The position numbers and the translations under genes were made by a program. From Eubacterium sp. An11 (GTDB lineage Bacteria; Bacillota; Clostridia; Lachnospirales; Lachnospiraceae), in assembly GCF_002161065.1 (NCBI RefSeq), contig NZ_NFLV01000006.1, positions 62,001 to 126,000 on the forward strand: 64,000 nucleotides of DNA. Direction: 5' to 3'. Under the pieces are notes generated by a model. The model made no database searches, was not told the origin of the DNA, and saw nothing but the letters and a program-made list of their open reading frames with translations. Within the stretch, counting starts at the first letter, position 1. The number at the start of each line of letters is the position of its first letter. This document shows positions 1 to 64,000 of the stretch, piece by piece.

Positions 1-60
1 CTGGATGTCAAAGATACCGCTAAAAAAGAGGAAGCCAAAGAGCTGTTTCGATATTTATAA
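1..60 (+). CDS. 3' end of an unidentified gene
   Basis: An open frame runs in from the left edge and ends at a TAA at 58-60. The visible C-terminus reads LDVKDTAKKEEAKELFRYL. A strong intrinsic terminator follows eight bases later, which supports this being the end of a real plus-strand gene. The tail is charged and helical and carries no diagnostic motif, so no function is proposed. Confidence 0.55.
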   Translation: MDVKDTAKKEEAKELFRYL

Positions 61-67
61 AGTTGCT

Positions 68-120
68 AAAAGGACAGTGCACTGTAGCGGAACATCCGTA
101 CAGCGCACTGTCCTTTTGTT
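68..120 (+). terminator. Rho-independent terminator
   Basis: A 19-base arm at 68-86 pairs with 99-117 (one mismatch) around a 12-base loop and is followed by TTTTGTTTTT. It ends the gene leaving the window's left edge. Because the 5' arm begins with AAAA it may also act weakly on minus-strand spoVT transcripts. Confidence 0.85.
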
Positions 121-183
121 TTTATCGTCTCATTTTTTTAATTTGTGTTTTTTACTTTCCTTCTTTTCATGCTCTGTATCTCT

Positions 184-729
184 TTACACATTGACCTGGC
201 GGCCCAGAAATTCCGCCGCAATGGCAGCCACCTTTCGTTCCAGCTCACCCAGCTTCCGTCCCGGTTCCTTCGCCTGAAGAAATACGGCTCCGAGGATCTC
301 ACCGCCGCTGCGGATCACCGAAAAAATCTGATCACCGCCGGCTTCCATTCCTTCCGTCACCGGAATAAAACGTTTCCTCTCCGAGGCCGGCAGCTGTTCA
401 TCTCTGTCGTCCAGAATTCTTTCCAGACGTCCGCTGATTCCCTGTCCTTTTAATCCCTTTCCCGCTCCGCCGGCTGCGGCGATCACTTTTTCCCTGTCGG
501 TGATAATGGCGCAGGCTCCCGTCTGCTGGACCATGCACTCAGCGTATTCTTCAGCCAGGGAGGAAAACTCGGAAAAAGGGAGATACTTTTTTAAGATAAT
601 GCCCCCTTCCTGATCTGTATAAATTTCCAGGGGCATCCCTTCCTTCACCTTCAGAGTCTTTCTTATCTCCTTTGGGATCACAATTCTGCCTAAATCATCG
701 ATTCTGCGCACAATCCCTGTCGCTTTCAT
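184..729 (-). CDS. spoVT: Stage V sporulation protein T (AbrB-type regulator)
   Basis: SpoVT is a forespore transcription factor that adjusts sigma-G-dependent gene expression late in sporulation. The 181-residue product has an N-terminal AbrB swapped-hairpin DNA-binding domain (about residues 1-50, with MKATGIVRRIDDLGRIVIPK) and a C-terminal GAF-like domain (about 55-178), the architecture and length of the family. The ATG at 729 is preceded by GGAGG at good spacing; an upstream in-frame ATG would add 12 residues but lacks a ribosome site. A sigma-G-like promoter lies at 842-870. It is separated from the convergent upstream gene by a terminator. The identification is firm because the N-terminus is almost invariant across spore-formers. 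Confidence 0.95.
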   Translation of the reverse strand: MKATGIVRRIDDLGRIVIPKEIRKTLKVKEGMPLEIYTDQEGGIILKKYLPFSEFSSLAEEYAECMVQQTGACAIITDREKVIAAAGGAGKGLKGQGISGRLERILDDRDEQLPASERKRFIPVTEGMEAGGDQIFSVIRSGGEILGAVFLQAKEPGRKLGELERKVAAIAAEFLGRQVNV

Positions 730-841
730 AATGCATTTACCTCCATCGTTGTCTATTCTTCCCAAATCCGGCTTCTTATCTGCTGTAAAATGCCAGTTCG
801 GGTATGCTCTGGTTCTGATTTTGTATAGCTTTCACCAGAAA

Positions 842-870
842 TAGTATGAGCCGATGCAGGTATTTTATAC
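842..870 (-). promoter_or_regulatory. Putative sigma-G (or sigma-F) promoter of spoVT
   Basis: On the minus strand GTATA (870-866) and CATACTA (848-842) are separated by 17 bases. This matches the forespore sigma consensus (GYATA, 17-18 bases, CATnnTA). It lies about 110 bases upstream of the spoVT start codon. spoVT is known to be sigma-G dependent in Bacillus subtilis. Confidence 0.6.
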
Positions 871-925
871 TAAAAGATTTCAGTCAGAACACATTCGCAG
901 GATGCACCTGCTTTATCTTCTGCTC

Positions 926-1606
926 TCAGGCTTTCTTATCCGGCTGTACTGCCTTATAGTTATCCACACATAACGATCTATCATAATAAATCTTATCACC
1001 CAAAACAATCTGTGCCGATCCGTCTTTAACCTCCACCACATTTACCGTACAGTTAAAAGGCACATGTCCCTGCCAGAAATCCGCAGGATCATCGTACAAC
1101 GGATTCATCAGCGCCCGCATGGCGCAGCCATGGGTGGAAATCAGAATGATCTTGTCCTGATATTCCGGTTTATGTATCAACTCCTGCCAAAATTCTGCTG
1201 TTCTGTCACAAAGATCCGCCACACTCTCCCCGTCCGGAGCTCCTTCAAAATGAAGCGCATCGGTGTAAAATAAATTAAAATTTTTATCCGGTATAGCAAA
1301 ATTCTCCTCAAGACAGCCAAGCCCTTCCCAGCTTCCCCAGCTCAGTTCTTTGAGCCTCTCATCTTCTGTCACCGGAATCTTTCTTCCAAAATGTTTTTCT
1401 GAAGGTGCGATCACCAGTTCTCCTGTCTCTCTCGCTCTCTTCAGAGGACTGGTGATCATCAAATCAAACGGCACTCTCCTCAGCGCTTCTCCTGTAACGC
1501 GGGCAAGATTCCTTCCATTCTCATTTAAGGGAATATCCGCGCCTCCCTGCAGACGACCGGCAGTATTCCAATCGGTTTCTCCGTGACGAATAATGTACAG
1601 CAACAT
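926..1606 (-). CDS. Histidine phosphatase family protein (phosphoglycerate mutase-like)
   Basis: The 226-residue protein begins MLLYIIRHGETDWN, the RHG motif whose His8 becomes phosphorylated in this superfamily. The second catalytic His lies in ISTHGCAMRAL (about residue 158), and the acid residue in the central WGSWEG segment. Members include cofactor-dependent phosphoglycerate mutase, alpha-ribazole phosphatase and broad phosphatases. The relaxed sequence and the absence of cobalamin genes nearby leave the substrate open. It is cytoplasmic and stands alone between spoVT and a divergent lipoprotein gene. Confidence 0.85.
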   Translation of the reverse strand: MLLYIIRHGETDWNTAGRLQGGADIPLNENGRNLARVTGEALRRVPFDLMITSPLKRARETGELVIAPSEKHFGRKIPVTEDERLKELSWGSWEGLGCLEENFAIPDKNFNLFYTDALHFEGAPDGESVADLCDRTAEFWQELIHKPEYQDKIILISTHGCAMRALMNPLYDDPADFWQGHVPFNCTVNVVEVKDGSAQIVLGDKIYYDRSLCVDNYKAVQPDKKA

Positions 1607-1766
1607 ATCATTCTATCTCCTTTTATCTTTTTAATACATCTTGTATCGGGCGGTAATTCTCCGTCTGACAGCAGACATCGATCTTATCAAAAATCACCTC
1701 TCCCATGTCCGCTCTTTTTTCATTCTATCTTACATTTTTCTTTAAAGTCAATGGTTTCGCAGCATC

Positions 1767-1795
1767 TTGCAAATTTTTGTACTATCCCTTACAAT
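1767..1795 (+). promoter_or_regulatory. Putative sigma-A promoter of the lipoprotein gene
   Basis: TTGCAA (1767-1772) and TACAAT (1790-1795) are separated by 17 bases and lie about 130 bases upstream of the ATG at 1924. The rest of 1607-1923 holds no supportable gene. Confidence 0.5.
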
Positions 1796-1923
1796 AACAG
1801 CTGAAAGACATTCCGATCAGGATGCGCGGTTTAATTTTTATAAGTTTTTGCATTATAAGTTTTTGCACCGGGACATTGGTTCACGGCGCGCGGACGCGCA
1901 TCTGTTTTCACAGAGGTTATTGT

Positions 1924-2895
1924 ATGCAGCATCTAAAAAAAGTACCACAGGCTGCTTCTGCATTTTTTCGGACGGGGAACCGGCAGGCAGGAATTTTTTT
2001 CCTGTTTTTTATGTGCATTCTTTTTCTGGCAGGATGCAGTTCCGGCGCTCCAAAGAACGGCGGCACAGGCGCAGAGACAGCCGAAGATACCGATGTGCTC
2101 ACGCCGGCCGTGAGGATTCCCACCGCCGACGGCACAGCGGAGATTGGAAATGATGCCGTCACCGTGGATATTTCCAACATAGAGAAGGGCTATATCATGG
2201 CTGCCTATCACGGCGCCGCCGCCCAGGTCAACGTGCAGCTCACAGGGCCGGACGGCGTAACGTATCTCTACTTCATCAGTGAAAAAGATACGTACACCGC
2301 CATGCCTCTTTCTTCCGGAGACGGCTCCTACCTTATTGACATATATGAACAGATGGACGGGGACATATACAGCAATCTCATGTCCGATGTCATCGATGTG
2401 ACACTGGAAAATGAATTTATGCCATTTTTGTACTCCAATCAGTTTGTATACTTTACAGAGGACACCCGGGCCATCCAAAAAGGAAATGAGCTGGCTCAGG
2501 GGTGTGACACCGATCTGGACGTGACCACGGCAGTCTATCATTTTGTCGTCAGCAGCACCGAATACGATTACGAAAAAGCGGCCACGGTCACCTCTCCTTA
2601 TTACCCCGATGTGGATGAGACCATGGATAGCGGAAAGGGCATCTGTTTTGATTATTCTGCCCTCATGTGCACCATGCTCCGCACCCAGGGGATCCCCTGC
2701 AAATTAAATATCGGCTACGCCAATGATATTTATCATGCCTGGATCAGCGTCTATTTAAAATCCATCGGCTGGGTGGATAACCTGATTCAGTTTGACGGAG
2801 AAAACTGGAGTATGATGGACCCGACCATGGCTTCCACCGGCGGTGATTCTTACGACCCGTCCAAAGAGCAATATACCGTTATGTTCCAGAGATAG
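1924..2895 (+). CDS. Transglutaminase-like lipoprotein
   Basis: The 323-residue product has a lipoprotein signal peptide with the lipobox LAGC (Cys38), so it should be anchored outside the membrane. The C-terminal half is a transglutaminase-core domain. The nucleophile is in GICFDYSALMCTML, the His in HAWISVY and the Asp in MMDPTMAS, in the order Cys-His-Asp. Such proteins in Firmicutes are thought to act on peptides or cell-wall proteins, but the substrate is unknown. The ATG at 1924 is preceded by AGAGG at 1912; an upstream in-frame ATG at 1822 would add 34 residues before the signal peptide and is rejected. It precedes the YfhO gene by 63 bases and may be cotranscribed with it. Confidence 0.85.
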   Translation: MQHLKKVPQAASAFFRTGNRQAGIFFLFFMCILFLAGCSSGAPKNGGTGAETAEDTDVLTPAVRIPTADGTAEIGNDAVTVDISNIEKGYIMAAYHGAAAQVNVQLTGPDGVTYLYFISEKDTYTAMPLSSGDGSYLIDIYEQMDGDIYSNLMSDVIDVTLENEFMPFLYSNQFVYFTEDTRAIQKGNELAQGCDTDLDVTTAVYHFVVSSTEYDYEKAATVTSPYYPDVDETMDSGKGICFDYSALMCTMLRTQGIPCKLNIGYANDIYHAWISVYLKSIGWVDNLIQFDGENWSMMDPTMASTGGDSYDPSKEQYTVMFQR

Positions 2896-2958
2896 GAATA
2901 CGTACATGGTACGAATGATCATTCATAAAATGTGATAATCAACAGGAGGATTATAAGT

Positions 2959-5900
2959 ATGGAAAATGTAAATCATCCGCCGGAACAAAAGATATTCGGC
3001 ATCTTCCCGGCCTTTCCCGAAAGAGACCACCTATGGTACCGGGAGCTGTTTCTTCTATTTTATTTCGGCATGCTGGCCGCCACGGTCTTAAACCGGCTTT
3101 TTTCCGGTTCACAGGCCGCGTTTCTTCTCATGAAGGGAGCTGAATTTATATATGCACCCGGAATGATTTTTGCCGCCGGCTGCCTCATGGGCGCTGAGAA
3201 TCCTGCCCGTGAAGATTTCAGAAAACGTACACTGCGTAAGGCCCTGTACGCCATTCTTCTTTTTTACGGTATCGGATTTCTCAATGAGATCATCATCAAC
3301 CACCGGGCTGTTTTTGCCACGGTAAAAGATCTGCTGGCCGTTCTGCGGATTCCGGATACCGCTGCCATTTTTCTCACCCTTTGCGTGCTGTTCCTGCTTT
3401 GCGCTTTCTGCTGGCCATGGATTGAGAAATGCCTGAAAGCGCCGCTGCTCCTCGCAGCGGTCTGTCTGGCAGGATTTTTATTCTCCTTCCTCCCGGAAGG
3501 ACTGCTGGGCTACGGCGTTATTGGCGTTTTTACGGGCAGCGACCGCCTGGGAGCGGTTCCGCTCTTTCCGTATCTTTTTGTATTTTTTGCGGGAATATTG
3601 ACTGCCCGGAATTTTTCTGACATGAGAATACCGGAAACAGACGCTGCCGGAATGAACCGGAATGGACGACACGCATCTTTGCCAGAGATCTTTACCGTCT
3701 GTAAACCTCTGATCCCGGTCACGGCCATTGCTCTGGCTGCAGGCGCTGTTCTTGCCGTTCTGCACCTGAAACATCCGGCTGCCCTGCTGCTGGGATCCGG
3801 CTGTGCTTATATCTGCCTCTTTATCAGCGCAGTTTTACTCCCGGTTTACCGGATTCTGGAAGACTTCTTTTTCGGACTGCTCCGGAGAGCCGACCGTTTC
3901 CGGCTGTCGGTGAGACGCCGCCGGGAATCAAGCCGGCCCCTTGATATTTTCCTGTATTATGTGGGATACTGCGTCCTGTTCCTGATCATGGCCTACCTGA
4001 TATTTGTGCCATACTCGGAAGCCGGACGGACACTCATCTGGTCCGTGGACGGACTGGGACAGTATGTACCGAAAGTACACCGTTTCCTGTCCTATATTCC
4101 TTTCATTTTTCAGGACATTTTACAGGGGAATTTTGACTTTCAGCAATATGATTTCACCAGCGGACTGGGCGCCACCGTGGCCATCAGTTACGACCCGATC
4201 TACTGGCTGTATCTGCTGTTTCATCCGTCACAGGTGGAGACCGCTTACAGCCTGCTGATCGTGCTCCGCTATTTCCTGGCCGGAGCCAGCATGTCCGCCC
4301 TGGTGCTTTACTTTAAGCGTTCCCATTATGCTGCGTACACCGCCAGCATGGTTTACGCTTTTTCGGGTTACGCCATCTACGCGGGAACCAGACACGGGCA
4401 GTTCCTCACACCGCTGATCCTGCTTCCGATTCTGGTCATCGCCATGGAACAGCTGATTTCCAAAAAGAAATGGTATCTGCTGACAGTATTTACCGCCCTG
4501 TCCCTGCTGTGTTCCTATTACTTCTTATATATGAACACCATCGCTCTGGGTATCTACTTTGTCACCAGAATCCTGTGTACCAAAGAATACCGGAACTTCA
4601 GGACATTTTTTACCCGGGGACTGATCATCGTGGGCAGCTACGTTCTGGGCGCCGCCATGGGAATCATCTCCATCTTTACTTCCTTTGGCAGCTACATGGG
4701 TTCCAGCCGTACCGGAGGCAGCGCTCTCTCCGATTTTCTGAGTACAACGCCGCTTTTCTACCGGAAAGAATGGATTTCGGACTTCTTTATTTCTTTTATC
4801 TCCGATTCCTTCACCCCGGGCATGTGGCTGAAACTGGGCTTCGCGCCGCTGGCGTTCCTGGCCCTCGTTCTGCTGTTCACGAGAAAAAATAAAAAGGAAC
4901 TGAAGCCGATTTTTATCATCTTTACGTTTTTCTGCCTGTTTCCGATCTTCGGCTACATTTTCAGCGGATTCAGCAGTGTCACAAACCGCTGGTGTTACAT
5001 TTACGCCGCCATCATCGCCTTTATTCTGGCGGAAAATCTGGAACACCTCACCAGACTGACGGCAAAAGAGATTAAAATCATGCTGGGCATTGTATGTCTC
5101 TATGCGGGCATCATTTTCTTTTCCACCAAATACCGCACAGACAAGGTTTTCGGCGTATTCGGGCTTCTGGCTCTGACCACCGCTCTGATCCTCGCCATCA
5201 ACCATGACCGGCTCACTATACCAAAGCGTACTGCCCGGTCCACCGTCTTCGCTGTCACCATGCTGGCCGTGGTACTGAACGCCAATATGTTCATTACCTC
5301 CGCCTCGGAAGACGGCACGCATCTGGATACCTATGTGGAATCCGGCAAGTCCATGACGGATATGTCCATGACGGCCTTAAAATATCTGGACCAGGTGGAA
5401 ACATCCGGTGACGCCGGCGATGATTCCGCCGATACCAAAAATGGCACAGAGAACGATACCTCCGGCGCAGACGACGGTTTCTACCGCAGCACCAACCTGA
5501 AGACCTACGGAGACACCCGGTCTTCCAGCCTGATCTACGGTTATAATGATATTTCCACTTTCACCAGCACCTTAAACGGCGGTATCGTGGACTACAACCG
5601 CGCCATGGGCAACTGTGACTGGAATATTGTAAGCATTTACAGTTACAACGCCCGGACCTACATGCATGAATTGGCCAGCGTCCGCTATCTGGGAACCTCC
5701 GATGATGTGAAGCTTCCACTGCCTTACGGCTATAAGAAGGTTTATGATAAAGAAACCAAGAAGAGAACTTACTCCATCTACGAGAATCAGTACACCCTGC
5801 CGCTGGGCTACACCTATGACACCGTGACCAGCGAATCCGACGCCGGGAATCTTTCCGCCGCGGAAAAACAGGAACTGACCATGCTCTCCGCCATCGTGGA

Positions 5901-6699
5901 AGACGACGCCATGGCTGACAACCAGAATCTCACCGAAGCTGACAGCAGCTCTCTGCCGCTCACCGCCCGGAAACTTCCGATCAGGAAGATCAAGGCCAGC
6001 GATGGTGTCACCGTCAAAGACGGAGTCATCACCATTCCGGAGGGCGGCGGTACCATCCGCTTTACCTTCGACGGAGAGCCAAATTCCGAGACTTATCTGT
6101 CCTTGAAGGGCGACTTATATTTCCCTAAAGATGCGGCAGAACATTTCCTGCCTACCCAGATCAAGGCCAAAGATATCAGTTACCAGTACCGGTTCCGTAT
6201 TGATTCCTACAGTACAAACCAGGAGGAATATCTCTTCAACCTGGGATATCATGAGGATTCCATCAGCCAGTGTACGCTGAAATTCAAGGACGAAGGCACG
6301 ATCCATTTTGATGAGTTTGCCATCTACTCCCAGAGCATGGATACTTATCCGCAGCGGGCGGAAGCACTCCGGGAACATTCCCTGGAAAATGTAAAGGTGG
6401 ATACCAATACTGTCACCGGCGACATTACCGTCGATACCGATCAGATGCTCGTGATCTCCCTTCCATATCAGAGCGGCTGGACCGCCTGGGTGGACGGAGA
6501 AAAGACGGATATCCAGAAAGTCAATTATCAGTACATGGGCCTGAACCTGACACCGGGCACCCACAGTATCCGGCTGCACTATCAGCTGCCGGGACTCCAC
6601 TACGCCTTCCTCATCACAGCAGGCGGCGCGGGAGTCTTCGTGCTGATCATCCTCTTTAATTTCTTTCGGAAACGCCGCCGCAGGAAAATGGCAGAATAG
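2959..6699 (+). CDS. YfhO-family multispanning membrane protein with extra N-terminal membrane domain
   Basis: The 1,246-residue protein starts at an ATG 10 bases after AGGAGG (2944-2949). Residues from about 340 onward match the YfhO family: the first loop has VDGLGQYVPKVHRFL and the following helices form a GT-C-like fold. In Bacillus, YfhO is involved in glycosylating lipoteichoic acid. A large external C-terminal domain and a final helix (about 1215-1240) follow. The first 235 or so residues form a separate bundle of hydrophobic helices that resembles the membrane part of acyltransferase-3 proteins, but no catalytic His was identified. A poly-Asp/Glu-rich linker lies near residues 820-850. 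The function is probably sugar transfer to a wall or lipid polymer; the donor and acceptor are unknown. Confidence 0.85.
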   Translation: MENVNHPPEQKIFGIFPAFPERDHLWYRELFLLFYFGMLAATVLNRLFSGSQAAFLLMKGAEFIYAPGMIFAAGCLMGAENPAREDFRKRTLRKALYAILLFYGIGFLNEIIINHRAVFATVKDLLAVLRIPDTAAIFLTLCVLFLLCAFCWPWIEKCLKAPLLLAAVCLAGFLFSFLPEGLLGYGVIGVFTGSDRLGAVPLFPYLFVFFAGILTARNFSDMRIPETDAAGMNRNGRHASLPEIFTVCKPLIPVTAIALAAGAVLAVLHLKHPAALLLGSGCAYICLFISAVLLPVYRILEDFFFGLLRRADRFRLSVRRRRESSRPLDIFLYYVGYCVLFLIMAYLIFVPYSEAGRTLIWSVDGLGQYVPKVHRFLSYIPFIFQDILQGNFDFQQYDFTSGLGATVAISYDPIYWLYLLFHPSQVETAYSLLIVLRYFLAGASMSALVLYFKRSHYAAYTASMVYAFSGYAIYAGTRHGQFLTPLILLPILVIAMEQLISKKKWYLLTVFTALSLLCSYYFLYMNTIALGIYFVTRILCTKEYRNFRTFFTRGLIIVGSYVLGAAMGIISIFTSFGSYMGSSRTGGSALSDFLSTTPLFYRKEWISDFFISFISDSFTPGMWLKLGFAPLAFLALVLLFTRKNKKELKPIFIIFTFFCLFPIFGYIFSGFSSVTNRWCYIYAAIIAFILAENLEHLTRLTAKEIKIMLGIVCLYAGIIFFSTKYRTDKVFGVFGLLALTTALILAINHDRLTIPKRTARSTVFAVTMLAVVLNANMFITSASEDGTHLDTYVESGKSMTDMSMTALKYLDQVETSGDAGDDSADTKNGTENDTSGADDGFYRSTNLKTYGDTRSSSLIYGYNDISTFTSTLNGGIVDYNRAMGNCDWNIVSIYSYNARTYMHELASVRYLGTSDDVKLPLPYGYKKVYDKETKKRTYSIYENQYTLPLGYTYDTVTSESDAGNLSAAEKQELTMLSAIVEDDAMADNQNLTEADSSSLPLTARKLPIRKIKASDGVTVKDGVITIPEGGGTIRFTFDGEPNSETYLSLKGDLYFPKDAAEHFLPTQIKAKDISYQYRFRIDSYSTNQEEYLFNLGYHEDSISQCTLKFKDEGTIHFDEFAIYSQSMDTYPQRAEALREHSLENVKVDTNTVTGDITVDTDQMLVISLPYQSGWTAWVDGEKTDIQKVNYQYMGLNLTPGTHSIRLHYQLPGLHYAFLITAGGAGVFVLIILFNFFRKRRRRKMAE

Positions 6700-6727
6700 A
6701 TCCTTTGCAGAATATCTTCACTGCGAC

Positions 6728-6765
6728 AAAAGGCGTTGCCCTTCACGGGCAACGCCTTTTTATTA
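6728..6765 (+). terminator. Rho-independent terminator
   Basis: A perfect 14-base stem (6728-6741 with 6747-6760) with a 5-base loop ends in a T run and terminates the YfhO gene. Confidence 0.9.
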
Positions 6766-6848
6766 TCCTTTTATTATTTAATTTATACCGTCTGCGGCAG
6801 ACCGGTCAACATCCTGTCTTATGAGCAAAGCTCACATTACCCATCCTG

Positions 6849-8567
6849 TTAGTAGGAAACCACGGTGGTTCCGACCGGCATGTTATCGTAGATGTACTTG
6901 GCATCTTCGTTATAACACCGGATACATCCATGGGATGCCGGCTTACCGATGGTCGGATTCTGTACGGCTCCGGAATTCCAGAGCGGACGGGTGTGGAAGG
7001 AATTCCTTCCCGCAAAATGAGTGACATACAACTCTTTTGTACTTGTGTAGAACCAGCCTGGTTCTTTGTAAGTAATCTTATATACTCCGATCGGAGAATG
7101 GTTGCTGGCAGTTCCTGTCGCACAGTCAAAGGTACGGATAATCTTCCAGTTTTTCTTGGAACCTTTATAAATAGTAACCTGCTGTGTATAATGACTGATC
7201 CAGATCAAATAGTCCGTTTTACTGCTGTAGCCCTTGCCGTTTACAAAAGCAAGCTTCACTTCCTTGGAATAATTCTTTGTGGTATAAATCTCTTTATTTC
7301 CGGAATAACCGATGGTCCGGACCGTATTGGCCAGAAGCTTATCATAATTCTTGCTCATATATTTGCTTGGCTTCACCGTGACAGTCTTGGAAGTCTGACT
7401 GCTCAGATACTTCTTGCCGTTTACTTTCGTATAGGCGCGGACCTGGATATTGTACTTGGTGTCAGGATCCAGCTTCTTGAGAGTGAACATTGTCGTCTTG
7501 GTGGTGCCGAGCTTTTTATATGTAAGATCGCTCTTTTTCTTATAATAAATCTGATAGCCCGTAGCTTTCGCCGTCTTATCCCATTTGATGGAAAGCTTAT
7601 CTTTGGCGTTGAGGGTCAGCTTAACGCCAAGAACCTTTCCCGCAACCACCGGAATCTTAGCTTTTACTGTGGCAGAACGGGCGCCGGTGGTCTTTTTGCT
7701 TCCGGCCGCTCCCACGGCTTCTACCTTAAAATACCAGGTTCTTCCGGCGGTAAGTCCTTCCACCACCGCGGAAGTTCCCGTCACATTGGTGGCGGCCACT
7801 TTGTATCCGCTGCCGGACTTCCTGCTCTTGTAGATCGTGTAGTAAGAAGCGCCGCTGACCGCGTTCCAGGAAATCTTGGCCGCGTTGGCCTTCGGTTTCG
7901 CCTTCACTCCGGTAACCTTGCCCAGTGTTTTCAAATAATCATAACTTGTGGTCAGTCCCTGTCCATAGCAGACCGTTCCATTTATCTTTTTGTATCCAAT
8001 TAAATAGATGCTGTACTGTGCACTATCCAGAGCGGAAGAAGCAATGCTCCTGGAAGATGCCGTTCCGGAAGATACTTCCGTATCCACAGCAGTCGCTGCG
8101 GTATTGGAGTCCTTGGCCACCTGCACTCTGTACCCCTGATAGATGCTTCCGTTGGAAACTCTCCAGGATACCTGAAGCGCATCGTTGGAATTCTTCACCG
8201 CATTCAATCCCTGTACCGCTTCCCCTGTGTAGTAATCCACAGTGAGGGAATCTCCATTATTCCCTTCCAAATCCAGCGTATATCTAGTTCCATTTGCATA
8301 GGCGCCGCCCAGACCGATGTCGAGATTGTTGACCTTAGCTCCCACGGTTCCGGCTGCGACTTGTTTCCCCGTAGCCGTATTCGTCACCGTATACGTATAC
8401 CCGCTGTCCGAGAAATCCTCAAACTTGAGAACAAGACTCTTCTTCTCTGTGCTCACATAAGCAATCTTATCCACAGAGACGCTTGCTGCGGAAGCCGTAT
8501 TTCCCATGAACAAAAAGCACAGGCACACCACGGCTATAGCTGCGGCAAAACTCATAAACTTTTTCAC
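6849..8567 (-). CDS. Secreted L,D-transpeptidase (YkuD) with fibronectin type III repeats
   Basis: The 572-residue precursor has a signal peptide (about residues 1-28, ending TASA-A). Next come about three fibronectin type III-like domains (roughly 110-400; repeated GKVTGVK/YYTIYKS/WYFKVEA-type strands). At the C-terminus is a YkuD catalytic domain with the signature SHGCIR, nucleophile Cys548, preceded by HTRPLW. YkuD enzymes form 3-3 peptidoglycan cross-links or attach proteins to the wall; the FnIII repeats probably extend it through the wall. Translation appears to start at the GTG at 8567, ten bases after GAGGAGG; the ATG at 8555 would remove basic signal-peptide residues. It lies alone, convergent with the YfhO gene. 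Confidence 0.92.
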   Translation of the reverse strand: MKKFMSFAAAIAVVCLCFLFMGNTASAASVSVDKIAYVSTEKKSLVLKFEDFSDSGYTYTVTNTATGKQVAAGTVGAKVNNLDIGLGGAYANGTRYTLDLEGNNGDSLTVDYYTGEAVQGLNAVKNSNDALQVSWRVSNGSIYQGYRVQVAKDSNTAATAVDTEVSSGTASSRSIASSALDSAQYSIYLIGYKKINGTVCYGQGLTTSYDYLKTLGKVTGVKAKPKANAAKISWNAVSGASYYTIYKSRKSGSGYKVAATNVTGTSAVVEGLTAGRTWYFKVEAVGAAGSKKTTGARSATVKAKIPVVAGKVLGVKLTLNAKDKLSIKWDKTAKATGYQIYYKKKSDLTYKKLGTTKTTMFTLKKLDPDTKYNIQVRAYTKVNGKKYLSSQTSKTVTVKPSKYMSKNYDKLLANTVRTIGYSGNKEIYTTKNYSKEVKLAFVNGKGYSSKTDYLIWISHYTQQVTIYKGSKKNWKIIRTFDCATGTASNHSPIGVYKITYKEPGWFYTSTKELYVTHFAGRNSFHTRPLWNSGAVQNPTIGKPASHGCIRCYNEDAKYIYDNMPVGTTVVSY

Positions 8568-8724
8568 TGTTTAGATACCTCCTCATTCTTATTTTTGTTC
8601 CGCGCCCGTCCGGAATCTCTCTTACTTTCCGGCATGCATCCACAGGCCCGGCTATTTTCTTATTATATAATCAGAGGCACTTTCCGTCAAGGAAACAAGG
8701 GTATACAATTTTCTTGAAATTTGC

Positions 8725-8730
8725 TATAAT
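8725..8730 (+). promoter_or_regulatory. Candidate -10 element of the surface-sugar operon
   Basis: TATAAT occurs 184 bases upstream of the aminotransferase start; the -35 (TATACA, 17 bases upstream) is weak. The intervening leader contains a GC-rich hairpin near 8760-8795. No gene was found in 8568-8913. Confidence 0.35.
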
Positions 8731-8913
8731 ACCCTCAGCTGTCTATCCGTCAGCAAAACGTGCTCCACGCCCGTTTTTCGGGTGCGCCTGCACACAAATA
8801 CATTTTCACAGAACATTTGAACGAAAGATCAGAAGATGCGGGGGCAGTTTTTTCTTTGTCATCCGGCACCATCTCTCGGCTTCTGAATCTGATAAAGAAA
8901 AGAAGGATTGCAT

Positions 8914-10044
8914 ATGATTAATTTTAATATTCCGCCTTGTGCGCCGAAAGCGCCTGAATATATGGCTCAGGCAATCAAGAATCACAAAATCAGCGGAGAC
9001 GGTGCTTATACCGCCCTCTGCAGCCGATGGATCGAGGAACACACCGGCACAGCGAAGGCTCTCCTGACCACCTCCTGCACCCATGCGACGGAGATGGCCG
9101 CGCTTCTGGCAGATATTAAGCCGGGAGATGAAGTGATCATGCCTTCCTATACTTTTGTATCCACCGCCGACGCCTTTGTTCTGCGCGGTGCCACCGCCGT
9201 TTTTGTGGATATCCGCCCGGATACCATGAATATCGACGAGACCAAAATCGAGGACGCCATCACCGAAAAGACAAGAGCTATCGTTCCAGTCCATTACGCC
9301 GGCGTCGCCTGCGAGATGGATACCATCATGGATATCGCCGCCCGCCACAATCTCCTTGTCATCGAGGACGCTGCGCAGGGGGTCATGGCAAGTTACAAGG
9401 GCAAAGCTTTGGGCAGCATCGGCGACTATGGCTGTTTCAGTTTCCATGAGACCAAAAATTACAGTATGGGAGAGGGCGGATGCCTCCTCATCAAAGATAA
9501 CGAGAATATTGAGCGGGCAGAGATCATCCGTGAGAAGGGTACCAACCGAAGCAAGTTCTTCCGCGGCCAGATCGATAAATATACCTGGGTGGAAGCCGGC
9601 TCCTCTTATCTGCCAAGCGACTTAAACGCCGCTTATCTCTGGGCGCAGCTGGAGATCGCCGATGAGATTTATGAAGACCGCATGGCCACATGGAACCTTT
9701 ACCATGAGACACTGGCTCCTCTGCAGGAAGCCGGGTATATTGAACTTCCGTTTATTCCGGAAGGCTGTGTGCACAATGCGCACATGTACTATATCAAGGC
9801 AAAGGACCTCGCCGAGCGCTCTGCCTTAATCCGATTCTTAAAGGAAAATGATATTTCAACCGTTTTCCATTACATTCCTCTTCACGACGCTCCTGCCGGC
9901 AAAAAATACGGCCGCTTCCACGGAGAGGACAGATACACGACCAGTGAGAGCGAACGTCTGGTACGTCTGCCGCTCTACTATGGTCTTGAGAGAGAAAAAG
10001 TATTGACAGTCTGCCGCAAGATCAAAGAATTCTACGACAAATAG
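8914..10044 (+). CDS. rffA: dTDP-4-amino-4,6-dideoxygalactose transaminase
   Basis: This PLP enzyme of the DegT/DnrJ/EryC1/StrS family transfers an amino group to dTDP-4-keto-6-deoxyglucose, giving an amino sugar used in surface glycans. The 376-residue product matches E. coli RffA/WecE along its length from memory of that protein, with segments such as PGDEVIMPSYTFVSTA, VPVHYAGVACEMDTIM and IREKGTNRS. The PLP lysine is Lys181 in FHETKNYS. The ATG at 8914 follows AGAAGG at 8901; an in-frame TTG at 8908 is less likely. It leads an operon with a glycosyltransferase and an ATP-grasp gene. No rml (dTDP-sugar) genes are in the window, so the substrate must be made elsewhere. Confidence 0.92.
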   Translation: MINFNIPPCAPKAPEYMAQAIKNHKISGDGAYTALCSRWIEEHTGTAKALLTTSCTHATEMAALLADIKPGDEVIMPSYTFVSTADAFVLRGATAVFVDIRPDTMNIDETKIEDAITEKTRAIVPVHYAGVACEMDTIMDIAARHNLLVIEDAAQGVMASYKGKALGSIGDYGCFSFHETKNYSMGEGGCLLIKDNENIERAEIIREKGTNRSKFFRGQIDKYTWVEAGSSYLPSDLNAAYLWAQLEIADEIYEDRMATWNLYHETLAPLQEAGYIELPFIPEGCVHNAHMYYIKAKDLAERSALIRFLKENDISTVFHYIPLHDAPAGKKYGRFHGEDRYTTSESERLVRLPLYYGLEREKVLTVCRKIKEFYDK

Positions 10045-10155
10045 ATTTCTTCGCCAGGGTGGTCTTTTCCCGAAAAAGAACTGCGTTCTGTGAAAAGCAG
10101 CGATCTTCTTTCGGAGAAAGGCTCCCCGGATCCGACGGCAGCAGGAGGAAACACC

Positions 10156-11169
10156 GTGTTACATTCGATTATTATTCCCTGTTATAAATCATCACAGACC
10201 ATCCGCAAAGTGGTGGAACTGACCGCAGCGGAGCTGGAGAATCTAAATATCTCCGAATATGAGTTTGTTCTCGTGGATGATTATTCGCCTGATGGCGGAG
10301 CCACCCTCGATGAGCTCAAAGCTCTCGCCCGGGATTATTCTTTTGTAAAAGTCATTTCGCTGGCAAAGAATTCCGGCCAGCACAATGCCGTGATGGCCGG
10401 TTTGAATTACGCTTCCGGCGAACTTTTGATCGCCATGGACGACGACATGCAGACCCATCCGTCCCAGCTGAAATATCTGCTGGCGGAGATCGATAAAGGA
10501 TATGACATCGTCTATGGCTACTACCCGGAAAAGAAACATTCCCTTTTCCGGAATTTCGGCAGCTTCGTAAATTACCTCACCGTCCGGATTCTCATTGGCA
10601 AACCGAAGGACATGAAGACTTCCAGCTACTGGGTCATCCGGCGTTTTGTGAGAGACTATGTCATTCAGTACAAGAGCCCTTATACACATCTGCAGGGCCT
10701 GTTCCTGCGGACCACCCGCAACATCAGCTGTATTCCCATCAAACATTTTGACAGGGAAGTGGGTGAATCCGGCTACACTTTCAAGAAGCTCATCCAATTA
10801 TGGTCCAATATCATGGGCTATTCTGTCATCCCTCTTCGGATGGCGACCTACTGCGGATATTTCTTTTCGCTCCTCAGCATTCTCGGTGCTGTGGCTGTGG
10901 TGATCCGCAAGCTTTTAGTTCCGTCCATGGCGATCGGATGGCCTTCCATGATGTGCGCCATCTGCTTTTTCTCCGGAGTGATTATGCTGTTCATGGGCCT
11001 GATCGGAGAATATCTGGGCCGGATGTTCCTGGGAATGAACAAACAGCCGCAGTTTGTGGTCAAAAAGGTTTACGACCATGCGGAAATGTCCGCCTCTGAA
11101 AAGAAAACTGATAATCCGGCGGATATACCTGCCGGCAAAGAAAATGATCCGGAAAACAAAAACATATAA
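10156..11169 (+). CDS. GT2 polyprenyl-phosphate glycosyltransferase (GtrB/ArnC-like)
   Basis: The protein has an N-terminal GT-A domain with VLVDDYSPDGG and the metal-binding MDDDMQTHPSQ, followed by two C-terminal membrane helices (about residues 228-255 and 268-300). This is the organisation of the dolichol-/undecaprenyl-phosphate sugar transferases. It probably loads a sugar onto undecaprenyl phosphate at the inner face of the membrane, and the amino sugar made by the preceding enzyme is a plausible cargo (inference). Translation starts at a GTG seven bases after AGGAGG (10143-10148); an earlier in-frame GTG at 10090 lacks a ribosome site. The 338 residues end in a charged tail. Confidence 0.88.
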   Translation: MLHSIIIPCYKSSQTIRKVVELTAAELENLNISEYEFVLVDDYSPDGGATLDELKALARDYSFVKVISLAKNSGQHNAVMAGLNYASGELLIAMDDDMQTHPSQLKYLLAEIDKGYDIVYGYYPEKKHSLFRNFGSFVNYLTVRILIGKPKDMKTSSYWVIRRFVRDYVIQYKSPYTHLQGLFLRTTRNISCIPIKHFDREVGESGYTFKKLIQLWSNIMGYSVIPLRMATYCGYFFSLLSILGAVAVVIRKLLVPSMAIGWPSMMCAICFFSGVIMLFMGLIGEYLGRMFLGMNKQPQFVVKKVYDHAEMSASEKKTDNPADIPAGKENDPENKNI

Positions 11170-11199
11170 TCAATGCTACCTTTTACAGGAGGGAAAACC

Positions 11200-12381
11200 G
11201 TGACAAAAATAATGATACTGGGGGCTGGCATCTACCAGGTTCCCCTCATTGAAACCGCTAAGAAAATGGGGCTTTATACCATTGTTGTCAGCATCCCCGG
11301 TAATTACCCCGGGTTCGCCCTGGCTGACAAGGTGTATTATGAAAATACTGTAGACGAGGATAAAATTCTTGAGATTGCCAAAAAGGAGCGCATCAAGGGA
11401 ATTGTCACAGCAGGAACCGACGTCTGCATGAAAACTGTCGGCAGGGTTTGCGATGCCATGGGACTCAACGGCCTTTCCTATGAGGCTTCAAAGGTTGCCG
11501 TGGACAAAATGCTGATGAAAAGCAGATATGAGGAGTACGGCGTTCGAACCGCCCGTTTCCGACAGGTATCCTTTGCGGATACCGATATCAAAAAGACGGT
11601 TAAAGAACTTACATTTCCTCTGATTTTTAAATCCGTGGACTCCTCAGGAAGCCGCGGAATCATCCGGGTGGATTCTTTTGAGGAATTCGATTCCGCCGTA
11701 GCTTATGTGAAGGAAAATACCAGAAAAGATTATTTCCTGGTGGAAGAATTCATCGAGGGCGAGGAGTTCGGCGCCCAGGCCTTCGCTTACGACGGCAACG
11801 TATCCTTTATTCTTCCTCACGGAGATTACGTCTACCACGGAGACACCGGCGTTCCTATCGGACATTACGCACCATATAACCTCAGTGAAGAGGTCATTGA
11901 AGATGCGAAGATCCAGCTGCGCCGGGCTGTCAAAGCCATGGGCCTTGATAACTGCGCCATCAACGCGGACTTCATCCTTAAAGACGGAAAGACCTATGTT
12001 CTGGAAATCGGCGGCCGCTGCGGCGCCACTTGTCTGGCTGAACTGGTTTCCATCTATTATGGTTTTGACTATTATGAGAAGATTCTCCGGACTGCCCTGG
12101 ATGAAGATCCGGACTTTACTTTCAAGAAACCGCACACACCGAACGCCAGCCATCTGCTCATGAGCCAGAAAGACGGCGTGATCAAATCCATTCAAAATCT
12201 CAACGAAGATAACGACAATATTTGTGAGGTTCACTTTGATTATAAACCGGGCGATGAAGTCCACAAGTTCCATGTGGGACCGGACCGTATCGGACACATT
12301 ATCACCAAAGGCGAGACTTTGGAAGAAGCCCAGGATCTCCTTTTTAAAGCAATGGATAATATCAAAATAGAAGTGGAATAG
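11200..12381 (+). CDS. ATP-grasp domain ligase
   Basis: The 393-residue protein has an N-terminal Rossmann-like preATP-grasp region (KIMILGAGIYQVPLIETAKKMG) and a central ATP-grasp fold. FPLIFKSVDSSGSRGI contains the ATP-contacting lysine, then come VEEFIEGEEFGAQAF and the metal-binding INADFILKDG...VLEIGGRCGA. The enzyme forms a carboxylate-amine or similar bond through an acyl phosphate. Its place behind an aminotransferase and a GT2 suggests acylation of the 4-amino sugar, which is inference. The GTG at 11200 follows AGGAGG; a preceding in-frame ATG lacks one. Only 30 bases separate it from the GT2 gene. Confidence 0.82.
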   Translation: MTKIMILGAGIYQVPLIETAKKMGLYTIVVSIPGNYPGFALADKVYYENTVDEDKILEIAKKERIKGIVTAGTDVCMKTVGRVCDAMGLNGLSYEASKVAVDKMLMKSRYEEYGVRTARFRQVSFADTDIKKTVKELTFPLIFKSVDSSGSRGIIRVDSFEEFDSAVAYVKENTRKDYFLVEEFIEGEEFGAQAFAYDGNVSFILPHGDYVYHGDTGVPIGHYAPYNLSEEVIEDAKIQLRRAVKAMGLDNCAINADFILKDGKTYVLEIGGRCGATCLAELVSIYYGFDYYEKILRTALDEDPDFTFKKPHTPNASHLLMSQKDGVIKSIQNLNEDNDNICEVHFDYKPGDEVHKFHVGPDRIGHIITKGETLEEAQDLLFKAMDNIKIEVE

Positions 12382-12391
12382 TCGTTCGTTC

Positions 12392-12420
12392 AGGCCAGAA
12401 TATCTGTTCTGGCCTTTTCT
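12392..12420 (+). terminator. Rho-independent terminator
   Basis: A 9-base stem (12392-12400 with 12407-12415) is followed by TTTTCTT and closes the plus-strand sugar operon. Confidence 0.8.
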
Positions 12421-12422
12421 TC

Positions 12423-12503
12423 AAAAAAATCCTTCTCCCTTTTGCAAAACAGAGCAATGGAAAGAGCATTGTCTGTAATCCGCAAAACCGGAGAAGGATT
12501 TTT
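12423..12503. terminator. Long imperfect hairpin between convergent genes, likely bidirectional terminator
   Basis: The outer 14-base arms pair (starting at 12425 and ending at 12503), flanked by A and T runs. Inside, TTTTGC/GCAAAA, ACAG/CTGT and CAATG/CATTG pair in register, giving an elongated bulged stem of about 80 bases. It sits between the converging ATP-grasp and flippase genes. Confidence 0.6.
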
Positions 12504-12541
12504 ATTTTTTCTTTCTGATCATCTATCTGTTGTCATTATCT

Positions 12542-14059
12542 TTATTTTTTCTTTTTGATCATCTTCAGCACCGCTTTCATATCCGGATAGAACATCTTAA
12601 AGGCTGCCAGAGCCACCACAAGGATCACCACATAGCGGATAAACCACGGCACATTGTAAAGTCCCATGGTTGCCAGGTTCACGGCCAGATAGATGAGTGC
12701 GATCTTTACCGTTTTCTTCAGAGGCACGATCACCATACCGGTAAGCTTATGCTCCAGAATGCCCTGCATCAGGAGCAGGACAAAATAGCTGATAGCCATC
12801 ATGTAAGCTGCCGCCATATATCCAAAAAGGGTGATGCCAATATAGCTGATGATCAGGTTGAATATCATGGAACCAATGGTTCCCATGGCCACATACTGGG
12901 TCCGTTTATAGTAGTTCTGTACCGCAGAATAGCTGTAACTGAAGAAACGGAACAGCGTCCCCGTCACCAGCGGAGCCACCAGCCAAACTGCATCCTGATA
13001 CCGCGCTCCTCCCAGGATCAATATCTCTTCCGGGGCCAGCACCACAAGAAGCCAGGACAGGAGTCCGAACATATGCATGACAATGGTCCATGGCTTTTCC
13101 ACCTCATCTGCCTCTTCCCTGGCAATCTTTTCGTAAAGCCACGGAATCCAGGCATTCCAGACGGAATCCTCCAGAATCCACACCACATAGGAAATCGTCA
13201 TAGCGATGGAAAAAATGCCGGCCGATGTGGCTCCCACGATCTTTCCGATGAGAATTCGGTCCGACTGGTTCATGATCTGCACCGATAACGCCTCCGGAAT
13301 CAGCGGAAGACTGAATTTCAAGCCGTATTTCCAATACTTTAAATTGACAAACTTCTTTCCCTGCCACCAGAGAATGATGGCGATGATCGCTCCGCCGATA
13401 ATCTGCGGCAGATAATATCCAATGATCCGCCGGTGTACCAGCTGATCGATGAATCCCTGCACCCGGCCCTGATAGATAAGCACAATGGACAAAATGGTGC
13501 CCGGTATGATGGTGAGCACTGTCGCCGCCGTGCTGAATTTATAGCGCATCACCTGCTTATCCCGTCTCTGGATATACAGCATACTGGTGTAGGTAAACAC
13601 GTACAGGAACATCATATAAAACATCAGATCATCCATGTCGCAGAACGCCAGCACCTGCTTTTTGAAAATCATGCAGATACCAAAGAAAATGGCAATGGAA
13701 ATATACGACAGGGTATGAACACTGGATACATATCCGTTATAGTCATCCGGGAAATCATGTTTTGCCACATCCACACTGCGCCAGAGACACAGGGACATGA
13801 TGGTGTAGGCAATGAGCAGCCAGGATTCATAGGTGGTCACAATACCGTACTGCGCCTCTGACAACAGTCTGGAATAAATCGGCGTCACGATAAAGTTAAA
13901 TCCCCTGGCCAGCAGCTGCGCCAGAATAAAAAAGAAGCCAGAGGTAAAGGCCATCTTATTTAAGGACGCATTTTTATTCTGTTTTCTTTTATTTCCCTGC
14001 TGAATCATGGAGGCGGGAATCTCCTGCCCCCGGGTATTTTTTTCACTTTGTTCAGACAT
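12542..14059 (-). CDS. Polysaccharide flippase (Wzx/MATE-like, MOP superfamily)
   Basis: The 505-residue membrane protein has about 12-14 hydrophobic helices and the typical polysaccharide-export pattern. A cytoplasmic basic start is followed by MAFTSGFFFILAQLLARGFNFI, and the middle contains GLKFSLPLIPEALSVQIMNQSDRILIGK. Such proteins flip undecaprenyl-pyrophosphate-linked repeat units across the membrane. The ATG at 14059 is preceded by GGAGG with nine bases spacing; an in-frame start 69 bases upstream is rejected. It lies 92 bases downstream of the CapK-like gene on the same strand and forms part of the surface-glycan region. The repeat unit it carries is unknown. Confidence 0.88.
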   Translation of the reverse strand: MSEQSEKNTRGQEIPASMIQQGNKRKQNKNASLNKMAFTSGFFFILAQLLARGFNFIVTPIYSRLLSEAQYGIVTTYESWLLIAYTIMSLCLWRSVDVAKHDFPDDYNGYVSSVHTLSYISIAIFFGICMIFKKQVLAFCDMDDLMFYMMFLYVFTYTSMLYIQRRDKQVMRYKFSTAATVLTIIPGTILSIVLIYQGRVQGFIDQLVHRRIIGYYLPQIIGGAIIAIILWWQGKKFVNLKYWKYGLKFSLPLIPEALSVQIMNQSDRILIGKIVGATSAGIFSIAMTISYVVWILEDSVWNAWIPWLYEKIAREEADEVEKPWTIVMHMFGLLSWLLVVLAPEEILILGGARYQDAVWLVAPLVTGTLFRFFSYSYSAVQNYYKRTQYVAMGTIGSMIFNLIISYIGITLFGYMAAAYMMAISYFVLLLMQGILEHKLTGMVIVPLKKTVKIALIYLAVNLATMGLYNVPWFIRYVVILVVALAAFKMFYPDMKAVLKMIKKKK

Positions 14060-14151
14060 TCTTGTTTTCCTCCAATATGTCGCCTGCTTCTGCCGCCTCT
14101 CTGCGTCCCGCGGCAGCCGATGCTTCATCTTCTTCTGTCATATATGCTGGC

Positions 14152-15447
14152 TCAGGCATCTTTTACCTTGCACACGATCATCCGCAGCTTTCCATTTTCA
14201 TCAGGCGGAATGGAATCCATCCATTCATATTCAATCTCAAACGGATGCTTAAACCGGGCATTGAGCTGCTCTGTGAGCTGCTTCTCCACTTCTTTTTCGC
14301 TCAGAGAGGAAACCTCCTTATTCTGTACGCACTGAATATGAATCTTTGAATAAGATTCCTGGATAAAACGAATCTGAAAAATATCCTCGCAGTGGGCGAT
14401 AATCGGGGCAATCTCAAAAAATGTGGTAACCTCCCCGGTCTCATATCGGAAGAAATCATTCATCCGGCCCTGTACACTGGTGATGAACCGGACTCCGTCT
14501 CTCACCTCACAGGTTCCCCGGTCTCCAATGGCGTAATTGATCAGCGGCAGATCCGTCTTATAAAGCGGCGTCACCACAATATTTCCTTCCTTCGCCGGGC
14601 GGTTCTTCTCATCATAAATGTTCACCACAAAGGAATCATTATGCACCACATATTCCTTGCTGTCAAAGAGACGGACCATGGCGGCTCCGGTCTCCGCCGT
14701 ACCGTAGGAATCAATGATGCCCGGTCCCAAAATCTCCGCGAAGAGCTTTCTGGCTGTATCGTCAATCTTCTCGCCGGTCGGACAGTAAAACTTCGGTTTC
14801 GCCAGTTCCACATGGTTCTTCTTGCAGTACAGGCAGATCCTCATGAACTCACTCTTGTTCATATAGAGAAAATCCGGTCGATAAGCGTTGATCTGTTTCA
14901 CGATCTCCGGTTCCGGGTCATACTGGGCCACAAAACCTCTCCTGAGAATTCCAAAATGCTGCAGAAACGTATCGCTGCCTCCGGTAACGCTGTGGGCGCT
15001 CTTGCGGCTCATGGTCTTGCCAAAAAACGGATTGTATCCCGCCGTCATCATGACACGGAACCAGTTCGCCATGTTATAGGCCTTCTCCTTCGGAGAAACC
15101 AGCAGCATCAGCGGTACGCCGGAAGAACCGCTGGTGGTATCATGAAACCAGTCCGCATACTTTGGATTCTTCGCCTCCTCGTTCATCCAGGCCCGGAGCT
15201 CATCTTTAGTAAGGAGCGGAAGCTTTGACAAATCGTCGCCCGTCCGGATATCTTCCGGTTTTACCCCCGCCTTGTCAAAACGCTCCTTATAAAAAGGAAT
15301 CTTATACGCTTTTCGCACGAGCTTGCGCACCCGTCTGTCCTGGGTTTTCATGACTCCCGTAAAATCTTTTGGAATCTTTGTTTTCATTTTAAATAAGTCA
15401 AAAAAAAGCAGTACATTTACCAGTTTTCTCTCCATCTTCTCAAACAT
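14152..15447 (-). CDS. CapK/PaaK-like acyl-adenylate-forming enzyme
   Basis: The 431-residue protein resembles phenylacetate-CoA ligase homologues found in capsule loci (CapK). The N-terminus has LVRKAYKIPFYKERFDKAG, the phosphate-binding loop is TTSGSSGVPL and the adenylate segment is IDSYGTAETG, followed by GDRGTCEV. Members activate a carboxylic acid with ATP. In polysaccharide clusters they are thought to decorate sugars with acyl or amino-acid groups, but no member of this subgroup is assigned here. The ATG at 15447 is preceded by AGAGG. It is followed by the flippase gene. An acid-activation step fits with the ATP-grasp ligase on the opposite strand (inference). Confidence 0.82.
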   Translation of the reverse strand: MFEKMERKLVNVLLFFDLFKMKTKIPKDFTGVMKTQDRRVRKLVRKAYKIPFYKERFDKAGVKPEDIRTGDDLSKLPLLTKDELRAWMNEEAKNPKYADWFHDTTSGSSGVPLMLLVSPKEKAYNMANWFRVMMTAGYNPFFGKTMSRKSAHSVTGGSDTFLQHFGILRRGFVAQYDPEPEIVKQINAYRPDFLYMNKSEFMRICLYCKKNHVELAKPKFYCPTGEKIDDTARKLFAEILGPGIIDSYGTAETGAAMVRLFDSKEYVVHNDSFVVNIYDEKNRPAKEGNIVVTPLYKTDLPLINYAIGDRGTCEVRDGVRFITSVQGRMNDFFRYETGEVTTFFEIAPIIAHCEDIFQIRFIQESYSKIHIQCVQNKEVSSLSEKEVEKQLTEQLNARFKHPFEIEYEWMDSIPPDENGKLRMIVCKVKDA

Positions 15448-15669
15448 AATAACCTCTCTTCTCCTGCGTCCTCTTCATTCATTCCACAGCCCTGACGGTA
15501 ACCGGCCGTTTCCCCGCCGCCGGGCGTTTTCAGACATCTTTACCCATTGTAAACAACCTGGCGGTATTTGTCAATCAATAAGGCTCTGCGCGCTTCCGTC
15601 TTCCCAAAAACAAAATCCCCTGGCAGCAGATTCCAAAAAAGGACCCACCCGCCACGGCCAGATCTCCAA

Positions 15670-15710
15670 AATAAAACAGGCACCCTGCGTGGCCAGGATG
15701 CCTGTTTCCT
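15670..15710 (-). terminator. Rho-independent terminator
   Basis: On the minus strand a 13-14-base stem (15707-15695 with 15686-15673, one mismatch) is followed by TTTTATTTT. It ends the transcript of the small lysine-rich protein. The rest of 15448-15732 shows no gene. Confidence 0.8.
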
Positions 15711-15732
15711 CTTATGGTAAAAGTAACCTCAA

Positions 15733-16335
15733 TTATTTAACAACAATCTTGATTGTTCTTGTACCTTTCTTGAAGTTATCTGTACCTTTAATCTTAACGC
15801 GGATCTTGTAAGTACCTTTCTTGATACCCTTCATCAGAGTAACAACACCTTTTTTGCTTACTTTAACCCATTTTTTAGCTTTTTTGCCCTTAACTTTGTA
15901 AGAAACAACTTTTCCATCGGATTTAACTTTCAGTTTAATCTTTTTGGATTTATTTTTTAATTTTTTAGCCTTGAAGCCTTTTGCAAGTTTCTTTTCTGTT
16001 TTCTTGTTCAGTTTATAAACCGGTTTGCTTGCTTTTGTGATCGTATAAGCGATTGTAGCATCACCCTGATATAAACCGATACCTTTAATCTTTAAATTAT
16101 AGCTTCCTGCTGCTGTAGGCTGCTGTCCGTCGATGACAAAGTCTGTACCTTCAACCAGTTCTTTACCGTTGACAGTGATTTTCAGGACTTCATCTTTGCC
16201 TGTGTACTGGGAAGAAATGTTATAACTTCCGCTGATTGTAGTTTTCACAGGTGAAGATGTTGCAGCAAATGCTGTGGATGGAACCATCAGAGCTACAGTC
16301 ATAGCAACAGCCATAGCTTTTTTCATGTTAAGCAT
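15733..16335 (-). CDS. Small secreted lysine-rich protein
   Basis: The 200-residue product has a signal peptide (about 1-25, ending AFA-A). Residues 28-100 form an Ig-like or MBG-like strand-rich segment (ISGSYNISSQYTGKDEVLKI to YQGDATIAYTITKA), the type seen in clostridial surface proteins. The C-terminal 100 residues are about one-third lysine (KKLKNKSKKIKLKVKSDGK and similar), which would make it bind acidic wall polymers. The ATG is preceded by AGGAGG at nine bases. It has its own terminator and probably its own promoter in the AT-rich 16336-16567. The function is unknown; a wall- or matrix-associated structural protein is a guess based on charge and location. Confidence 0.8.
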   Translation of the reverse strand: MLNMKKAMAVAMTVALMVPSTAFAATSSPVKTTISGSYNISSQYTGKDEVLKITVNGKELVEGTDFVIDGQQPTAAGSYNLKIKGIGLYQGDATIAYTITKASKPVYKLNKKTEKKLAKGFKAKKLKNKSKKIKLKVKSDGKVVSYKVKGKKAKKWVKVSKKGVVTLMKGIKKGTYKIRVKIKGTDNFKKGTRTIKIVVK

Positions 16336-16567
16336 ATCTTTGTTCCTCCTTGTTATACCAAATAAACAGCCGGCTCAGCCACGTCCCCGGATGATTATTT
16401 GTCTTATATATAATTAGCATCCCCCGCCGGCAGGAGAAATCCTCTCATCCCGGCAGAGCATGTAATTACCAAAATACAATCGTCTGAAAATAATTAAAAT
16501 GTGATTTTAAATACAACAAATCCCTCAGGGCAATGACCATACTCTGATCCATGGGACGGAACAGTGC

Positions 16568-17290
16568 TCAGCCTTCTTTCTTTTCTGCGCCATGTCCGCC
16601 ATAATAATCGCTGTAATAATTGCCATATTTGCCGTAGTATTTCTGATAAGCTCTGCTCTTGGTCTCCACACGATTCAACACCGTGCCCAGGAGCCGGCAG
16701 CCTACCCGTTCCAGCTGCTGGATCGACTGTTTCACCAGACGTCTGGAAGTCATGCCGCTTCGCACCACTAAAATGGCGCCATCACAGAAGGAGGCGATCA
16801 GCGCTCCATCCGCCACACTGTCCAGCGGCGGGGAATCAATGATCACATACCGGTAGTCTTCTGCCAGTCTGTCCAGAAGTTCTTCCATTCTCGGATCTTC
16901 CAGCAGCGCTGACGGATTCTCCAGGAGATTGGAAACCGGAACAATGTAACCATTGCTGATATTGGTTTCATATACCACATTCTGATATTCGGAAAGACCT
17001 GACAAGTAATAATCCAGCCCCTGGATCTCCCCTTCACTTTTAAACTCCAGCCGGTCTTTTAACACAGACTTACGCAGGTCCAGATCCACCAGCACAGAAG
17101 GAAATCCTGCTTCCGCCAGCATCTTCCACAGGTGTACGGACACCGTGCTCTTTCCCTCGTTGGGAACACTGCTGATCACCAGTATCTTTTTTGTATTCTT
17201 TCCACAGAACTTAATATTCACACGCAGACGGTTCATGGCCTCTTCTACGGCATAAGGTAAAGCCTGGATATTCATATCAATCTGTTTCAT
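16568..17290 (-). CDS. Tyrosine-protein kinase of the capsule/exopolysaccharide type (CpsD/YwqD)
   Basis: This bacterial tyrosine kinase controls polymerisation and export of surface polysaccharide together with the membrane partner encoded just upstream. Walker A is SVPNEGKST (about residue 42), Walker A' is SVLVDLDLRKS and Walker B is YVIIDSPPLDSV. The C-terminus carries a tyrosine cluster (YQKYYGKYGNYYSDYYGG) that is autophosphorylated in this family. Its ATG overlaps the stop of the Wzz-like gene by four bases, so the two are translationally coupled. It is the last gene of the five-gene operon. Confidence 0.92.
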   Translation of the reverse strand: MKQIDMNIQALPYAVEEAMNRLRVNIKFCGKNTKKILVISSVPNEGKSTVSVHLWKMLAEAGFPSVLVDLDLRKSVLKDRLEFKSEGEIQGLDYYLSGLSEYQNVVYETNISNGYIVPVSNLLENPSALLEDPRMEELLDRLAEDYRYVIIDSPPLDSVADGALIASFCDGAILVVRSGMTSRRLVKQSIQQLERVGCRLLGTVLNRVETKSRAYQKYYGKYGNYYSDYYGGHGAEKKEG

Positions 17291-18132
17291 GCCCGTTTTT
17301 CCTTCCTGATTCTCTTTTTATTCTTTACGCTGTCCTCTTTCTCTTCGCGTTTTTCCAGCTCTTCAAAAATATCGCTGTCCGGAATGGACGTCAGCGGAAC
17401 CACGCCGAAATACTTCTCCATATCTTCCAAGGTGCGGATCGTATCATCCAGCAGATAACGAACCGTCAGATAAGCACAGTAGAGGATCGCTCCCAGCAGC
17501 GCGCCGATCAGCGTGTATCGTGCATAACTCGGAGCCGCCTTCTCATCCGGCAGCTGCGCCTGCTGCGCGATATTCGGAGGATTGGTACTCATGGTCTCCG
17601 GAAGATATTCCACGGAAACCTCCGTCAGCTTGTTGGCAATATTCATGGCCTCCACCGGATCTGTGCTGGTGGCGGTTACATTTAAAATACGGGTATCCTG
17701 CGGATTCTCCAAAGTAACCATCTGCGCCAGATCCTCTGTCTCCATATCAAGATCCAGCTCGTCGATCACCTGATCCAGCACCGGATAGCTGAGCATCAGC
17801 TGTTCGTAATCAGATGTCAGTGAAGTTCCGATATTCAAATCTGTCAGATCCACCACGGAATCATTGGATGCAGATACCACATACATCTTTGCCGTTGCCT
17901 GATAAGTCGGCCGGATGCAGAAAAACGAGAATGCATTGAGCAGCACCGCCCCTGCCAGCAGGCAGAGGATAATATAGTGTATCTTATCCAGCAGCACATA
18001 CGCCAGATCCAGTAAATCGATTTCCATTTCATCTTCCGCATCAGGCAGCGGAACTGCCGTCAGAGTGTGTGAATCTTTCACCACCTCAAGTTCCGTTCCT
18101 GTATCTGTTATTTTTCTGTTTGCAAGTCCCAT
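17287..18132 (-). CDS. Wzz/CpsC-like polysaccharide chain-length and kinase-activator protein
   Basis: The 281-residue protein has two membrane helices (about 52-74 and 203-228) bracketing an extracellular domain typical of polysaccharide co-polymerases. After the first helix comes RPTYQATAKMYVVSAS, a common Wzz pattern, and the domain contains NPQDTRILNVTATSTDP. The cytoplasmic C-terminal tail is strongly charged and probably activates the BY-kinase encoded next. It lies 17 bases downstream of the LCP gene and overlaps the kinase by four bases. The N-terminus carries about 45 extra cytoplasmic residues before the first helix. Confidence 0.9.
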   Translation of the reverse strand: MGLANRKITDTGTELEVVKDSHTLTAVPLPDAEDEMEIDLLDLAYVLLDKIHYIILCLLAGAVLLNAFSFFCIRPTYQATAKMYVVSASNDSVVDLTDLNIGTSLTSDYEQLMLSYPVLDQVIDELDLDMETEDLAQMVTLENPQDTRILNVTATSTDPVEAMNIANKLTEVSVEYLPETMSTNPPNIAQQAQLPDEKAAPSYARYTLIGALLGAILYCAYLTVRYLLDDTIRTLEDMEKYFGVVPLTSIPDSDIFEELEKREEKEDSVKNKKRIRKEKRA

Positions 18133-18149
18133 CTTCTCTCTCCTGTACT

Positions 18150-19193
18150 TTATTCTTGATCTTCAACTCTGTCATAAAACAGTTGTATCACTGTATCCGC
18201 CAGACTGTTCTGGTCCACGGTAAATTCATTAAAGCCCGTCTTTCCCTCGCCGTTGGTTCCCTGGATCTCCAGAGGTTCCTGTTCCTCTGCATTGACCAGA
18301 GACGCTGCCAGCTTGATGAAATCATTGCGGGAAAGATCCGTCACCATATACGGTTCCAGGGCGTCATAAATATCCAGGGCAAAAGCGCTGTCCGCCTGGC
18401 ATTTCTCCGCAAGCTCCGCCTTGAGGGCAGATAAATACTGCGACTGCCGGCGCATACGCCCTTCATTGCTTCCGTCACCCACATTCATCCTGCCCCGGAC
18501 ATAATGCATGGCCTGCTCATCGGTAAGGGTCACTGTTTCACCCATTTTTAACGTCGGATCTTCTTTTGAAAAATCATCCTCCACCGTGACGGTCACTCCG
18601 CCGACCAGATGATTGAGCACCTCAATGGCATCCATATTCAGTGAGGCGTATCCATCCACAGGCTGCCCGTACAGCAGTCCGGAAACGGCGTCCACCGTAT
18701 TCTCACAGCTGGTCTCCATACCGTCGCCGGTGGCATGGGCCAGGGAGATCTGCATATAAGTCGTGGCCAGATAGGTACCGTCCGTATCCAGAGACTTGAC
18801 ATCGGTCATGGTATCCCGGTTGATGGGCAGCCTGGTATAAGTATTGTCATCCTCATTGAGCACCAGCAGCTGCAGAGTGTCGCACTGTCCCGTGCCGTCG
18901 TACTCTTCCGCAGCTTCTGCCTCACCCCGGGAATCCAGCCCCATAAACAGATATGTCTTAATATTCTTCTTAGGCGTGCACTGTACACCGTTGATATCCA
19001 CAGTCTCTTCCTGCGGCTGCGGCTCCACCGCCGCCTGCTGCGTACTCTCCGCCGGCACTTCCTGATGATCAATGGTCCGGGAGGCAATGCCCACCGCCGC
19101 TGCCACCACGATAACAGCAATGAAAAGCGGGATCAGCTTCCGCAGCGCCCGGCTCCTGTCCATGGTCGTCCTTCCGTTTTTATTCTCATTCAT
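18150..19193 (-). CDS. LytR-CpsA-Psr (LCP) family glycopolymer ligase
   Basis: LCP enzymes transfer undecaprenyl-pyrophosphate-linked glycopolymers to peptidoglycan outside the cell. The 347-residue protein has one N-terminal membrane helix (about 20-38) and the LCP domain, with YLFMGLDSRG, the phosphate-contacting arginine of LPINRDTMTDV and HYVRGRMNVGDGS (RGR motif). The ATG is preceded by GGAGG in the short gap after the 40-residue peptide gene. Position between the phosphatase and the Wzz/BY-kinase pair implies it anchors the polysaccharide made by this region. Confidence 0.9.
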   Translation of the reverse strand: MNENKNGRTTMDRSRALRKLIPLFIAVIVVAAAVGIASRTIDHQEVPAESTQQAAVEPQPQEETVDINGVQCTPKKNIKTYLFMGLDSRGEAEAAEEYDGTGQCDTLQLLVLNEDDNTYTRLPINRDTMTDVKSLDTDGTYLATTYMQISLAHATGDGMETSCENTVDAVSGLLYGQPVDGYASLNMDAIEVLNHLVGGVTVTVEDDFSKEDPTLKMGETVTLTDEQAMHYVRGRMNVGDGSNEGRMRRQSQYLSALKAELAEKCQADSAFALDIYDALEPYMVTDLSRNDFIKLAASLVNAEEQEPLEIQGTNGEGKTGFNEFTVDQNSLADTVIQLFYDRVEDQE

Positions 19194-19214
19194 AGCTTCC
19201 GCTTTCCTCCCGCA

Positions 19215-19337
19215 TTACTGCATGATACTCTGGAGAAGCGCTGCCCCGCCTTCCGGATACATGCTCTCACAAATCATCAGGGCCACAAGGACCACAAACA
19301 AAACGGCACATACAATGTATGTAATCTTCTCAGACAT
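19215..19337 (-). CDS. 40-residue single-pass membrane peptide in the polysaccharide operon
   Basis: An ATG at 19337 with AGGAGGAG at nine bases opens a 40-codon frame ending TAA at 19215. The peptide starts MSEKITYIVCAVLFVVLVAL and continues as one hydrophobic helix followed by a short outside tail with GGAALLQ. It overlaps the end of the PHP phosphatase gene by eight bases and ends 21 bases before the LCP gene, so the coding order is continuous. A strong ribosome site, the tight packing and the single-helix profile support translation. No known family is recognised; a small regulator or stabiliser of the export complex is a guess. Confidence 0.75.
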   Translation of the reverse strand: MSEKITYIVCAVLFVVLVALMICESMYPEGGAALLQSIMQ

Positions 19338-20049
19338 CTGTCTCTCCTCCTATCCGAAGCAGCCTGCTGCCTCTGTCATCCATAGCATTTATAAACGCTT
19401 TTCCAAGCTTTTTCTCAAGTACTGCTCTGCCCTTTCCCAGATTCGGCTCCCGCCGCTCCACTCTGTGGCAGTCACTTCCCAGGAAATGTGCCTGTCCCTT
19501 TTCAAACAGCTTGATCAGCGGACGGCGCCTGCGCCAGCCAAGAAGGCTCTCCGCATTGATCTGCACATACAGGGGCATCTCCAGCAGCTCTTCTATCCAT
19601 TTTTTATTCTCGGACATCCCCATATAACGCTCCAGATGAGCGAGGATCACCTGAAACTCTCTCTTTCTGATCAATGTCTCCACTTCCCGGATATCCGATC
19701 TGTTCCACGGACCAAAAGGCATTTCCAGCAAAAGTGCCCGGCTCCCCTCAATGGTGAGATCATCCAAACGATCCGCCCGGCTCATGCCTGAGAAAAAGGC
19801 TACTTCTGCCCCCAGCCTCAGCTCCGGGCCAAAATCCTTTTTCACAGCCGCCAGCCTCTCATAGGCTCTCTGCCTTCTGGCCAGAAAATCTTCGATTCTG
19901 TGCCTGGAAGCATAAAAATGAGACGTTGCCAACATGACATCTACTCCCTGTTCTGATGCCATTCTTAACATCTCCATCGACATCTCTGTATTTTTGCTTC
20001 CGTCATCTATACCCGGAAGAATATGGGAATGAAAATCAATTACCGCCAC
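19330..20049 (-). CDS. PHP-family protein-tyrosine phosphatase (CpsB/YwqE type)
   Basis: Manganese-dependent phosphatase that removes phosphate from the BY-kinase of polysaccharide loci. The 239-residue protein starts near VIDFHSHILPGIDDGS (first metal His pair). It also has MLATSHFYASRH, RLGAEVAFF, VILAHLERY and FLGSDCH, which supply the remaining metal ligands of the PHP fold. The GTG at 20049 is chosen because the metal motif normally begins within a few residues of the N-terminus; the frame extends 17 codons further upstream without a ribosome site. It opens the export-control operon. Confidence 0.9.
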   Translation of the reverse strand: MAVIDFHSHILPGIDDGSKNTEMSMEMLRMASEQGVDVMLATSHFYASRHRIEDFLARRQRAYERLAAVKKDFGPELRLGAEVAFFSGMSRADRLDDLTIEGSRALLLEMPFGPWNRSDIREVETLIRKREFQVILAHLERYMGMSENKKWIEELLEMPLYVQINAESLLGWRRRRPLIKLFEKGQAHFLGSDCHRVERREPNLGKGRAVLEKKLGKAFINAMDDRGSRLLRIGGETDV

Positions 20050-20144
20050 AGCACATCCTGTCCTTTCTCCATTCCGTTCTATACCATTACATCTTAGCAT
20101 GGATCCTGCTGAAATATATTACAGATTTTCAAAATTGCTAATCT

Positions 20145-20173
20145 ATTTTACAATTTTTTAATGTAAAAAACAA
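20145..20173 (-). promoter_or_regulatory. Putative promoter of the polysaccharide export-control operon
   Basis: Minus-strand TTGTTT (20173-20168) and TAAAAT (20150-20145) are 17 bases apart, about 100 bases upstream of the PHP phosphatase start. Confidence 0.45.
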
Positions 20174-20236
20174 GTTATATGACATAAAAAGCAGGAATTC
20201 TGTCATTTCTTTCACTCTTTTTACCGTTTCCGGTTC

Positions 20237-21142
20237 CTACAAAAGCAGAATACTCCATAACGGAGTGGTGATCAGAGAAGCTGCCGTGGAAAAAACAACC
20301 AGTTTTACAGCAAATTCTGAATCCCCGTCATACTGCGCTGCAAGAATCGTTGTGGTGGCTCCTGCCGGCATGGCGGCAAGCAGCACGCTGACTCCCATGA
20401 CCAGACTGTCCAGATGCAGCAGCCGGCATGGCACCCATACCAGAAACGGAATGATCACCAGTCTCAAAACTGTGTAAAACAAGATATCCTTATCCAGCAG
20501 CGTCTTTGGATCCGCATCAGCCAGAATCATTCCGATGACCATCATGGACACTGCCGTGTTGCAGTCTCCCACCGCCGAAATCACATCGTTGGCAAAGGCC
20601 GGCGGCCGCAGCCCGGTCAGCATCAAAAACAGACCGATGATACAGGCCAGGATACAGGGATGTGTCATCACCTTCTTGATCAGCGCCTTTTTGCTGGGTG
20701 CCTCCGTAAATACCGTAATGCCCTCTGACCACATCATCACCCGCTGAGGGATCAGATACACGGACGCCAAAGTCAGTCCCATGGAACCAAACACTCCCTC
20801 CGCCAGCGGATTACCCATGAAACCGGCATTGGAACAGATGGTCCCATACCGCAGACATTTCCGCCGTCCTTCGGTGGTATTCCGGAACAACAGATGTCCA
20901 AGAAGCACGCATCCTGCCTGAATGATCAGGGAAATGATAAAAATACCCGCAAAGTCCGTCGCGATATCCATGGAAAACTTCACCATAAACGACTCAATGA
21001 TATTGCAGGGAAGAATCAGATTAACTACCAGATCTGTAAGATTCTTCTGTCCGGCAGTTCCCACCATCCCAATCTTTTTGACAATCAGTCCAATGGCAAT
21101 CAACGAAAAGATCATCAGCTGCAAATCAATTAATTCTTCCAT
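20237..21142 (-). CDS. AEC-family transporter (auxin efflux carrier/malonate type)
   Basis: The 301-residue protein has about ten hydrophobic helices with the family pattern: a first helix followed by VVNLILPCNIIESFM, the broken helix GTICSNAGFMGNPLAEGVFGSMG in the middle, and AAMPAGATTTILAAQYDGD near the C-terminus. AEC proteins move organic acids or other small anions; the substrate cannot be told from sequence. It stands alone on the minus strand with its own ribosome site, divergent from the Spo0A-like gene, so the 476-base spacer holds both promoters. Confidence 0.88.
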   Translation of the reverse strand: MEELIDLQLMIFSLIAIGLIVKKIGMVGTAGQKNLTDLVVNLILPCNIIESFMVKFSMDIATDFAGIFIISLIIQAGCVLLGHLLFRNTTEGRRKCLRYGTICSNAGFMGNPLAEGVFGSMGLTLASVYLIPQRVMMWSEGITVFTEAPSKKALIKKVMTHPCILACIIGLFLMLTGLRPPAFANDVISAVGDCNTAVSMMVIGMILADADPKTLLDKDILFYTVLRLVIIPFLVWVPCRLLHLDSLVMGVSVLLAAMPAGATTTILAAQYDGDSEFAVKLVVFSTAASLITTPLWSILLL

Positions 21143-21277
21143 CTTCGTGTCTCCACTCCTTTCCCCCAGAATTCTCCGAAAACGGAATCCTGGTTCACTG
21201 GTGTCTCATATGCAGGTCTGTCCGGGAAAAGTCATAAAAGAGCCGTTTTTACGGAAGCCCGTATACCACAGCTCGCA

Positions 21278-21285
21278 TCGACAAA
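21278..21285. promoter_or_regulatory. 0A-box-like site
   Basis: The reverse complement reads TTTGTCGA, matching the core of the Spo0A recognition box (TTTGTCRAA). Two further partial matches, TTGTCAAAA at 21449 and TGTCGA at 21490, occur in the same intergenic region upstream of a gene for a Spo0A-type DNA-binding domain. Confidence 0.4.
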
Positions 21286-21618
21286 TTCCACCTTATGATA
21301 GCACATTCCGTATTGTTTGTAACCTGTTTATTATCTTATAATTTTTTCCATAATGCTTAAAAAAGGAAAGCGCCGTCATGTGCACATTTGTTCCCCTCTG
21401 CTTTTACCACCTTCTCCAAATTCACGTCTGTTCCTGAGGTATACTTCCTTGTCAAAAAACGGAAGCAAAGATAAAATTTTCATATATCATGTCGAGTGCA
21501 GGAGGTTTTTCCGCCAATATATTTTTTCGCTAACATCTGCGCTGTTTCCGGGTCTTTCCGGGCCACAGGATCTGCGCTTTCTAAAAGATGCCCGAACAAT
21601 TGGAAGGGAGGAACAAAA

Positions 21619-22032
21619 ATGATATCCACTGATATAAACTATTCTCCTGCGGCAGTCCGGCGTCTTCTTCTGAATCTTGGCGCCACGCCGCGGTATATCG
21701 GCTTTGACTATGTGATCCACGCGATCAATCTTTCTATGGAAAACAGTCAGTACCTGCTTTCTGTGACCAAAGAACTGTACCCGGATGTGGCAAAAAAATA
21801 TCACACAACCATATACTCGGTGGAACGGGATATCCGCACCGTTATCACCGCTATCTGGAAGAGGAATCCCGGTCTGCTGAGCCAGATTGCCGGTTATCCT
21901 CTGGAAAAGAAGCCAACCGTGGGAGAATTTATTGCCATTATGAGAGAATATCTTTTATACCATCAGGAGACAGAGCATCTGCAGTGTCCCAAAGAATCAT
22001 CCTTTTGCAGCAGGAACACTGCCCGGCTGTAG
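21619..22032 (+). CDS. Stand-alone Spo0A C-terminal (DNA-binding) domain protein
   Basis: The 137-residue product corresponds to the effector half of Spo0A without the phosphorylatable receiver domain. Residues about 10-105 follow Spo0A_C closely: LLLNLGATPRYIGFDYVIHA, then TKELYPDVAKKYHTTIYSVE (recognition helix region) and ERDIRTVITAIW. KPTVGEFIAIM lies near the end. The ATG at 21619 has GGGAGG seven bases upstream; the open frame extends 41 codons further but starts without a ribosome site. It would bind 0A-like boxes constitutively or compete with Spo0A. It has a C-terminal tail of about 25 residues with two Cys. A terminator follows 80 bases downstream. Confidence 0.88.
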   Translation: MISTDINYSPAAVRRLLLNLGATPRYIGFDYVIHAINLSMENSQYLLSVTKELYPDVAKKYHTTIYSVERDIRTVITAIWKRNPGLLSQIAGYPLEKKPTVGEFIAIMREYLLYHQETEHLQCPKESSFCSRNTARL

Positions 22033-22112
22033 GCTGCTCTGAAAGGATCCTCCTCAACGACTCGTCACATTTTCAAAAGGAAATCCTTCCAAACAGGATT
22101 CTCCTTCCAAAC

Positions 22113-22180
22113 AAAAAATGACATCCATGGATACCCGGCAGTTTCCCGGACATTTTCCCATGGATGTCATTTTTTGTTAT
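22113..22180. terminator. Bidirectional Rho-independent terminator
   Basis: An 18-base perfect inverted repeat (22113-22130 with 22158-22175), AAAAAA at one end and TTTTTT at the other, separates the convergent Spo0A-like and small conserved genes. Confidence 0.9.
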
Positions 22181-22509
22181 TATTCTTTTTTGGTTATGAT
22201 CCCAAAATAAAGAAACAAGGGATACAGGTAAGAAGCGCCGAATACTCCCAGCTTTTTAGGTCCGTCCACCACTTTCAGCGCCAGGGCTTTCCGAAGAGCC
22301 ACTTCCACAGTCACACGGGTAATGGTCTTTTCCTTCCTGCTGATTTTTATTTCATGCCCCTTCACCGTATAGCAGAATTCACAATTTCTCACAGTATAAA
22401 ACGGCCGGTTCTGGCAGACGATGATCATCTCCCAGACCGCTTCGCTCCGGGCAGGGAAATCACCGGCCGCCTGAAACCGCTGCCGCTGTTTCCAAAGAGC
22501 CGCCTCCAT
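22180..22509 (-). CDS. Conserved clostridial small protein of unknown function
   Basis: The 109-residue frame begins three bases after the citrate synthase stop and ends at the terminator. The middle and end (CQNRPFYTVRNCEFCYTVKG, SRKEKTITRVTVEVALRKAL, KLGVFGASYLYPLFLYFGII) resemble a small protein I recall from many Lachnospiraceae, which favours a real gene. The ribosome site is poor (GGAAGA eleven bases upstream), so translation may depend on coupling with citrate synthase; the first 25 residues are the least certain. No function is known. GASYLYPLFLYFGI is conserved and hydrophobic, perhaps a binding surface. Confidence 0.7.
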   Translation of the reverse strand: MEAALWKQRQRFQAAGDFPARSEAVWEMIIVCQNRPFYTVRNCEFCYTVKGHEIKISRKEKTITRVTVEVALRKALALKVVDGPKKLGVFGASYLYPLFLYFGIITKKE

Positions 22510-22512
22510 CCT

Positions 22513-23892
22513 TTATCGTTCTTCCAGAGGCACATACTTCGTATGATGTCCCACATATTTATAAGCCGGACGGATGATCTTTCCGGCGTTAATGAGCTCT
22601 TCCAGGCGATGCGCACTCCAGCCAGGCATACGGGCAATGGCAAAGAGCGGTGTAAACAATTCCTGCGGGATTCCAAGCATGGTATACACAAACCCACTGT
22701 AGAAATCCACATTGGCGCAGACCGGCTTAAAGGTATTTCTATGGGCCGGAATCAGTTTTTTCGCAGTTCTCTCGATCAGATCATAGAGAGCAAACTCTTC
22801 CATCCTTCCCTTTTCTTCCGCCAGAGAGCGGGCAAACTTCTTTAAAATAATCTCGCGGGGATCCGACAGGGTGTAGACCGCATGACCCATGCCGTAGATC
22901 AGACCCGAACGGTCAAAAGCCTTCTTATCAAGAATCTTCTGCAGATAATCGGACACTTCTCCCTCATTGCTCCAGTCCTTCACATTTTCTTTGATGTCAT
23001 CAAACATCCTCTGTGCCTTCAGGTTGGCGCCGCCGTGCCGCGGTCCCTTCAGGGAACCGATGGAAGCCGCCACGGAAGAATAGGTATCCGTTCCCGATGA
23101 AGATACCACCCTCGTGGTAAAAGAAGAATTGTTTCCGCCGCCGTGTTCCGCATGGAGAATCAGGGCGATATCAAGAACTCTGGCCTCCAGCTCCGTATAT
23201 TGTCTGTCCGGCCGGAGCATGAGAAGAATGTTCTCCGCCAGAGACAGTCCCTTTTCCGGATTACGGATGAACAGAGTCTCATCCAGACGAAAATGGCGGT
23301 AAGCATGATAAGAATAAACCGCGATGAGCGGCAGCTTGGCGATCAAATCCATGGACTGGCGCAGTACATTTCTCGGGGAAATGTTCTCCGGATCTTCATC
23401 ATATGTATATAACGTCAGCACACATCGCTGCATGGCATTCATGATATTCTGATTGGAAGCCTTCATGATCACATCACGGACAAAGCGGTTGCTCAGACTT
23501 TCCAGCTCAAACATCACGTCCTGGAAACGTTCCATCTCTTTCTTATCCGGCAGTTTTCCGAACATCAGCAGATAGATGGCTTCCTCAAAACCATACCTGC
23601 GTCCCTTCATACCTGCCACCAGATCACAGATATCAATTCCCTGATAATACAGATGTCCTTCAGAAGGAATCTTCCGCCCGCCCACCAGGTCATATCCGCT
23701 GACATCAGAAATCTCTGTGAGGCCGGTCAGCACACCTTTACCGTTGGCATCACGCAGACCTCTTTTCACGTCATACTCCAGATAGAGATTCGGATCGATT
23801 CTGTGGCTGTGCATCAGCTCATCTTCCAGAATATCCATATCGACCTTTAATTCCTCTATGTCCTCCATCTTCATGTTTTCCTGTTTCGGCAT
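22513..23892 (-). CDS. gltA: Citrate synthase
   Basis: Condenses oxaloacetate and acetyl-CoA to citrate, the first step of the oxidative arm leading to 2-oxoglutarate and glutamate. The 459-residue protein shows EGHLYYQGIDICDLV, LHAEHGGGNNSSFTTRVVSSS (first catalytic His), GSLKGPRHGGAN and IYGMGHAVYTLSDPRE (second catalytic His), and VCANVDFYSGFVY (catalytic Asp). It has about 45 extra N-terminal residues typical of clostridial forms. AGGAGGG stands six bases before the ATG. A small conserved gene follows directly. The link to gltBD elsewhere in the window is metabolic, not positional. Confidence 0.95.
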   Translation of the reverse strand: MPKQENMKMEDIEELKVDMDILEDELMHSHRIDPNLYLEYDVKRGLRDANGKGVLTGLTEISDVSGYDLVGGRKIPSEGHLYYQGIDICDLVAGMKGRRYGFEEAIYLLMFGKLPDKKEMERFQDVMFELESLSNRFVRDVIMKASNQNIMNAMQRCVLTLYTYDEDPENISPRNVLRQSMDLIAKLPLIAVYSYHAYRHFRLDETLFIRNPEKGLSLAENILLMLRPDRQYTELEARVLDIALILHAEHGGGNNSSFTTRVVSSSGTDTYSSVAASIGSLKGPRHGGANLKAQRMFDDIKENVKDWSNEGEVSDYLQKILDKKAFDRSGLIYGMGHAVYTLSDPREIILKKFARSLAEEKGRMEEFALYDLIERTAKKLIPAHRNTFKPVCANVDFYSGFVYTMLGIPQELFTPLFAIARMPGWSAHRLEELINAGKIIRPAYKYVGHHTKYVPLEER

Positions 23893-23958
23893 ATCTATCC
23901 CTCCTGACTCAATAAGAAAGAATCCTGCTCTGCAGGACTCCTCGCAATTGGTGTTACT

Positions 23959-23990
23959 ATTATATTACATAACTATGAATAATAATTCAA
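23959..23990 (-). promoter_or_regulatory. Putative promoter of citrate synthase
   Basis: Minus-strand TTGAAT (23990-23985) is followed after 17 bases by TAATAT, which overlaps an exact TATAAT (23964-23959). A small hairpin with the arms GTCCTGC/GCAGGA lies in the leader. Confidence 0.45.
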
Positions 23991-24092
23991 GGCATTTTTC
24001 ATTTTTCCACAGTTTTTTCACAAGATTTGAATGATTATTCACGTTTTTTGCATTTTTTCATGATTTTCTTTCAACTTTTTTATGTTCAGCCT

Positions 24093-25448
24093 TCATTTTG
24101 AAAGTGGAAACGGCAGATAACAGAACAATTCAAAGTCTCCCTCCCCCTCATAGATCTCCATATTTCCGCCGTATCTGAGAACGCTTTCCTCAATACTTCT
24201 GAGACCATATCCATGTTTCTTCCGGTCTCCCTTTGTGGTTCCCGGCAGTACGCTGTTCTTCGCTGCGGCAGTGTTTTTGTTCTCCGCAGGTTGTTTTCCC
24301 TTTGCCATGCGCACTCCCCCTGATACTGCCGTTTTTTTGCCTGTCCGGCCGGCTTCACATGGATTTATGATCTTCAACGCCAGCATTCCTTTTCCCGCCC
24401 GGCCCTGCAGGGTGATTTTTCGCTCTTTTTCCGGAAGCTTCACGCAGGCTTCCGCCGCATTGTCAAGCCCATTGGCAAAAATCGCACAGATGTCCGCCTT
24501 CTCAAAGGGCAGTTCCTCCGGAATATCCAGCTTTATCTCCCAGGAAATGTGCTGCTGCCTTAAAAATGTCTCTTTGACAGACAATACGGCATTGACCGTG
24601 GAATCCCCACAATAATTTAAAGTCTTCGTCACCGCGCTGCCTGCCAGAAGTTCTTCAATGTATCGCTGCCGTTCCTCTTCCGGCAGAGCGGAAAGCGTCT
24701 GCAGGTGATTAGCCATATCGTGCCGGAGCCTGCGGATCTCAAAATGCTGCTGTTCCATGGATTCATAATATTTCTGATTCATCCGCGCATACATGGCTTC
24801 CTGCTCAAGCTTCCGCTGGCGCACCAGCACACGGATGGCCCAGAGCAGCCCCACAAACGCCACAAGGGACAGACAGAGCACCGCAAAATGCAGACGCAGA
24901 TCCAGCCGCCCCGGTTCCCACCGCTCATCAGACAGCAGGACCGTGCTCAGCACATTTCCCACCGGAACCATGGTAAGAAGCAGGATCAGCCGCCACATGC
25001 CCGGAGCCAGATCCTCATCCTTCTCCGGCGCCGCCAGCCGTGTTATCACATAAAATAAAAACGCAAATATCACTCTTGGCAATAAAAAATACTCCGGATG
25101 ATTGCGGATAAAATTATCCACAATGGCATTCCAGGCAAACATAGTGCTGCCAAAAAGCAGCCCCATACAGAGCTTCTTCCAGCCGCTGTCCTCACAGCAG
25201 ACCCATATGATAAGAAGGATCACAAGAAAAGTCGGCGGCAGATTGGCCAGATCACCAATGTAAACCACCGTGCCGCCGGCTAAAAATCCCAGAACCACCA
25301 GCAGCACAACACTCCACCAGCATTTCTTTATCCGAAACAGATTCCACATTGAACCCGCAATAAAAACAGCAACTACAAACATTCCCGTCCACTGCCAGAA
25401 TGTTGGCATTAAAACCAGATCATATATATGGGACACTATCATCTCCAT
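24093..25448 (-). CDS. LytS/AgrC-like sensor histidine kinase (GHKL)
   Basis: The 451-residue protein has six or so N-terminal membrane helices (about 1-215), a coiled linker and a GHKL kinase domain. The phospho-acceptor is in RLRHDMANHLQTL and the N-box in FANGLDNAAEAC. The G-box region is GYGLRSIEESVLRYGG. This is the 10TM/AgrC-type sensor that pairs with LytTR regulators. Between the N-box and G-box is an unusual low-complexity insertion rich in Lys, Ala, Asn and Thr (about residues 365-410), probably an extended ATP lid. It follows the regulator gene by six bases and ends without a clear terminator. Confidence 0.9.
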   Translation of the reverse strand: MEMIVSHIYDLVLMPTFWQWTGMFVVAVFIAGSMWNLFRIKKCWWSVVLLVVLGFLAGGTVVYIGDLANLPPTFLVILLIIWVCCEDSGWKKLCMGLLFGSTMFAWNAIVDNFIRNHPEYFLLPRVIFAFLFYVITRLAAPEKDEDLAPGMWRLILLLTMVPVGNVLSTVLLSDERWEPGRLDLRLHFAVLCLSLVAFVGLLWAIRVLVRQRKLEQEAMYARMNQKYYESMEQQHFEIRRLRHDMANHLQTLSALPEEERQRYIEELLAGSAVTKTLNYCGDSTVNAVLSVKETFLRQQHISWEIKLDIPEELPFEKADICAIFANGLDNAAEACVKLPEKERKITLQGRAGKGMLALKIINPCEAGRTGKKTAVSGGVRMAKGKQPAENKNTAAAKNSVLPGTTKGDRKKHGYGLRSIEESVLRYGGNMEIYEGEGDFELFCYLPFPLSK

Positions 25449-25454
25449 CCTGCG

Positions 25455-26162
25455 TCACCCCTCCAGCATGGCCTTGGCCAGTTTCCCTGCTGCCTTCTCC
25501 CGGAGGGAACGGCTCACCGGTAAAGTGTATTCTCCCACTTCCACAAATGTTTTCCCAATACGGCTGACCGCATTGGCGCTGACAAGATATCTCTGATGGA
25601 TCCGTACAAAGCCTTCCCCCAGCCTCTCTTCCACGGCGTCCAGTTTATCATAAAAGGCGTATTCTCCTGAGGCGGTCACCAGCGTCACCTTTCTCTTTTC
25701 GCTGTAGAAATACAAAATATCCTTATAAGAGAAACGATACGTTCCCTCCGTGTTCCTCACCACAAAGTTCTGCTCATCCGCTCTGTACATTTTTTCCCGG
25801 ACACGTTCAAGCACCGCCGCCAGACGATCCTCTTTCACCGGTTTCATCAGATAATCCAGGGCTCCCACACTATATCCGTCAAACACGTAATCGGCATATC
25901 CTGTCACGAACACAATGAGCAGATTCTCATTGAATTCCCGGATCTTCCTTGCCGTCTCCATGCCATTGAATCCTTCCATCTCCACATCCAGAAATAATAA
26001 GTCAATCTCCCCCGGATGTTTCTCCAGCCAGTTCACCGCACTTTTCCCCGACGAAAAATCATAGACCACCTCTTCGCTTCCTTCCCGGAGCAGCTTTGAA
26101 AGCTGCATCCAGAGGGTATCCCGGGCGCCGGTCTCGTCATCGCAGATGCCTATTCTCAGCAC
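25455..26162 (-). CDS. LytTR-family response regulator
   Basis: The 235-residue protein has a receiver domain (about 1-120; IGICDDE acidic pocket, phospho-acceptor in LLFLDVEM, then VTGYADY and MKPVKEDRL) and a C-terminal LytTR DNA-binding domain (about 135-235; DILYFYSEKRKV, FVRIHQRYLVSANAV). LytTR proteins bind pairs of short direct repeats about 21 bases apart, and such repeats occur upstream of the divergent ABC genes. The GTG at 26162 is favoured since AGGAG lies eight bases upstream and the receiver begins immediately; the open frame extends 31 codons further upstream. Confidence 0.92.
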   Translation of the reverse strand: MLRIGICDDETGARDTLWMQLSKLLREGSEEVVYDFSSGKSAVNWLEKHPGEIDLLFLDVEMEGFNGMETARKIREFNENLLIVFVTGYADYVFDGYSVGALDYLMKPVKEDRLAAVLERVREKMYRADEQNFVVRNTEGTYRFSYKDILYFYSEKRKVTLVTASGEYAFYDKLDAVEERLGEGFVRIHQRYLVSANAVSRIGKTFVEVGEYTLPVSRSLREKAAGKLAKAMLEG

Positions 26163-26269
26163 ACGATCCTCTCCTTTTCTTCCTGATTTCTTCTTTTTTA
26201 TCAGAATATCTTCTCCCGCAGGCAGTGTCAACCCCCGCCGGGAGCATCCCGGCAAAGATCAGCGCCAAA

Positions 26270-26348
26270 CTTTACATCCATCGTACCATTCTTTACATTT
26301 TCTGCAGCGCCTTCCCAAACTTTTCATTACTCTTCCCATTTTTGACAT
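26270..26348 (+). promoter_or_regulatory. Duplicated LytTR-type operator upstream of the ABC operon
   Basis: Four similar octamers occur: CTTTACAT at 26270, CTTTACAT at 26291, CTTTTCAT at 26320 and TTTGACAT at 26341. Each pair is offset by 21 bases and the two pairs by 50 bases. A -10 element TATATT lies at 26378-26383 with no good -35 at the right distance, as expected for an activator-dependent promoter. The ribosome site and ATG of the ABC gene follow at 26425-26439. Confidence 0.6.
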
Positions 26349-26438
26349 GGCAAAATCCGTCCGGATCTGTATCGTGCTATATTGGGAATATCAACAGAGC
26401 GCGATGCGCATACAACGATCAGAAAGGAAGGATACCAT

Positions 26439-27176
26439 ATGTTATATGTTAAAAATCTTCACAAATCTTACATAGTAGGCAACAAAGAGTACCCGGTACT
26501 GAAAGGCGTCAGTTTTCAGATTGCCAAGGGGGAATTCGTGGCGGTGATGGGGCCATCCGGTTCCGGCAAGAGCACCCTCTTAAACTGTATTTCCTGCTAT
26601 ATTCCTTTTGATAAGGGGGAAATTACCCTGGGCGGCACACAGCTTACCAATCTCAGCGAAACAGAGCTGGCAAAGGTGCGAAATGAAAAACTGGGATTTG
26701 TGTTTCAGGATTTCATGCTGCTGGACGGACTCACGGTTCGCGAGAACATTCTTGTTCCCCGCATCATTCAGGGAAAGGTGGATCAGGAGGCAGAAACTTT
26801 TGCCGACCGGCTGATCGCTCTTTTCGGCATTGAACACATCAGGAATAAATATCCGGCCGAGATTTCCGGCGGTGAAAAACAGCGGACGGCTGTGGCCCGC
26901 AGTCTCATCAATGACCCTTATGTGATTCTTGCCGACGAACCCACAGGAAATCTGGACAGTAAGTCCAGCCGCACCGTCATTGATTCCTTCAAACACGCCA
27001 AGAAACAAATGAATGCTACCATTTTCATGGTGACCCATGACAGCTTCGCCGCCTCCTTCTGCGACCGGGTTATCCTCCTGAAAGACGGAACCGTCCACCG
27101 GCAGCTGGAGAAAACCGGCAGCCGCAGCGATTTCCAGGACCAGCTTCTGGACGCCATCAAAGAAATGAGCGAGTAA
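26439..27176 (+). CDS. ABC transporter ATP-binding protein (BceA/MacB-like)
   Basis: The 245-residue ATPase has Walker A GPSGSGKST, Q-loop FVFQDFMLLDGLTV, signature ISGGEKQRTAVARSL, Walker B VILADEPTGNLDS and the H-loop MVTHD. The LADEPTGNLD pattern is that of the LolD/MacB/BceA group, which act with FtsX-like permeases. The ATG at 26439 follows AGGAAGG. It precedes the permease gene by 45 bases and is divergent from its presumed LytTR two-component regulators. Such modules sense or remove peptide antibiotics in Firmicutes; the ligand here is unknown. Confidence 0.92.
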   Translation: MLYVKNLHKSYIVGNKEYPVLKGVSFQIAKGEFVAVMGPSGSGKSTLLNCISCYIPFDKGEITLGGTQLTNLSETELAKVRNEKLGFVFQDFMLLDGLTVRENILVPRIIQGKVDQEAETFADRLIALFGIEHIRNKYPAEISGGEKQRTAVARSLINDPYVILADEPTGNLDSKSSRTVIDSFKHAKKQMNATIFMVTHDSFAASFCDRVILLKDGTVHRQLEKTGSRSDFQDQLLDAIKEMSE

Positions 27177-27221
27177 CACGCATCCGCGGTCGAACACTAT
27201 CAAAAAGGAAGGAGATTTCAT

Positions 27222-29393
27222 ATGAAAACAGAAAAATCAAACAACACCATGCAGTCCATGGAGCGGAAACTTCAGAAGGCCGACCGGAAACAGGCATCTC
27301 TGTACCTGTTCTGTAATTTTATCTCTCTGATGCTGATTTCCGCGTATTCTGCCATGATGTTTTCACCAACCATCCTTGGTATTCTGCCGGAAGGCGGAGA
27401 CAGCCGAAAACAGATGTACGCAATTTTTGTACTTTCTCTCTTCGGCTGCGTGATTTTCACCATCTACGCGTCCAGTTTATTTTTCCGCAAAAAATCCCGC
27501 CAGCTGGGCATACTGATGGCACTGGGCGCCTCCCGGAACCGCCTGGCGCCGGGATTATTCCGTGAAGTTTTTACCCTGAGCGCCGGCTCTTCCGTGCTGG
27601 GGATCATCGCCGGTTTTCCATTTGTATGGCTGCTCTGGAACGGGTTCCGGCTGTTTGTAGTCGACAGTGCTGAGATGACATTACATTTTGACTTTACATG
27701 TCTGGTCGTGTCCGCGATGTTTCTTCTCATCGTCATTGCTTTTTCCTGCCTGACCGCATGGAGATATCTCCGGAAAACCAACATCATCGATATCGTACAG
27801 GAAGAACACAAGAATGAACCCGTCCGTGAACCGGGACGGTGGTGCGGCCCGGCGGGCATCATCATTCTCTTTGCCGGCGCCATCATCGGCTACGGAGCTC
27901 CCGGCGTTTACATGAATGTTTTTTCGGCCTATCCGCCGGAATGGATCAATATTTTATACGCGCCGGTCTTTATAGGACTTTACATGATCATGCTCCATAC
28001 CGTCGTCCACGGATGGAGCCGCCGGAAAAAACATCCTTACAAAAATATCATTGCCCGCAGTATGATGAAGTTTCAGGGCAGGCAGACGGTAAATAATCTT
28101 CTGGTCAGCACGGTACTCATCGCCGGAGGATGTTTCGGTATTTTCTATATTCCGATCCTCTCCACCTCCTCCATCCTGGAGACCAGCAGCCGGGACTATG
28201 ATTATTTCTTTTACAACCGGGCCGATCAGAATGTTCCGGACCAGGCAGCAATCGAGGATCTGGCCGCCGGCTACGACCTGAAGCTGACCGGCTGGCAGGA
28301 TCATGAATACCTGAGCCTGGCCACAGACGGCAACACCAGGGTGGAAGACGGACGACAATTTCATTACGAATATGCTCCCCTGCTCTCCGAATGTAAAATC
28401 ATCTCCGAGGACACTTACAATCAGATTACCGGAGATGATATCGACATTCCGGCAGGCGTCTGCTATGGCACCACTTCCACCAGCCAGGAAGATTCCTACT
28501 GGATCACCACTGATCTGACCAAGTTCACCAATATGTGCACCATGGAAAGCTTCGACACAAAGTTTGCCGGATTTCTTCAGTATGATCTCATGTCGGGTAC
28601 CAGCAGCAGCTTTTATGTGGTGGACAACAGCGACTTTGCCGCTCTGTCCCAAAATCTCACCGATGACTGGAAGGGAAATATATTCTTATTCAATGTGGAC
28701 GGGGAAGATAATTACGAATTTGCCAGACAGCTTTACCTAAACTTTGTTCATTCTTTTGACTCCAGCTGCGAAGTTATCAACGCCTACGACCGGGTGGCAA
28801 AATATGTGGCTGAACAAAACGGTCAAGTCTACTGGGGCGACACCGACGAGATGACTAAGGTCAGCTATGACAACCCGGACTCCACGGACTTCCGCATGTA
28901 CTGGAGCTATATGCCGAAAATCCGCCTTCTGGATCAGAATGACTTTATGCAGAACTTCGCCGTTTTCCTGATGATGTTCCTCTTCATCGCCATCATCTGT
29001 TTCACAGCGGCTCTGATCATCTGCTACACCCGCTGCCAGACCATCGCCCTCAACAACCGTTACGTCTTTGATGATCTGCGTCGGCTGGGCGCATCGCCAA
29101 AATTCCTGGCACAGGAGGTCAAAAACCAGTGCGGCAAAGTCTTCACCGTTCCGGCCACTGTGGGCATGACCGTCATGTTTCTCCTTTACATTATGATCAT
29201 GTACGCCAATGACAACACCTTCTCCGGCCCGGAAATCGTGGGACTGGGCGTCTGCTTCTGCGTGCTGCTGATGATTGGTATTTTTATCTATGGCGTTTAT
29301 TTTAAAACACTGGAGAAGATACGAAAGCAGCTGGGGATTTGTAAATCTCTTTGCAGCCCACAGAAGGCTGCTTTACCGAAGACAAGGCATTGA
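27222..29393 (+). CDS. FtsX-domain ABC permease (BceB-like)
   Basis: The 723-residue protein has about ten membrane helices in the FtsX arrangement. FtsX-like blocks sit at residues 60-200 (KKSRQLGILMALGASRNRL is the coupling segment) and 570-700 (VFDDLRRLGASPKFLAQEVK), with a large extracellular domain of about 230 residues (roughly 330-565) between helices. That domain is the hallmark of BceB-type peptide-sensing permeases. The ribosome site AAGGAAGGAG precedes the ATG. Together with the upstream ATPase it forms a complete transporter; with the divergent LytTR system it may form a detoxification and signalling unit. Confidence 0.9.
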   Translation: MKTEKSNNTMQSMERKLQKADRKQASLYLFCNFISLMLISAYSAMMFSPTILGILPEGGDSRKQMYAIFVLSLFGCVIFTIYASSLFFRKKSRQLGILMALGASRNRLAPGLFREVFTLSAGSSVLGIIAGFPFVWLLWNGFRLFVVDSAEMTLHFDFTCLVVSAMFLLIVIAFSCLTAWRYLRKTNIIDIVQEEHKNEPVREPGRWCGPAGIIILFAGAIIGYGAPGVYMNVFSAYPPEWINILYAPVFIGLYMIMLHTVVHGWSRRKKHPYKNIIARSMMKFQGRQTVNNLLVSTVLIAGGCFGIFYIPILSTSSILETSSRDYDYFFYNRADQNVPDQAAIEDLAAGYDLKLTGWQDHEYLSLATDGNTRVEDGRQFHYEYAPLLSECKIISEDTYNQITGDDIDIPAGVCYGTTSTSQEDSYWITTDLTKFTNMCTMESFDTKFAGFLQYDLMSGTSSSFYVVDNSDFAALSQNLTDDWKGNIFLFNVDGEDNYEFARQLYLNFVHSFDSSCEVINAYDRVAKYVAEQNGQVYWGDTDEMTKVSYDNPDSTDFRMYWSYMPKIRLLDQNDFMQNFAVFLMMFLFIAIICFTAALIICYTRCQTIALNNRYVFDDLRRLGASPKFLAQEVKNQCGKVFTVPATVGMTVMFLLYIMIMYANDNTFSGPEIVGLGVCFCVLLMIGIFIYGVYFKTLEKIRKQLGICKSLCSPQKAALPKTRH

Positions 29394-29991
29394 TAAAAGT
29401 TCTCCTCCTCCACTTCGGCAGACTGGTACCTGACTGTATTTCGTCAATATAAATCAGACGCCTGCGCTCACAGTCGTCGTCAAACCATATCAATACCTCG
29501 TCTTCTCCAAATGCAGTCTGCGTGCATAGAGATTTACAAAGAATCCTGGCTACTCTGGCGAAACAACAGATTGTGGCAGTTTTGATTATTAAACGGTCCC
29601 ATCGATGATAACAAAAATACCTGATTCAAACCGACAGAAGCGTTACCTGTGTGGCTGGCTCTGTAAGTTCATGCCAGACAGACGCGACCGTAAATTTTGG
29701 TACCCGCTGATTCATCTGTAGCCATAACCTGCTGTTTTGTCAACGTAGCACAGGATTTTTGTAAAGGTGGAACAGAGATTTTTCCAATATACAGATGCTA
29801 TTCGGAGTGCATACAGATTCCGACCGTGAGCTGTGAGGGAGGACTGTCTAAGACCTGCTGATCAGAAAATATCAGCAGTCCGAGTGAGGGTCGAGCCGGG
29901 AGGAACTGTATGAAAACGAATGGCATCGTCTGATATATGAGAAATCTGTCATCACCTTTACAAATCCCAATTTCATAAAAAAAGAGCATTC
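29394..29991. other. 600-base spacer with possible coding remnant
   Basis: No intact gene was found. On the minus strand a frame from about 29610 to 29400 reads without stops and contains EDEVLIWFDDDCERRRLIYI and DEIQSGTSLPKWRRR. It looks protein-like but has no start signal and runs into the permease gene's 3' end. No insertion sequence ends were recognised. Confidence 0.3.
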
Positions 29992-30004
29992 TCATGCTCT
30001 TTTT
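29977..30004 (-). terminator. Rho-independent terminator of the zinc transporter operon
   Basis: On the minus strand an 11-base stem (30004-29994 with 29989-29979) with a 4-base loop runs into a T run. The permease stop codon (29992-29994) overlaps the hairpin at its loop. Confidence 0.85.
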
Positions 30005-30783
30005 AAGAAGGTCAGGAAAAATACACCGGAGGCCAGCAACACGATCATCGGCCCGGTGGCAATGTCCGTATAGTAAGAAAGAATCAGTCCGGCCACGCCA
30101 CAGACCACGGCGATGAGGACGGAGAAGAGATGATAACTGCGCATATTTCTCGCCAGATTTCTCGCCGCCGCTGCCGGAAGAATCAGCAGGGCGTTGATGA
30201 TCAAAAGTCCCACCCACTGGATGGACAGCATGACGATGATGGCCAGCAGAATCACGAACAGGTTATCATACAGACGCACCGAAATTCCCTTGCTCTGGGC
30301 CAGGGACGGATTAACGCTGACGAAATGCAGACGGTTAAAACAAAACAGCCAGAATGCCACCGTCAAAGCGAAGGCGATGAGCAGCCCCCAAAGCTCTGTA
30401 CGGGTGATACTTAAAATATCTCCGATCAGGAGAGAGTTATATTTTGAAAAATTCCCTCCCACAGACAGTACTGCCAGTCCCACTGCGAGGCCGCAGGAGG
30501 CAAACACGCTAATGACCGTCTCGGCACCGGCCTTGCCCCGGTATTTAATCCAGTTTAAGAGCAGGGCAAACAGGATACCGAAGAGAATCATGGAAAGGGT
30601 CGTATCAGTCATGCCAAGGATCACGCCCAGAGCAATGCCGGTGATTGCCGAATGTCCCAGGGCGTCGGAAAAGAACGCCATCTTGTTATTGACGATCATT
30701 GTCCCCAGCAGTCCGAACAGAGGGGTGATCAGCAGCACTGCCGCCAGGGCATTTTTCATAAATTCATATTCAAACATAGTCAT
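29992..30783 (-). CDS. znuB: Metal (zinc) ABC transporter permease
   Basis: The 263-residue protein has about eight helices of the ABC-3 family, with FMKNALAAVLLITPLFGLLG at the start, FSDALGHSAITGIALG in the middle and VGLLIINALLILPAAAARN, the usual metal-permease segments. Its start overlaps the end of the ATPase gene by four bases. ABC-3 permeases carry zinc or manganese; the zinc assignment rests on the His-rich loop of the binding protein encoded upstream. Confidence 0.9.
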   Translation of the reverse strand: MTMFEYEFMKNALAAVLLITPLFGLLGTMIVNNKMAFFSDALGHSAITGIALGVILGMTDTTLSMILFGILFALLLNWIKYRGKAGAETVISVFASCGLAVGLAVLSVGGNFSKYNSLLIGDILSITRTELWGLLIAFALTVAFWLFCFNRLHFVSVNPSLAQSKGISVRLYDNLFVILLAIIVMLSIQWVGLLIINALLILPAAAARNLARNMRSYHLFSVLIAVVCGVAGLILSYYTDIATGPMIVLLASGVFFLTFLKRA

Positions 30784-31577
30784 TCCTCCTCTGCTTTACG
30801 ACCGGACAGCGCCGCCGCAGATGGTGCAAACAGCGGATGTTCCGCATATCCGAACGTTTTCCGGAACACATCGGTCCGGTATACCTGCTCCGGCGTTCCT
30901 TCGGCCTCCACAGTTTTATCCAGTAAAATCACCCGGTCAGAATACTCGTAGACAAAATCCAGATCATGGCTGATCATCAAAATAGACAGGTCATATTTCC
31001 CCTTCAACTCATCCAGAAGCTCATAAAAAAGAGTGGTTCCGTTCCTGTCAATACCGGAAATCGGCTCATCCAGAAGCAGCAGGTTGGGCATCGGGCAGGT
31101 AGCCACAGAAAGAAGCACCCGCTGCAGTTCTCCCCCGGACAGGTCTCCCAGACATTGGTCGATGAGATCCTCCGCCTGAAAATGCGACAGCTCCTCTTTT
31201 ACTTTTTCATAGGTTCTTTTATCCTTCATAAGCCACACCGGACGACGGCTGATACAGGATGCAAAGAAATCATACACCGTGGTGGGCGTGTTTTTATCAA
31301 AAGCCAGGTGCTGCGGTACATAACCGATTTTCATCCGGCTCCGCCGGCCACTGCGCATATCCTCAAAAATGATTCTTCCTTTATAAGGAATTTCTCCCAG
31401 CAGCGCTTTCATGAGCGTGGATTTGCCGGCGCCGTTTTTTCCGATTATGGTCAGCATCTCCCCGCAGTAGAGATGAAAATTTACATCTTCCAAAATATGA
31501 TTATTATCCAGAGTGACATCCACATGTTCAATTTTTGTGCAGTGATTTCCGCACATTTTCGGTTTGATTCGCCGCAT
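30780..31577 (-). CDS. znuC: Metal (zinc) ABC transporter ATP-binding protein
   Basis: The 265-residue ATPase has Walker A GKNGAGKST, Q-loop YVPQHLAFDK, signature LSGGELQRVLLSVA, Walker B LLLDEPISGIDRNG and the H-loop MISHD. These features match the ZnuC/MntB group. It starts two bases after the stop of the binding-protein gene, and its stop overlaps the permease start. The C-terminal tail is longer than usual by some 20 residues. Confidence 0.9.
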   Translation of the reverse strand: MRRIKPKMCGNHCTKIEHVDVTLDNNHILEDVNFHLYCGEMLTIIGKNGAGKSTLMKALLGEIPYKGRIIFEDMRSGRRSRMKIGYVPQHLAFDKNTPTTVYDFFASCISRRPVWLMKDKRTYEKVKEELSHFQAEDLIDQCLGDLSGGELQRVLLSVATCPMPNLLLLDEPISGIDRNGTTLFYELLDELKGKYDLSILMISHDLDFVYEYSDRVILLDKTVEAEGTPEQVYRTDVFRKTFGYAEHPLFAPSAAALSGRKAEEE

Positions 31578-31579
31578 TT

Positions 31580-32785
31580 TTATTCCTCCAGACTATCGGC
31601 ATTCTGCGCCGCAGTTTTCAATGCTTCCAGGTTCTTTCTCATGCTGTCCAGCCAGGCATCCCTGTCATACTCCCCGCTGACGCAGGAATCCAGCTGATAC
31701 ACTTCCATCCCTGTCTCTCCCGCCAGCAGATTGGATATCCGCCCTGAATACTGACTGTCAGATAAAATGATCCCGTCTCCGGCTTCTTCCACCAGATCGA
31801 TGAGCGTGCGGATTTCTTTTGCCGAAAAACCGCTGTCCTTTTCCACATCGACTGTTTCCAGAACCGGAAAGCCAAAGGCATCTGCCAGATAGGCAAAACT
31901 TTCATGGAGAAGTACACAGCCCTTCTTCGGGGTGATGGTTTTTAAATCTTCATTTTCTGCCATCAGAGTGTCAATTTTCTCTTTATATTCCAGATAGTTC
32001 TGCTCATACTCTTCCCGGTGAGCCGGGTCCATCTCACCCAGAGCGGAAGCAATATATGAAAGTTCCTGTTCATAAAGTTCCGGGTTCAGCCAGGTATGCG
32101 GGTTGACTTCCCCGGACTCCAGATCGCCGGCGGACGCATCCGTGTGATCAGCAGAAACAGCCTCTGCCCCGAATCCCTCATCCCGGTGGGCAAAATCCTC
32201 CTCTGCCGCAGATACAGACTGATCTTCAGGCTGATCTTCCTCCTCATGGGCATGTTCGTGTCCTTCATGGGCGTGTTCCTCCCCGGGGAGAAGCGCACCG
32301 GTTTCCACTCCGTCTAAAGCATATAAAATATTCAGAGACGGATACGTATCGAGCACATCCGAAAGAAAATCTTCCATACCACCGCCGTTGGCCAGAAACA
32401 CATCGGCCCCCTCCAGGGATACCAGATCTCCCGGACGGAGCTGATAATCATGGAGACATCCGGTCTGTGGTTCCGCCATATTCGCGATCTCCACCCCATC
32501 TACACCATCGGTGAGATTCATGACCATGATATAGAGGGGATAGAAGGACGTGACAATACGGAAAGAACTGCCGCCATCGGCCGCCCCTTCTTTTTGACAC
32601 CCCGCCAGCATCCCGACGCTAAGACAAAACACAAGAGCCGCTGCCAGAACAGTATTTTTTAGCTTCAGCGGAGACATCCTCCATTTTTCGGAACAGCCGT
32701 TCCGCTTTACTTTCTGTCTCCTTTCAGCCACTACTGTCTTTCTCTTTAAAATCTCCCGTTCCAATGCTTTTCCGCCCTCACTCAT
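31580..32785 (-). CDS. znuA: Zinc-binding lipoprotein of the ABC transporter
   Basis: Captures zinc outside the membrane for the ZnuBC permease. The body is a cluster A-I binding protein: RIVTSFYPLYIMVMNL, the metal His in CLHDYQLRPGD, EVNPHTWLNP and LLHESFAYLADAFGF. It carries the acidic, His-rich loop HAHEGHEHAHEEEDQ typical of zinc-specific members. The lipobox is LAGC. The start is uncertain: an ATG at 32785 overlaps the maf stop and gives a 50-residue lead before the signal peptide, while an ATG at 32677 gives a normal lipoprotein signal but has GGAGG directly abutting it. The gene is coupled to maf upstream and to znuC downstream. Confidence 0.9.
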   Translation of the reverse strand: MSEGGKALEREILKRKTVVAERRQKVKRNGCSEKWRMSPLKLKNTVLAAALVFCLSVGMLAGCQKEGAADGGSSFRIVTSFYPLYIMVMNLTDGVDGVEIANMAEPQTGCLHDYQLRPGDLVSLEGADVFLANGGGMEDFLSDVLDTYPSLNILYALDGVETGALLPGEEHAHEGHEHAHEEEDQPEDQSVSAAEEDFAHRDEGFGAEAVSADHTDASAGDLESGEVNPHTWLNPELYEQELSYIASALGEMDPAHREEYEQNYLEYKEKIDTLMAENEDLKTITPKKGCVLLHESFAYLADAFGFPVLETVDVEKDSGFSAKEIRTLIDLVEEAGDGIILSDSQYSGRISNLLAGETGMEVYQLDSCVSGEYDRDAWLDSMRKNLEALKTAAQNADSLEE

Positions 32786-33377
32786 CAATTCCGTTTTCCT
32801 TCCATAACCGGCGCAGGCGGCTTACCAGCTCACAGAGAGGCAGTCCGACCACATTATAATAATCTCCGCAGATGCCGGAAATAAACACTGCGGCTCTTCC
32901 CTGGATTCCGTAAGCGCCCGCCTTGTCCATAGGTTCTCCGGTGGACACATACCAGCGGATCTCCTCATCGGTCATTTCCCGCATGGTCACATCCGTACAC
33001 ACATGAAACTTTTCTTCCGCGATCAGATGTCCATCCGACAAAAGAAGCAGGGACACCCCAGTGTAAACCTGATGAGTCCTGCCGGAAAGAGAACGAAGCA
33101 TCTTTACCGCGCCTTCCTCCCCATCTGGTTTGCCCAGGACCTTGCCATCAATGGCTACCACTGTATCCGCGCCGATCACTGTGACAGCGTCCGCCGCATC
33201 CTGATGCGGTCCTGCCACAGCCTCCGCTTTCCGGTGGGACAGTTCCTCCACCAGTTCTCCCGGATGGGGCGCCTGTATATTTTCGTCGGCATCGCTGACC
33301 TCTATGATAAAATCATATCCGGCCTGCTCCAGAAGTTCTTTCCTTCTGGGAGAGCCGGATGCCAGAATAATCTTCAT
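32778..33377 (-). CDS. maf: Maf-like nucleoside triphosphate pyrophosphatase
   Basis: Maf proteins hydrolyse dTTP, UTP and modified nucleotides to monophosphates and arrest septum formation when overproduced. The 199-residue protein begins MKIILASGSPRRKELL, the substrate-binding signature, and has VIGADTVVAIDGKVLGKP (catalytic Asp) and MDKAGAYGIQGRAAVF, all diagnostic. GGAGA precedes the ATG. It overlaps znuA by eight bases if the upstream znuA start is used. Its placement ahead of the zinc genes is probably incidental. Confidence 0.93.
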   Translation of the reverse strand: MKIILASGSPRRKELLEQAGYDFIIEVSDADENIQAPHPGELVEELSHRKAEAVAGPHQDAADAVTVIGADTVVAIDGKVLGKPDGEEGAVKMLRSLSGRTHQVYTGVSLLLLSDGHLIAEEKFHVCTDVTMREMTDEEIRWYVSTGEPMDKAGAYGIQGRAAVFISGICGDYYNVVGLPLCELVSRLRRLWKENGIDE

Positions 33378-33413
33378 TATAATAAACTCTCCTCGTAAAA
33401 ACAGAATAAAAAA

Positions 33414-33516
33414 TTATGATGATACCCGGACAAACCGCCCCGCTCACCGGCCGATTTTGCTTTGAGGCGAAACCGGACCGGGTATCGCGCCGTATTTTGT
33501 CCTTGTATCATCATAA
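33414..33516 (-). terminator. Elaborate terminator downstream of cfa
   Basis: On the minus strand a 12-base arm (33516-33505) pairs with 33425-33414, and GGACAAA-type arms (33502-33496 with 33434-33428) extend the stem. A T-rich run follows. Some 60 bases of GC-rich sequence with their own CCGG pairings sit at the apex, making a structured RNA of about 100 bases. Confidence 0.65.
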
Positions 33517-33546
33517 GCGATAAACAAAAAAGAATCAATAAATTTT

Positions 33547-34713
33547 TTAGTACCACCGTGTCATCGGCAGATCATTGTTTACATCGTTGGTAAACAGAAT
33601 CTGATGCAGATCGATGATACCGTTCATGAAAGTTGCCGCGCAGGCGCATAAGTAAAGCTCCCACATACGGGCAAACCGGTCTCCGAACATCTCCACGACC
33701 TCATCTTTATGCTCCTGGAAGTTCTTATTCCAGCACAGAAGAGTCTTATTGTAATGACGGCGCAGACTTTCCACATCGAGGGTATAGAAACGATGATCAC
33801 CGGCAATGTTGATAATCTCTCTCAATGACGGAATCACTCCGCCCGGGAAAATATATTTCTTGATCCAGGCGTCACCCGGATGTTCCTGAAGAGCGCTGAT
33901 ATAATGAAGAAGGAATAATCCGCCCGGCTCCATAACCTCTTTGACACTGCGCATAAACAGATCATAATTATCCCGTCCCACATGCTCCAGCATGCCGACG
34001 CTGACCACACGGTCAAACTTCATACCACTCTTTGGCAGATCACGGTAATCCATCAATTCCACTTTCAGCTGGCCTTCCAGCCCTTCTTCCACGATTCTTT
34101 CTTCGAATTTCTTCTTCTGCTCTTTGCTTAATGTGATGCCGACGCCTTTGATACCATATTTTTTCGCCGCCTCAATGAGGAGGAAGCCCCATCCGCATCC
34201 GATATCCAGAAGGGTCATATCTTTCTGCAGATACAATTTTTCCAGAATACGATCTACCTTATTCACCTGTGCCTGGTACAGCGTATCATCCGGATTCTTA
34301 AAATATCCGCAGGAATAGCTCAGAGTTTCATCCAGCCACAGCTTATAAAAATCATTTCCGATATCATAATGAGAAGATACTTCCTTGGACTGATTGGATT
34401 TGCTCAAAGATGAAAAAATCAATTTTTTCAGAGATTTCTGGTCGGTAGAAAACTTACCCATCTGTCCCATAAACATATTAAGGGCATGGTAAAGGTCTCC
34501 CTCGATCTCCATATCTCTGTCCATATACGCCTCGCCCAGGGCGATGGATGTGCTTGTCAGCAGATCCTTCATGGAAGGAACCTTATTGAAAACAACGGTA
34601 AATTCTGATTTACCTTCTCCGATCTGCGCCTCTTCATCTCCGATTTTTACTGTGAAGGGATGCTCATCAAATTTCTGTAAGAATGTCACTAAAGCTTTTG
34701 CCTCTAAATTCAT
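33547..34713 (-). CDS. cfa: Cyclopropane-fatty-acyl-phospholipid synthase
   Basis: Uses S-adenosylmethionine to convert unsaturated acyl chains of membrane phospholipids to cyclopropane chains. The 388-residue protein shows VSSHYDIGNDFYKLWLD, SYSCGYF, the SAM-binding LLDIGCGWG, VGITLSKEQ and VSVGMLEHVG, and the late FPGGVIPSL, all in family order. The ATG at 34713 with AGGAG eight bases upstream is preferred to an in-frame start 11 codons earlier. It is monocistronic, with a structured terminator separating it from maf. Confidence 0.95.
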   Translation of the reverse strand: MNLEAKALVTFLQKFDEHPFTVKIGDEEAQIGEGKSEFTVVFNKVPSMKDLLTSTSIALGEAYMDRDMEIEGDLYHALNMFMGQMGKFSTDQKSLKKLIFSSLSKSNQSKEVSSHYDIGNDFYKLWLDETLSYSCGYFKNPDDTLYQAQVNKVDRILEKLYLQKDMTLLDIGCGWGFLLIEAAKKYGIKGVGITLSKEQKKKFEERIVEEGLEGQLKVELMDYRDLPKSGMKFDRVVSVGMLEHVGRDNYDLFMRSVKEVMEPGGLFLLHYISALQEHPGDAWIKKYIFPGGVIPSLREIINIAGDHRFYTLDVESLRRHYNKTLLCWNKNFQEHKDEVVEMFGDRFARMWELYLCACAATFMNGIIDLHQILFTNDVNNDLPMTRWY

Positions 34714-34901
34714 ACTGTCACTCCTGTTCTTTTCATACAATTTCAAAACGTTTCATATCTGCATGTCCAAAACTACGGTAATTCCTCGTTTTTATTATCG
34801 TTTGTAAAGACCAACAGAATAACACTCCTATTTTAGCACAAACAAAATAAAAATGCTTCTATTTTTTATTTATAAATATTATCCGCCCTCCGGATATGCC
34901 A

Positions 34902-34940
34902 GCGGACCGGCGCGGCACACAAGATGCCGCCCCGGTCCGC
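34902..34940. other. GC-rich hairpin in intergenic region
   Basis: GCGGACCGG (34902-34910) pairs with CCGGTCCGC (34932-34940), with GGC/GCC pairing further in. There is no T run beside it, so it may be a structural element rather than a terminator. Confidence 0.4.
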
Positions 34941-35014
34941 CGGTTCAGGAAAGTTATTATATGATCAAAATAAAACTGATTGGCTGATGTCATGCAGGTA
35001 TTTGTAATACCCGT

Positions 35015-35226
35015 TTTTGTAACCACCCGGATTGCTCCGCGTTTCACGCTCCCGCAATCCTCCCCTCATTCGCATTCCGCTCTATCGAGCTTCTTGCTCA
35101 TGTGGGGGCGGCCATTCGTTCTCTTTCTTTTGTAACCACCCGGATTGCTCCGCGTTTCACGCTCCCGCAATCCTCCCCTCATTCGCATTCCGCTCTATCG
35201 AGCTTCTTGCTCATGTGGGGGCGGCC
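35015..35226. repeat. Two tandem copies of a 99-base repeat
   Basis: Copies at 35015-35113 and 35128-35226 appear identical and are offset by 113 bases with a 14-base spacer. Each contains the inverted pair GGATTGC/GCAATCC and a second small pair GAGC/GCTC, and ends GGGGGCGGCC. Identity over such a length between copies implies a recent duplication or ongoing homogenisation. Short frames across the unit are not credible genes. Confidence 0.85.
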
Positions 35227-35230
35227 CTCT

Positions 35231-35276
35231 AAAACACGCATCTGCTTTCATGCAAGCACGAGCAGATGCATGTTTT
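35231..35276 (-). terminator. Hairpin downstream of gltD, probable terminator
   Basis: A 16-base stem (35231-35246 with 35261-35276, one mismatch) begins and ends with AAAA/TTTT. The T run on the minus strand is short, so strength is uncertain. Confidence 0.55.
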
Positions 35277-35289
35277 GATGGCCTGGTGG

Positions 35290-36774
35290 TTACAGGTTTG
35301 TATATCCCATAAGGGATAAATCTACTTCTCTTGCGCAGTCGCGGCCCTCGCGGATGGCCCATACCACCAGGGACTGTCCACGGTGCATATCTCCGGCTGC
35401 AAATACTTTATCCACATTTGTCTTATAGGATCCTGCTTCTGTTTTTACGTTACTCCGCTCGTTGGTGTCCACGCCAAAAGCTTTAGTCACATAGGACTGG
35501 CTTCCCAGGAATCCTGCCGCAATGAGAACCAGATCCACCGGAACTTCGTATTCACTGCCAGCCACTTCCGCCATGATGTTCCGGCCAGCCTTTTTGTCAA
35601 ACTTGCTTTCCAGTTTAACAAGTTTTGCTTTGCAGACCTCTCCCTTTTCATTGGCGATAAATTCTTTGACCGTGGTCTGATATACCCGCGGATCTTTACC
35701 GAAGACAGCGATGGATTCTTCCTGACCGTAGTCAGTCTTGCAGACTCTCGGCCACTCCGGCCAAGGGTTATTTGGCTGTCTCTCGTCCGGCAGTTTCGGC
35801 ATCATCTCCAGCTGGAGCATACTCTTGCAGCCCAGACGGATGGATGTTCCCACACAGTCGTTGCCTGTGTCACCGCCGCCGATCACCATGACATTTTTAT
35901 CTTTGGCGTCGATATATTTCTTATCAGCAAAATTGGAATTCAGCAGGCTTTTTGTGGTGGCCGTCAGATAATCCACCGCGAAATAAATGCCTTTGCTCTT
36001 TCTTCCCGGCACCTTCAGATCTCTCGGATCAGAAGCGCCGCAGCACAGCACGATGGCATCGTACTCTTCTTTCAGCTCCTCTGCCTTGATGTCCACACCC
36101 ACGTTGACGCTGGTCTTGAAGGTGACGCCTTCCTCTTTCATAATATCGATCTTTCGCTCGATATAAATCTTTTCCAGCTTCATATTCGGGATTCCGTACA
36201 TCATCAGTCCACCCGGACGGTCAGAACGCTCATAGACTGTCACGGAATGTCCACGCATATTCAGATAATGTGCCACTGTCAGTCCTGATGGTCCGGAACC
36301 TACGACGGCTACCTTTTTGCCGGTCCGCACAGCCGGCGGTTCCGGTTTGGCAAGACCTCTCTCGTAGGCCCGCTCGATGATGCTCAACTCTTTTTCTTTA
36401 ATATTGATCGGGTCCCCGTTCAAATTACAGGTACAGCCTACCTCGCAAGGATGCGGGCAGACCCGCCCGGTAAATTCCGGGAACGGGTTTGTCTTTTTTA
36501 ATCTCTGGTACGCTTCATCCCAGTTTCCAGTATAAGTCGCATCATTCCACTCAGGAATCAGATTATTCAACGGGCATCCGGTCACCATTCCATTGATCAG
36601 AATACCGGACTGGCAGAACGGCACACCGCAGTTCATACATCTGGCTCCCTGTATTTCCTGTTCTTTCCGGGACAGAGGGGTATGAAATTCATTGAAATGT
36701 CTGATTCGTTTTAACGGCGCTTCCGCAACGCTTTCTTTTCTTTCATATTCCAAAAATCCAGTTGGCTTTCCCAC
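35290..36774 (-). CDS. gltD: Glutamate synthase (NADPH) small subunit
   Basis: Supplies electrons from NADPH to the large subunit through FAD and iron-sulfur clusters. The 494-residue protein has an N-terminal cysteine region (GARCMNCGVPFCQSG and GRVCPHPCEVGCTCNLN) holding [4Fe-4S] clusters. These are followed by an FAD-binding VAVVGSGPSGLTVAHYLNMR and an NADPH-binding MVIGGGDTGNDCVGTSIR, then the C-terminal VFAAGDMHRGQSLVVWAI. It is 12 bases downstream of gltB and forms an operon with it. Length and motif order match the bacterial subunit. Confidence 0.96.
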   Translation of the reverse strand: MGKPTGFLEYERKESVAEAPLKRIRHFNEFHTPLSRKEQEIQGARCMNCGVPFCQSGILINGMVTGCPLNNLIPEWNDATYTGNWDEAYQRLKKTNPFPEFTGRVCPHPCEVGCTCNLNGDPINIKEKELSIIERAYERGLAKPEPPAVRTGKKVAVVGSGPSGLTVAHYLNMRGHSVTVYERSDRPGGLMMYGIPNMKLEKIYIERKIDIMKEEGVTFKTSVNVGVDIKAEELKEEYDAIVLCCGASDPRDLKVPGRKSKGIYFAVDYLTATTKSLLNSNFADKKYIDAKDKNVMVIGGGDTGNDCVGTSIRLGCKSMLQLEMMPKLPDERQPNNPWPEWPRVCKTDYGQEESIAVFGKDPRVYQTTVKEFIANEKGEVCKAKLVKLESKFDKKAGRNIMAEVAGSEYEVPVDLVLIAAGFLGSQSYVTKAFGVDTNERSNVKTEAGSYKTNVDKVFAAGDMHRGQSLVVWAIREGRDCAREVDLSLMGYTNL

Positions 36775-36786
36775 GATTCTCCCCTC

Positions 36787-39700
36787 CTATCCTCTTTTTA
36801 TCTCATAAAATGCTTCAATCTGCGCCTGTTCTGCACTTAAGCCCTTGCCTTCCAGCTCGGAAATCTTCTGCAGAACCTTCTTGTAATCATGCGGAATGAT
36901 CTTCTTAAATTTCGGCAGATATTCGCTGAAGTTATTCAGAATTTCTTTTCCTTTTTCGGAATTGGTATACGCCACATGATCTGTGATCATGTCCTTAATC
37001 TCCATAACATCGTATTTGGATACGATCGGCTCGGAAGAAACCATCTCTCTGTTGAGCCGCAGGTACAGGTCACTGTCCTCATCGAGAACATAGGCCACAC
37101 CGCCGCTCATGCCGGCCGCAAAGTTCTTACCGGTTTTACCGATGATCAGAACCTTTCCTCCCGTCATGTATTCACAGCCGTGATCTCCGACGCCTTCCAC
37201 GACCGCTGTAGCTCCGGAGTTACGAACACAGAAACGTTCTCCCGCCACACCGTTGATGTAGGCCTGGCCGCTGGTCGCACCGTAAAGAGCCACGTTTCCG
37301 ATGATGATATTGTCATCCGCTTTGAAACGGATTCCCTTCGGAGGATATACGATCAGTTTTCCGCCGGATAAGCCTTTGCCAAAGTAATCGTTGCTGTCTC
37401 CGATCAGCTCCAGGGTCAGTCCCTTCGGAATAAATGCACCGAAGCTCTGTCCGCCGGCGCCGGTACACTGCACAGTAAATGTGTCGTCATCCAGCGTATC
37501 CTGATATTTCTTGGTAATCTCAGATCCAAACATGGTGCCGAGGGCTCTGTTGGTGTTGCCCACGTCGATGGAAATGCTTCTCTTCTGTTTTTTATCCAGT
37601 GCTGTCTTTAATTTATTGAGAAGAATCTTCGCATCCACAGTCTTTTCCAGCTCAAAATTATATTCATTCTTTTTGTTGTAGCAGATCGGATGAGTCTTAT
37701 CCAAATACGGATTATCCAGAATTTTGGATAAATCCAGATGGTATTTCTCCTGTGCTTCCGGACGCTCTTTCAATAAATCTGTCCGTCCCACCAGTTCATC
37801 CACAGTGCGCACGCCAAGTTTTGCCATGTACTCTCTCAGTTCCTGGGCGATGAACATCATGTAATTGATGACGTATTCCGGTTTTCCTTTGAAACGTTTT
37901 CTCAGTTCCGGATTCTGTGTTGCCACACCAACCGGACAGGTATCCAGATTGCAGACACGCATCATGACGCATCCCATGGTGATCAGCGGACCGGTGGCAA
38001 AACCGAATTCCTCTGCTCCCAGAGCCGCCGCGATGGCCACGTCTCTTCCACTCATGAGCTTTCCGTCTGTCTCGATGATAACCTTGTTACGCAGATCATT
38101 CTGAATCAGCGTCTGGTGTGTTTCTGCCAGGCCCAGCTCCCATGGAAGTCCCGCATTGTAGATAGAGTTTCTAGGCGCCGCTCCTGTACCTCCGTCATAA
38201 CCGGAAATCAGGATGACCTGCGCACCGGCCTTTGCCACACCGGCAGCAACCGTACCGACGCCGGCTTCAGATACCAGCTTGACAGAAATCCGGGCATCTT
38301 TGTTGGCATTTTTCAGATCATAAATTAACTGTGCCAGGTCCTCGATACTGTAAATATCGTGGTGCGGTGGCGGGGAAATCAGACCCACGCCCGGCGTTGA
38401 GTGTCTGGTCTTTGCCACCCACGGATAAACCTTGGCTCCAGGCAGATGACCGCCCTCGCCCGGTTTTGCACCCTGGGCCATCTTGATCTGAATCTCCTGC
38501 GCGCTGACCAGATAACGGCTGGTCACACCGAAACGTCCGGAAGCCACCTGTTTGATGGCGGAACATTTATTCAGTCCGTCCGGTCCGACGGTCAGTCTCT
38601 CCAGATCCTCGCCGCCTTCACCGGTATTGGATTTACCATGGATCTTATTCATGGCGATGGCCAGAGTCTCATGGGCTTCTTTGGAGATGGAACCGTAACT
38701 CATGGCTCCTGTCTTAAATCTCCTTACAATGGACTCAGCCGGTTCCACTTCCTCAATCGGAATTCCCTTTTCCGGATATTCAAAATCAATCAGTCCCCGC
38801 AGGGTGATCGGTGCATTTTCTTTATTGATCATGGACGTATACTGTTTAAACAGTTCATAATTTCCCGTCCATGTGGCTGTCTGTAAAGTATGAATGGTCA
38901 GCGGATTATAGAGATGTTCTTCCTTTCCGCTTCTGTACTGGTGTGTTCCCTCGCTGTCCAGAGTCAGGTCATTGGTCAGTCCCAGCAGATCGAACGCTTT
39001 GGAATGGTGCACATCCACATCTTCCGCGATATCATCAAGGGTGATACCTTCCACCCGGCTGACGGTGTTGGTAAAGTATTTGTCAATGACATCTTTGCTG
39101 ATGCCCACCGCCTCAAAGATCTGGGAACCCTGATAGGACTGCAGAGTGGAAATACCCATCTTGGAGGCAATCTTCACGATACCGTGCAGCACTGCGTTAT
39201 TGTAATCATCCACGGCCGCATAATAGTCTTTTTTCAGCAGACCGTCCTGGATGAGTTTCTTAATACCAAACTGCGCCATGTACGGATTGATGGCACAAGC
39301 GCCGTAACCAAGCAGTGTGGCAAAATGATGCACCTCTCTCGGTTCTCCACTTTCCAGAATAATCTTCACCGATGTACTCTTCTTTGTCTGAATCAGATGC
39401 TGATGCACTGCGGATACCGCCAGCAGAGACGGGATCGCCACATGATTTTCATCCACACCCCGGTCAGTCAGAATGACAACCGTCGCACCGTTTTTGTGGG
39501 CCTGGTCCACTTCGATGCAGAGACGCTGGATGGCCTTTTCCAGATTGGTGCCCTTATAATAAGTAATCGGCACATCCTTCGTCACGATATTATGAATCTT
39601 TGCGTAACGGATCTTTAACAGGTCCGTGTTGGTAAGAATCGGATTATTTACTTTTAATACCCGGCAGTTCTCCGCCTTTTCTTCGAGGATATTTCCCTCA

Positions 39701-41325
39701 TCTCCAATATAAATAGAAGTAGAGGTGACGATTTCCTCCCGCAGGGCGTCAATCGGAGGGTTGGTTACCTGGGCAAACATCTGCTTAAAGTAGTTAAACA
39801 GCGGCTGATGCATTTTGGAAAGCACCGGCAGCGGGGAATCGATACCCATGGCGCCGATGGCTTCATTTCCATTTAAGGCCATCGGAAGGATCGCCGATTT
39901 CAGATCCTCATAGGTATAGCCAAAGGCCTTCATCAGTCGGTTATTTTCTACATAGTCATATTCTTCCACAGCCACATTCGGAATCTTCAGATCAGAAAGC
40001 TGTACCAGGTTATCAGACAGCCATTCACCGTAAGGCTGTTTCTTAACATAAGAATCTTTTAATACTTCATCGTCAATGAGCTCACCTTTTACAGTGTCGA
40101 CCAGAAGCATTTTGCCCGGATGCAGTCTCTCTTTCTTCACAATGTGAGTGACGTCAAAATCCAGCACACCCACCTCAGAAGAAAGGATCAGCTGATCATC
40201 ATCGGTAATATAGTAACGGGAAGGTCTCAAACCATTTCTGTCCAGAACGGCTCCCATGATATCTCCGTCAGAGAACAGAATGGATGCCGGGCCGTCCCAC
40301 GGCTCCATCATAGTAGCATAATACTGATAGAAGTCTCTCTTTTCCCGGCTCATACTCTCATCATTCTGCCACGGCTCCGGAATGAGGATCATCACTGCCA
40401 GAGGCAGAGGCATACCGCTCATCACCAGGAATTCCAGCGTATTATCAAGTCTTGCGGAGTCAGAACCATTCGGATCCACAACCGGAGTCAGCTTTGTCAT
40501 TTCATCTTTCAGATAATCGGACTCCATCTTCTCTTCCCGGGCGAGCATCTTGTCGGCGTTACCCCGGATAGTGTTGATCTCACCATTATGAACAATATAA
40601 CGGTACGGATGCGCTTTCTCCCAGCTAGGCACTGTGTTGGTGGAGAAACGGGAATGTACCAGTGCAATGGCAGATTCATAATCCGGATCATGGAGATCCG
40701 CATAGAAGTTACGAAGCTGTCCCACCAGGAACATTCCTTTATATACGATGGTCCGGCTGCTCAAAGAAACCACGTAAGAGAAATCATTGGACTGCTCAAA
40801 TACTCGTCTTACAATGTAAAGACGACGGTCAAAATCCACACCTCTCGGCACATCAAACGGACGTTTCACAAAGCCCTGCATGATATAAGGCATGCAGTCT
40901 TTGGCCTTCTTTCCGAGGATCTCCGGCTGTACCGGAACCTCTCTCCATCCGAGGAAATTCAGTCCCTCTTTCTCCACGATAATTTCGAACATTTTCTTGG
41001 CGCGGTTTCTCTTCAATTCATCCTGCGGCATGAAGAACATACCAATACCATAATCTCTTTCCTGACCAATAAAAATGCCGAGGGAATCACAGGCTTTCTT
41101 GAAGAACTTATGGGAAATCTGTACTAAGATTCCTACTCCATCACCTGTCTTACCCTCGGCGTCTTTGCCGGCTCTATGTTCAAGATTTTCAACAATTTTC
41201 AATGCATTGGACACTGTCGCATGGCTCTTGATTCCCTTGATATTTACCACGGCTCCGATACCGCAGTTATCATGCTCAAAGGAGGAATCATACAGGCCCT
41301 GCTGCACTCTCTCCTGATGATACAT
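36787..41325 (-). CDS. gltB: Glutamate synthase (NADPH) large subunit
   Basis: Makes two glutamates from glutamine and 2-oxoglutarate. The 1,512-residue protein has the four classical parts. The class II glutaminase begins at Cys21 after a short propeptide (HDNCGIGAVV). A central domain follows. The FMN synthase domain (about 830-1230) includes GGEDLERL, KPGEGGHLPGAKV and the [3Fe-4S] ligands CVMMRVCNLDTCPVG. The C-terminal beta-helix domain contains GAGGQSFGAFIPKG. The start has a moderate AGGG ribosome site. Together with gltA and nifJ it makes a glutamate-synthesis route from pyruvate plausible. Confidence 0.96.
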   Translation of the reverse strand: MYHQERVQQGLYDSSFEHDNCGIGAVVNIKGIKSHATVSNALKIVENLEHRAGKDAEGKTGDGVGILVQISHKFFKKACDSLGIFIGQERDYGIGMFFMPQDELKRNRAKKMFEIIVEKEGLNFLGWREVPVQPEILGKKAKDCMPYIMQGFVKRPFDVPRGVDFDRRLYIVRRVFEQSNDFSYVVSLSSRTIVYKGMFLVGQLRNFYADLHDPDYESAIALVHSRFSTNTVPSWEKAHPYRYIVHNGEINTIRGNADKMLAREEKMESDYLKDEMTKLTPVVDPNGSDSARLDNTLEFLVMSGMPLPLAVMILIPEPWQNDESMSREKRDFYQYYATMMEPWDGPASILFSDGDIMGAVLDRNGLRPSRYYITDDDQLILSSEVGVLDFDVTHIVKKERLHPGKMLLVDTVKGELIDDEVLKDSYVKKQPYGEWLSDNLVQLSDLKIPNVAVEEYDYVENNRLMKAFGYTYEDLKSAILPMALNGNEAIGAMGIDSPLPVLSKMHQPLFNYFKQMFAQVTNPPIDALREEIVTSTSIYIGDEGNILEEKAENCRVLKVNNPILTNTDLLKIRYAKIHNIVTKDVPITYYKGTNLEKAIQRLCIEVDQAHKNGATVVILTDRGVDENHVAIPSLLAVSAVHQHLIQTKKSTSVKIILESGEPREVHHFATLLGYGACAINPYMAQFGIKKLIQDGLLKKDYYAAVDDYNNAVLHGIVKIASKMGISTLQSYQGSQIFEAVGISKDVIDKYFTNTVSRVEGITLDDIAEDVDVHHSKAFDLLGLTNDLTLDSEGTHQYRSGKEEHLYNPLTIHTLQTATWTGNYELFKQYTSMINKENAPITLRGLIDFEYPEKGIPIEEVEPAESIVRRFKTGAMSYGSISKEAHETLAIAMNKIHGKSNTGEGGEDLERLTVGPDGLNKCSAIKQVASGRFGVTSRYLVSAQEIQIKMAQGAKPGEGGHLPGAKVYPWVAKTRHSTPGVGLISPPPHHDIYSIEDLAQLIYDLKNANKDARISVKLVSEAGVGTVAAGVAKAGAQVILISGYDGGTGAAPRNSIYNAGLPWELGLAETHQTLIQNDLRNKVIIETDGKLMSGRDVAIAAALGAEEFGFATGPLITMGCVMMRVCNLDTCPVGVATQNPELRKRFKGKPEYVINYMMFIAQELREYMAKLGVRTVDELVGRTDLLKERPEAQEKYHLDLSKILDNPYLDKTHPICYNKKNEYNFELEKTVDAKILLNKLKTALDKKQKRSISIDVGNTNRALGTMFGSEITKKYQDTLDDDTFTVQCTGAGGQSFGAFIPKGLTLELIGDSNDYFGKGLSGGKLIVYPPKGIRFKADDNIIIGNVALYGATSGQAYINGVAGERFCVRNSGATAVVEGVGDHGCEYMTGGKVLIIGKTGKNFAAGMSGGVAYVLDEDSDLYLRLNREMVSSEPIVSKYDVMEIKDMITDHVAYTNSEKGKEILNNFSEYLPKFKKIIPHDYKKVLQKISELEGKGLSAEQAQIEAFYEIKRG

Positions 41326-41752
41326 GCTCTCACCCTTTCTCTTATACAGTTATAGATAATCCAAACATGATATTCTTTCTCATCTGTCTTGCAGTTATCA
41401 TCTTACCGTATTTCAGGGAATTTGTAAATATAAACATTTTAATCTATTGTCTAATAATTAGTTTTTATTTTTAAATCTTTATTATTTTCAGATTATTTTG
41501 AGCTATATCTCCTATTTTGTTCTTATTTATCACAATTTACATCTAAAAATCCAGCTGATTGCATTCAAAAAAATGCAATTCTTTTTGTCAGCAGAGTGTG
41601 ACAGTCTTTTGAGAGCACATTTATATATACAATTAATACAATTTAAAACGAATGAGAATTATTTTGTTCCTTCACAAAATATACAGCCATTGGAAATAAT
41701 TTCAGCAGAAAATACACTTTTGCAATAAATATATTTATATCAAAAAATATTC

Positions 41753-41781
41753 TTGTAAATCAAAACAAACTATGCTATATT
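41753..41781 (+). promoter_or_regulatory. Promoter of a possible small RNA
   Basis: TTGTAA (41753-41758) and TATATT (41776-41781) are 17 bases apart, pointing away from gltB into a region without a gene. Confidence 0.5.
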
Positions 41782-41787
41782 GATGTT

Positions 41788-41885
41788 AGGAAAGCACCTG
41801 CTCTGTAAGCGGAGCCTTCCTGACATAAAAACATCTTTAATGACTTCGCCTATCCTGAGTGCAGACAGGATAGGCAAATTTATTT
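41788..41885 (+). ncRNA. Candidate small RNA of about 100 nt
   Basis: Directly after the promoter at 41753-41781 come two hairpins. The first has AGGAA (41788-41792) paired with TTCCT (41817-41821), with GCTC/GAGC inside. The second has a perfect 10-base stem (41848-41857 with 41866-41875) followed by a T-rich stretch. There is no ribosome site or frame of note between them. No known RNA family is recognised. The rest of 41326-41967 is AT-rich and seems empty apart from the gltB promoter region. Confidence 0.45.
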
Positions 41886-41967
41886 CTCACTTCTTTTTTT
41901 ATCTAAAAGAGCCAGAAATGCAATGACAATAAATATTTTTTCAATATTTTATTTTTTATTAATATAT

Positions 41968-42675
41968 TTACAAATCTCCCACAATCCTCTTCAATATTTC
42001 CAGCAGCTCCTCCTCGCTCTCCACGATATAGTCCGGCTGATGCCGGATAATTGAAGTATCGTTGTGATGGCGGTTTAAAAGTATCATATGCCAGCCGGCC
42101 GCTCCGGCTCCTTCCACATCGTTTTCGATGGAATCACCAATGTACCAGGTTTCATCCCGGTTGAGATCCAGGGCCTGTTCTACCGCCCGGAAGGTGCGCA
42201 CATCCGGCTTGAAGTATCCGACGGTGTCGGAGACAAAGATTTTGTCGTCAGAAAACCAGCGTTCCAGACCCATCCCCCGGATCTTTTCCATCTGGTGATC
42301 GGTATCTCCGTTGGTGAGGATTGCCAGGGAAACATTGCGATTTTTCAGCAGATCGAGAATCTTCTCCATTGTTTCAGAGATATCCAGATGCTGCTGGTGT
42401 TTCCGGTAAGCGTGCTGGAATTCCAGGGCTTCTTCCTCCGTGATCGCAAATCCAAAGTCCTCCATCGCATGCGTCATACGGTAAACGCCGGCGCCGTCCA
42501 CCGTCATGGTGCCCGCCATTACCTGGTCAAAAACTTTGTCGCTGTGCACGCGCGAAGCCGCATACAGTGCATACATATCTATATCATATTTATCCTGCCA
42601 CAGTTCTTTAAATGCCCGTTCAAAAGGCTGAACCATATCGTACAGGGTTTCATCCACGTCAAATATTATGTTCAT
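41968..42675 (-). CDS. HAD-family hydrolase (YjjG/pyrimidine-nucleotidase-like)
   Basis: The 235-residue protein opens with the HAD nucleophile motif IFDVDETLYD, has motif II in LAILTNGD, the motif III lysine near VGYFKPD and motif IV in WYIGDSIENDVEGA. A helical cap lies between residues 15 and 95. The profile fits small-molecule phosphatases such as nucleotidases or phosphoglycolate phosphatase; the substrate cannot be named. It has a weak, distant ribosome site (AAGGA). It is monocistronic, between a possible small RNA and nifJ. Confidence 0.88.
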   Translation of the reverse strand: MNIIFDVDETLYDMVQPFERAFKELWQDKYDIDMYALYAASRVHSDKVFDQVMAGTMTVDGAGVYRMTHAMEDFGFAITEEEALEFQHAYRKHQQHLDISETMEKILDLLKNRNVSLAILTNGDTDHQMEKIRGMGLERWFSDDKIFVSDTVGYFKPDVRTFRAVEQALDLNRDETWYIGDSIENDVEGAGAAGWHMILLNRHHNDTSIIRHQPDYIVESEEELLEILKRIVGDL

Positions 42676-42786
42676 TTTCTACTTTGTTTTCCTTCTATTG
42701 TTATAGTGTCATTGTTTTATATTGCACCATCATTTTACGTGGCGCAATTGGTCCACAGTGTTTTTTCCCGTAAAGCTTATATTTCA

Positions 42787-42823
42787 GAAAAAACTCCCAC
42801 AGGAAAAGATTTCCCGCGGGAGT
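42787..42823 (-). terminator. Rho-independent terminator of nifJ
   Basis: On the minus strand a 14-base stem (42823-42810 with 42806-42793, two mismatches) is followed by TTTTTTCTG. A second hairpin (42871-42861 with 42856-42846) lies between it and the nifJ stop. Confidence 0.85.
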
Positions 42824-42916
42824 CTCTGTACATTTTATATTGGGAGACGGAAAGAGAATACTCTTTCCGTCCCGTCCATATCTGAGAATCGTGCACGCGG
42901 CACTTCCAGATATATT

Positions 42917-45900
42917 TTATTTGTAGAGTTCTACCATTCTCTTCAGTTTCTCGTAACGAGCCTTTGCAGCTTCTTCGGATTCTTTGAAGAGTTTCTCTGC
43001 TCTTTCTGGGAATGGTTTCACCAGACGAGTATAACGAGCCTCGTTGTTCAGGAATTCCTGATAAGAACCGTCGCCCTCTTTGGATGTCAGAGTGAATGGA
43101 TTCTTTCCTTCTGCTTTCTTAGCTGGGTCGAAGGAGAAGAGGTTCCAGTAACCAGCCTTAACGGCTTTCTTCATCTCATCCTGGCAGTGGTTCATTCCGC
43201 CTTTGGCGATTCCGTGAAGTTCACATGGAGCGTATCCGATGATCAGGGATGGTCCGTCGTAAGCTTCTGCCTCTACGAGACATTTAACAGCCTGGTTAGG
43301 GTTAGCGCCCAGAGCAATCTGTGCTACGTATACGTAACCATAGCTCATAGCGATCTCAGCAAGGCTCTTCTTGCTTACTTCTTTACCAGCTGCAGCGAAC
43401 TGACAAACTTCACCGATGTTGGAAGCTTTGGATGCCTGTCCACCTGTGTTGGAGTACATCTCTGTATCGAATACCATTACGTTTACGTTCTCGCCGGAAG
43501 CAAGTACATGGTCAAGTCCGCCGAAACCGATATCGTATGCCCATCCGTCACCACCGAAGATCCAGATGGATTTCTTGGAGAGATACTGTTTCTTCTCAAG
43601 AACTTCTGCAGCATCCGGGCATCCGGCAGCGGCAGCTTTTTCCAGTTCTGCGATCAGGGCTTTTGTATCAGCCATGTTCTCTCTGGTGTTCTCTTTTGTC
43701 TCCATGAACTTGTTGAATGCAGCCTTGAATTCGTCTGTTGCTTTATCGGAAGCAGCCATCTTCTGTAATTTAGCGATAGCCTGTTCACGTAAAGTCTTCT
43801 GTCCAAGGTACATACCGAAACCATGCTCAGCGTTGTCCTCGAATAAGGAGTTCGCCCAGGCAGGACCCTGTCCGGAGTCTTTGTTTACAGTATATGGACA
43901 TGTTGCAGCAGGTCCGCCCCAGATGGAGGAACATCCTGTTGCGTTACTGATGTACATCTGCTCACCAAATAACTGAGTGATCAGACGAGCGTAGGATGTC
44001 TCTGCACATCCTGCACAGGATCCGGAGAACTCAAGCAGCGGCTGGTTGAACTGGGAACCTTTTACAGTTGTATCTGCAGGTGCGCCCGGTTTCTTTCCAA
44101 CGCTTGCTACCAGGTAATCGAATACTGGCTGCTGATCTGCCTGGGATTCCTGAGGTACCATCTGGATAGCTGCTGTCGGGCAGACTGTGATACACTCGCC
44201 GCATCCCATACAGTCTAACGGAGATACGCTCATTGTATATTTGTATTCGCTTGCTTTCGGTTTTGTATCTGCAACCTTCATGTTATCAGGTGCAGCTTTG
44301 ATCTCATCCTCGCTTACCATGAACGGACGGATTGTAGCATGGGAACATACAAACGCACACTGGTTACACTGGATACATTTCTCAGGATCCCATTCAGGAA
44401 CTGTTACGGCTGTACCACGTTTCTCGTATGCGGAAGCACCCAGCTCGAACTGACCGTCTGCGATATCCTTGAATGCGGATACTGGCAGGTTGTCGCCATC
44501 CATAAGTCCGATAGGTTCCATTAACTCTTTTACCATCTTCACTGTTGCAGGACGACCTTCCAGTTCTGGTGCCGGAGCATCCGGTTCCGGATTGGACCAG
44601 GAAGCTGGAACCTCTACTTTATGAAGAGCGTCTACACCAGCGTCGATTGCTTTGTAGTTCATCTCTACTACTGCGTCACCCTTCTTGCTGTAGGACTTCT
44701 TAGCAGCTGCTTTCATGTACTCAACTGCTTCCTCGATCGGCATCAGGTTCGCAAGTTTGAAGAACGCGGACTGAAGGATTGTGTTGGTACGTTTACCCAT
44801 ACCGATCTCAATCGCTTTGTCGATAGCGTTGATGGTGTATAACTGAATGTTGTTGTCTGCAATGTATTTCTTGGACTCTGCAGGCATATGTTTGTCTAAT
44901 TCTTCGTCGCTCCACTGGCAGTTGATCATGAAGATTCCGCCTGGTTTTACGTCCTGAACCATCTTGTAGCCTTTTACAACGTAAGATGGGTTATGACAGG
45001 CAACGAAGTCAGCCTGGTTGATGTAATACGGGCTCTTGATCGGGTTGTCACCAAAACGAAGGTGAGAAATTGTGATACCACCTGTCTTCTTGGAGTCATA
45101 CTGGAAGTAAGCCTGGATATATTTATCTGTGTGGTCACCGATGATCTTTGTGGAGTTCTTGTTAGCACCAACAGTACCGTCTCCGCCAAGACCCCAGAAC
45201 TTACATTCTACTGTACCAGGAGCAGATGTGATCGGAGCAGGTTTAACCTCCGGCAGGGACAGATTTGTAACATCGTCCACGATACCGATTGTGAAACGAG
45301 GCTTCGGATCATCTTTCTGAAGCTCTGTATATACAGCGAATACAGATGATGGAGGGGTATCTTTGGAACCTAATCCATAACGTCCGCCTGTAAGAACGAT
45401 ATCGTTAAGACCAGCTTCACGAAGAGTAGCAGCAACATCCAGGTACAGAGGCTCGCCTAAGGAACCTGGCTCTTTTGTACGGTCAAGAACTGCAATCTTC
45501 TTCACTGTCTTAGGAAGTACCTTCAGTAATGAGGAGGATACCCATGGACGATATAAACGAACTTTAACTAAACCAACTTTTTCGCCGGCCTTTGTCAGAT
45601 AATCGATAACTTCTTCTGCAACGTCACAGATGGATCCCATAGCGATGATCACACGGTCTGCATCCGGAGCGCCGTAGTAATTGAATAAGTCGTAGTCTGT
45701 GCCTAATTTTTCATTGATTTTTGCCATGTATTTCTCTACAACAGCCGGTAAAGCGTCGTAAACGGAGTTACATGCCTCACGATGCTGGAAGAAAACGTCG
45801 CCGTTCTCGTGAGAACCGCGCATAGCAGGTTTTTCAGGGTTCAGTGCATGCTCACGGAAAGCTTTTACAGCGTCCATGTTGCACATTTCTTTCAGATCTT

Positions 45901-46465
45901 CGTAATCCCATTTTTCAATCTTCTGAATCTCGTGGGAAGTACGGAAACCATCGAAGAAGTTGATAAACGGAACTTTGCCTTCAAGGGCTGCAAGATGTGC
46001 TACCGGGCTTAAGTCCATAACTTCCTGTGGGTTTGTCTCAGCCAGCATAGCGAAACCGGTCTGACGGCAGGCGTAAACATCGCTGTGGTCGCCGAAGATG
46101 TTCAGGGACTGTGTGGAAACAGTACGTGCGGAAACATCAAATACACATGGAAGCTGTTCTGCAGCAATCTTGTACATATTAGGGATCATTAACAGAAGAC
46201 CCTGAGATGCTGTAAATGTTGTGGTAAGAGCACCTGCTGCCAGAGAACCGTGTACAGCACCTGCTGCACCTGCCTCGGACTGCATTTCATTTACTATTAC
46301 CTGATGACCAAAAATGTTCTCCTGTCCGGCAGCTGCCCACTGATCGATGGAGTCAGCCATTGGACTGGATGGTGTGATAGGATAGATAGCTGCAACTTCA
46401 GTATAAGCGTAAGCAACATGAGCAGCAGCGGTATTTCCATCCATGGACTGTTTTGCTCTAGGCAT
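42917..46465 (-). CDS. nifJ: Pyruvate:ferredoxin (flavodoxin) oxidoreductase
   Basis: Converts pyruvate and CoA to acetyl-CoA, CO2 and reduced ferredoxin, the core fermentative step in anaerobes. The 1,182-residue single chain shows domain I with AYAYTEVAAIYPITPSSPMA, the gamma domain with GLGGDGTVGANK, the ferredoxin-like domain with CIQCNQCAFVCSH and CMGCGECITVCP, and the TPP domain with GSCAGCAETSYARL and WIFGGDGWAYDIGFGGLDH. AGGAGGAAA precedes the ATG. It is monocistronic with a strong promoter and terminator. Codon use differs visibly from its neighbours, with fewer GC-ending codons, consistent with very high expression. Confidence 0.97.
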   Translation of the reverse strand: MPRAKQSMDGNTAAAHVAYAYTEVAAIYPITPSSPMADSIDQWAAAGQENIFGHQVIVNEMQSEAGAAGAVHGSLAAGALTTTFTASQGLLLMIPNMYKIAAEQLPCVFDVSARTVSTQSLNIFGDHSDVYACRQTGFAMLAETNPQEVMDLSPVAHLAALEGKVPFINFFDGFRTSHEIQKIEKWDYEDLKEMCNMDAVKAFREHALNPEKPAMRGSHENGDVFFQHREACNSVYDALPAVVEKYMAKINEKLGTDYDLFNYYGAPDADRVIIAMGSICDVAEEVIDYLTKAGEKVGLVKVRLYRPWVSSSLLKVLPKTVKKIAVLDRTKEPGSLGEPLYLDVAATLREAGLNDIVLTGGRYGLGSKDTPPSSVFAVYTELQKDDPKPRFTIGIVDDVTNLSLPEVKPAPITSAPGTVECKFWGLGGDGTVGANKNSTKIIGDHTDKYIQAYFQYDSKKTGGITISHLRFGDNPIKSPYYINQADFVACHNPSYVVKGYKMVQDVKPGGIFMINCQWSDEELDKHMPAESKKYIADNNIQLYTINAIDKAIEIGMGKRTNTILQSAFFKLANLMPIEEAVEYMKAAAKKSYSKKGDAVVEMNYKAIDAGVDALHKVEVPASWSNPEPDAPAPELEGRPATVKMVKELMEPIGLMDGDNLPVSAFKDIADGQFELGASAYEKRGTAVTVPEWDPEKCIQCNQCAFVCSHATIRPFMVSEDEIKAAPDNMKVADTKPKASEYKYTMSVSPLDCMGCGECITVCPTAAIQMVPQESQADQQPVFDYLVASVGKKPGAPADTTVKGSQFNQPLLEFSGSCAGCAETSYARLITQLFGEQMYISNATGCSSIWGGPAATCPYTVNKDSGQGPAWANSLFEDNAEHGFGMYLGQKTLREQAIAKLQKMAASDKATDEFKAAFNKFMETKENTRENMADTKALIAELEKAAAAGCPDAAEVLEKKQYLSKKSIWIFGGDGWAYDIGFGGLDHVLASGENVNVMVFDTEMYSNTGGQASKASNIGEVCQFAAAGKEVSKKSLAEIAMSYGYVYVAQIALGANPNQAVKCLVEAEAYDGPSLIIGYAPCELHGIAKGGMNHCQDEMKKAVKAGYWNLFSFDPAKKAEGKNPFTLTSKEGDGSYQEFLNNEARYTRLVKPFPERAEKLFKESEEAAKARYEKLKRMVELYK

Positions 46466-46558
46466 TGAAATTTCCTCCTTAATAAGTTAAAGATATGGTT
46501 TATAATTCGACATAATATTAACATTTTTTTGAGAATCTGTAAAGCGAAATCGCCCATG

Positions 46559-46606
46559 TTTGTATACAAATACAAGATTATACCCTAAAAAATGTCAATC
46601 TGCCAA
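46559..46606 (-). promoter_or_regulatory. nifJ promoter with palindromic site at the start point
   Basis: Minus-strand TTGGCA (46606-46601) and TATAAT (46582-46577) are 18 bases apart. The perfect palindrome TTTGTATACAAA (46570-46559) sits at the expected transcription start and could be an operator. It does not match the Rex consensus. Confidence 0.55.
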
Positions 46607-46731
46607 ATGTTGCCCTTGACACAGTACTTTTAACGTATGCCGCGCCGATTTTCAGACATCCTACGCTGCTATCGGATACATAAAAATCCCTGTATACAGC
46701 AGGTTCCTGTGCCGGAATCCCCGGCACCGCC

Positions 46732-47199
46732 TCATTTCCTCCACAACAGTGAAAAAATGAAAAAAAACAACAAAAAAGTACTGTTTCTCTGTATAAAAAA
46801 ACAAATGTATCCAAAATAGGAAATGTACTCCGTGACCACCCCGTAAATCTGCTCCTTCCGGATGACCAGACGGTCCTCCCGGGCATTGGCGTCTCCCTTT
46901 GTGACATAGGCGTCCGGCTGTACTTTATCCACAATGCGGTGGGTCACGCAGATGAGCTGTCCACCATAAGGGGCGTAAAAAGCCACAATATCCCCGGTCT
47001 CATACTCTTCCTCTTCTTTTACAAACAAAAGACTTCCTTTTTCAATGACCGGACTCATGCTGTCCGAGGTCTCATAATAGATCTGCCGGCCGGCAAGAAA
47101 GGCCAGTCCGGACAGAAAAAACACGCCAAAAAGCAATCCCCACATCACTCCTGTGAAGACTTTCACAATACCCCGGCAGATTACATAAAATTGATTCAT
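46732..47199 (-). CDS. SipW-type signal peptidase I
   Basis: The 155-residue protein is a membrane signal peptidase of the ER/archaeal type. It has an N-terminal helix (about 10-35), the Ser nucleophile in TSDSMSPVI, then GDIVAFYAP, VTHRIVD (His in place of the Lys of ordinary type I enzymes), VTKGDANARED and a C-terminal helix. In Firmicutes such enzymes process special exported proteins, for example biofilm fibre subunits or spore-associated proteins. The ATG at 47199 overlaps the stop of the prepilin peptidase gene (ATGA), so translation is coupled. The open frame upstream of it lies within that gene. Confidence 0.88.
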   Translation of the reverse strand: MNQFYVICRGIVKVFTGVMWGLLFGVFFLSGLAFLAGRQIYYETSDSMSPVIEKGSLLFVKEEEEYETGDIVAFYAPYGGQLICVTHRIVDKVQPDAYVTKGDANAREDRLVIRKEQIYGVVTEYISYFGYICFFIQRNSTFLLFFFIFSLLWRK

Positions 47200-47663
47200 A
47201 GTATAAGATATGATTCCCGCATGCAAAATATTACAAATGATGCCAGCATTCCGCCGCATAAACACGGTCCGAAGGGAAATGCATCCCGGCGGCCCGCTCT
47301 TTTAAATAGTACCAGATACAATCCCCAGATTCCACCGGCAAAAATCCCCAGCACCGCCGCCAGCACCGTTCCTTTCCAGCCGAGAAACAGGCCTCCCGCC
47401 GCCATCAGTTTGATATCGCCGCCGCCAAAACCGCCCGGTACCAGCACGGCGGTCAGAAACATGGGAACGCTGATCACCAGCATCCCCAGCATGCGTTCCA
47501 CCATATCCGGTCCCGGTACTGTAAAGACCGAACAAATTCCCGTCACAAAAACAGCTCCGTTCAGCCGGTTGGGAATCCGCATGGTCTTAAAATCTGTCCA
47601 GGCGATGACGAGCAGCAGTCCACAAAATACAGCAATGGTCGTCCAGCACAAAATATCCGCGAT
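47196..47663 (-). CDS. Type IV prepilin peptidase (A24 family), start codon unusual
   Basis: Aspartic membrane protease that trims prepilin-like leader peptides. Catalytic aspartates are in WTDFKTMRIPN and GGFGGGDIKLMAAGG, and about six helices fit a minimal CpaA/TadV-type enzyme. No ATG, GTG or TTG stands behind a ribosome site: upstream in-frame GTG/TTG codons lie inside a terminator hairpin. A textbook AAGGAGG (47678-47672) is eight bases before an in-frame ATC at 47663; a TTG at 47651 is the alternative, at about 20 bases. Either gives the family's usual N-terminal helix. It is coupled to the signal peptidase gene. Confidence 0.82.
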   Translation of the reverse strand: MADILCWTTIAVFCGLLLVIAWTDFKTMRIPNRLNGAVFVTGICSVFTVPGPDMVERMLGMLVISVPMFLTAVLVPGGFGGGDIKLMAAGGLFLGWKGTVLAAVLGIFAGGIWGLYLVLFKRAGRRDAFPFGPCLCGGMLASFVIFCMRESYLIL

Positions 47664-47721
47664 TCTTCTCTCCTCCTTATCATATACCGGTCTGCATCCT
47701 TCACACAGCCGCTCCGCTTTT

Positions 47722-47764
47722 TTAAAAAAAAGACGGCCGTGCAACTTACGCACAGCCGTCTTTC
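47722..47764 (-). terminator. Terminator hairpin in the prepilin peptidase leader
   Basis: On the minus strand a 12-base stem (47761-47750 with 47742-47731, one mismatch) and 7-base loop run into eight Ts. It may end mltG transcripts or act as an attenuator for the downstream gene, since a promoter-like sequence lies just upstream at 47808-47835. Confidence 0.8.
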
Positions 47765-47807
47765 TGAAGTGAGGGGTACTTCATGTAGAAAATAATTTCA
47801 TGACGTT

Positions 47808-47835
47808 ATTATATCATAATCGTCAAATTAATCAA
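47808..47835 (-). promoter_or_regulatory. Putative promoter before the leader terminator
   Basis: Minus-strand TTGATT (47835-47830) and TATAAT (47813-47808) are 16 bases apart. A transcript from here would pass through the terminator at 47764-47722 before reaching the prepilin peptidase ribosome site. Confidence 0.45.
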
Positions 47836-47924
47836 TTGTTCTTTATGACTTTTTCACTATATATTTTTCCATTAAGCCTCGTTTGCATACAGAAACCCGC
47901 TGTCAGAAAAATTCTTCTATATGA

Positions 47925-49592
47925 TTACCGGCCTTGTCCGTCCGGTACAGCGGCGGTTTCCCCTGCCGGATCTGCCGCTGTGGTTTCTCCTGTCTCGTCC
48001 GATGCTGCCGTGGTCTGCCCTGCTGCATCAGACGTCGCTGCAGCGCCGTCTGATGAACCTGCCGCTTCCGTGTTCTCCCCGTCCTGATCTGAAGACGCCG
48101 ACGGATTTTCCGTGGTGGCTGCTGCTGCCGCATGCTCCTCGTAGGTCTCAAAATACAAGTTGGAGCCGTCATTCTTCACCTGATCTGTCTGGAAATACAG
48201 ATAATTATGCTCCGCCGGATGCAGCACGCCGTCGATGGCCTCCAGACTCGGACTGCAGATCGGACCCACAGGAAGTCCGTCATTTTTGTAAGTATTATAT
48301 GGGGAGTCAATCTCCAGATCCGCATACAGGACCCGGTCCACCCCGTACATTCCTTTCGTCATCGCATATACCACCGTGGAATCAAACTGCAGACGCATAT
48401 TCTGTGCCAGCCGGTTATTGATGACGCCGGCTACCATAGGGTATTCTTCCGGACGCTCGGTCTCTTTCTGCACCAGAGACGCACGGATGAGCACCTCTTC
48501 CACGCTCATACCCATAGCCTCGGCCTCCTGCTGCCGCTGCTCATCAAACTTCTGCAGGAATTCATCGAGGATCTTGGCCACCAGCTCATCCCCGGTCATA
48601 TCCTCCGACAGATAATACGTATCCGGGAAAATGTATCCTTCCAGCTGATAAAATACCTGATCCGCCGCCGGCAGGATATCCTTATACTGAAAATCCGCCG
48701 CCGCGTTTTCCACCGCTGTCAGGAACTCCTCCTGGCTCATAACGCCTTCGTTTTCCAGCTTCTCCGCGATCATCGGAATGGAGTAGCCCTCCGGAATGGT
48801 GAAGGAGTCTTCCTTCTTCTGAGCACCGCCGGTCACCAGCGCCTCAATCACATCATCCAGACACATGCCGTCGTTGAGTTCAAAAGTTCCATAACGGAGC
48901 TTTCCTCTGTCATCGGAAAAATATATTTTCAGTAAAAATGCCGTTTCATAACGGATGACGCCCGCGTCTTTCAGCTCCTGCGCCACCTGTCTGGTGCTGC
49001 TGCCCTGATCAATGGTCACTTCCACCGGATTGCCTTCCGTGGACTCCGTCCTGGAATACTCCCGCCAGATGGAAAACCCAAAAGTGAGTATCACTGCCAG
49101 AACCACAACGCCGGCCGCCAGCAGAATCTTCTGCCACAGCCGCAGAGGTTTCTTCTCCACAGCTTCGCCGACGGTCTTTAAAATATCATCATCCCGGGAA
49201 TCTTCCGGCGTTTCCATCTCCTTCCGGCTTTCGCCGTCTGCTCCTCCCGGCTCTTCTTCATCGTTGTACAAAGCCACGCGCTTCCGGGAACGCCTGCGGC
49301 GTTTCATGCCGGCGGATTCCTCCGGATCATCTTCCGTTCCGGCACCTTCCGCCGTGCTGCCGGTCCCGGTTTCCACAGGACTGATATCAGCTGTCTCCTC
49401 TGTGACATTTTCCTCCGGCTCTGCCGGCTTTTCTGCTTCTGGCTCCGCCGCTCCTCCTGTTTCCGCTGCACCGATGGTTTCCTCTGCTGCCGACGGCTTT
49501 TCTTCCGGCGGCGTTCCAGCTCCAGTATCTTTCTTTTCCGGTTCCGGTTTAAACTTTATCTCCAAAATGTATCCCTCCATACGCGCCTGCAT
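47925..49592 (-). CDS. mltG: Endolytic murein transglycosylase MltG with long disordered ends
   Basis: MltG cleaves nascent glycan strands and sets their length. The catalytic YceG region (about residues 190-480) contains IDQGSSTRQVAQELKDAGVI (LysM-like part), TIPEGYSIPMIAEKLE, LEGYIFPDTYYLS and ASLVQKETERPEEYPMVAGV with the catalytic Glu, then LQFDSTVVYAM and SPYNTYKNDGLPVGPICSP. One membrane helix lies at about 155-178. The cytoplasmic 150 residues are rich in Glu, Pro, Ala and Gly. The external 65-residue tail is rich in Ala, Thr, Gly, Asp and Glu. Both are longer than in most homologues. It starts at an ATG with AGGG eight bases upstream. Confidence 0.93.
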   Translation of the reverse strand: MQARMEGYILEIKFKPEPEKKDTGAGTPPEEKPSAAEETIGAAETGGAAEPEAEKPAEPEENVTEETADISPVETGTGSTAEGAGTEDDPEESAGMKRRRRSRKRVALYNDEEEPGGADGESRKEMETPEDSRDDDILKTVGEAVEKKPLRLWQKILLAAGVVVLAVILTFGFSIWREYSRTESTEGNPVEVTIDQGSSTRQVAQELKDAGVIRYETAFLLKIYFSDDRGKLRYGTFELNDGMCLDDVIEALVTGGAQKKEDSFTIPEGYSIPMIAEKLENEGVMSQEEFLTAVENAAADFQYKDILPAADQVFYQLEGYIFPDTYYLSEDMTGDELVAKILDEFLQKFDEQRQQEAEAMGMSVEEVLIRASLVQKETERPEEYPMVAGVINNRLAQNMRLQFDSTVVYAMTKGMYGVDRVLYADLEIDSPYNTYKNDGLPVGPICSPSLEAIDGVLHPAEHNYLYFQTDQVKNDGSNLYFETYEEHAAAAATTENPSASSDQDGENTEAAGSSDGAAATSDAAGQTTAASDETGETTAADPAGETAAVPDGQGR

Positions 49593-49898
49593 TTACTTTT
49601 CCCTGCAGGCAGCAGGTTTATTCTTTATCATCACTGCGGCACGATGTCCGCCTGTTGTTTCTTTTTTACCTTACCACATATCCCCCTGTCCGACAAGGCC
49701 GTTTTGGCTCTTGCACAGGAATTGGAAATGCTATAGACTGATGGTAATAAAAACCTGTAGAAATACCGTACATTTTCTTGCTGAAATATTTCGGCCAGCC
49801 GCATAAAAGCGGCGACAAAAATGCACCGGCGTTTCAATTAAGAATCAAAAAATATTTCGCCTCATATATCACCGCAGAGACCGGGAAAGGAAACCGAC

Positions 49899-50798
49899 AT
49901 GCAAGCACCGTTACATTTTATTTTAAAATTCGATATGATGCCGCCCTATGACCAGGCTTACCGCCGCGCAGCGGACGTTTTGTCATGCCCTTCCATTATG
50001 TCGGTGGATTCGACGATCATGTCGGTGGATTCAACGGCCACAGATCCAGGCGGCGGCACGATCATCCTCTGCGACACCGATGAGGCCATTGGGCGCTACA
50101 AGACTGAAGGACTGCCGGTCATCGCCGTCTCCCACGAGGGCAATTCTTCTGAGGATCTGATGGGAACACCCTGGCTGATCCTGTCCCCCGAGGCGCTGAC
50201 GCCGGAGTTTCTTTATGAAGTGTACTGCCGTTATTACCGGCAGCCCATGTGGATTCTTCGGACGGAACGCTGCCTGCTCCGGGAATTATGCCAGGAAGAT
50301 TTCGACCCGCTGGACCTTCTGCAGCAGGAAAATGTACAGAATTCTGACGGCTGCTTTTTTCCTTCTGGCTGTCACAATCCGGAAGAGTTCCTCTCAGATT
50401 ATATCCGACACCAGTATCCGTTTTTTGGTTTCGGCCTCTATGCGGTTCTGGAAAAAGAATCGGAGGATTTCATGGGAATCGCGGGGTTCGCCGGAGTTAC
50501 TGAGGCTGCCCCTGACGGCGATCGTTTATTCCCGGCCACTCAGAATAGAGTTGAAGACAGCTCAACCATTATCACGGCCGATACCAGCGCCAGTCATCGT
50601 CAACTTTCCGCAGAAGTCAGTTATGCTCTGCTCAGCAAATACCAGCATCGGGGATTTGCCGAAGAAGTGCTTCGCGGCCTGATAGCCTACGGACGCAAAA
50701 AGGGCGGATTCGAACAGTTTATTGCCCGAATCCGCCCGGAGAATGCCGCTTCTGTGGCCCTCGCCAAAAAATGTGGTATTCAAATTTATGATATCTGA
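49899..50798 (+). CDS. GNAT-family acetyltransferase with N-terminal extension
   Basis: The C-terminal half (about residues 115-299) is a GNAT domain: LRTERCLLRELCQEDFDPL, GIAGFAG, the acetyl-CoA loop region LLSKYQHRGFAEEVLRGLI and RIRPENAASVALAKKCG. The N-terminal 110 residues form a separate small alpha/beta domain ending in TDEAIGRYKTEGLPVIAVS. That segment contains a tandem seven-residue duplication (IMSVDST twice) that is also visible in DNA. The acceptor is unknown. AAAGGAAA precedes the ATG. It is monocistronic; the 49593-49898 spacer before it shows nothing I can support. Confidence 0.85.
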   Translation: MQAPLHFILKFDMMPPYDQAYRRAADVLSCPSIMSVDSTIMSVDSTATDPGGGTIILCDTDEAIGRYKTEGLPVIAVSHEGNSSEDLMGTPWLILSPEALTPEFLYEVYCRYYRQPMWILRTERCLLRELCQEDFDPLDLLQQENVQNSDGCFFPSGCHNPEEFLSDYIRHQYPFFGFGLYAVLEKESEDFMGIAGFAGVTEAAPDGDRLFPATQNRVEDSSTIITADTSASHRQLSAEVSYALLSKYQHRGFAEEVLRGLIAYGRKKGGFEQFIARIRPENAASVALAKKCGIQIYDI

Positions 50799-50864
50799 TC
50801 ACAGCTGCATGTCCCGGTCAGAGGGCCATCCAGGTACGCCCTTTTCCGCTGATAGTTCTTATGT

Positions 50865-50984
50865 CCTTCCCCACGACGGTTCGTCATGCTCTCCTTCGCC
50901 GGCGGTCCGTCATACCCTCTTCCGGCGGCGGTTCTTTATGCTTTTTTCGCGTCAGTTCATTACGCCCTCTTCCGGCGGCGGTTC
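50865..50984. repeat. Decayed direct repeats at the 3' end of an ABC transporter gene
   Basis: The same 20-base segment occurs at 50915-50934 and 50965-50984, a period of 50 bases, with a decayed third copy near 50888-50910. The copy at 50965-50984 codes for the last residues of the ABC protein (WNRRRKRA), so the spacer carries duplicated gene-end sequence. Confidence 0.6.
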
Positions 50985-52717
50985 CAGCCCCGGCTGTGTT
51001 CCCGGACGGTAACAAAGCTTTCGTACACGCCGTGTTGTCTCATCAACTTCTCGTGAGTTCCACATTCTGTGGTCCTTCCGTCGGCGATGACCAGAATCTC
51101 GTCGGCATGGCGGATGGTGTTCAGCCGGTGGGCGATGACCAGAAGAGTTTTGCCCCGGCAGAGCTCGCTGATAGCCTCCTGGATGTAACTTTCATTATCA
51201 GCGTCCACGCTGGCTGTGGCCTCGTCAAGGATAATGATCGGGGCGTCCTTCAGAATACACCGGGCGATGGAGATGCGCTGCTGCTCCCCGCCGGAGAGAG
51301 TGGCGCCGCCCTCGCCGATCACCGTGTCAAAGCCATCCGGCAGTTTCATGATAAAGTCATAGCAGCGCGCTCTTTTCGCCGCCTCGATGACTTCCTCCCT
51401 GGATGCGTCCGGCCGTCCCATACTGATATTATTGTAAACGGTATCCTGGAACAGGTATACCCTCTGAAACACCATGGATATGTGATCCATCAGATCATGG
51501 AGGGGCACATCCCGGATGTCTTTTTCCCTCACGAGCACCTGCCCGGACTTTACATCCCAGAAACGGGTCAGAAGACTGGCGATGGTGGATTTGCCGCCGC
51601 CGGACGGCCCCACCAATGCTGTCATGGTATTCCGTTTCACAGAAAAAGAAATGTCATGGAGAACTTCTTTCTCCCCGTAAGCAAAATGTACATGCCTAAA
51701 CTCAATCTCCGGAACGCCGGCGACGGCTTCCGGTATCCTCTGACTGCCCTCATCGGGCAGTTCCGCTTCCCCAAACACTTCCTCCATCCGGTCCAGACAG
51801 CTGTTCATGACCGTCAGCCTGGTACTCTGGCTGTAGAGTGCTTTCACTGGCCCGAACAGGTCAAAAACAAACAGCATGATTCCAATGAGATAGGTTACGT
51901 CCATCTGTCCCATTGCGGTCAGATACAAAGCGAGAACCATGATCGCCACGGCGCCCAGCCCATAGATGAGATTCAGCCGCCGCTGCCACGGCGCATGGTT
52001 CTTTTCAAAATCCATGTTGGTCCGGTAGCTTTTTCTGAAATTAGCCGTCAGCTCTTTTGATTTCTCCCCCAGCAGATTATAGCTTTTGGCGATGCCGATG
52101 CCTTCCACGAAATCCAGCACCGCTTCTGTGAGATTTTCGCTCTGCTCCTGACGGATATTGGAATCTTCCATGCTCTCCCGGTTCATTTTTTTCGCCACCA
52201 GCAAGATGAGCAGTATGATCAGAATGCCGGCAAGCCCCAGCCATACATTGAAAAGCAGCAGAAACACGATCATGATGGCTTCCGCAAAAATGTAACTCAT
52301 CATATCGGCCAGCGCCGTCATGCTGTTTTCCTCAATAAATACCATGTCGGTGGAAAGAACGGAGCTGATCTTACCAATATTTCCTTCCGTGAAATACCCC
52401 ATAGGCATCTTCCTGAGATGCCGTCCCAGCTCCATACGTTTATCGGCCAGTACCATAAAACCAGCGGCAGATTGCAGCCGGTCCGCCGCATGCTGGAAGA
52501 TCACCTGCAGCAAAACGCAGACAATCATGCCGGCTCCGGCTGCCAGACACATTTCCGCCGTCATAGTTCCCCGGTAGAACGCCGACAACACCAGAAAAGC
52601 AATGCCGATGGGCGCCTTTGCCAGAACGGATTTCAGGAAGGAAAATACAAACGCCGCCTGAATCCGTCCCTTATATTGTCCGGACACATGTAAAATTCTT
52701 CTTATTAATGTAATCAT
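50960..52717 (-). CDS. ABC transporter, fused permease and ATPase (cassette 2, second subunit)
   Basis: The 585-residue protein is a half-transporter with six N-terminal helices and an ATPase domain with Walker A GPSGGGKST, LSGGEQQRISIARCIL, IIILDEATASVDADNE (intact catalytic Glu) and VIAHRL. It follows its partner gene by 53 bases; AGAGGAAAA precedes the ATG. With the partner it should form a heterodimer. The pairing and sequence style resemble the type IV exporters that include the siderophore importer YbtPQ, but drug or peptide export is equally possible. The C-terminus ends in arginine-rich residues coded by a repeated DNA segment. Confidence 0.9.
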   Translation of the reverse strand: MITLIRRILHVSGQYKGRIQAAFVFSFLKSVLAKAPIGIAFLVLSAFYRGTMTAEMCLAAGAGMIVCVLLQVIFQHAADRLQSAAGFMVLADKRMELGRHLRKMPMGYFTEGNIGKISSVLSTDMVFIEENSMTALADMMSYIFAEAIMIVFLLLFNVWLGLAGILIILLILLVAKKMNRESMEDSNIRQEQSENLTEAVLDFVEGIGIAKSYNLLGEKSKELTANFRKSYRTNMDFEKNHAPWQRRLNLIYGLGAVAIMVLALYLTAMGQMDVTYLIGIMLFVFDLFGPVKALYSQSTRLTVMNSCLDRMEEVFGEAELPDEGSQRIPEAVAGVPEIEFRHVHFAYGEKEVLHDISFSVKRNTMTALVGPSGGGKSTIASLLTRFWDVKSGQVLVREKDIRDVPLHDLMDHISMVFQRVYLFQDTVYNNISMGRPDASREEVIEAAKRARCYDFIMKLPDGFDTVIGEGGATLSGGEQQRISIARCILKDAPIIILDEATASVDADNESYIQEAISELCRGKTLLVIAHRLNTIRHADEILVIADGRTTECGTHEKLMRQHGVYESFVTVREHSRGWNRRRKRA

Positions 52718-52770
52718 ATTTTCCTCTTTCCTGACGCATTTGCTGCGTCAATAATGGTAGATTTGGAAGT

Positions 52771-54540
52771 TCACTTCCAAACTTCGCTTTCCTCCCCTGC
52801 TCCTTTTTCTCTGGCGCTGACTTTCCAGGCCGCGCTTTCCCCTGCTGCCTTCCACAGACTCTGGTAGGCCGGACACCGCTCCAGGAGCTGTTCATGGGTG
52901 CCTGCATCCGCCACTCTGCCTTTTGACAGCACACAGATCTGATCCGCATTTATAATAGAAAGAAGCCGGTGGGCGATGACGATCACTGTTTTTCCGCGGA
53001 TGACCTCGGCGATAGCCTCGTTCATTTTCTCCTCATTCTCGGGATCCATGAATGCGGTCGCCTCGTCAAGGATAATGATCGGCGCGTCTTTTAAAATCGC
53101 CCGGGCCAGGGAAATGCGCTGCCGCTCTCCGCCGGAAAGCTGCCGGCCGCCGTCTCCCGCCATGGTGTGAATCCCTTTCTCCAGACGCCCGAGAAATTCC
53201 ATACACTGGGCCTTTTCGGCCGCCTCCATCACTTCCTCATCGGAGGCGTCAAGCCTGCCCAGACGGATATTTTCAAATAAGCTCATATTAAACAGAAACT
53301 GTTCCTGGGATACGTAAGAGATCTGATCATTCAGGGCTTCCAGACTCATTTCCCGGATGTCCTGCCCGCCAATTCTCACTGCACCGCTGTCCACGTCATA
53401 ATAATGGACCAGCAGCTTTGCCAGAGTGGATTTCCCGCTGCCCGATTCCCCCACCAGAGCCGTCAGGCTGCCCTCCGGCACCTTCAGAGAAATGCCGTGG
53501 AGCACCTCTTCTTCCTTATAAGTAAACCGTACATTTTCAAAAGAAATGTCATATCCGGCGCCGGCAAACGGCTCCTCTGACTGCTGCAGCGGCGGTGTAT
53601 TCATCATGGTTTCCAGGCTCTCAATCTTATAATTGATCTGCGGCAGCGTGGACAGAAAACTCAAAGAACGCAGCAGAGGCGCGCCCACCGCGAAAGACAT
53701 GCACAGCACCAGGACCAGATCCGGCAGAGTGGAATACCCCCGCAGCACCAGATAACTGCCCACAGGCAGAACGAACAGCGACACGCAGGGCAGGATACTG
53801 TTGTAAAGGGCCATCCATGGCCAGCATACTTTGTACCAGTCCAGAGTAAAGTCCCGGTAATTTTTCACATCGGTCTCAAACCTCTGATAGGACTCCCCGT
53901 CCCGGTTAAACACCTTTACTACTTCCATGCCGTTAATGTATTCCACAATGGTATTGTTCATCTTTCTCGCCGCACCGTAATAAGCATCCATCTTGCTGGT
54001 TCCTGCACGATACATGAACATCATGGCCACAAACCCCAGGGGCAGAGAGCACAAAGACAACAGCGCCAGTTTCCAGTCCACAAAAAACATGGCGATAAAT
54101 ACAAAAACCGGAACAGCGATGTTGGCCACACCCTCGGGCAGAGCATGGGCCAGCAGCAGTTCTATGGATTCAATATCATCAATGAACATTTTTTTCAGTG
54201 AACCGACGCCTTTTTCCTGAATGGCGCCCAGAGGCTGTTTTTCCAGCTTTCCCTGCAGAGAAATCCGCAGGTTCATCAGTGTGTGATAGGCGGACTCGTG
54301 GGACAGATCCAGTCCCTTTACATACAAAAGTGCATACAGCACCATGCAAAGAGCAATGGCAGCCACCCGAAAACTGCCTGCCGCCACCGTCAGACTGCCG
54401 CCGGACAGCAGTGGCGCGATGATCTGAAATACAAACAGATAGGGAAGTACGCTCACGGCGACCCCCGCCAGCATCACCACCATGGCCTGCCACGTTTTTG
54501 CGCGGTATTCCCCTGCGTATTCCATCACTTTTTTGAACAA
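52771..54540 (-). CDS. ABC transporter, fused permease and ATPase (cassette 2, first subunit)
   Basis: The 589-residue half-transporter has six helices beginning AMVVMLAGVAVSVLPYLF and an ATPase domain with GESGSGKST, LSGGERQRISLARAIL, IIILDEATAFMDPENE and VIAHRL. All catalytic residues are present, unlike in heterodimers that have one degenerate site. Translation appears to start at a TTG (54540) seven bases after GGGGGAG. It lies 38 bases downstream of the TetR gene and is presumably controlled by it. The substrate is unknown. Confidence 0.9.
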   Translation of the reverse strand: MFKKVMEYAGEYRAKTWQAMVVMLAGVAVSVLPYLFVFQIIAPLLSGGSLTVAAGSFRVAAIALCMVLYALLYVKGLDLSHESAYHTLMNLRISLQGKLEKQPLGAIQEKGVGSLKKMFIDDIESIELLLAHALPEGVANIAVPVFVFIAMFFVDWKLALLSLCSLPLGFVAMMFMYRAGTSKMDAYYGAARKMNNTIVEYINGMEVVKVFNRDGESYQRFETDVKNYRDFTLDWYKVCWPWMALYNSILPCVSLFVLPVGSYLVLRGYSTLPDLVLVLCMSFAVGAPLLRSLSFLSTLPQINYKIESLETMMNTPPLQQSEEPFAGAGYDISFENVRFTYKEEEVLHGISLKVPEGSLTALVGESGSGKSTLAKLLVHYYDVDSGAVRIGGQDIREMSLEALNDQISYVSQEQFLFNMSLFENIRLGRLDASDEEVMEAAEKAQCMEFLGRLEKGIHTMAGDGGRQLSGGERQRISLARAILKDAPIIILDEATAFMDPENEEKMNEAIAEVIRGKTVIVIAHRLLSIINADQICVLSKGRVADAGTHEQLLERCPAYQSLWKAAGESAAWKVSAREKGAGEESEVWK

Positions 54541-54578
54541 ATTTTCTCCCCCTTCCGGCCTGGATAAGTTTTTAACAC

Positions 54579-55214
54579 TTATCCATTGCTATTTTCCGGC
54601 AAAGGAAAACCGAACACCCGGTACCAGTCAAAGAGCCGGCATACCATCAGGCAGTGTTCTTCTATCTGTTCCCAGGTATAATCATGAATGAAAGGTTCAT
54701 AAATAGTCTCCCAGAATGCAGAAAGCAGGATGTGCATTTCCTGACGGGACATTTTTACCGTGGTAAGCCCCCTCCGGAACGCCTCCTCATAATACCCATA
54801 CGTGGCTCCCGTCATCTCTTCCACCCAGTCATGCTGGAAATGCGAATAACAGGTACCCTCCGCGCATTTCAGCAAAAGTACGAATCCGTCGTGACGCTCA
54901 TAAAGATACTCAAACCACCACATCATATAACTCACATCCATATCCCACGCCTTTATCAGGGCTTCATCGGAGAGTTTCTCCGGACCGCTTCCCTTCTTTT
55001 CCTGAAGAATCACCTGGAGATCCGCCACCGTATCTGCCACCACAGCGCAGAACAGATCCTCTTTTCCTTTATAGCGTTTGTAGAGCGCTCCCGTGGTCAC
55101 CCGGGCCTTCTCGCAGATGGTTTTCAGAGATGCTTTTTCAAAACCTAACTCTAAAAATTCTTCTTTCGCACTGACCAGAATACGCGGATCAATACTGCGG
55201 TCTGCCTTTGCCAT
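54579..55214 (-). CDS. TetR-family regulator of ABC cassette 2
   Basis: The 211-residue protein has an N-terminal TetR helix-turn-helix (about residues 8-52, SLKTICEKARVTTGALYKRY) and a ligand-binding domain rich in aromatic residues (MMWWFEYLYERHDGFV). The ATG at 55214 has AGGAGG eight bases upstream; the upstream frame extension crosses the operator and is rejected. It heads a TetR-ABC-ABC operon. A 34-base near-palindrome 27 bases upstream is the likely self-regulatory operator. The inducer is probably a substrate of the transporter (inference). Confidence 0.9.
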   Translation of the reverse strand: MAKADRSIDPRILVSAKEEFLELGFEKASLKTICEKARVTTGALYKRYKGKEDLFCAVVADTVADLQVILQEKKGSGPEKLSDEALIKAWDMDVSYMMWWFEYLYERHDGFVLLLKCAEGTCYSHFQHDWVEEMTGATYGYYEEAFRRGLTTVKMSRQEMHILLSAFWETIYEPFIHDYTWEQIEEHCLMVCRLFDWYRVFGFPLPENSNG

Positions 55215-55240
55215 AATTTCTTCCTCCTGTGCACATTTAT

Positions 55241-55274
55241 TTGATAATTTGATTATCGATAATCTGATTATCAA
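55241..55274. promoter_or_regulatory. Near-perfect 34-base palindrome, TetR operator
   Basis: Two 17-base half-sites (55241-55257 and 55258-55274) differ from perfect dyad symmetry at only two base pairs. The core GATTATCGATAATC (55251-55264) is itself perfectly symmetric. Position just upstream of the regulator's ribosome site suits repression. Confidence 0.7.
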
Positions 55275-55407
55275 TATAGCATTGGAAACGCTGCCAGTCA
55301 ACGAGTGGACGGCAGCGCTATTGGTGAAAAATATTCAATAAGTGATTCTTAATAAACTTTATCATTGAGGTGCGTCCCCGGGCAGCTTCCGGCGGACACT
55401 GCATCTC

Positions 55408-57144
55408 TTATTTTTGCAGTTTCCAGCCGATGGCTTCCTGACGTCCCGTGACAAAATCGGCGTAAAGGCCTTTTTGTTTTATCAGCTCCTCATGCCGGCC
55501 TTTCTGTACCAGCTCTCCTTTATCAATGGCGAGGATCTGGTCGGCATTGCGCACCGTTTTCAGTCGGTGGGCGATCATGATGATGGTTTTGTCCCGGGTC
55601 AGTGCCTCGATGGCTTTCTGCAGCCGGTCCTCATTCTCGGGATCTATGTTTGCCGTGGCCTCGTCAAGGATGACGATGGGTGCGTCCTTGATCATGGCGC
55701 GGGCAATGCTGATCCTCTGTTTTTCTCCTCCGGACAGAGAGGCGCCGCCTTCACCGATCACAGTCTGGTAGCCATCCGGAAGCGCCTCAATAAATGTATC
55801 GCAGCAGGCCTGCCGGGCCGCCGCCACAACTTCCTCGTGAGTGGCGTCAGGTTTTCCGAATTTGATATTGTTCTCGATGGTATCAGCAAAAAGATACACA
55901 TTCTGAAATACCATACTGATCTGATCCATGAGCGATTCCAGGGTATATTCCCTCACATCTTTTCCGTCAATGCGGATGCTTCCCTGATTTACGTCCCAGA
56001 AACGGGCAATGAGATTACACATCGTCGTTTTGCCGGAGCCGCTGGGACCGACGATGGCCGTAGTGGTCTTATCCGGCAGATGCACGGTGATGCCGCGGAG
56101 AATCTCTTTATTTCCATAAGAAAAATGTACATTTTCCAACATGATATCATGACTCTCCGGGTGAATTGCACTGCCGCCCTCATCCATCTGCGGTATGACG
56201 TCAGTCTGATTGGCGTGGTCAATGGAACTTCCCACCAGCCGGAGCATGGCCATGCCGCTTCCGGCCGACTCAATCTGGCTGAATACCAGAAATGAAATGA
56301 TGATAGACATCAGAGTATTGGCAAGGCTCATGGTGCCATGGAGATAAAAGTATACCGCCGCCAGCATGATCAGTACCCCGAATGCCTGCAGGACAAATCC
56401 CTGAGCCATGGTATACGAGGTAAAAAGCCTCTCCATGGCAAAATTGTATCTGCGGTTTTCTTCCAGGGCGTCTCTCACTTTTTTATCTCCTTTTCCTGTC
56501 AGATTAAAAGATTTGATAACGCTCATCCCCTGAATCTGTTCCAGCACAGCGCTGACCATCCTGGCTTCGGAGGCCTGCCTTTTCGGCGCGATCTTTGCGG
56601 ACTTTCTTTCCATGGAAGAGGTGATCAACAGATAGAGGATTGTTCCTGCCACTGCCAGCAGACCGACGCGCCAGTCAAAGATAAGCACCAGCTCAAGAAA
56701 CACCAGCGCATTCATCAATCCGCCCAGCATGTTAACCAGCACCACTGGCCCGGTATTTTCCAATTCTTCCAGCACCGTGGTGACCACGCCGGTAATCTCT
56801 CCCAGATTACTGCTGTTAAAATATCCCATGGGTACAGTTTTTAATTTATTGCCGATGGCCACCCGCTTATTGGCCACCATAAAATATCCGGCGTGGGTCT
56901 GCTGCAGCTGGGAAAAATAGTTGGTCACCGTCTTCCCCGCAATACTGATGACCAGCAGAAGAAGCGCTGTCCAGGCTGCGCTATATCCCTGCTCATGTTC
57001 TGTCAGAGCCAGCACCACGTAGTAGATGGCCCCCACCTGAAACATATGGAACACCGCATAGAGAAATCCCATCCCAATGGATGCATTTACATTTTTTCGT
57101 TCCTCCCCGGCAAAGTCCCAGAGCTTTTTTAAAATATTCAGCAT
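55408..57144 (-). CDS. ABC transporter, fused permease and ATPase (cassette 1, second subunit)
   Basis: The 578-residue half-transporter has six helices and an ATPase domain with GPSGSGKTT, LSGGEKQRISIARAMI, IVILDEATANIDPENE and MIAHRL. Its start overlaps the end of the preceding ABC gene by seven bases, indicating coupled translation and a heterodimer. The membrane part (GYSAAWTALLLLVISIAGK, MGYFNSSNLGEITGVVTT) is related to the second subunit of cassette 2, which supports duplication of the whole cassette. The substrate is unknown. Confidence 0.9.
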   Translation of the reverse strand: MLNILKKLWDFAGEERKNVNASIGMGFLYAVFHMFQVGAIYYVVLALTEHEQGYSAAWTALLLLVISIAGKTVTNYFSQLQQTHAGYFMVANKRVAIGNKLKTVPMGYFNSSNLGEITGVVTTVLEELENTGPVVLVNMLGGLMNALVFLELVLIFDWRVGLLAVAGTILYLLITSSMERKSAKIAPKRQASEARMVSAVLEQIQGMSVIKSFNLTGKGDKKVRDALEENRRYNFAMERLFTSYTMAQGFVLQAFGVLIMLAAVYFYLHGTMSLANTLMSIIISFLVFSQIESAGSGMAMLRLVGSSIDHANQTDVIPQMDEGGSAIHPESHDIMLENVHFSYGNKEILRGITVHLPDKTTTAIVGPSGSGKTTMCNLIARFWDVNQGSIRIDGKDVREYTLESLMDQISMVFQNVYLFADTIENNIKFGKPDATHEEVVAAARQACCDTFIEALPDGYQTVIGEGGASLSGGEKQRISIARAMIKDAPIVILDEATANIDPENEDRLQKAIEALTRDKTIIMIAHRLKTVRNADQILAIDKGELVQKGRHEELIKQKGLYADFVTGRQEAIGWKLQK

Positions 57145-58949
57145 GCTTTTCCACCGTCCTTTCCTTCGCCGCAGGCTGCGTTTTCGTCCGTCGCCGGGCG
57201 GATGTCTGCTTCCGTCCGGTTATCTTTTGCTCCCAGATGCGCCTGCCACATGGAGCGGTACAAAGCGCAGCCGGAAAGAAGCTCCTCATGGGTGCCGCCC
57301 GCCTCAATTCTCCCGTCTTTCACCACGATGATCTGGTCGGCGTCGGTGATGGTGGACAGCCGGTGGGCAATGACAATGACGGTCTTTCCCTGCACAAGCT
57401 CTGCCACTGCTCTCTGGATGAGAGCCTCATTCTCGGGATCGATGTATGCGGTCGCCTCATCAAAAATCACTATCGGCGCGTCTTTTAAGAGAGCTCTGGC
57501 AATAGCAATCCGCTGCCGCTCACCGCCGGACAGATGAGCGCCGCCCTCACCGACTCTGGTCTCATAGCCATTTTCCAGCTGGCGGATGAAACCGTCGCAG
57601 CCAGCTCTTTTGGCCACTTCCTCCACCTTCCTGTCGGTGGCCCGCACATTTCCCATACGGATATTTTCCCGTATGGTATCATCGAAGAGATAATTATCCT
57701 GAGACACAAAGGCAATCTGGTCATAAAGTTCTGTGAGGGGAATCTCCTGCAGATCATGGTCCCCCATAGTGATCCTGCCTTTCTTCACATCCCAGAATCC
57801 TGCGATCAGTCTCGTGATGGTGGATTTGCCGCCGCCGGACGGCCCCACAAAGGCTGTCATGGTTCCTTCCGGAATCCGCAGGCTCACATCATGAAGAATC
57901 TCTTTGTCCTCGTGATAGCCGAAGGACACATGATCCACCACGATATTCCGGTTGTCAAACCGTACATTTTCTGTGCCGTGCTCCTGCTCCTCTCCGTCAA
58001 GAATCTCATCCACCGAACCGACGATGGTTCCTACCCTGGCCAGACTGTCCACAAAATTCATCGCCGCCAGCAGTGGTCCCGCAATTCCAAGAGAGAGCAC
58101 CACCGTGGTAATAAATGTCTCCACCGGCAGACTCCCGCTTTGATACAACAACCAGCCCACCGGAAGAACGGTAATCATAGTGGCCGGCGCCACCGCCTTG
58201 GACAGGGATACCGGAAACTGACAGCTCTTCATCCAATTATAAAAATATGCGGCGTTTGCCATGATTTTATCTGTAAACTTCGCATAAGAACTGTTTCCCT
58301 GGTTGAACGCCTTAATCACCTCAATGCCGCCGATGTACTCCACAATGGCAGAATTCATGGCCTGGGTGGTCCGCACGGAACCCTCATACTGTTTCCCGTA
58401 GCCGGCCATGACCATCATCATAAATGCCATGCCCACCGGAATGGATACCAGAGACAGCAGTGCCATGCGCCAGTCCAGGATAAACAGATAGATAAAAATG
58501 CACACCGGCCCGAAAATATTCGACATCATCTCCGGCAGCAGATGGGCCAGCGGCGTTTCCATACTCTCCACCTGGTCCACGATAATCTGTTTGATTTTGC
58601 CGCTGGACGTATCCAGGATCGTCCCCAAAGGCATTTTCGGCAATTTTTCCAGCACTCGCTCCCGGATATTTTTCAGGATGGAGAACGTTGCGTGATGCGA
58701 CATGGACAACGCCAGATTATAGAGCAGCGTGCGCATCAGATATCCCGCCAGAGCAATGACACACCATCTGACATAAAAATTCCAGTCCCGGTTTCCGCCC
58801 AGCAGGGCGATGATCATCTGCGCCGCCGCAAAATAGGGCAGCATCCCCAAAAGCACTCCGGCCGCCGCCGAGATCATTGCCCGTACCAAACCTCCGTGCT
58901 CGCTTTTTCCCAGCTCCCACAACCGGAGCATCGGACTTTTGCTTTGCAT
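57138..58949 (-). CDS. ABC transporter, fused permease and ATPase (cassette 1, first subunit)
   Basis: The 603-residue half-transporter has six helices (starting MISAAAGVLLGMLPYFAAAQ) and an ATPase domain with GPSGGGKST, LSGGERQRIAIARALL, IVIFDEATAYIDPENE and VIAHRL, followed by a charged 25-residue tail. GGGAGG stands seven bases before the ATG. It shares with the cassette 2 first subunit the segment GVGSL/DTSSGKIKQ-type loop and IDDIESIE/VDQVESME helix, as expected of paralogues. It is separated from the TetR gene by 126 bases with possible operator half-sites near 58993-59003. Confidence 0.9.
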   Translation of the reverse strand: MQSKSPMLRLWELGKSEHGGLVRAMISAAAGVLLGMLPYFAAAQMIIALLGGNRDWNFYVRWCVIALAGYLMRTLLYNLALSMSHHATFSILKNIRERVLEKLPKMPLGTILDTSSGKIKQIIVDQVESMETPLAHLLPEMMSNIFGPVCIFIYLFILDWRMALLSLVSIPVGMAFMMMVMAGYGKQYEGSVRTTQAMNSAIVEYIGGIEVIKAFNQGNSSYAKFTDKIMANAAYFYNWMKSCQFPVSLSKAVAPATMITVLPVGWLLYQSGSLPVETFITTVVLSLGIAGPLLAAMNFVDSLARVGTIVGSVDEILDGEEQEHGTENVRFDNRNIVVDHVSFGYHEDKEILHDVSLRIPEGTMTAFVGPSGGGKSTITRLIAGFWDVKKGRITMGDHDLQEIPLTELYDQIAFVSQDNYLFDDTIRENIRMGNVRATDRKVEEVAKRAGCDGFIRQLENGYETRVGEGGAHLSGGERQRIAIARALLKDAPIVIFDEATAYIDPENEALIQRAVAELVQGKTVIVIAHRLSTITDADQIIVVKDGRIEAGGTHEELLSGCALYRSMWQAHLGAKDNRTEADIRPATDENAACGEGKDGGKAC

Positions 58950-59075
58950 ACATATACCTCCCTTTTATTAGTTTTTCCTTTCTTTGATTAGTTCAAGCTA
59001 ACCAAAAGGATTTATTTTAAGACTGCCGGTTTTGGTCCGGCAGCCCCATTGACGCACAATTCAATATAAAACCTC

Positions 59076-59708
59076 TCACCCTTCATATTTTTCCGGCGAA
59101 AAAATGGTATCGAACCCCGCCATATGATATCGCTCCAGCATCTTCACATAGCGTTTGGCGTCCTCCTTTTTCATCCGATGGCGCACAATCTCAAATATGC
59201 TGTCAAAATAGGCATTGGTCACAATATGCAGAAATTCCTCCGTCACCTGTCCGGATCTAATACTCTCACATCCGATAACCTCCATGTACTTATAAGTGTA
59301 TTCCACCTCAATGCGGGTCAGATCATCCACAAAATTCTGGAATTCCGTTCCGTAGGAAGCGTCCAGCACCAGCCGGAAAGCGTCAAAATTCTCATAAATA
59401 TAATCAATAATATTCTCCATCCCGTCTGCAGTGTACTTTCCCATGGTTTCCACCTGCTTCTGCTCATCAAACTGATGAAAGGTCTCCTGAATATCCATGA
59501 ACATCTTCATCATGCCGTCCACCGCCGGCTCCACGATAGCCCGGAACAGCCCCTGCTTATCTTTAAACCGCACATAGATGGAATTGGTGCTGGTACCTGC
59601 CGCCGCAGCGATCACCCGCAGGGAAGCATCCTTGTACCCGTTTTTTAAAAATTCTTCTTTGGCGCATTGAAGAATCCTCTCCGAAACGCCCTCGATCTGT
59701 TTTGCCAT
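59076..59708 (-). CDS. TetR-family regulator of ABC cassette 1
   Basis: The 210-residue protein has a TetR helix-turn-helix (about residues 6-50, SLRVIAAAAGTSTNSIYVRF) and a ligand domain with YENFDAFRLVLDASYGTEF. AGGAGA precedes the ATG. A perfect palindrome 65 bases upstream is a likely operator. It is followed by the two ABC genes on the same strand. This regulator and that of cassette 2 are only distantly alike, so the regulators have diverged faster than the transporters. Confidence 0.9.
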   Translation of the reverse strand: MAKQIEGVSERILQCAKEEFLKNGYKDASLRVIAAAAGTSTNSIYVRFKDKQGLFRAIVEPAVDGMMKMFMDIQETFHQFDEQKQVETMGKYTADGMENIIDYIYENFDAFRLVLDASYGTEFQNFVDDLTRIEVEYTYKYMEVIGCESIRSGQVTEEFLHIVTNAYFDSIFEIVRHRMKKEDAKRYVKMLERYHMAGFDTIFSPEKYEG

Positions 59709-59772
59709 ATATGATTCTCCTGTCTGTATGATTTTATTGTCTGTGTCTTCGCATCATCAATTCATAACATCG

Positions 59773-59793
59773 TTTCATAACACTGTTATGAAA
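59773..59793. promoter_or_regulatory. Perfect palindrome, TetR operator of cassette 1
   Basis: TTTCATAACA at 59773-59782 and its exact complement at 59784-59793 flank a single central base. It lies in the promoter region of the TetR gene; TTCATAAC also occurs once more at 59761. Confidence 0.65.
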
Positions 59794-59800
59794 TTAGCAC

Positions 59801-59832
59801 AAAAAAATCCGGGTGTCAATATTGACACCCGG
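59801..59832 (-). terminator. Rho-independent terminator, minus strand
   Basis: A perfect 12+12-base palindrome (59809-59832) is followed on the minus strand by ATTTTTTT. It would stop transcripts coming from the phage-type genes or from the antisense RNA before they enter the TetR promoter. Confidence 0.75.
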
Positions 59833-59967
59833 GGAAAATGGGTAGTTGAGAAACTTTCTTAATTTTTAATTGTTTTAATATGTTTTATATTTTATTGATA
59901 GATTTTTGTCCTTTTATATGTTATCATAAACATGCTGTCGTACCTCCAGCAGAAAGGGGGTGGATGC

Positions 59968-60057
59968 ATGGAAGATATTCTCTCATTATTGCTTGTCACT
60001 GTCGCAGCGGATGTAATTAGCTATTACATACGCAAATGGCTGGACAGTGACAAATAG
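59968..60057 (+). CDS. 29-residue hydrophobic peptide, type I toxin-like
   Basis: The ATG at 59968 follows a very strong ribosome site (AAAGGGGGTGG, 59954-59964). The peptide MEDILSLLLVTVAADVISYY continues with a short charged tail, RKWLDSDK. One helix and a basic/acidic end is the usual look of small membrane toxins of type I systems in Firmicutes. A terminator follows 43 bases later. A strong opposing promoter at 60178-60206 could make an antisense RNA over the message's 3' part. I recall similar peptides ending in CKWLD in Lachnospiraceae, but no named family is claimed. Confidence 0.65.
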   Translation: MEDILSLLLVTVAADVISYYIRKWLDSDK

Positions 60058-60100
60058 ACAGCAAACAGCCTAAGCGGCATAGCTCACCGTAAAGAGCGAG

Positions 60101-60140
60101 AAATCCCTCAGAGGTGCCACTCTGAGGGATTTCGTTTCTT
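60101..60140 (+). terminator. Rho-independent terminator of the toxin-like gene
   Basis: A perfect 13-base stem (60101-60113 with 60120-60132) and 6-base loop are followed by CGTTTCTT. It may also act on the opposing antisense transcript. Confidence 0.8.
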
Positions 60141-60177
60141 CATGGAAGCTAACTCTCTTTATTGCTTAGCTGATATT

Positions 60178-60206
60178 ATAATATGCGATTCTGGCGAAAA
60201 AGTCAA
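60178..60206 (-). promoter_or_regulatory. Promoter of a putative antisense antitoxin RNA
   Basis: Minus-strand TTGACT (60206-60201) and TATTAT (60183-60178) are 17 bases apart; TATAAT overlaps the latter. Transcription would start near 60171 and run into the toxin-like message. Two copies of an 18-of-19-base direct repeat (60216-60234 and 60241-60259) lie just upstream. Confidence 0.55.
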
Positions 60207-60215
60207 CATCTTTTC

Positions 60216-60259
60216 TAAAGTAATATCAACAAATTTTTTGTAAAGCAATATCAACAAAT
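60216..60259. repeat. Two direct repeats upstream of the antisense promoter
   Basis: TAAAGTAATATCAACAAAT at 60216 and TAAAGCAATATCAACAAAT at 60241 differ at one base and are offset by 25 bases. They could be protein-binding sites. Confidence 0.6.
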
Positions 60260-60350
60260 AAACATCGCATCCCACATGTTAATGGGTTACAACTGAAATC
60301 TAACATTTGTTTAGTTTATTATTTAATAGGAAGATATTCCATATCTTTTA

Positions 60351-60860
60351 TCAATGAAATGGAAGCTGTTCATCTATCTCATCCGATACTTTCATGAACC
60401 CATCATTGTAAGTAGGAAATGATTGCTGCTGATATTGTTGTTCTTCCCTTTGCTGGTTTTGGCTATGTTGGTACCCTCCCGAACTTTGGCCTCCATATTG
60501 TTCATCACCGTATTGTCTTCCGGAATTTAGTTCACTTGCGCTTTTACTCTCCGCGAACTCCTGATCTTCAACCACGACATCCGTTGTATATACCTTCCTC
60601 CCATCTCTATTTGTATACGAACCAGTCTGTATTCTCCCGGTAATTACAATTTTTGTTCCCTGTCGGAAATATTTTCCCGCAAACTCGGCCGTCTTCCCAA
60701 ATGCCACGCATGAAACAAAATCTGCATCCGGTTCCCCCTCCCGTTTGAAACGTCTCGGCACAGCAAGAGTGTATCTCGCAACAGCCATAGGATTCTCCCC
60801 GGCAGTATATCTCATCTCAATATCTCTGGTCAATCTTCCCATCAAAATTACTTTATTCAT
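60351..60860 (-). CDS. ssb: Single-stranded DNA-binding protein, phage-type
   Basis: Binds single-stranded DNA in replication and repair. The 169-residue protein has the OB fold (MNKVILMGRLTRDIEMRYTA, VARYTLAVPRRFKREGE, DFVSCVAFGKTAEFAGKYF, GSYTNRDGRKVYTTDVVVED). A Gln/Ser/Gly-rich tail ends in DEIDEQLPFH, a functional partner-binding tip. The ATG at 60860 follows AGGAGGG. The small phage-like neighbours and the lack of rpsF/rpsR beside it show this is not the housekeeping copy but one of a prophage or similar element. Confidence 0.92.
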   Translation of the reverse strand: MNKVILMGRLTRDIEMRYTAGENPMAVARYTLAVPRRFKREGEPDADFVSCVAFGKTAEFAGKYFRQGTKIVITGRIQTGSYTNRDGRKVYTTDVVVEDQEFAESKSASELNSGRQYGDEQYGGQSSGGYQHSQNQQREEQQYQQQSFPTYNDGFMKVSDEIDEQLPFH

Positions 60861-60870
60861 CGCCACCCTC

Positions 60871-61047
60871 CTACTCTTTGTATTTCCTTCCACCGCACCA
60901 GCAATAATCTTTTGTCGGTACCCACTCTTCTGTTACCCATTTAGGCCCCTCTTTGCTTTCCATACATGCATGACTTCCATCTCCGCAATATATTGCATTG
61001 CTGCAATTCTCACATGTTTTCTTTTCTCTTTTCTTTTTCTTTGACAC
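60871..61047 (-). CDS. Small Cys-rich zinc-binding protein, phage-type
   Basis: A 58-residue protein starting at GTG (61047) seven bases after AAAGGAG. After a lysine-rich start it has CENCSNAIYCGDGSHAC and CWCGGRKY, two Cys clusters that probably bind zinc. It ends ten bases before the ssb start and begins within the end of the preceding gene, a compact packing typical of phage genes. A longer frame to 61110 without a ribosome site is rejected. The function is unknown. Confidence 0.75.
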   Translation of the reverse strand: MSKKKKREKKTCENCSNAIYCGDGSHACMESKEGPKWVTEEWVPTKDYCWCGGRKYKE

Positions 61048-61417
61048 TTTTTCCACTCCTTTCTGGCCAATATGGCTCCGGCACATAATATGGTTGCCAT
61101 GCAGAGACAACGCTTAACCGCCTGAACCCATCCGAACACACAAATCCTTCTATCCTGGTAGGACCATAACGATTTGTATACATCCCACGGACAACCTTTC
61201 CCACATTCGTGCTGATCCAAACTTCTTGGCCTTCTTCCGGCTGATATTCCTTCGTCAAAATCCAATCGTTATTCACATACTTGCAAATGATATCTTCTAC
61301 GCATTTGAGACAATACTCCCAAGATTTTTTCATATAAAAATCCTCAGATATGCATTCGCTTCCAACTTTTCCATGTAAATCTTGTATCTCTTCCAGAATT
61401 TTCTCTAACACTTGCAC
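61010..61417 (-). CDS. Phage-type protein with DUF551-like domain
   Basis: The 135-residue protein starts at a GTG (61417) five bases after GAGGAGG, rather than at the open frame's first ATG (61459). The region from NNDWILTKEYQPEEGQEVWI to VVSAWQPYYVPEPYWP follows the pattern of DUF551 and similar phage proteins: W near the start, PEEG, a short strand pair, then a late W-P-PEP. The first 50 residues are helical with KILEEIQDLHGKV. The 3' end overlaps the next gene. No activity is known. Confidence 0.72.
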   Translation of the reverse strand: MQVLEKILEEIQDLHGKVGSECISEDFYMKKSWEYCLKCVEDIICKYVNNDWILTKEYQPEEGQEVWISTNVGKVVRGMYTNRYGPTRIEGFVCSDGFRRLSVVSAWQPYYVPEPYWPERSGKSVKEKEKRKENM

Positions 61418-61466
61418 GTCAGCCTCCTCTTTCCTGATATGTTCCGTCCAGAAGCTCATTTGTCAT

Positions 61467-62006
61467 CTACTCATTGTCCCACTCTTCCATTTGTGGGAAA
61501 AACTTTATCCTTAATTCCTCCATTCGCTTTTTAGCCGCCTCTCTTTCTTCTTGGCTGATTTTTGTCCAATCTATGGCTTGTCCACATCTGGAACAAAAAT
61601 TGGATTTCCGTTGGCTGCGCATCCTTGGAATATATCTTTCTCCTACAAACCATCCGCACGTAGGACAAATCCAGTCTGCATACCTGATTCTTTTTATCTC
61701 TCCGGATCCGTCATCATAATCAATCGCCTGTGTGCTTTCGTATTCCTTGAACATTGGCGGTTTTTCTTTCATCCTACTGTCATCTTCTTTCCTGATAGAT
61801 TGCACTGTTTTCGGCGTATCTCGTTGCCGTAGCTCCGCTACTTCCCTGCATTTCTCTGTATACAACCGGTCCATCTCAAGAATCTGTTCCGACGTCAATC
61901 CGGTGTTTTCATATCCTGCCAAACGGTCTACTGCCTGCCATTCTTTTATGCCTTTATTTAGTTTGTATCCTGCTTCGTATTTGGCTTTATGTGTTAATCT
62001 TTCCAC
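61467..62006 (-). CDS. Phage-type zinc-ribbon protein
   Basis: A 179-residue product beginning at GTG (62006), with GGAGG six bases upstream; the ATG at 62012 sits too near the ribosome site. The N-terminal 50 residues (ERLTHKAKYEAGYKLNKG, then GYENTGLTSEQILEMDRLYT) are a recurring module in phage proteins of Firmicutes. The C-terminal part has CPTCGWFVGER and CSRCGQAIDW, a zinc ribbon. The function is unknown; it belongs to the same run of small genes as ssb. Confidence 0.75.
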   Translation of the reverse strand: MERLTHKAKYEAGYKLNKGIKEWQAVDRLAGYENTGLTSEQILEMDRLYTEKCREVAELRQRDTPKTVQSIRKEDDSRMKEKPPMFKEYESTQAIDYDDGSGEIKRIRYADWICPTCGWFVGERYIPRMRSQRKSNFCSRCGQAIDWTKISQEEREAAKKRMEELRIKFFPQMEEWDNE

Positions 62007-62086
62007 TATCATTCCTCCCCTTTTACTAATGATCTTCCACTGTCATTCTATTCTTATTTCTCTTCTTCGTGCTCTTGATGGTTTCC

Positions 62087-62758
62087 TTATTCCATATTTT
62101 CTATAAATATCAATCCCCCCCCCGCAGGATTTTTCCTTGAGGTAACGTATGCGGTTTTCCTGGTGTTGAGCCGAATTTTCACTATATCTCCACAATTTAT
62201 GCATTTATAATTAAAATTATCTTCGTCCATATTTGTGTAGTATTTAAAATCTTCCCCGCATTCACAGTGGACGTACATCGGCTTTAAATCTTCCAGCGGA
62301 ACCTTATTGCCGCATTCGCACCTGTGCTCCGTTATATCTGATTTTGTGCAAAATCCTTTTATTTCCCCACAAGCAGGGCATTTTATGTACAAAAATCCTT
62401 TGTATCCATCTACGCTTTGCTCGTAATCACTCCGCGCTTCAGAGCCTCTTGAAATTATATCTCTCCACCCTTCGCCAAACAGACTGTCATTCCGGCTTTT
62501 TTTCGGTACTCTATGGGCGTCGCTATTCGCCATTTCAGACGGTTTCTGTGTTTCCTTAATCTTTTCCATTTCTTTCTCTGCAACAACACCCCATGCTGCC
62601 GCAACCGCGTCCTGAAGCGTCTCGGGTTTGCTTTCTTCCAGCATATTTTCTCTTCCCAGTTCGGAATATTTATATGCCATCTGGATAAGAGCAGTAACCT
62701 TGTTTACATCAAGATCAAATCGGTTATTTCCGTATGGCGTTACAATATCAATCTTCAT
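62087..62758 (-). CDS. Phage-type protein with multiple zinc-binding Cys pairs
   Basis: The 223-residue protein starts at an ATG (62758) with GAGGAG seven bases upstream. The N-terminus (MKIDIVTPYGNNRFDLDVNK) is followed by a helical part and a C-terminal region with KCPACGEIKGFC, HRCECGNKVPL, VHCECGEDFKYY and YKCINCGDIVKIRL, probably two or more zinc ribbons. A run of nine Cs on the plus strand (62115-62123) lies in the last ten codons, so the C-terminus may vary by slippage. The function is unknown. Confidence 0.72.
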   Translation of the reverse strand: MKIDIVTPYGNNRFDLDVNKVTALIQMAYKYSELGRENMLEESKPETLQDAVAAAWGVVAEKEMEKIKETQKPSEMANSDAHRVPKKSRNDSLFGEGWRDIISRGSEARSDYEQSVDGYKGFLYIKCPACGEIKGFCTKSDITEHRCECGNKVPLEDLKPMYVHCECGEDFKYYTNMDEDNFNYKCINCGDIVKIRLNTRKTAYVTSRKNPAGGGLIFIENME

Positions 62759-62921
62759 TCTCGTTCTCCTCGCTTTCTCCTGCGTCCGGTCCTTCTCCAT
62801 ACCGTTCTGCACATGCCCTACTGTCGGGAAACAAAAACATGCACGCGCCTCCAGTTATTTCACATCCATATCCGTGCTGCTCATTGGTATGATAAGCAGC
62901 CTTACATTTTCCTGCCGCCAT
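62748..62921 (-). CDS. Small conserved phage-type protein
   Basis: A 57-residue frame from ATG 62921 (AAGGAG eight bases upstream) to TGA at 62748. It reads MAAGKCKAAYHTNEQHGYGC, then EITGGACMFLFPDSRACAER and YGEGPDAGE. Four Cys in two spaced pairs suggest metal binding. I recall closely similar short proteins in many Lachnospiraceae prophages. It overlaps the start of the next gene by 11 bases and completes the gap in this dense gene row. Confidence 0.75.
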   Translation of the reverse strand: MAAGKCKAAYHTNEQHGYGCEITGGACMFLFPDSRACAERYGEGPDAGESEENENED

Positions 62922-62924
62922 TTT

Positions 62925-63530
62925 CTATTCTCCTTCCATATCATCTAAGCACGCCTGCACCAGTTCATCATAATGGAATTTCTTTCCCTTTTTTCTATAC
63001 TCCTGATACCTTTGATACCTCTTTGCCATAGCCGTAATATACTCACTGCGAAAGTGACACCAGAACCTATATCCGTCCTCATCCTCTGCGCATACTCCAA
63101 TGTCTAACAAATCTCCACCGAACATAGCGTGCTTCGGCACAATGTCCCGGCAATGTCCAATCACAGTGACTTTCTTTGCTTTGCATAACTGAGCCATTTC
63201 CCACGGATTTGGTGAAAGCCACACATTCCACATTTCTTTTTCGCCGATTTCATCATGGTGCATCGGATTCTGGATGGCTTCGATTATCTTCCCGGCTGCA
63301 TTATTATATTTTTCAATGATTTCATCTTCTGTCATGGGAAGCAGAAAGAGCGCTCTTGAATCAATCCTCTCCTCATCTCCTCCTTTTCTCCATTTTTCCA
63401 CGGTCACAAACGCAGGGGTTATATCTTTCACATACGCAACAAATCCAGAATGGCAGTTTCCATATTCTGTTCCCTTTATCATCTGTCCCACTTTTAAATG
63501 CTTATATGTTACTTTCCTGTTTTCTTCCAT
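62925..63530 (-). CDS. Phage-type protein of unknown function
   Basis: The 201-residue protein is unrecognised. The N-terminal part (VTYKHLKVGQMIKGTEYG to DITPAFVTVEKWR) looks like a small beta-barrel of the kind seen in nucleic-acid-binding proteins; the middle has EKEMWNVWLSPNPWEMAQLC and VTVIGHCRDIVPKHAMFG. The C-terminus is charged and helical. The ATG at 63530 has GAGG eight bases upstream; an ATG nine bases earlier is too close to it. It ends four bases before the next small gene. Confidence 0.7.
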   Translation of the reverse strand: MEENRKVTYKHLKVGQMIKGTEYGNCHSGFVAYVKDITPAFVTVEKWRKGGDEERIDSRALFLLPMTEDEIIEKYNNAAGKIIEAIQNPMHHDEIGEKEMWNVWLSPNPWEMAQLCKAKKVTVIGHCRDIVPKHAMFGGDLLDIGVCAEDEDGYRFWCHFRSEYITAMAKRYQRYQEYRKKGKKFHYDELVQACLDDMEGE

Positions 63531-63583
63531 ATCCATCACCTCTTTCTGGCGACTTTCCAGCCGCCAGTTCAGATATACAGTTA

Positions 63584-64000
63584 TCAGTCATTCAGTTTTC
63601 TGTAATAAGCGGAGCGGAACCCGATGTAGGAGATGGAATACGCACGAGAGTAGCCCAAGCTCACGCAGAACACACCCGCATTGGACGTGTAGTTGCAGCT
63701 GCCGCCACAAAGCGGCACATATTCTCCGTCCGTGCTGTCAACATACAAGTAAGCATTTTCTTCACCATCCCACAACCCCAGCTCTCCCAGCTGTTCGGAT
63801 GCACAAGCTATACTGACATTTCTCCATCTGACACCAGCATATCCCTGTGAGAAATCATCATCCGTTGTAAAGGTGATTTCTCCATCTGCCACATTGACAT
63901 GTATAGGTTTCCCTCTATCATCTACTACATTCCGCCAATCATCGCCCTCTGCTGTCAGATCAATGTCCAACGCTGCATCATTATTATTCGCCGCCTGCAA
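63584..64000 (-). CDS. Variable-region-bearing protein, likely DGR target (5' end outside window)
   Basis: The visible 138 residues are the C-terminal part of a longer protein; the frame is open at the right edge. The end, from GGSCNYTSNAGVFCV through SRAYS to IGFRSAYYRKLND, has the C-type-lectin-like/FGE pattern of diversity-generating retroelement targets (GG.W.N.S.AGVF...L...RS.....IGFR.A). At most positions where such proteins have template Asn codons, the codons here end in C or T with changed first two bases. No reverse transcriptase or template repeat was seen in the window. It would be a receptor- or ligand-binding protein of a prophage or host surface. Confidence 0.75.
   Translation of the reverse strand: MQAANNNDAALDIDLTAEGDDWRNVVDDRGKPIHVNVADGEITFTTDDDFSQGYAGVRWRNVSIACASEQLGELGLWDGEENAYLYVDSTDGEYVPLCGGSCNYTSNAGVFCVSLGYSRAYSISYIGFRSAYYRKLND

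Follow-up and report, generated by a model that had tools for sequence, protein, structure and literature searches.

The window, the whole stretch of 64,000 nucleotides analysed here (contig C61:62001-126000 of a 3.9-Mb draft genome), ends within a gene, T2, that we read as a remote second target of a diversity-generating retroelement (DGR) in the same prophage, with a short tandem array and a hairpin behind its variable repeat as the putative mark of the target site. From sequence comparison we put the probability of this reading as a whole at about 0.8. In DGR biology the RNA of a template repeat (TR) is copied with errors at adenines, and the resulting cDNA replaces a variable repeat (VR).

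A variable repeat at the window edge

Window 63584..64000, minus strand: C-terminal 138 residues of T2; the gene extends past the window edge to C61:126738
Window 63608..63719, minus strand: VR2, variable repeat of T2; 112 bases aligned to TR

The open frame 63584-64000 (minus) ends in ...GEYVPLCGGSCNYTSNAGVFCVSLGYSRAYSISYIGFRSAYYRKLND, and its translation contains the residues and codons from which a sequence-only reading of the window had proposed a DGR target. Complete T2 has 384 residues (C61:125584-126738, minus) and matches PHROG_2889 (E 1.6e-94); comparison with Pfam FGE-sulfatase (PF03781) gave no match at E 0.01. When VR2 was searched as DNA against its own genome, two further good copies were found, both on the same strand of C61, at C61:142421-142532 (88%, TR) and C61:143081-143206 (79%). 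The first is the second copy with mismatches at A for which the sequence-only reading had suggested a search: over the 112 aligned positions VR2 differs from TR at 13, 12 of them at template A, and since A occupies only 25 of the 112 template positions this exceeds chance (binomial p 1.6e-7). The variable region had been placed at 63605-63715, close but not identical to the TR-matching stretch. Ten variable codons had been listed as derived from AAC/AAT, and nine of them do face such codons; the first Cys (TGC) instead faces TGG, and this G>C change is the single non-A mismatch of VR2. The changes also include TAC>TGC (second Cys) and ACG>GCG. The VR of the proximal target T1 (VR1) differs from TR at 13 positions, all at template A. 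Because the mismatches of VR1 and, with that one exception, of VR2 fall on adenines of one TR, we read the repeat in the window as a remote second VR, and by this comparison VR2 is almost certainly the variable repeat of a prophage DGR target.

The DGR cassette and its prophage

C61:143067-144119, minus strand: T1, proximal target, 350 residues
C61:142555-143022, minus strand: Avd; Pfam bAvd, 65.1 bits over a cut-off of 40; PHROG_3206
About C61:142421-142532, minus strand: TR, template repeat
C61:141068-142210, minus strand: RT, 380 residues; Pfam RVT_1, 80.5 bits over a cut-off of 29.6
C61:138054-138821, minus strand: endolysin-like gene, below the curated cut-off
Window 60351..60893, minus strand: SSB gene downstream of T2; Pfam SSB, E 1.4e-28; PHROG_44
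C61:179927-181654, plus strand: 575-codon ORF at the other prophage end

RT, Avd, TR and T1 share contig and strand with T2, at a distance of 14-18 kb. Template and reverse transcriptase thus both lie beyond position 64000, one of the placements that the sequence-only reading had inferred (beyond 64000 or elsewhere), and the outcome that it had named as refuting, no copy with A-only mismatches and no DGR-type reverse transcriptase, did not arise. The distances, 14.3 kb from RT to T2 and 16.7 kb from TR to VR2, exceed the 5 kb taken as the limit for a remote target. RT matches PHROG_1423 (E 3.4e-127) and its sequence shows YMDD and an LLSQ stretch; an SQ stretch is typical of DGR reverse transcriptases. 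Among NCBIfam models RT matched none for DGR reverse transcriptases, the best hit being a group II RT below cut-off, and the NCBIfam Avd model gave 60.5 bits with Avd, below its cut-off of 80. T1 scored 22.8 bits against Pfam FGE-sulfatase, just under the cut-off of 23.3. Because every defining feature put to a sequence test was found (RT, adenine-biased TR, VR at the 3' end of a gene with a GRNA-loop hairpin, and Avd), the element can safely be classed as a DGR. The best matches of RT indicate that the host is probably a Lachnospiraceae-type Firmicute. A reverse transcriptase search of the genome gave six matches on four contigs, one of them at C61:141341-142003; the others, on C16, C17 and C35, are outside this DGR, and that at C35:2242-2940 has an internal TAG.

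Transcription on the minus strand would pass T1, Avd, TR, RT, the endolysin-like gene, others, T2, small genes and SSB in that order. The order around T2 had been described as unlike the usual target-Avd-TR-RT arrangement, which is explained by the prophage carrying the usual cassette at another place, while the target in the window is the remote second one. Between the endolysin-like gene and T2 are repressor-like, primase-family, HNH and ParB-like genes, among others. The 575-codon ORF, which we take to be a serine integrase from its appearance, matches the annotated integrase of Dulem virus 37 at 25%; no direct repeat of at least 10 bases that could mark the att site was found between the two stretches compared. 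Two other features of the window were recorded: a run of nine C at 62115-62123, read as nine G on the coding strand of ORF 62087-62812 and close to its 3' end, is a possible slippage site, and the four large minus-strand ORFs at 50960-59708 are, judging from their translations, presumably two pairs of ABC exporter halves with two TetR-like regulators.

An array and a hairpin shared by both target sites

Window 63570..63596, minus strand: NYTG array ACTG-4-ACTG-3-ACTG-4-TCTG, spanning the T2 stop codon, between VR2 and hairpin
Window 63546..63567, minus strand: hairpin, 9-bp stem (one G-T pair), loop GGAA; pairing read by eye

At both T1 and T2, four ACTG-like units with a start-to-start pitch of 8, 7 and 8 nt separate the VR from a GRNA-loop hairpin. 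In the 3.9-Mb genome this pattern occurs twice, behind VR1 and behind VR2, and the reversed control pattern does not occur. The hairpin starts about 40 nt past VR2, with the array in between, and its GGAA loop fits the published GRNA rule (PMC3240598; this and the other papers cited are represented by the portions of text available). Since T1 and T2 differ in sequence and neighbours, an element that they share beyond the VR/TR homology is informative.

The array across DGRs

A motif-independent set of DGRs was gathered by RT alone (80 IMG/VR loci, 80 GTDB loci and 24 named phage records) and is weighted to Firmicutes phages near our RT. TR/VR pairs were detected by adenine-biased self-similarity, which gave none at 22 of 166 RT loci. 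An array was scored as three or more N[C/T]TG units with a pitch of 7/8 nt, after repeat flanks and flanks shorter than 50 nt had been dropped. By this rule 103 of 138 distinct VR 3' flanks carry an array, compared with 0/138 TR 3' flanks, 0/138 VR 5' flanks and 0.7% of composition shuffles; these flank counts ignore kinship, and the array score changes 17 times on an RT tree of 129 rows. Relaxing the units raises the score to 118/138 VR 3' flanks, at the price of 12 and 2 control flanks that pass as well. The 35 flanks that fail the three-unit rule include 27 with Avd, and many show units with one base changed when inspected by eye. Among the 77 chains with at least four NCTG units, 41 showed the pitch 7,7,8; the first letters read AAAA in 31 chains and TTTT in 15. 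A strict search found the GRNA-loop hairpin in 82/121 flanks.

Inspection by eye added TTG-type units in Vibrio, Pseudoalteromonas and Aeromonas phages, and arrays behind the internal VRs of Mushu and nd4, within the reading frame. Haboob and Magia have degenerate arrays at most, and none was seen in BPP-1, Bise, crAss LMMB, a Hanky-type phage, Perkons, vir215, ANMV-1, a Helicobacter prophage, Arawn or Toutatis. One locus, L456 (phage nd12), has TCTT, TCTT, TCTT and TCTG at 7,7,8 pitch past its VR at 7707-7808 and is missed by the N[C/T]TG rule.

Arrays of at least three units were present in 102/129 flanks with Avd in the locus, versus 1/9 without (Fisher p 6.5e-5), and the one array-bearing flank without Avd, in nd4, has a weak Avd match (E 3e-6, filters off). 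Phylogeny does not support Avd as the reader of the array: Avd changes only twice on the 129-row RT tree, which leaves two independent pairs and no significance. The link with Avd is thus inseparable from ancestry, and we retain a reading role for it as a hypothesis. Reading of the array by base pairing with the DGR RNA was also considered and rejected, as no excess of complementary CAR chains was found around TR.

What the array may do

The position of the array relative to the stop codon varies: it lies after the stop in some targets, across it in our T2 and inside the frame elsewhere, where it is read as ELETEN-stop or KDWKLVTEIL. Neither 7 nor 8 is divisible by three, and with such a pitch and a varying place relative to the stop the array does not seem to be kept as peptide; by its layout it is kept as DNA or RNA. 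In one T2 subgroup (L138:5078-6112 and L272:8464-9498, both minus) array and hairpin are both in frame and are read as KDWKLVTEILGRA, which looks like a DNA signal being translated.

In the mechanism that we propose, one TR would supply cDNA to two sites, VR1 and VR2, about 17 kb apart. T2 would be made a legal target by the element that it shares with T1 just past the TR/VR homology, namely some four N[C/T]TG units with a pitch of 7-8 nt, followed by a GC-rich hairpin with a GRNA loop. The array is absent from TR flanks and present at remote T2 genes with different downstream genes, which points to the target site. From this placement we somewhat favour a function in docking: the array would be a sequence-specific site, next to where the VR ends on its 3' side, to which the homing complex (Avd-RT-RNA, or else a host factor) docks. 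Two observations weigh against docking. BPP-1, the tested prototype, lacks the array, and its 4-bp spacer can be changed without loss (PMC3240598); moreover, a quarter of the surveyed flanks (35/138) miss the three-unit rule, and the flanks are phylogenetically non-independent.

An array that acts on the transcript instead, be it in RNA processing, in termination or in translating the gene that follows, or that simply hitchhikes on copied target 3' ends, would agree with its location at gene ends beside a hairpin. The flanks of T1 and T2 are also more alike within than between phages (nine phages; p below 1/20000, 20,000 permutations), a likeness that shared recognition and copying between sites would give equally. 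Neither transcript function nor hitchhiking readily accounts for the bare TR 3' flanks, for arrays at remote targets with unrelated next genes, for those that follow the internal VRs of Mushu and nd4 in frame, or for the T2 genes that enclose both array and hairpin in their frame. We consider such a non-homing element unlikely, and docking remains the function that we prefer. In L428 (VRs at 9148-9256 and 16081-16189) an unusual third unit, GCTG, is common to both flanks and the hairpins are near-identical, which gives the impression that one gene received its target site from the other by copying.

Finding targets by the motif alone

The pattern ACTGN3ACTGN3ACTGN4ACTG, with 16 fixed bases, matched 108 IMG/VR stretches. 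Under a fixed rule, a GFRSA-type VR end directly upstream, 53 of the 82 distinct flanks were positive and two or three more were accepted by eye, the rest being unlike DGR sites. The same scan of 397 family genomes matched three (reversed control, 0), two by the rule and the third by eye. An RT lies within 2.5 kb downstream at 32 of the 55 rule-positive sites and was not found at 23, where some flanks are too short; T2-like genes account for 18 of these 23 and for none of the 32. By protein comparison, 24 of the 26 T2-like ORFs had entered through the ACTG motif scans, among the matches listed, and three of these 24 repeat another ORF exactly. The other two are L027, an identical copy of our prophage found by T2 protein search, and L428, found by RT. 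Again among the matches listed, RT was present on 6 of the 22 contigs with motif-found T2 genes, contigs that may be fragments.

Remote targets in other phages

Proximal and remote VRs could both be read against TR in our prophage, G404, G170, Dulem virus 37 and Lagaffe, with a poorer fit for Dulem virus 37 (8/9 and 16/20 mismatches at A). In G306 the remote VR alone was compared (15/15 at A), the VR1 comparison being left out because it matched overlapping sequence. Remote VRs also fitted the TR of the same contig in G430 (16/16 at A), G434 (15/16), G432 (9/9), G438 (15/15) and G423 (16/16), and the proximal VR of G438 matches as well (10/10). This makes 11 phages with a remote VR tied to a TR in their own genome or on the same contig, six of them with both VRs read; two rows (L253 and L212) had been dropped as self-matches, and in the L216 phage no TR was found in the fetched 4 kb. 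One contig, IMGVR_UViG_3300037400_000491 (L170, L218, L243, L366), has three VR reads that fit one TR, at 10/10, 14/14 and 15/15 A positions. L170 and L218 have identical 3' flanks and may be one gene met at both ends of a circular contig instead of two separate genes; what differs between them would in that case reflect live variation of a single VR.

In a tree built from a hand-chosen subset with the last 45 residues, and so the VR, removed, 25 T1 rows and 23 T2 rows fall on opposite sides of one branch (support 100/99), a split recovered in 200/200 bootstrap trees. By this single-branch split T1 and T2 are old paralogues, retained side by side. T2/T1-like genes were found in 2/24 genus genomes and 11/397 family genomes, our own being in both counts. 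In G053 four T1/T2-like places occur on contigs C20, C88 and C10, perhaps from several DGR prophages or many targets.

Variation at remote variable repeats

The only near copy of our prophage that was found, one IMG/VR record, shows no difference over 58,188 bases. Nine pairs of T2 relatives differ by less than 12% outside the VR, three of them being identical throughout. L175/L229 differ at 21/135 positions in the VR versus 1/978 elsewhere, and L193/L200 at 17/135 versus 1/474. In the remaining four pairs the VR differences are 19/135, 23/135, 23/135 and 26/135, against 72/885, 75/792, 75/792 and 65/1014 outside, respectively. The VR therefore diverges faster in all six non-identical pairs, and in two of them nearly all change is confined to it.

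The lack of variation at our locus, together with the one non-A mismatch of VR2, is what would be seen if T2 were a fossil target here, one that was diversified in the past but is now out of reach, its array and hairpin being relics of duplication. We regard this as very improbable. The open frame, hairpin and array are all intact, and the exact own-type array has been retained at both VR1 and VR2 sites; in two pairs the relatives vary almost only in the VR, and T1 and T2 appear as old paralogues that were kept together.

The T2 product

An AlphaFold2 model of T2 (47 aligned rows) had a mean pLDDT of 83, mostly above 85 from residue 71 onward, with low confidence for about 70 N-terminal residues. 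The closest solved structure to the predicted fold is TaqVP, the Thermus aquaticus DGR variable protein (PDB 5vf4; Foldseek E 2e-30, TM 0.75, 27% identity); Mtd follows, then TvpA and CalU17 with weaker matches. The predicted fold of T2 is like that of TaqVP, T2 adding the low-confidence N-terminal residues, and T2 is predicted to be a TaqVP/Mtd-like protein with a C-type-lectin fold.

T2 could be located in 31 of 33 loci (not in G306 and L196). A co-directional SSB gene lies at most 4 kb downstream in 12 of these 31, and a ParB-like gene within about 2.5 kb in our prophage, G014, G404 and L110. From its position, T2 may be expressed with early genes. Queries for baseplate, sheath and tape-measure proteins matched within 10 kb of none of the 31 T2 genes, many of which are in short-flanked loci. 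The exceptions near T2 are L428, with T1 at 8 kb, and L232, with terminase and portal at 6-8 kb; T1 adjoins tail genes, and T2 does not in the loci seen.

These neighbourhoods bear on a proposal made for the Mtd-like targets of Lagaffe_CP (PMC11792537), according to which T2 would be a second receptor-binding tail protein. T1 and T2 belong to one PHROG family and share a conserved segment before the lectin-like part, and the predicted likeness to TaqVP and Mtd is in keeping with a tail function. Against it are the missing matches to baseplate, sheath and tape-measure genes near T2, an argument from position that is weakened by the many short flanks, and the SSB gene that follows T2 in 12 of 31 loci. 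We hold the chances to be even. A tail role for T2 would be compatible with its being a remote target and competes with a role away from the virion.

Discussion

The closest published layout is that of Faecalibacterium phage Lagaffe and Lagaffe_CP, whose DGR has two VRs and two Mtd-like targets (PMC5883640, PMC11792537). Lagaffe resembles our prophage in having proximal target, Avd, TR and RT in order and a remote homologous target near ERF/SSB genes; its array units are TCTG at about 8-nt pitch, unlike our ACTG type at 8,7,8. The available portions of the two papers do not mention an array. The DGR of Bordetella phage BPP-1 differs. Its hairpin, for which the role was established (PMC3240598), begins 4 nt after the VR with no array, whereas ours begins about 40 nt after VR2 with an array in between, and one target was found in the fetched BPP-1 region compared with two in our prophage. 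The BPP-1 layout of a close hairpin and a free spacer is thus not seen at VR2. GRNA-loop hairpins 4-34 bp from the VR had already been recorded by Guo 2011 (PMC3240598).

Targets distant from the RT cassette have been reported in Treponema denticola (PMC4891356) and in cyanobacteria (PMC7517822), and the cyanobacterial paper, in the portion available, suggests that cruciform or IMH features may activate them. Those remote targets are chromosomal, whereas the two targets described here belong to a single prophage, with T2 forming a separate shared lineage. Multiple and remote VRs accounted for roughly one seventh of the cases in an early data set (PMC3521204) and are also known, in the text available, from tentaclin phages; a global survey of 2021 states that its approach would miss remote targets (PMC8144416). 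Multiple and remote VRs and the GRNA-loop hairpin are accordingly known features. No description of the array was found in the open-access text searched. Nor did we find the old, separate T2 lineage described.

Tentatively, and with less confidence than we place in docking itself, we suggest a wider view. The sequence that separates VR from hairpin would, in the majority of DGRs with Avd, not be a spacer. The homing complex would read it as a tandem NYTG docking array, perhaps with each subunit of the Avd ring taking one unit, and the array would define what is diversifiable genome-wide; the exception of BPP-1 would have hidden it. In this way phages may direct a single template to T2 as a second binding protein, one whose gene lies close to replication genes and which need not be carried on the virion. 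The T2 lineage prompts one to ask what a lectin-fold protein subject to hypermutation would do in that position. A VR end followed by an NYTG array and a GRNA hairpin would be a portable DNA mark that makes target choice by DGRs, above all of remote targets, testable; it offers a route to remote targets from sequence alone and points to a rule by which reporter genes might be designed as DGR targets.
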